Positions 1 through 14,508 of a stretch of DNA of 14,508 bases are shown here, in pieces. The stretch is taken from assembly GCA_030620895.1 (NCBI GenBank), contig JAUXIU010000008.1, forward strand, positions 1 through 14,508, written 5' to 3'. The stretch comes from Deltaproteobacteria bacterium (lineage in GTDB: Bacteria; Desulfobacterota; GWC2-55-46; S146-70; JAUXIU01). The number at the start of each line of letters is the position of its first letter. Within the stretch, counting starts at the first letter, position 1. The notes beneath the pieces are model-generated. The model was not told the DNA's origin. It saw only the letters and a list, made by a program, of their open reading frames with translations, and searched no databases. A program made the translations under genes and the position numbers.

Positions 1-2
1 GC

Positions 3-1193
3 AGAGAAGCGCATCAGCTGGTGAAACTATGTGAGAGTTTGAGTTGGGCAAATCCTCTCTCCGGAGCTCTTCTGGCAGGATGGTGTATTATCGCTCCGGT
101 GTGCGGAATGCTGGATTGGCGACCGCATATCTGGTTGACTGGCGCATCCGGGACCGGAAAGTCTACTGTTATAAAAGATATATGTAGGCTTGTTATGGGC
201 AAGCTCTTGATAGTAATGCAGGGGCATACTACCGAAGCAGGGATAAGGCAGAGGCTTAAGCGAGATGCCTTGCCGGTGATATTCGATGAGGCTGAGTCTG
301 AGAATAAACTTGCTATACAAAGAATGCAGAATGTTCTGAGCCTGGCCAGGGTATCAAGCAGTGGTGGGGAGGTTGCGAAAGGGACTACAGATGGGCACGG
401 CCAGATATATACTTTAAGATCTTGTTTTCTCTTCTCCTCTGTAAATGTATCTATAAGTGAATATGCGGATGACTCCAGGATATCAAGGCTTACTTTAAAA
501 ATGGATATGAGAGATAATTCTGATAACTATTACGAGGAACTCAAGATAAAGATGTATGAGACATTCACAAAGGAATACTCGGAGAAATTGTTAGCTCGGA
601 CAATGAAGAACCTCACTACATTGAGAAACAATTGTGCGACATTCATAAAGGCAGCTTCAGTGGTGCTTAAGAGCCGAAGGATAGCAGACCAGATAGGCAC
701 CATCCTTGCCGGCACGTTCCTTTGTTATTCAACGAGGGAGATATCTTTAGAAGAGGCCGTTAAATGGATCAAGAAACAGGACTGGGGAGATCATACCACC
801 ATCAATGCCAAACGTGACGAAGACAGACTTATCGATAGGATAGCTACATTGCCTATTAGGGTAGACACAAGCAAGGGAATAGTACAATCAACCATTGGTG
901 AGCTTATCATGGTAAGTTGGAGAGGTCATGGCACAGACACGGGTGGGATAGATCTCGAACAAGCGGAGAGGCATTTGCGAAGAATAGGTATCAAGGTTGA
1001 CGATGAATGGATATACATTGCCAACAAGAGCGATCCGCTTAAAGCTTTATTAAAAGACACGCCCTGGGCATCAGAGTGGGCGCGACCATTGAAAGATACA
1101 TATAGGGCTGAGTCATCAGACAATATAGTCTATTTCGCACCAGGCATCAAGACGAGAGCAACGAAGGTGCCGATTAAATTATTTATGGAGTGA
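3..1193 (+). CDS. Phage primase/helicase-type P-loop ATPase (DUF927-like), 5' end cut off
   Basis: The frame is open to the left edge, so the gene begins outside the window. The GTG at 21 has no ribosome binding site, and a Walker A only 41 residues in would leave no room for the usual N-terminal region. Counting from that GTG, a Walker A (GASGTGKST, residues 41-49) follows the segment WRPHIWLT, and a Walker B (VIFDEAE, D89-E90) follows about 40 residues later. A downstream stretch, FLFSSVNVSI, looks like a sensor-1 strand, and DDSRISRL may hold an arginine finger. This arrangement matches the helicase half of phage and plasmid replication proteins related to DUF927/primase-helicases, which unwind DNA at the fork. 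The C-terminal 130 residues look like a winged-helix region but I cannot assign it. A methyltransferase gene follows after 13 bases. The ATPase class is fairly sure; the primase link is inferred from family context. Confidence 0.75.
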   Translation, partial: REAHQLVKLCESLSWANPLSGALLAGWCIIAPVCGMLDWRPHIWLTGASGTGKSTVIKDICRLVMGKLLIVMQGHTTEAGIRQRLKRDALPVIFDEAESENKLAIQRMQNVLSLARVSSSGGEVAKGTTDGHGQIYTLRSCFLFSSVNVSISEYADDSRISRLTLKMDMRDNSDNYYEELKIKMYETFTKEYSEKLLARTMKNLTTLRNNCATFIKAASVVLKSRRIADQIGTILAGTFLCYSTREISLEEAVKWIKKQDWGDHTTINAKRDEDRLIDRIATLPIRVDTSKGIVQSTIGELIMVSWRGHGTDTGGIDLEQAERHLRRIGIKVDDEWIYIANKSDPLKALLKDTPWASEWARPLKDTYRAESSDNIVYFAPGIKTRATKVPIKLFME

Positions 1194-1206
1194 TGGGTGG
1201 ATAAGG

Positions 1207-1992
1207 ATGAAAGAATTAAGTTTATATACAGGCATAGGGGGTGGGGTATTAGGAACAAAACTGCTTGGTTGGAGAACAATAGGATACGTTGAGATAAATG
1301 ACTACTGCCAAAAAATCATCACGCAGAGAATTAAAGATGGAATCCTTGACAAAGCTCCGATATTCAGCGATATCCAAGTATTCATTAATGAAGGGTACGC
1401 CGAAGCATATAAGGGAATGGTTGATATTATTACGGCAGGATTCCCTTGCCAACCCTTCTCAGTTGCGGGGAAACAACAAGGAGAGAAGGACCATCGTAAC
1501 ATGTGGTTTGAAACATGGGAATGTATTCGCATCATACGACCACGGTACGTCTTCTTGGAGAACGTCCCAAATCTCCTTACTCACAAATACGTTCAGCGAA
1601 TATTCGGAGACTTGGTCGAAGGCGGGTATTGTATGCAGTGGCGTTGCTTATCGGCAGCTGAAGTGGGAGCACCCCATTTCAGAAATAGGATATGGATTAT
1701 TGGATTCAACTCCGACTGTAGTCATGCCAGCAGAAAAGGAAAATCCCAACAAGAGAATATACAAACTCCCGAGCGGAAGACAAAGGAAATTATCCAAAAC
1801 AGGTACGGATGGAAGCCTGAATTGGACACAATTGATGTTGCACAAAGGTTTCATTCCTACGATGGAGCTTTGCGAATATTATATGGGATTCCCAATAGGA
1901 TGGACAGAACTAAAGCCCTTGGGAACGGACAAGTTCCGAAAGTGGTTCAAACGGTTTGGAAACTAGCCAACATCCAGAAACAACTACTTTAA
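1207..1992 (+). CDS. C5-cytosine DNA methyltransferase (orphan, short, phage type)
   Basis: The protein should transfer a methyl group from S-adenosylmethionine to carbon 5 of cytosine in DNA. Family motifs occur in order: motif I LSLYTGIGGG (residues 4-13), motif IV GFPCQPFS (78-85, catalytic C81), motif VI ENVP (118-121), motif VIII VGAPHFRNRIWIIG (153-166) and motif X ALGNGQVP (237-244). Length is 261 residues, below the usual 300-420, because the target-recognition part between motifs VIII and X is only about 70 residues. The ATG at 1207 is chosen because GGTGG at 1196-1200 lies six bases upstream. No restriction enzyme partner is visible; the neighbour on the other strand is a VRR-NUC nuclease whose stop overlaps this gene's end by nine bases. 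Such orphan enzymes usually protect phage DNA from host restriction. A second coding-like frame runs inside this gene (see the next entry). Confidence 0.9.
   Translation: MKELSLYTGIGGGVLGTKLLGWRTIGYVEINDYCQKIITQRIKDGILDKAPIFSDIQVFINEGYAEAYKGMVDIITAGFPCQPFSVAGKQQGEKDHRNMWFETWECIRIIRPRYVFLENVPNLLTHKYVQRIFGDLVEGGYCMQWRCLSAAEVGAPHFRNRIWIIGFNSDCSHASRKGKSQQENIQTPERKTKEIIQNRYGWKPELDTIDVAQRFHSYDGALRILYGIPNRMDRTKALGNGQVPKVVQTVWKLANIQKQLL
1298..1966 (+). CDS. Overprinted frame nested in the methyltransferase gene, resembling phage 'GFPIGWT' proteins
   Basis: This 222-codon frame is shifted +1 relative to the methyltransferase and lies entirely within it. It is not an arbitrary shadow in appearance: residues 85-116 (TSSWRTSQISLL, then FSEYSETWSKAGIVCSG), residues 124-140 (EHPISEIGYGLLDSTPT) and residues 191-215 (ending MGFPIGWTELKPLGTDKF) look like a protein type I recall from phage genomes, with motifs of the form 'FSETWPKSG', 'GLWPTPT' and 'WVEWLMGFPIGWTDL', often labelled methyltransferase-associated or hypothetical. 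The ATG at 1298 has only a weak upstream GAGA; ATGs at 1337 and 1388 are alternatives, and all recognisable motifs lie after residue 80. It may be a truly translated second gene, or a shadow whose sequence is forced by conserved methyltransferase motifs. The family match is from memory and unverified. Function unknown. Confidence 0.4.
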   Translation: MTTAKKSSRRELKMESLTKLRYSAISKYSLMKGTPKHIREWLILLRQDSLANPSQLRGNNKERRTIVTCGLKHGNVFASYDHGTSSWRTSQISLLTNTFSEYSETWSKAGIVCSGVAYRQLKWEHPISEIGYGLLDSTPTVVMPAEKENPNKRIYKLPSGRQRKLSKTGTDGSLNWTQLMLHKGFIPTMELCEYYMGFPIGWTELKPLGTDKFRKWFKRFGN

Positions 1993-2295
1993 CACCAACC
2001 ACTCAGCCTCTTCTACCGAATGACATACACCAGCAATGCCACCATTTATCTCGATCGCTCTAAGAAATTTCTGTTGATCCTTGGTGAGTTTTTTGCCAGG
2101 AAGCTTAACCTCGATCGCAATAAACCTACCCTGGGGTGTAATGCCGATTATATCTGAAGAGCCCACACATAATCCGTACTTGATGAGACGCCCTTCTCTG
2201 TCTCTTAGAGCTCCCGTGTTGTTGCGCCAATTTAATATCCCCATCTCAGAAAGCTTGAGACGGATGGCGTTTAGGAGTGCTTGCTCAGGGGTCAT
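1984..2295 (-). CDS. VRR-NUC domain nuclease
   Basis: A 103-residue protein that is essentially one VRR-NUC domain, a small PD-(D/E)xK nuclease fold common in phages and thought to cut branched or structured DNA. Visible active-site pieces are GSSDIIGI with D48, the IEVK strand with E62 and K64, and the TKDQQKFL helix with Q74-Q75, followed by GGIAGV. This order matches the family closely. It is the last gene of the leftward operon. Its ATG has no clear ribosome binding site, but it overlaps the end of the preceding gene by 11 bases, so translational coupling is likely. Its stop overlaps the end of the convergent methyltransferase gene. VRR-NUC genes often sit beside superfamily 2 helicases in phages, as here. 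Confidence 0.88.
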   Translation of the reverse strand: MTPEQALLNAIRLKLSEMGILNWRNNTGALRDREGRLIKYGLCVGSSDIIGITPQGRFIAIEVKLPGKKLTKDQQKFLRAIEINGGIAGVCHSVEEAEWLVLK

Positions 2296-2515
2296 TGTAT
2301 TTTATGCTGGGAAGTTTTAATCCACAAAACGGACAATATGTTATACCAGTACCGTATTCGCCATTGTCTGCGAACCATGTTTTCTTTTCATGATAATATA
2401 TAATAGCATCAATGGCCCTTCCATGCCCCACCCACTGCTCGGCAATTTCTCTTTTGCATTTATGTTCCGTGAACCATATTTCACCAGAATCTCTATGATT
2501 GGTTACAATACTCAC
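2285..2515 (-). CDS. Small phage protein with one CxxC knuckle
   Basis: A 76-residue protein that I cannot name. It starts with GTG, which shares a GTGA with the stop of the helicase gene and follows a strong purine-rich site (GAGGAGGAGGGT) inside that gene's end. The C-terminal part reads TYCPFCGLKLP, a single CPxCG knuckle of the kind that binds zinc in small phage proteins, sometimes as a dimer. The middle is rich in aromatic and charged residues (DAIIYYHEKKTWFADNGEYG) and has no membrane segment. Its position between a helicase and a VRR-NUC nuclease suggests a DNA-processing accessory role, but this is only inferred from context. Confidence 0.7.
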   Translation of the reverse strand: MSIVTNHRDSGEIWFTEHKCKREIAEQWVGHGRAIDAIIYYHEKKTWFADNGEYGTGITYCPFCGLKLPSIKYNDP

Positions 2516-3882
2516 ACCCTCCTCCTCTTCTCTCTTGATTTCATCACATAATAAGCCCAGCCATGGGGATTAGAATACCCTCTGGCATGAGCCAAACTCA
2601 CCAGGTCCTCTTTATCCTTACAAGCAGACTGCTCTCGATATCTTTTCCTTCTTAATCTTTCCTTGTCAAGTTCTACTAGCTGGCCATCTACAACCTCTAC
2701 CTCTCTATACTGAATCTGGTATACAAAGCCACACTCAGGGCATACAGGAAGTGGAGCATGAACATGATAGCACTGAGGGCATTCCCTTATGCTGACTTCC
2801 TTCTCTGCCTTAGACTCTCTTCTCTTCTTTGCTCCCTCAAGAGACCATTCTCTCTCATCATCAGGAAGACCATGGCGCGCTGCATTCCCTGCATGATCGA
2901 GAATCAACGCAAATTTCTTGCCAGACCTGAGACTACGTCCTACCTGCTGCAGATAGAGTGCTAGTGATTGTGTTGGCCTCAAGAGGATCGCCACCTCTAT
3001 TGCCGGCAAGTCAAATCCCTCATTAATGATCTCGACATTACATATTACCTCTATCCGCCCAGACCTGAATCCGTCAATTGCCATCTTACGATCAAATCTG
3101 TTCATCTTACCATCGATGTGGACAGCTATAACTCCGGCCGCTTTAAACTGCTCGGCCACATGCTTGGAGTGTTTGATAGATACACAGAATACCGCAGCTC
3201 TCTTCCCTCTCGCAAGTTGTAAGTAATGACTGATAGCATCACCTGTTATTGTGCCGGCCTCCATGACTTCTGCGAGCTCGCTTGTCTGGTAATCACCCAT
3301 CCTCTTATGTACTCCAGTGAGATCCGGTTTTGCTGGCGCGAAGATCTTATAGTCAGAGAGCCAGCCATCCTGTATTAAGCTGGCCATGGAAGGTCCGCTT
3401 ACAATGTCCTTAAACCACGCCCCCAGTCCCTTGCCATCGAGCCGTTCAGGGGTAGCTGTAAGACCTACATGAAAAGAGTCCTTATATCTACCATGAACGC
3501 CAGCCCATCCTCTAGCAGCTACATGATGCGCCTCATCCCATATACAAAACTTTGGCATTGGTATTCTGTCAAGACGGGAGATCAATGTACCTACTGAGCA
3601 TAATTGCACATTAGGGTAAGGGTCCGGTCGCCGGCCGGCAGCAATAAAACCAAACGATATACCTACCTCTTTAAATGTCTCCTCTGTTTGATCTAAGAGT
3701 TCTTGCCGATGGCAGATAAAGTAAGATCTAAATCCTCTCTCGGCCGCAGTGCCTATCATCCTGGCAGACAAGACGGTCTTGCCAGATCCGGTGGGTGCCT
3801 GGATAAGGATAGACTTGTGAGCCATGAGTGACTTGCGAGCTCTGTCGATTATATCTTCCTGGTAGGGGCGGAGTCGAATCAT
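2512..3882 (-). CDS. Superfamily 2 DEAD/DEAH-type helicase with C-terminal zinc ribbon
   Basis: A 456-residue ATP-dependent DNA or RNA helicase. In order: a Q-motif-like RPYQ (5-8), Walker A APTGSGKT (29-36), DEAH box WDEAHH (115-120), motif III TATP (142-145), a second RecA-like domain with NEGFDLP (287-293), and motif VI QQVGRSLR (312-319). After the core, C368, C371, C381 and C384 form a CxxC-CxxC pair spaced for a zinc ribbon. The layout fits the ResIII/Helicase_C group found in many phages, where such enzymes are proposed to help replication or recombination. Its start overlaps the radical SAM stop as ATGA, and its stop overlaps the next gene as GTGA, so it is in the middle of the leftward operon. 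Family assignment is firm; the exact substrate is unknown. Confidence 0.93.
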   Translation of the reverse strand: MIRLRPYQEDIIDRARKSLMAHKSILIQAPTGSGKTVLSARMIGTAAERGFRSYFICHRQELLDQTEETFKEVGISFGFIAAGRRPDPYPNVQLCSVGTLISRLDRIPMPKFCIWDEAHHVAARGWAGVHGRYKDSFHVGLTATPERLDGKGLGAWFKDIVSGPSMASLIQDGWLSDYKIFAPAKPDLTGVHKRMGDYQTSELAEVMEAGTITGDAISHYLQLARGKRAAVFCVSIKHSKHVAEQFKAAGVIAVHIDGKMNRFDRKMAIDGFRSGRIEVICNVEIINEGFDLPAIEVAILLRPTQSLALYLQQVGRSLRSGKKFALILDHAGNAARHGLPDDEREWSLEGAKKRRESKAEKEVSIRECPQCYHVHAPLPVCPECGFVYQIQYREVEVVDGQLVELDKERLRRKRYREQSACKDKEDLVSLAHARGYSNPHGWAYYVMKSREKRRRV

Positions 3883-4724
3883 CTATAATCTTCCCAGGAA
3901 ACCGTATAAAATGTAGCCTTATGGTTTACCCACCTTGCAAACCTTCTCTGGTATTTATCCTTCTTGTCATAAGGCATTACAAAGGGCTTTACGCCCAATC
4001 CTCTTAACTTCTCGATCCTATACATATCTTCCTCTTTTGTGGTTTTATAACCTATTAATACATAAGACATAATATTCCGAGGTCGTATCCCTGCCTCAAA
4101 CATAATTTCAAGCCCTTTTATGATTATTTTTTCTTCTTTTATATTGTCCCAAGCTGTATGTATCTGCTTCCAGATCCTCACATCTCTTAGTTCGTTGGCA
4201 ATCTCAGGGGTCATTAGGCGTAAATCCAAACCTTGAGCGAAGTTTATCTGTGCCTTTGTCTCTTTGAGTTCCTTCAATATTTCCATACAATCAGGATGTG
4301 CTGTAAGATTATTGTCTAATAGCATTATTCGAGCCTGACCGTTCCAGAAGGATAATGGGTTTGATACACGCCTAATCATTCCTTCCTTCTCCGGTACAAC
4401 ACAGAATTTACATTTACGAATACAACCCCTCGTGATAAAACCAATAGCGTAATCGCAACGATACAGTTCATAATCTGGATAAATTGATTCGATCTCATCT
4501 GGAAGGATTGTTGTAAGGTCAAACCCTGTGCCACCACTTACACATCCCTCTGGAAGATCTGGCGTATTGGTAAAATCAAATACCTTGGAAGCATATACTT
4601 TGTCGTATTTCCAAAGGGGCATATAAAACTCAACCTCATCTCCCTGGGTTTTGTGCCATGCTGAAATTTTCATAAGAGCAAGGTTGGGGATCTTGGAATC
4701 CACATCAATTAAGCCGATTATCAT
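3879..4724 (-). CDS. Radical SAM protein
   Basis: A 281-residue protein with the radical SAM signature CIRKCKFC (C101, C105, C108: CxxxCxxC), which holds a 4Fe-4S cluster that cleaves S-adenosylmethionine to a radical. After it come strand-like segments IMLLDNNLT and INFAQGLDLRL and a later GIRPRNIMSYVLIGY, as in the TIM-barrel of the family. The first 90 residues (IIGLIDVDSKIPNLALMK, then HKTQGDEVEFY) resemble the B12-binding-like N-terminal domain of the B12/radical SAM group, although no clear cobalamin-binding DxHxxG motif is seen. The gene has a GGAGAGGAG site directly before its ATG and shares ATGA overlaps with both neighbours. Its substrate is unknown. Modification of a nucleic acid or protein during infection would fit the operon, but this is inferred. 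Confidence 0.88.
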   Translation of the reverse strand: MIIGLIDVDSKIPNLALMKISAWHKTQGDEVEFYMPLWKYDKVYASKVFDFTNTPDLPEGCVSGGTGFDLTTILPDEIESIYPDYELYRCDYAIGFITRGCIRKCKFCVVPEKEGMIRRVSNPLSFWNGQARIMLLDNNLTAHPDCMEILKELKETKAQINFAQGLDLRLMTPEIANELRDVRIWKQIHTAWDNIKEEKIIIKGLEIMFEAGIRPRNIMSYVLIGYKTTKEEDMYRIEKLRGLGVKPFVMPYDKKDKYQRRFARWVNHKATFYTVSWEDYR

Positions 4725-5266
4725 CTCCTCTCCGGCAAGAAATCCGTTGCCTTGACCTTATTACTCAATCCCATTATCACATCCCAGTAGATCATTGGTA
4801 TGTTGCCATTAGTACCACTCCTCTCCCGTGGGTAATTCCATCGATGGACTGTACTCTGGTCTATACCGAGCTTGTCGGCCAGTTCCTGGGGCTTCATCTT
4901 GAGCTTTTTAAGGACTTTCTTTATTGGTGTCATGTAAGATATTTTCACCTCCTGTTTGTTTATTGTTATTGTTCTCGTTGTTTTTTGTAAGCGTTTCTCT
5001 TTTTTGCTTATATAGTCTCTCATATTATCCTTTTGAGTTCCAAGAAAAAGATGGTCTGGATTTACACAAGGGGGGTTATCGCAATGATGGCAGATGCACA
5101 ATCCTTTAGGGATTGGGCCTATATAAATTAAATAGGATGCACGATGGGCACCCATTTGTCTGCCCTGAAAACAAATCTGTCCATAACCCTTCGTATCTCT
5201 TCCTCCTCGCCAATTCCAACAACCTGTATTTTCATCTATTTTATATTGACTGTGAAATTTTCTCAT
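4721..5266 (-). CDS. HNH endonuclease fused to a Cro-like helix-turn-helix domain
   Basis: A 181-residue two-domain protein. Residues 14-85 are an HNH nuclease: GCWNWRGGRDTKGYG, then AHRASYLIYIG, then the core CHHCDNPPCVNPDHLFLGT, where H60-H61 and H72 are candidate metal or catalytic ligands and the cysteines may bind zinc. Residues 112-181 form a helix-turn-helix unit (KPQELADKLGIDQSTVHRW) like small phage repressors. A linker rich in K, R and T joins them. The HTH part begins at an internal ATG (4933) with a strong Shine-Dalgarno 11 bases upstream, so it may also be made alone as a 70-residue protein. It is the first gene of the leftward operon, facing the divergent promoter region, which suits an autoregulator. 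The ATG at 5266 has no ribosome binding site; the transcript may be nearly leaderless. Confidence 0.85.
   Translation of the reverse strand: MRKFHSQYKIDENTGCWNWRGGRDTKGYGQICFQGRQMGAHRASYLIYIGPIPKGLCICHHCDNPPCVNPDHLFLGTQKDNMRDYISKKEKRLQKTTRTITINKQEVKISYMTPIKKVLKKLKMKPQELADKLGIDQSTVHRWNYPRERSGTNGNIPMIYWDVIMGLSNKVKATDFLPERR
4931..4953 (-). promoter_or_regulatory. Internal ribosome binding site and start for the HTH domain alone
   Basis: On the minus strand the sequence AGGAGGTGA (forward 4945-4953) is a nine-base complement of the 16S rRNA tail. It is followed after 11 bases by an in-frame ATG (4931-4933) that begins MTPIKKVLKK, exactly at the start of the helix-turn-helix unit. The spacing from GGAGG is 14 bases, longer than ideal. 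The site lies inside the coding sequence of the HNH-HTH fusion. It suggests either a second, short HTH product or the relic of a stand-alone repressor gene to which the HNH domain was joined. Confidence 0.5.
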
Positions 5267-5273
5267 GTTTGCT

Positions 5274-5302
5274 ATATTAGCATTATTTTTTATTCAATGC
5301 AA
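5274..5302 (-). promoter_or_regulatory. Leftward promoter of the HNH-HTH operon
   Basis: Read on the minus strand, a weak -35 (TTGCAT, forward 5297-5302) is followed by a 17-base spacer and an extended -10, TGC-TAATAT (hexamer forward 5274-5279). Transcription would start about at 5268, one or two bases before the ATG at 5266. There is no ribosome binding site in that gap, so the first gene may be read from a leaderless message. Assignment rests on the extended -10 and spacing only. Confidence 0.45.
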
Positions 5303-5310
5303 GTTTTTTC

Positions 5311-5339
5311 TTGACTACTTTTAAAAGTTGTGCAATAAT
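5311..5339 (+). promoter_or_regulatory. Rightward sigma-70 type promoter of the recombination operon
   Basis: TTGACT (5311-5316) and AATAAT (5334-5339) are separated by exactly 17 bases and each matches the sigma-70 consensus at five of six positions. The expected start near 5346 leaves about 23 bases of leader carrying AAGGAGG (5353-5359) before the ATG at 5369. It lies back-to-back with the leftward promoter; the two -35 elements are eight bases apart. Confidence 0.65.
5317..5328. promoter_or_regulatory. Perfect 12-bp palindrome between -35 and -10, candidate operator
   Basis: ACTTTTAAAAGT reads the same on both strands. It occupies the first 12 bases of the 17-base spacer of the rightward promoter, where a bound dimer would block RNA polymerase. 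The likely ligand is the helix-turn-helix protein encoded by the adjacent leftward gene. I did not notice another copy in the window. An AT-rich 12-mer palindrome can arise by chance, so location is the main support. Confidence 0.4.
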
Positions 5340-5368
5340 TGAAACATCTAATAAGGAGGCCAACAACC

Positions 5369-5659
5369 ATGATAGAATTCACGTACGACCTAGCAGGGAT
5401 CGAGTTGCATGTTCAAGCAACCGTAATGCCACCAAGCACAGGCGGATGGAAAGAAGAGCCACCCGAAGCATACCAGGCAGAGATTGAATGTGTGTGGGTA
5501 GAGAAAGCAGGAATACCAAAAACAACTGGTACCTGTAGGTCACTATGCGTGGAGAATCAACCTGTCGATTACGACTCCCTCTCCCACAAAGGCACTGGCC
5601 TGGAGGAACTACTCATGGACAAAGCTATAGAGGAGTACAAGAGAGAGGTGGAAGGATGA
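5369..5659 (+). CDS. Hypothetical protein, first gene of the rightward operon
   Basis: A 96-residue protein of unknown function. The start is set at the ATG at 5369, which has AAGGAGG (5353-5359) nine bases upstream; the TTG 30 bases earlier lies within the promoter and should be ignored. The sequence begins with MIEFTYDLAGIELHVQATV, consistent with beta strands, has a proline-rich turn (MPPSTGGWKEEPPEAY), a central pair of cysteines and an acidic C-terminal helix. There is no signal or membrane segment. The stop overlaps the next start as ATGA. Many early phage operons begin with such small proteins; no role can be given. Confidence 0.75.
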   Translation: MIEFTYDLAGIELHVQATVMPPSTGGWKEEPPEAYQAEIECVWVEKAGIPKTTGTCRSLCVENQPVDYDSLSHKGTGLEELLMDKAIEEYKREVEG

Positions 5660-5943
5660 TAGATCCCATAAAGGCAAGAAAGTTTATGGAGAAAAAGGGA
5701 TTGCTTGACACCATAGGTGAAAAAACTCCCTATAAAGATAAAACAGGTAAAGATATCTTTGTAGGAGATCTGGTTGATTTTTATTTTTCCACTCATCCTA
5801 TTTGTATTGACCACACATTGATGGAAGATATTGTTATGAGGTATAATGATAAGTATTATTTTGTCGATCCTGAATATGGAGGAGGTTTTGCGTGGAGATA
5901 TGCATCTAATTGTAAGATAAAAGGTACTCTTAGGAGGCAATAA
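5656..5943 (+). CDS. Small YopX-like phage protein
   Basis: A 95-residue protein starting at the ATG at 5656, which overlaps the previous stop (ATGA) and follows the purine-rich GAGAGGTGGAAGG. A longer frame extends 37 codons upstream to a GTG at 5545, but that extension is only the other frame of the preceding gene. Residues 22-36 (YKDKTGKDIFVGDLV) resemble the 'DKNGKEIYEGDIV' core of YopX-domain proteins, which form a small beta barrel and are common in phage early regions; their function is unknown. The C-terminal part is rich in tyrosine and glycine (VDPEYGGGFAWRY). The stop TAA overlaps the next ATG by one base. Confidence 0.7.
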   Translation: MIDPIKARKFMEKKGLLDTIGEKTPYKDKTGKDIFVGDLVDFYFSTHPICIDHTLMEDIVMRYNDKYYFVDPEYGGGFAWRYASNCKIKGTLRRQ

Positions 5944-6923
5944 TGCCCATCGTAATCAATTACAAAGACGATGCCGCCTGGCATGAATTAAGACTGCAGG
6001 ATATCACCAGCACAGATAGTCCCGCCCTTTTCAACCTCTCACCATACCTATCAGAATTCGAGCTCTGGTATCGAAAGTCTGATAAGACTCTGGTTGAATT
6101 CCCAGACAACGAAAGAATGAGATGGGGCAGACGCCTTGAGTCAAGCATTGCTAAGGGCATAGCTGAGGATGAAGGGATGAAAGTACGCGCACTCAACTGC
6201 TACTATCGCCACACCAAGGAGTCTCGCATGGGATGCACCTGTGACTTTGAGATTGTAAGCCATGACGAGGGACCAGGGATATTGGAGATTAAGAACGTGG
6301 ACTATCTGGTCTATCGAGACCAATGGACTGAGGACGAAGCTCCCACACATATAGAGATACAGCTACAGCATCAACTTGAGGTCCTCGATCGGGAGTGGGG
6401 ATATATAGTTGCCCTAGTTGGTGGCAATCGCCTATATAAAATCAAGAGGATGCGGGATAGAGAAATGGGGCAGAGTATCAGGGAGGCTGTGTCAGCATTC
6501 TGGCTGAGTATTGCTAACGGCCAGGAGCCAGAGCCTAATTTTGATAACGATGCGGACTTTATTATCTCGATGCACCAGAAGTGCGGGGGGAAATTCAAGA
6601 AGGATGATAGCTTTGAGAATGAATTTATCGCCTATACTGAGGCTAGAGAGGCAGTAAAGACAGCCGAGGCACACCAGGAGGGTCTCAAGGCATCAATTCT
6701 AATACAGGTAGGTGACGAGTACGCCAAGATCGAAGCGGGCGAATACAGGCTATCCTGTGGCCTCACAAAGGGTAGTGCAGGGAGGCTCGTCACCCCTGAA
6801 ATGGTGGGAACTCATATCAACCCAAGGAAGGGTTTTAGACTCTTCCGGATAAATAAGATTGGAGAGAAGAAAGATGTGGAGAAAGACGTAGCAACCAATG
6901 AGACGGAGATACCAACGTTTTAA
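5943..6923 (+). CDS. YqaJ-family viral recombination exonuclease
   Basis: A 326-residue nuclease of the YqaJ/lambda-exonuclease type, which digests one strand of double-stranded DNA to expose single strands for annealing. Family marks: WHELRLQDITSTDSPALF (13-30), MRWGRRLESSIAKGIAE with E66, MGCTCDF with D101, and GILEIKNVD with E115 and K117 (ExK), followed by a QLQHQLEVL helix. Length is normal for the family plus an extra C-terminal region of about 100 residues containing a helical segment (EAREAVKTAEAHQEG). The start has TAGGAGG four bases upstream. RecT is encoded three genes downstream, the standard partner, so the two probably act as a phage recombination pair. Confidence 0.92.
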   Translation: MPIVINYKDDAAWHELRLQDITSTDSPALFNLSPYLSEFELWYRKSDKTLVEFPDNERMRWGRRLESSIAKGIAEDEGMKVRALNCYYRHTKESRMGCTCDFEIVSHDEGPGILEIKNVDYLVYRDQWTEDEAPTHIEIQLQHQLEVLDREWGYIVALVGGNRLYKIKRMRDREMGQSIREAVSAFWLSIANGQEPEPNFDNDADFIISMHQKCGGKFKKDDSFENEFIAYTEAREAVKTAEAHQEGLKASILIQVGDEYAKIEAGEYRLSCGLTKGSAGRLVTPEMVGTHINPRKGFRLFRINKIGEKKDVEKDVATNETEIPTF

Positions 6924-6934
6924 GGAGGTAACCA

Positions 6935-7300
6935 GTGGTTTCTACTCCCGATAAGATTCTTTCAGTCATTAATTCTATCTTTGAGATAACAACACGAGAG
7001 GAATTTAATCAGATGTTGGCAGAAAATGATATAAAGGAAGACGTGGTTGGGAAGACATGGGTTAAGCCTTTGGGAGGTCTGGATGGATATTATGTTTATA
7101 GAATCAATTATACTAAGCCGTGGAAAGGAGGATATTGTTTCGCTCAAGTTGAGATAGACATAGAATTGCTAGATCTATTCGACGATAATCCAAAAAAACA
7201 AGATGAATTTATAGTAAGCGAATGCAAGCCTTATATTGAAGCACTTCTACAAAAATATAGAAAACAGGAGGTAACATGGAAGAAGAAGCTGTCCAAATAA
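6935..7300 (+). CDS. Hypothetical protein between YqaJ and RecT
   Basis: A 121-residue protein starting with GTG at 6935, five bases after a very strong site (TAAGGAGGT) that itself overlaps the stop of the exonuclease gene. The N-terminal half is helical and acidic (IFEITTREEFNQMLAENDIK), then a stretch rich in aromatic residues and glycine (GGLDGYYVYRINYTKPWKGG) suggests strands. The C-terminus is basic. The last eight codons overlap the start of the next gene in another frame. I do not recognise a family; its place inside the recombination operon is the only hint. Confidence 0.72.
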   Translation: MVSTPDKILSVINSIFEITTREEFNQMLAENDIKEDVVGKTWVKPLGGLDGYYVYRINYTKPWKGGYCFAQVEIDIELLDLFDDNPKKQDEFIVSECKPYIEALLQKYRKQEVTWKKKLSK

Positions 7301-7944
7301 ATCTAAGATGTAAGGGTAGGGATGAAGACGCTCTCTCGACGAGAGCTACACAACTTCTTGATGCGGCACGCAGAGCTGTGATAAACTCACCGGAGAATGA
7401 GGGTAAGGGTACAGACCTTGCCAAGCTCTTCAGAGTCGCCATCAGGAAGACAGACGAAGAGCGGAAGTATCTTGTGGGTCCTTTCAACACTGGAGTCAGG
7501 AGGATCAACGATAGGTTCAAGCTTATACTAGGCCCGCTAGAAGAGGGCAAGGTCATAACCGACAAGAAGTTACTTGACTATAAGCTAGAATGTCAAAAGA
7601 AGCTAGATGCTGAGGAGGCTAAAAAACGGGAGGCAGAAGATAAGGCAAGGAAAAAGGCTGAGGCAAAGAGGAAAAAAGATGGCTTTGTTGATGAATCGGC
7701 GCCAGTCGAACAGGAAGTTTTTGATAATATCCCCGTAAAACGTGAGCCCACTCGCTCTAACTTCGGCACCAGCAGTATAAGGAAGGATTGGGTGTATGAG
7801 GTTACGGATATTGCAGCACTTGCCCAGGCTATGCCAGGACTTGTTTCAGAGAATGCTGTGGAGATTAACAAGCTTATAACAGCCGGAGAACGAGAGATAA
7901 TAGGATTGAGGATATATCAGAAGGAAAGATTGAGCGTAAGATAA
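7276..7944 (+). CDS. Coiled-coil phage protein of the recombination operon
   Basis: A 222-residue protein starting at the ATG at 7276, with CAGGAGGTAAC directly upstream and within the end of the previous gene. Residues 105-140 are a lysine- and glutamate-rich helix (for example EAKKREAEDKARKKAEAKRK) likely to form a coiled coil. The C-terminal 50 residues (DWVYEVTDIAALAQAMPGLV, then GEREIIGLRIYQKERLSVR) resemble the closing segment of uncharacterised phage proteins that I recall near RecT or exonuclease genes ('F-EVVD...ALP..LV...IPGVRI......VR'). No catalytic motif is visible. A DNA- or partner-binding accessory role is possible but inferred. Confidence 0.75.
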   Translation: MEEEAVQINLRCKGRDEDALSTRATQLLDAARRAVINSPENEGKGTDLAKLFRVAIRKTDEERKYLVGPFNTGVRRINDRFKLILGPLEEGKVITDKKLLDYKLECQKKLDAEEAKKREAEDKARKKAEAKRKKDGFVDESAPVEQEVFDNIPVKREPTRSNFGTSSIRKDWVYEVTDIAALAQAMPGLVSENAVEINKLITAGEREIIGLRIYQKERLSVR

Positions 7945-7947
7945 CAG

Positions 7948-8020
7948 GTTGGTGGGGCGAAGTCGGGATAGGTTGGGGTTCAACTCCCCGTAAACAAAAC
8001 CTATATTTCGCCTCACTAGC
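7948..8020 (+). ncRNA. Structured RNA element in the leader of recT
   Basis: The 95-base gap before recT folds into one long structure. Bases 7948-7963 pair with 8005-8020 in a continuous 16-bp stem (12 Watson-Crick, 4 G-U). After a four-base 5' bulge (CGGG, 7964-7967), ATAGGTT (7968-7974) pairs perfectly with AACCTAT (7998-8004). Stacked on this, GGGG (7975-7978) pairs with CCCC (7986-7989) around the loop TTCAACT, which fits the tRNA T-loop consensus. CGGG could also pair with CCCG (7987-7990). The downstream strand contains GCCTC (8010-8014), complementary to GAGGC in the recT ribosome binding site (8030-8034), so a switch is possible. No U-run follows, so it is not an intrinsic terminator. 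I recognise no known riboswitch. Confidence 0.5.
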
Positions 8021-8039
8021 ACAACACAGGAGGCAAACC

Positions 8040-8957
8040 ATGACGAAAGCTATATCGATTTTAGAGGAAAGATGTAAGCTACTCCAAAGCGAAGCAGTAC
8101 AGAAGCAGATTAAGTCTGTTCTACCGGAGCATATCAGCATCAAGAAGTTTACCCGGGCTACACTGATAGCTATTCAAAACAATCCCGACCTTGCAGGGCC
8201 GAACGTAGACGGAAGAAGTTTGTTTAATGCCTGTGTCAAGGCAGCATCGGATGGACTTATCCCTGACGGAAGAGAGGCGGCTCTGGTTCTATTTAATACA
8301 AAGACCGGCAAGAGGGCAGTGCAATACATACCTATGGTATTAGGAGTCATCAAGAGAGCCCGCAATAGTGGAGATATATCTTCTATATCAGCCAATGTTG
8401 TAAGAGAGAATGATGTTTACTCTCGCAGGATGGGAGACAACGAGGAAATTATCCATGAGTTGCCGAAGGAAGGGGCTGACAGAGGCAAGATAGTAGCGGT
8501 CTATGCCATTGCTCACTTGAAGGATGGCTCGATCGAACGTGAGTGGATGACATTTGAGCAAATTGAAAAGAGGCGTCTTATCTCTCGTTCCGGTGCAGAA
8601 AAGGATGGCAGTCCAAAGGGTATCTGGTTGAAATGGTATGAGGAAATGGCTGAGAAGACTGTTATGCATCGTCTATGTCGCAGACTCCCAATGAGCCCAG
8701 ACATAGAGAAGATCGTCAGGCGTATTGAAGAGGAGTATGAGTTCGGTCCGGCCCTGCCAGCACCAGAAGAGACACCGGCATTGCCCGAGACAACAGAGCC
8801 GGAAGAAGCACAAGAAGAGAAAGGCCAGACCAAGGCGGCCAAGAAGGTAAAGGCAGCGGCAAAGAAAAAGACTGAGGAAGAGAAGGAGGTAGTCGAGGGC
8901 GAACCGCCCTTGACAAGTGAGGAGGACATTCCATTCGGGGAAGATGCGCCGATATAA
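8040..8957 (+). CDS. recT: RecT-family single-strand annealing protein
   Basis: A 305-residue protein. Residues 1-235 form a RecT core: a leading helix, then DGRSLFNACVKAASDGLIPD, EAALVLFNTKTGKRAVQYIP, MVLGVIKRARNSGDISSISA, VVRENDVY, EREWMTFEQIEKRR and EEMAEKTVMHRLCRRLP, all in family order. RecT coats single-stranded DNA exposed by an exonuclease (here the YqaJ protein) and anneals it to a complementary strand. The last 65 residues are a charged, low-complexity tail: a proline/glutamate stretch, a lysine/alanine stretch (KAAKKVKAAAKKKTEEEKE) and an acidic end containing EEDIPF (294-299), which resembles the DDDIPF tip of bacterial SSB. The ATG at 8040 has GGAGG six bases upstream. Structured spacers lie on both sides of the gene. 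Confidence 0.92.
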   Translation: MTKAISILEERCKLLQSEAVQKQIKSVLPEHISIKKFTRATLIAIQNNPDLAGPNVDGRSLFNACVKAASDGLIPDGREAALVLFNTKTGKRAVQYIPMVLGVIKRARNSGDISSISANVVRENDVYSRRMGDNEEIIHELPKEGADRGKIVAVYAIAHLKDGSIEREWMTFEQIEKRRLISRSGAEKDGSPKGIWLKWYEEMAEKTVMHRLCRRLPMSPDIEKIVRRIEEEYEFGPALPAPEETPALPETTEPEEAQEEKGQTKAAKKVKAAAKKKTEEEKEVVEGEPPLTSEEDIPFGEDAPI

Positions 8958-8964
8958 AAACATA

Positions 8965-9019
8965 ACTGGCGCCCACAGACGGAGGCTTAATTGTAGGAGA
9001 CCAGAGACCTACGGCCAGT
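8965..9019 (+). ncRNA. Possible structured RNA between recT and the next gene
   Basis: In the 89-base gap after recT, ACTGGC (8965-8970) pairs perfectly with GCCAGT (9014-9019), and inside it GTAGG (8993-8997) pairs with CCTAC (9008-9012) around a purine-rich loop of ten bases. A short GCC (8971-8973) with GGC (8984-8986) could complete a three-way junction. Stems are short, so this is weaker than the element before recT. No U-run follows, so it is not a terminator. The next gene's site AAAGGAG lies 16 bases downstream of the outer stem. Confidence 0.3.
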
Positions 9020-9046
9020 AAAATTTAACTATAAAAGGAGAACGCT

Positions 9047-9385
9047 ATGGGAGAGGAAGAGAAGGATAAAACAGAGCCGGTAGACCCTGTACCAGAAGAG
9101 AAAAAGAAAGATTATGTGCATGGCGATATGACCGAAGTCCCCACACGGGAGGAAGAAACGCCACCGGAAGAGCAACCCGAGGCTCAGGTAGAACCAATCA
9201 TCACCATCTTTCCAGGACCAAAAGGGTTGATAGTTAAATACAGGAAAGGATTACCAGTACATGAAGCGAGAGGCATTCTCAAGGAAGTAGATTCTATGTT
9301 ACAAATAAATACTATTGTAAACCACATGAAAGCCCTGTTCAATCCCAGGATCGTCAAGCCTGCATTTAGAGGTGTTAAACACTAA
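9047..9385 (+). CDS. Small acidic phage protein, last gene of the rightward operon
   Basis: A 112-residue protein of unknown function. The first 50 residues are rich in E, P and K with no hydrophobic core (for example EEEKDKTEPVDPVPEEKKK), so probably disordered. Residues 51-105 look folded: a strand-rich segment IITIFPGPKGLIVKYRKG and then a helix (HEARGILKEVDSMLQINTIV) with a basic end. The ATG at 9047 has AAAAGGAG six bases upstream. Its stop codon overlaps the stop of the convergent minus-strand gene, with no terminator between them. Position after RecT suggests a recombination or single-strand-DNA accessory role, inferred only. Confidence 0.68.
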   Translation: MGEEEKDKTEPVDPVPEEKKKDYVHGDMTEVPTREEETPPEEQPEAQVEPIITIFPGPKGLIVKYRKGLPVHEARGILKEVDSMLQINTIVNHMKALFNPRIVKPAFRGVKH

Positions 9386-9651
9386 GCCGGCTTGAATCTA
9401 CCACCCCACTGAAGCAGACGTCGTTTATTCCAACCATGCAGCGTCTGCCGTGGGGACTTGGCTATCGCTACAATCATCGCACCACCCTTACCCATCCAGT
9501 CGCCCATCCAGCCAGGACCCATCCAGTCACCCATATATCCTCGGCTTACACCAGTGGTTGGCGGTACAGCCTCGTCTTGCTGCCCCATCCAGTCACCTAG
9601 CCAGTCGCCCATCCAACCACCCATGTAGCCACTGTTAGTATCTTTGGGCAT
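9382..9651 (-). CDS. Tetrad-repeat protein rich in W, M and G
   Basis: An 89-residue protein with two runs of four-residue repeats: YMGG WMGD WLGD WMGQ (residues 9-24) and YMGD WMGP G WMGD WMGK (39-55). Each unit is aromatic-(M/L)-G-(D/G/P/Q/K). A 14-residue linker with AVPPTTG separates the runs. The C-terminal third has a short hydrophobic stretch (GGAMIVAIA) and a basic end (WNKRRLLQWGGRFKPA). The start overlaps the tail-fibre stop as TGATG without a separate ribosome binding site, so it should be made by coupled translation and act with the tail protein. I do not know a named family. It could be a virion surface peptide or an assembly factor. The repeated codons argue against a chance frame. 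Confidence 0.6.
   Translation of the reverse strand: MPKDTNSGYMGGWMGDWLGDWMGQQDEAVPPTTGVSRGYMGDWMGPGWMGDWMGKGGAMIVAIAKSPRQTLHGWNKRRLLQWGGRFKPA
9491..9597 (-). repeat. Imperfect direct repeats encoding the WMGD tetrads
   Basis: The forward-strand unit CCCATCCAGTC(G/A)CC occurs at 9491-9504, 9518-9531 and 9584-9597, with partial copies beside them (near 9503-9512 and 9601-9616). They encode the WMGD units of the overlapping gene on the minus strand. Copies differ mainly at third codon positions, as expected for repeats kept by selection on the protein, though replication slippage may also have spread them. Confidence 0.7.
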
Positions 9652-12600
9652 CAGTTACAGCCGGTAAGCGTGAGGGTTACATTGGTGCGATTAAAGCTTG
9701 AGTCCATGACACCTACCACCACGTTAGTATCATCATCTATGTTCCTGAATGTCACAGTGGTGGTTCCCATCCCTGATGACTTTCCGAGTTGCGTGGCTGC
9801 CACGGCACATAAGACTTCTTGCACTGTTCGAGTCCCATCTACTGTATCAGTGAGCTTTATGGGTGCATAGTTACCCTGGGCTGTAGCAAGCGTAGTGCCA
9901 TCAGCTCCTGTAATGGTGTCAAGGTCAGTCTGAGCTGTGGCTAAGCCTGTTGCGAGTGCCAAATTATCTACATTAATAGCAGCCGAGCCAGCACCAGTTA
10001 AACTATATGCCCCGCTTGCATTACCGTGTAACATAACGGAAGGGCCGATGATATGATTCTCATTTCCATTTACCTCATTTATACCCCATCCAGTAGAGCC
10101 AAAAATAACCACACCCTTGCCATTTCCTATAATAACATTGTCGGTAGCCCCTGTATCATCTGAATCGTCAATCCTGATACCATCAGAATCAGCACCTATG
10201 ATAACTAAATTCCACAGCATATTCCTCATGGCATCTCCACCAGTCGTTCCTTTAATATAGATGGCAGCGTCTGAACCTCCGCCACCTACATCTTCTAAAG
10301 TCACATCATGTACTCTAGAGTTAGAGCTGGTGTTTAACTCTATGCCATACTTTTGCGCTACATCAACCCAGACATCGTGGATATATGCGAAGTCTCCTGT
10401 TACAACAATAGCTGACTTGGCCCCCGTTGCTGCGGTATTTACAATCATTCCGCTTACTTCTACTCCTTCGGCAGATATAGTTACCGTATCAGAGGCGGTT
10501 GTATCAGCCTCTATTTTAAAGTCTCGGCCAGGGCCTCTGAGGAATGTATAAGCCTTTGATATGGTTATCTCTTCATTGCTAACAGTTTGAGCAGTTGAGG
10601 CATCCGCAACCGCATGTATTACGTCATGGTTATTCGCTACTGCTTTATTGGTTTGTATGTAGGCAAACGTGGCACAACGTCTGGCAGGAGTTTCGCAATC
10701 ATTTGAATCACTACCGCCTGAAGGCCCCCAATAAAAGTGATTCCCCGTAGCGCTGTGGTGTCCTCTTTGAGATTCAATTGTATTGATTATATCAGTATTG
10801 ATCTGAGCTACATCTATTCTTGCATCGTCATGCAGAGTTAAATTAGTAATTCCTGAAACAGTAAAGTTACCTCTTACATGAACTACGCCACCCGTATTTG
10901 TTCCTTCTACAACTTGCCCCCATCCTTCTATTGAGGCTGTATCCGTTCCAGTATCGCCCATACTTTCAAGCTGAATCCCGCCTGAATAACCTCTCATGTT
11001 GAGATTAGTGTCCCCAACTGATGTGCCAAAATCAAATACAGGAGTAGAGGTACCAGCTATCCTGGACATACTATGATTGATAAACCAATCCCCAGCCCCT
11101 GAATTAGTTATAGTGCCAGATAAAAAAGCCCGCCTCATTATTGATGGTGCGAGAGTGACGTCACCTATGGGAGTGTCTTCAAAGACAGTGCTCCCGCCAG
11201 TACCCGTTCCAGTTACCGTTCCACCAAAGATAAAGGCCGATGCTATAGATTGGCCACCCAGAGCCAACGTGTACCCTTGCCCGACAATCCAATAATTATC
11301 ACTATTCCCTGTAAGTGTGATTGCCGAACCATTCGCAATATGAAAACGTGTTATATTAAGCTGTCCTGACAATGTAAGCGCTGCAGCCCATGTTGAAACA
11401 GGATTATCTGCTGTGCCATCTACAAAACTTTCAGTATTCGTATTGCTGGCATTTGTATCAACCCATATTGCGCCCGCAGCATATCCGACTGTTCTATTGA
11501 CAATCGCATACTCAACAAATATCTGGTCTACAAGTAATTTAGATGTAGCCGTTAAAGATACGCTACCAGTCAAATATCTGATACGAACCAGACCTACGTT
11601 TGCACCAGCCCCAACATGAGCTGTGAATAATGTATAAGTATCGGTTTCAAGGCTTGTGCCAGAAGTCAATGTACCAATTTGATCCCAAGCCGTCCCACCC
11701 CAATTATAAGCCCAAACAGTTAGATTCTTGGCTGCACCTCCGCCCTTGTCTAGATAATGGTGTGCGGTAATACCCGTTGTAATGCCATCGCCACCTATAT
11801 TAAATTCATAATAAGCTTCTATCTTTTCAGTGCCGCCATCGTTTATAGCCTCCAGGTCATGGGTAACGTCATCAAGGGCGTGGGTGCTATCTTCATCGTT
11901 AGCCTCATTTTCACCAGAGGTTATTACAAAGCCATTTGGAGCATCTTTAGCTGGAGTTGATACGGTAGCTCCCGTTAATGCAATATTGGAAAGTTGTTGT
12001 TGAGTGGCGGGGAAGGTGTCGCCTGTAAGGCCTGTAGTATCGTATTGATTGACTAAATTTGCATGAGCCGTTGCACCTAAATAACCGTCCCCTGACTGAA
12101 CGGTATGACCTACAAGAGAAGCTACGCTACCGTCAACATTACCACCTATATCACCATCTGCGGCAACATTGAGTTGTCTATTTGCAAGGGTAGCTTTTAA
12201 GGCATTTTCTGCTAAAATATAAACTTTATCGGTGGTAGCTATGGTAAAGATGGCAGGATCATATAGAAGCGTTACTGTCTTTGAACCACCCGTATAATTG
12301 GAAATCAAACCAATGGCTTTTTGGGCAGAGGTTGACGCATCTTCAATAACGATGGTAGCGTTATTGTAGGCATTGTCATCAGCGCTTCCAGCGTTCAGGG
12401 TGAAACTCGTCTGACTGGCCAAGGTCGCTATAGTCGTATCTGCCAGTAAAAGTCTGTCTGTAGCACTACCACCCCCCGTACACTCACCAGAAGCAAGGAC
12501 TTCAAAGTTATCTATGCCACCAATAATAACACTGTCAACTGTCCCTTTCCACTTAACGCTCCACATGCCCACAGGGTCTGCACCACCGACTGTAAGCGAA

Positions 12601-12848
12601 GCCACATACCAACCTGTCTCAGACGCAACCTGACTGATGCTACCATCTGTTATTGTTGAGTCTGTGGCCTGTGCCGAATCTACTATTTTGGCCTCTTTAG
12701 ATGTTGCGGCCGAAGCCGTACCATCACTCGCTTTAAAGAAAACATATAATGGAATAGTGCCACCCTGGTCAACACATCCTACATAATCGGCATTGGCGTT
12801 GATGGTTAATGCAAGTATGAATATCAGGCTTAATAATATTTTCTTCAT
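9651..12848 (-). CDS. Tail-fibre-like beta-helix protein with a signal peptide
   Basis: A 1065-residue protein. Residues 1-20 (MKKILLSLIFILALTINANA) form a clear Sec signal peptide with cleavage at ANA-D21. Residues 21-105 resemble phage virion modules (TIPLYVFFKASDGT, then GWYVASLTV and WSVKWKG). A segment near residues 130-210 (LASQTSFTLNAGSADDNAYN) is another module common in phage tails. From about residue 455 (AIWVDTNASNTNTESFVDGT) to 990 the sequence is threonine-, glycine- and valine-rich with short strand repeats, fitting a right-handed parallel beta helix; a second entry point near 703 reads YWGPSGGSDSNDC. The last 65 residues (RTVQEVLCAVAATQLGK, then TVTFRNIDDDTN) match a frequent tail C-terminal domain. 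TAAGGAG lies just upstream of the ATG. It probably binds or degrades host surface glycans. Confidence 0.8.
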   Translation of the reverse strand: MKKILLSLIFILALTINANADYVGCVDQGGTIPLYVFFKASDGTASAATSKEAKIVDSAQATDSTITDGSISQVASETGWYVASLTVGGADPVGMWSVKWKGTVDSVIIGGIDNFEVLASGECTGGGSATDRLLLADTTIATLASQTSFTLNAGSADDNAYNNATIVIEDASTSAQKAIGLISNYTGGSKTVTLLYDPAIFTIATTDKVYILAENALKATLANRQLNVAADGDIGGNVDGSVASLVGHTVQSGDGYLGATAHANLVNQYDTTGLTGDTFPATQQQLSNIALTGATVSTPAKDAPNGFVITSGENEANDEDSTHALDDVTHDLEAINDGGTEKIEAYYEFNIGGDGITTGITAHHYLDKGGGAAKNLTVWAYNWGGTAWDQIGTLTSGTSLETDTYTLFTAHVGAGANVGLVRIRYLTGSVSLTATSKLLVDQIFVEYAIVNRTVGYAAGAIWVDTNASNTNTESFVDGTADNPVSTWAAALTLSGQLNITRFHIANGSAITLTGNSDNYWIVGQGYTLALGGQSIASAFIFGGTVTGTGTGGSTVFEDTPIGDVTLAPSIMRRAFLSGTITNSGAGDWFINHSMSRIAGTSTPVFDFGTSVGDTNLNMRGYSGGIQLESMGDTGTDTASIEGWGQVVEGTNTGGVVHVRGNFTVSGITNLTLHDDARIDVAQINTDIINTIESQRGHHSATGNHFYWGPSGGSDSNDCETPARRCATFAYIQTNKAVANNHDVIHAVADASTAQTVSNEEITISKAYTFLRGPGRDFKIEADTTASDTVTISAEGVEVSGMIVNTAATGAKSAIVVTGDFAYIHDVWVDVAQKYGIELNTSSNSRVHDVTLEDVGGGGSDAAIYIKGTTGGDAMRNMLWNLVIIGADSDGIRIDDSDDTGATDNVIIGNGKGVVIFGSTGWGINEVNGNENHIIGPSVMLHGNASGAYSLTGAGSAAINVDNLALATGLATAQTDLDTITGADGTTLATAQGNYAPIKLTDTVDGTRTVQEVLCAVAATQLGKSSGMGTTTVTFRNIDDDTNVVVGVMDSSFNRTNVTLTLTGCN

Positions 12849-12858
12849 AGTATTCTCC

Positions 12859-14508
12859 TTACTCGCAGGATGAACCTGACCATGTAATCACACCATTCAA
12901 GACCGTGCCATAAGACCAACCCGCATCGTCTGTGTCTCTTACCTTCAAACAACCTCCAGAAGCCTTATCTATTTCAATTAAACCCTCTGTTATATAAGCG
13001 GCTCTGTTGCCTGTTTTATCATTGATAGTAAGGTTGGGAGGCTCGGATGCCGCCCCATCGTGCTGTCCGAAAGTGAGCCAACTACCACCTGTGTCTGGAT
13101 TAGCATACAACCCCGAATATTCCCTGGCTTTCACCCAATCAAGAGTACGGACAGAATTAGAAAAAGTTATTTCATCAATTTTACCATCAAAACCATAAAA
13201 CCATGTTCCACCACTACCTAATCTACCAATCTGCAAAGGGAAAGTGGTGGTTTTCGCATCTCCCATCGTTCCACTTGTAATGCCATTTGCATCAAGAACT
13301 CCATCAATAAATATCTGAAATTCAGTATTATCTTTTGTGGCTACTATATGATACCACTGTCCTGTTGATATTGTTCCAGAACTATCTAAATAAACCAATG
13401 AATCATCACCTTTTGCAACTCCAACTTCCAATAAATCTGTGGCTATTATTTGGAAAAAGTAATTAAAGTCTATACCCGACGAGTTATCTTTGTCCGATTT
13501 TGCAATTATTCTTTCAATGCCACCTGAATCAACATCTCTGTAAATCCACATTTCCATTGTAAAATTCGTTGTAAAATCTAAAGAGTTACTATCACCCACC
13601 TGTATATATTCAGACGAACCATTTAAATCCCTACCTTTATCTATTTTACCTGCAATCGATGTACTGCCATCAGTTCCATCATTATTGTTAGATGTGGAAT
13701 CATCCATTTCTCCCTCTGCCTTATCTTCATTAAGATGCCATACTGCCACATAATTAGAGTCCCATGTAGTTTCCTTATCAGAGCCATCGGAAGGATTACC
13801 ATGACCATAAACCAAATATATATCCGTATCGGCATCAGCATCCAATACTGGTATATTGACACTATACCAAGCATCCTCTCCTGAAGTATCATAGGACTCA
13901 ACTTCAAACTTTAGCATTTCTATGACAGGAGAATTGTCGTTATGAGAATCAGCCACAGAACCATTTACCCCTCTGGTACAGGTGGTAAAAGTGGTAGCAC
14001 CTGTCCCTGTGCAGTCTATTTCCTCTGAGTCTATGCTCAATCTATTGGCTGTGGGGAAACCTGTCGTTGAATCAACAGTTATTGTTGTTGCGGAATCATC
14101 GATTGTGCCATCAAGCAAGGTATTGTTCAATCCTGCAAACCTTGCATAAGTGCCAACACCATCATCGTTATCCCAAAAACCTGTATTTGTAGATGGAATA
14201 TTTATTGCTATCTGGAAATTTGTTACATCACCACTCAGACTTAAAGTGCCATCATCAGAGTCTGTAGTTTGCTTCTGTCTGTAATAATAACCATCAAGTC
14301 TGTCATTGGCCGCTATACCTGAAAATCCAAATTTCGCTCTTGACTGACCTGTGCTTTGGTCACGAAGATGAACCCCTGCATTGTAAACTGTAACATCAGC
14401 ATCATAGGTTGTAATCCCCTTTGCTCCAAGCATACCGAACGGGCTTAGACAAGCACCTTCACAAAAGTATGTAAATCTTATGTCTCCCTCTCCTGCTGTA
14501 TCATTGCC
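12859..14508 (-). CDS. LamG/DUF2341 tail protein, N-terminus cut off by the window
   Basis: The frame stays open to the right edge; 25 codons upstream of the first ATG (14433) continue without a stop (GDIRFTYFCEGACLSPFG), and that ATG has no ribosome binding site, so the true start lies outside. Counting from that ATG, residues 70-104 and 172-235 look like DUF2341 (FQIAINIP, then LKFEVESYD, IYLVYGHGNPSDGS and WDSNYVAVWHLNE). Residues 245-440 are a LamG/concanavalin-like lectin domain (DDSTSNNNDGT, YIQVGDSNSLDF, TMEMWIYRD, WYHIVATKDN, FYGFDGKIDEI). Residues 104-172 form a separate inserted module. The protein probably binds host sugars as part of the tail. The gene ends ten bases before the next start; its stop TAA is part of that gene's TAAGGAG site. 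Confidence 0.82.
   Translation of the reverse strand, partial: GNDTAGEGDIRFTYFCEGACLSPFGMLGAKGITTYDADVTVYNAGVHLRDQSTGQSRAKFGFSGIAANDRLDGYYYRQKQTTDSDDGTLSLSGDVTNFQIAINIPSTNTGFWDNDDGVGTYARFAGLNNTLLDGTIDDSATTITVDSTTGFPTANRLSIDSEEIDCTGTGATTFTTCTRGVNGSVADSHNDNSPVIEMLKFEVESYDTSGEDAWYSVNIPVLDADADTDIYLVYGHGNPSDGSDKETTWDSNYVAVWHLNEDKAEGEMDDSTSNNNDGTDGSTSIAGKIDKGRDLNGSSEYIQVGDSNSLDFTTNFTMEMWIYRDVDSGGIERIIAKSDKDNSSGIDFNYFFQIIATDLLEVGVAKGDDSLVYLDSSGTISTGQWYHIVATKDNTEFQIFIDGVLDANGITSGTMGDAKTTTFPLQIGRLGSGGTWFYGFDGKIDEITFSNSVRTLDWVKAREYSGLYANPDTGGSWLTFGQHDGAASEPPNLTINDKTGNRAAYITEGLIEIDKASGGCLKVRDTDDAGWSYGTVLNGVITWSGSSCE

What the first reader, a model, noticed from the sequence alone, without database searches (positions are those of the whole stretch)
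1298..1966. Second protein-like reading frame overprinted on the cytosine methyltransferase gene
A 222-codon frame lies entirely inside the 261-codon methyltransferase gene in the +1 frame, and both frames look like real proteins over the same bases. The methyltransferase frame keeps motifs IV, VI, VIII and X. The other frame shows FSEYSETWSKAG, EHPISEIGYGLLDSTPT and EYYMGFPIGWTELKPLG, which I recall from stand-alone phage proteins of unknown function. The relation may be general: a typical motif VIII, GAPHRRDRIWIVAYP, read +1 gives a sequence like ERPIEGIGSGLWPTP, and a motif X of the type VDRLKALGNGQVP read +1 gives GWTDLKPLG-like peptides. So this phage family may have arisen by overprinting on methyltransferase genes, or the overlap may still express two products.
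Basis: partly seen in the sequence, partly recalled or inferred. Interest (0 to 1): 0.82.

Follow-up and report, generated by a model that had tools for sequence, protein, structure and literature searches.

The report
Methyltransferase with its subunit overprinted
One stretch of phage DNA appears to encode two partner proteins in two reading frames, the catalytic part of a DNA-methylating enzyme and the part that reads the DNA; the same layout recurs in many related genes, where usually only one of the two is annotated.

Summary
Inside the window's C5-cytosine methyltransferase gene (1207-1992, "alpha") the +1 frame is open for 222 codons (1298-1966, "beta"); none of 20,000 synonymous shuffles left it open. 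It is not a shadow. Alpha has motifs I-VIII and X but no motif IX; motif IX and the variable (target-recognition) region lie in beta. In 186 close pairs of related loci, substitutions between motifs VIII and IX pile up at beta's third codon position, upstream at alpha's. Over motifs IV-VIII, 175 related genes have 5 stops in +1 where 494 are expected; 28 other C5 methyltransferases show no depletion. The best reading is a two-subunit enzyme laid out like M.EcoHK31I, with subunits in overlapping frames. In this clade the layout is the rule: 74 of 80 viral loci fetched by alpha alone. No clear stand-alone beta was found in 238 loci. In 101 of 163 loci a second start codon lies 4 nt after alpha's, and the +1 frame behind it is nearly free of stops. 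Two products, their complex and methylation are inferred, not shown; structure prediction was uninformative, and the mean synonymous rate does not drop.

The parts
1207..1992 (+). alpha: C5-cytosine methyltransferase frame, 261 codons, motifs I-VIII and X, no motif IX
   Evidence: (PF00145 positions 1-190 of 324, E 2.9e-39)
1298..1966 (+). beta: +1 frame ORF, 222 codons, stop included; start codon uncertain (ATG 1298, ATG 1337 or TTG 1421 are candidates)
1295..1297 (+). TAA in the +1 frame directly before the first beta ATG
   Evidence: sequence
1438..1452 (+). alpha motif IV, GFPCQ (catalytic Cys)
   Evidence: sequence and alignment
1558..1566 (+). alpha motif VI, ENV
   Evidence: sequence and alignment
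1666..1695 (+). alpha motif VIII, GAPHFRNRIW
   Evidence: sequence and alignment
1418..1702 (+). beta N-terminal segment over alpha motifs IV-VIII (overprinted segment)
   Evidence: family model bN, 103 bits
1703..1858 (+). variable (target-recognition) region, read in the beta frame; alpha's reading of it looks like an unconserved linker
   Evidence: codon-position test on related loci; close relatives of this region in beta proteins P0001-P0004 and P0006-P0008
1859..1960 (+). beta motif IX region (core MGFPIGWT at 1883-1906)
   Evidence: family model bIX, 62 bits
1867..1965 (+). alpha motif X region (KALGNGQVP at 1912-1938), overlapping beta motif IX on the same bases
   Evidence: family model aX, 56 bits

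Best explanation
The locus encodes a two-subunit C5-cytosine DNA methyltransferase whose subunits lie in overlapping frames. Alpha (frame 0) supplies the large catalytic domain with motifs I-VIII and the closing helix X. Beta (+1 frame, inside alpha's gene) supplies the small domain, that is the variable region that reads DNA plus motif IX, preceded by an overprinted N-terminal segment that may dock on alpha. Neither should methylate alone; together they would form one active enzyme, as reported for M.EcoHK31I. Both frames would be translated from one mRNA: in most relatives probably from tandem start codons 4 nt apart behind one ribosome-binding site, in others, probably the window too, from an internal start. 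Supported by computation here: both frames are maintained, and which segment each encodes. Inferred: two products, the complex, methylation, docking by the N-terminal segment, and internal initiation in the window.
For: Alpha lacks motif IX. The beta C-terminus matches motif IX, which mycobacteriophage relatives carry in frame. Codon-position rates between VIII and IX are 0.279/0.089/0.068 at alpha positions 1/2/3, the reverse of 0.153/0.095/0.314 over IV-VIII (186 pairs). Stops in +1 over IV-VIII: 5 observed, 494 expected in 175 loci; 2 observed, 143 expected in 64 of 80 loci fetched by alpha alone; controls 111 observed, 111 expected (28 other C5 methyltransferases). Four fourfold-degenerate alpha sites nearly frozen (0.00, 0.01, 0.01, 0.05 against a median of 0.56). 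Second start codon 4 nt after alpha's in 101 of 163 loci, 98 of these 101 open through codons 8-71 with 45.7 expected. Phage YungJamal carries alpha (gp7) and beta (gp6) as two annotated genes that overlap by 209 nt in different frames.
Against: No expression, binding or activity data. Two AF2 models were of low confidence and Foldseek found nothing. Mean synonymous variation over IV-VIII is not reduced (0.527 against 0.512 over I-III), and the averaged +1 conservation excess is not above a small mycobacteriophage control. Mycobacteriophage enzymes with an in-frame small domain also match the beta N-terminal model in +1 (up to 88 bits), so that part of the similarity is not proof by itself. 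The hhalign match of beta's end to canonical motif IX is in the right register but weak (E 0.047, probability 0.6%). The window's beta start has no strong Shine-Dalgarno. The published summary puts the predicted TRD of M.EcoHK31I in the large subunit, here it falls in the small one.
Confidence: 0.86

Rival explanations
1. Programmed +1 ribosomal frameshifting after motif VIII makes an alpha-beta fusion with the small domain, beside unshifted alpha that supplies motif X; beta has no start of its own.
For: Some database proteins begin in the alpha frame and end in the beta frame (P0050, P0075, P0078), though indels would give the same. In the window no beta start has a strong Shine-Dalgarno.
Against: A shift after motif VIII does not require the +1 frame to be open upstream, yet it is. 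Second starts 4 nt behind alpha's go with openness from that point on. YungJamal gp6 is annotated with a start of its own.
Confidence: 0.08
2. Beta is made but is not a subunit: an independent protein, for example a regulator or anti-restriction protein, that merely overlaps the methyltransferase gene.
For: Beta's N-terminal segment has no known homologue in Pfam or NCBIfam.
Against: Beta contains exactly what alpha lacks: motif IX and the variable region, in the place where canonical enzymes carry them.
Confidence: 0.03
3. Shadow artefact: the +1 frame looks protein-like only because the methyltransferase frame is conserved.
For: Frame-0 homology does create +1 similarity; mycobacteriophage enzymes with an in-frame small domain are hit by the beta query this way, and the averaged wobble excess does not discriminate.
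Against: 5 against 494 stops with negative controls; between VIII and IX the alpha frame is not the conserved one.
Confidence: 0.02

Closest known systems
M.EcoHK31I (YGGCCR), two-polypeptide C5 methyltransferase
   Same: Large subunit with motifs I-VIII and X, motif IX on a smaller second polypeptide (passage in PMC3404938). From recollection only: the small subunit is encoded inside the large one's gene in another frame.
   Different: The passage places the predicted TRD in the large subunit; here the variable region falls in the small one. The tandem-start, nearly coextensive form seen in many relatives is not described in the passages I could read.
M.AquI (CYCGRG), split C5 methyltransferase
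   Same: Enzyme split between motif VIII and motif IX into two polypeptides (passage in PMC3404938).
   Different: In M.AquI motif X is on the small subunit; in the window it is in alpha. Relatives with X in the beta frame exist: L016/L095 (one contig), L093, L112, L140 and YungJamal gp6.
Mycobacteriophage C5 methyltransferases of the IrishSherpFalk gp71 type (L003, L251 and others)
   Same: Same LLPTP-type variable region and motif IX.
   Different: Variable region, IX and X are in frame with I-VIII in 26 of 30 loci, so one chain suffices there.
PHROG families 1008, 26627 and 35493
   Same: They match the N-half and the C-terminus of beta.
   Different: They carry only the labels 'DNA methyltransferase' or 'unknown function'; phrog_1008 also matches the in-frame C-terminus of L003.

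Membership tests
C5-cytosine DNA methyltransferase (PF00145), single chain | Motifs I, IV (PCQ), VI (ENV), VIII and X in one frame | tested here: met
   alpha
C5-cytosine DNA methyltransferase (PF00145), single chain | Variable region and motif IX in the same chain | tested here: not met
   PF00145 match stops at position 190 of 324; IX lies in +1
M.EcoHK31I-type two-polypeptide C5 methyltransferase | Large subunit with I-VIII and X, without IX | tested here: met
   definition from the passage
M.EcoHK31I-type two-polypeptide C5 methyltransferase | Motif IX on a second, smaller polypeptide | tested here: inconclusive
   the motif-IX-like peptide lies in a second open frame under selection; that a polypeptide is made was not tested
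M.EcoHK31I-type two-polypeptide C5 methyltransferase | Predicted TRD in the large subunit (as stated in PMC3404938) | tested here: not met
   codon-position test puts the VIII-IX region in beta
M.EcoHK31I-type two-polypeptide C5 methyltransferase | Both proteins needed for methylation | not testable with these tools
   needs an assay; for M.EcoHK31I known here only from a title in a reference list
M.EcoHK31I-type two-polypeptide C5 methyltransferase | Sequence homology to the M.EcoHK31I subunits | not tested
   sequences not identified in the collections; original paper not held
M.AquI-type split | Motif X on the small subunit | tested here: not met
   X is in the alpha frame in the window
Same-strand overlapping gene pair | Second frame kept open beyond expectation | tested here: met
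   controls
Same-strand overlapping gene pair | Reduced synonymous variation in the first frame | tested here: inconclusive
   four sites nearly frozen, no drop in the mean; averaged excess not above a small control

The most novel reading that the evidence does not exclude
A large family of C5 methyltransferases in phages, bacteria and archaea uses one stretch of DNA for both halves of the enzyme. Most members start the two subunits at tandem start codons 4 nt apart, so that a single ribosome-binding site would set their ratio. Beta's N-terminal ~100 residues arose de novo on the catalytic domain's codons, while the DNA-reading domain was moved into the second frame, where it is swapped as a module. 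This may be one of the most widespread long same-strand overlapping gene pairs in prokaryotes, and one that annotation mostly misses.
Probability: 0.5. Interest if true: 0.85.

Novelty: new variant of a known kind. Interest (0 to 1): 0.7.

Why it matters
Long overlapping genes in bacteria and phages are considered rare and are hard to prove. Here an overlap comes with a predicted biochemical reason, since the two products would complete one enzyme, and with many related sequences to test it on. It turns 'is the overlap real?' into a methylation assay. It would mean that many genes annotated as DNA cytosine methyltransferases encode only half an enzyme in the annotated frame, that some 'hypothetical proteins' are the other half, and that predictions made from alpha alone lack the specificity determinant.

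Tried and rejected
Structure route: AF2 of the window beta (alignment A4) and of the L118 beta (A6) was of low confidence (mean pLDDT 64.6 and 61.7, pTM 0.31 and 0.25), and Foldseek against the PDB gave no match with E <= 0.001. The profile search of PDB sequences gave only unrelated hits, the best E 0.0002 on a designed kelch-like repeat protein. Whole-profile hhalign of beta against mycobacteriophage enzymes aligned only a 39-column LPTP stretch (probability 97%).

The averaged wobble-excess test looked strong, but its mycobacteriophage control (n 9) showed the same excess, so I do not rely on it. That control may not be clean, because those genes carry beta-N-like +1 sequence themselves. 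The rank correlation between synonymous rate and beta conservation is partly circular, because both come from the same bases; it is not used. A single conserved Shine-Dalgarno for beta was not found; there are at least two start modes. Stand-alone beta genes were looked for in 238 loci and not found.

Literature: nine searches listed no report of this overlap as a widespread family; the library lacks most subscription papers. Papers seen: passages only of PMC3404938, PMC3439449, PMC6456624, PMC4574080, PMC9409062, PMC8227390 and PMC2884959; listings only of the rest.

Full report
What is there. The window is one contig of a 1.26-Mb draft assembly in 231 contigs. It looks like phage DNA: besides the methyltransferase it encodes a VRR-NUC nuclease, a helicase, an HNH protein, a YqaJ recombinase, RecT and a lectin-like protein. 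The methyltransferase gene (alpha) runs 1207-1992, and the +1 frame inside it is open 1298-1966. With alpha's protein fixed and codons reshuffled, 0 of 20,000 shuffles kept that frame open, with either of two codon-usage tables.

What each frame encodes. Alpha matches PF00145 only over positions 1-190 of 324. It has motifs I-VIII and, at the end, X (GNGQVP), but no motif IX. The +1 product, beta, ends in LCEYYMGFPIGWTELK, the counterpart of motif IX. In mycobacteriophage relatives such a segment (LLPTP...LNPAFPEWMMGWPTGWVTQVPGISRNDQLRIIGNGVVPQQ) stands in frame between motifs VIII and X (L003; L011 alike). A model built only from +1-frame motif-IX peptides finds this motif in all 30 loci of the mycobacteriophage set L251-L280: 26 in frame with motifs I-VIII, 3 in +1 and 1 in +2. 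Against 24 canonical genomic enzymes hhalign puts the beta peptides on motif IX and alpha's end on motif X, in the right register but with weak scores (E 0.047 and 0.0022, probabilities 0.6% and 5.3%; N-terminal control E 0.83).

Which frame selection sees. In 186 close pairs of overlapping loci the difference rates at alpha codon positions 1/2/3 were 0.115/0.049/0.273 over motifs I-III and 0.153/0.095/0.314 over IV-VIII, as expected if alpha is coding. Between VIII and IX they turn to 0.279/0.089/0.068: changes fall on alpha position 1, which is beta position 3. In the IX/X overlap all are low, 0.115/0.043/0.120. So the variable region belongs to beta, and alpha's reading of it is an unconserved linker.

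How far upstream beta reaches. In 175 dereplicated loci, stops in +1 are nearly absent from eight codons before motif IV to the end of VIII: 5 observed, 494 expected from synonymous sampling; the +2 frame gives 744 observed, 755 expected. These loci were required to have both frames intact at the C-terminal end. Loci fetched by alpha alone give the same result, 2 observed and 143 expected over IV-VIII (64 of 80 scored), though the alpha query was itself built from overlapping loci. Controls: 28 other PF00145 genes from the window's phylum, 111 observed, 111 expected; mycobacteriophage type 22 observed, 27.5 expected (11 of 32 scored).

Site-level constraint. At fourfold-degenerate alpha codons the median pairwise difference is 0.56, but 0.00, 0.01, 0.01 and 0.05 at the four sites under beta's conserved G, W, P and D (5,648 pairs, not independent). 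At the Gly site, found by a sequence pattern, GGG is used in 115 of 153 overlapping loci, 2 of 14 canonical ones and 16 of 17 mycobacteriophage genes, while GGG makes up 16-19% of all Gly codons in each set. Against this, the mean synonymous rate does not fall in IV-VIII (0.527 against 0.512), and the averaged +1 conservation excess is not above the mycobacteriophage control. So beta's N-terminal half is constrained by being open and at a few residues, not throughout. Since mycobacteriophage genes with an in-frame small domain share the frozen Gly codon and match the N-terminal model in +1, they may carry a relic or another form of the overlap.

How beta may start. Of 163 loci with alignable starts, 131 have alpha's start codon at the expected column. 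In 101 of these a second start, ATG (95) or GTG (6), lies 4 nt downstream in the +1 frame, typically NTGAATGAG. Of the 101, 98 are open through codons 8-71 (45.7 expected; 4 stops, 81 expected). The 30 without a second start are open in 6 cases (3.3 expected) and have 71 stops (67.7 expected); the remaining 32 loci, with alpha's start elsewhere, have 40 stops (45.9 expected). Related loci share descent, so the contrast is not a set of independent events. ATG or GTG at that column has a mean Shine-Dalgarno duplex energy of -8.0, alpha's start -7.5; the site is shared, so this is not separate evidence. Other loci have internal starts near codons 44-60, several with a strong Shine-Dalgarno. The window has no tandem start; its candidates are ATG 1298, ATG 1337 and TTG 1421, with energies -4.0, -2.9 and -5.3 (row L250). 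Its start is open.

How widespread. Motif IX in +1 overlapping motif X in frame 0 occurs in 78 of 80 beta-fetched viral loci, 74 of 80 alpha-fetched viral loci and 74 of 78 beta-fetched genome loci. Genome records include Pseudomonas, Acinetobacter, Halomonas, Bacillus, Roseovarius and two archaeal MAGs (L212, L239). tblastn hits of beta, whose layout I did not check one by one, include Leptospira, Nostoc and Methanomethylovorans plasmids. In the window's own phylum 9 of 395 genomes searched had a beta match, the window's included (at most 7 candidates per genome were scored). Variants: in L016/L095 (one contig), L093, L112 and L140 motif X too lies in the beta frame, as in phage YungJamal, where alpha gp7 and beta gp6 overlap by 209 nt and both are annotated 'DNA methylase'.

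Annotation. Of 16 annotated loci with the overlap that I examined, 11 list only the alpha frame (one as a pseudogene), 4 only the beta frame (three as hypothetical protein, one as DNA-cytosine methyltransferase) and 1 both. This may explain why beta proteins look stand-alone in databases.

Module exchange. The window's beta residues 133-204 match seven proteins (P0001-P0004, P0006-P0008) at 48-53 identities over 70-72 aligned residues, while the N-terminal halves match poorly; P0005 shows the opposite (N-half 76 of 130, C-half 7 of 25). Of eight loci compared, L355 is closest by alpha (126 of 162 identical over I-VIII) but has another variable region. The recognition region is thus probably swapped between backbones within beta's frame.

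Interpretation. The simplest reading is a two-subunit methyltransferase, alpha the catalytic and beta the DNA-reading part, translated from overlapping frames. M.EcoHK31I is the known precedent: the passage read (PMC3404938) says that its larger subunit has motifs I-VIII, X and the predicted TRD and the smaller one motif IX; a title in its reference list says that two proteins are required in vitro. That the small subunit is encoded in another frame within the large one is my recollection, the original paper not being held. The window fits that layout except that the variable region falls in beta. Frameshifting instead of internal initiation is possible but does not explain the upstream openness. 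A pure shadow is contradicted by the stop and codon-position tests.

Limits. There are no expression, binding or methylation data. AF2 and Foldseek were uninformative. Loci are related by descent, so counts are not independent. The window itself has no close relative with DNA to test its own variable region.

Noticed in passing
L255, L258, L261, L263, L268 against L272, L275, L276 (mycobacteriophage methyltransferases): LLPTP-type modules occur in +1 close behind motif VIII and again in frame 0 further on, and in L272, L275 and L276 the small domain is in +1; recombination between modules may move the small domain between frames.
   Followed up: partly
P0079 (protein of 370 aa): A beta-frame protein interrupted by a homing-endonuclease-like insert (LAGLIDADG_1, below the Pfam cut-off, and phrog_5046 HNH endonuclease) between its SWRTS and SETW-like segments.
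   Followed up: no
L284 1501-2262 (E. coli PCP07014): A prophage copy in which both frames are interrupted at nearly the same place; RefSeq marks alpha as a pseudogene with internal stop.
   Followed up: no
L131, L040, L221: Loci in which the frame of IX and/or X relative to motifs I-VIII is shifted once more: sequencing errors, pseudogenes or further variants.
   Followed up: no
window 9382-9651, - strand: Small ORF of 89 codons with repeated YMGDWMG/WMGDWMG peptides.
   Followed up: no
window 12859-14433, - strand: Large protein with a Laminin_G_3 (concanavalin A-like lectin) domain, possibly a surface or tail protein.
   Followed up: no
PHROG 1008, 26627, 35493: PHROG families that match beta; phrog_1008 matches beta frames at its N-terminal part and in-frame mycobacteriophage C-termini at its C-terminal part, so its label 'DNA methyltransferase' hides a split enzyme.
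   Followed up: partly
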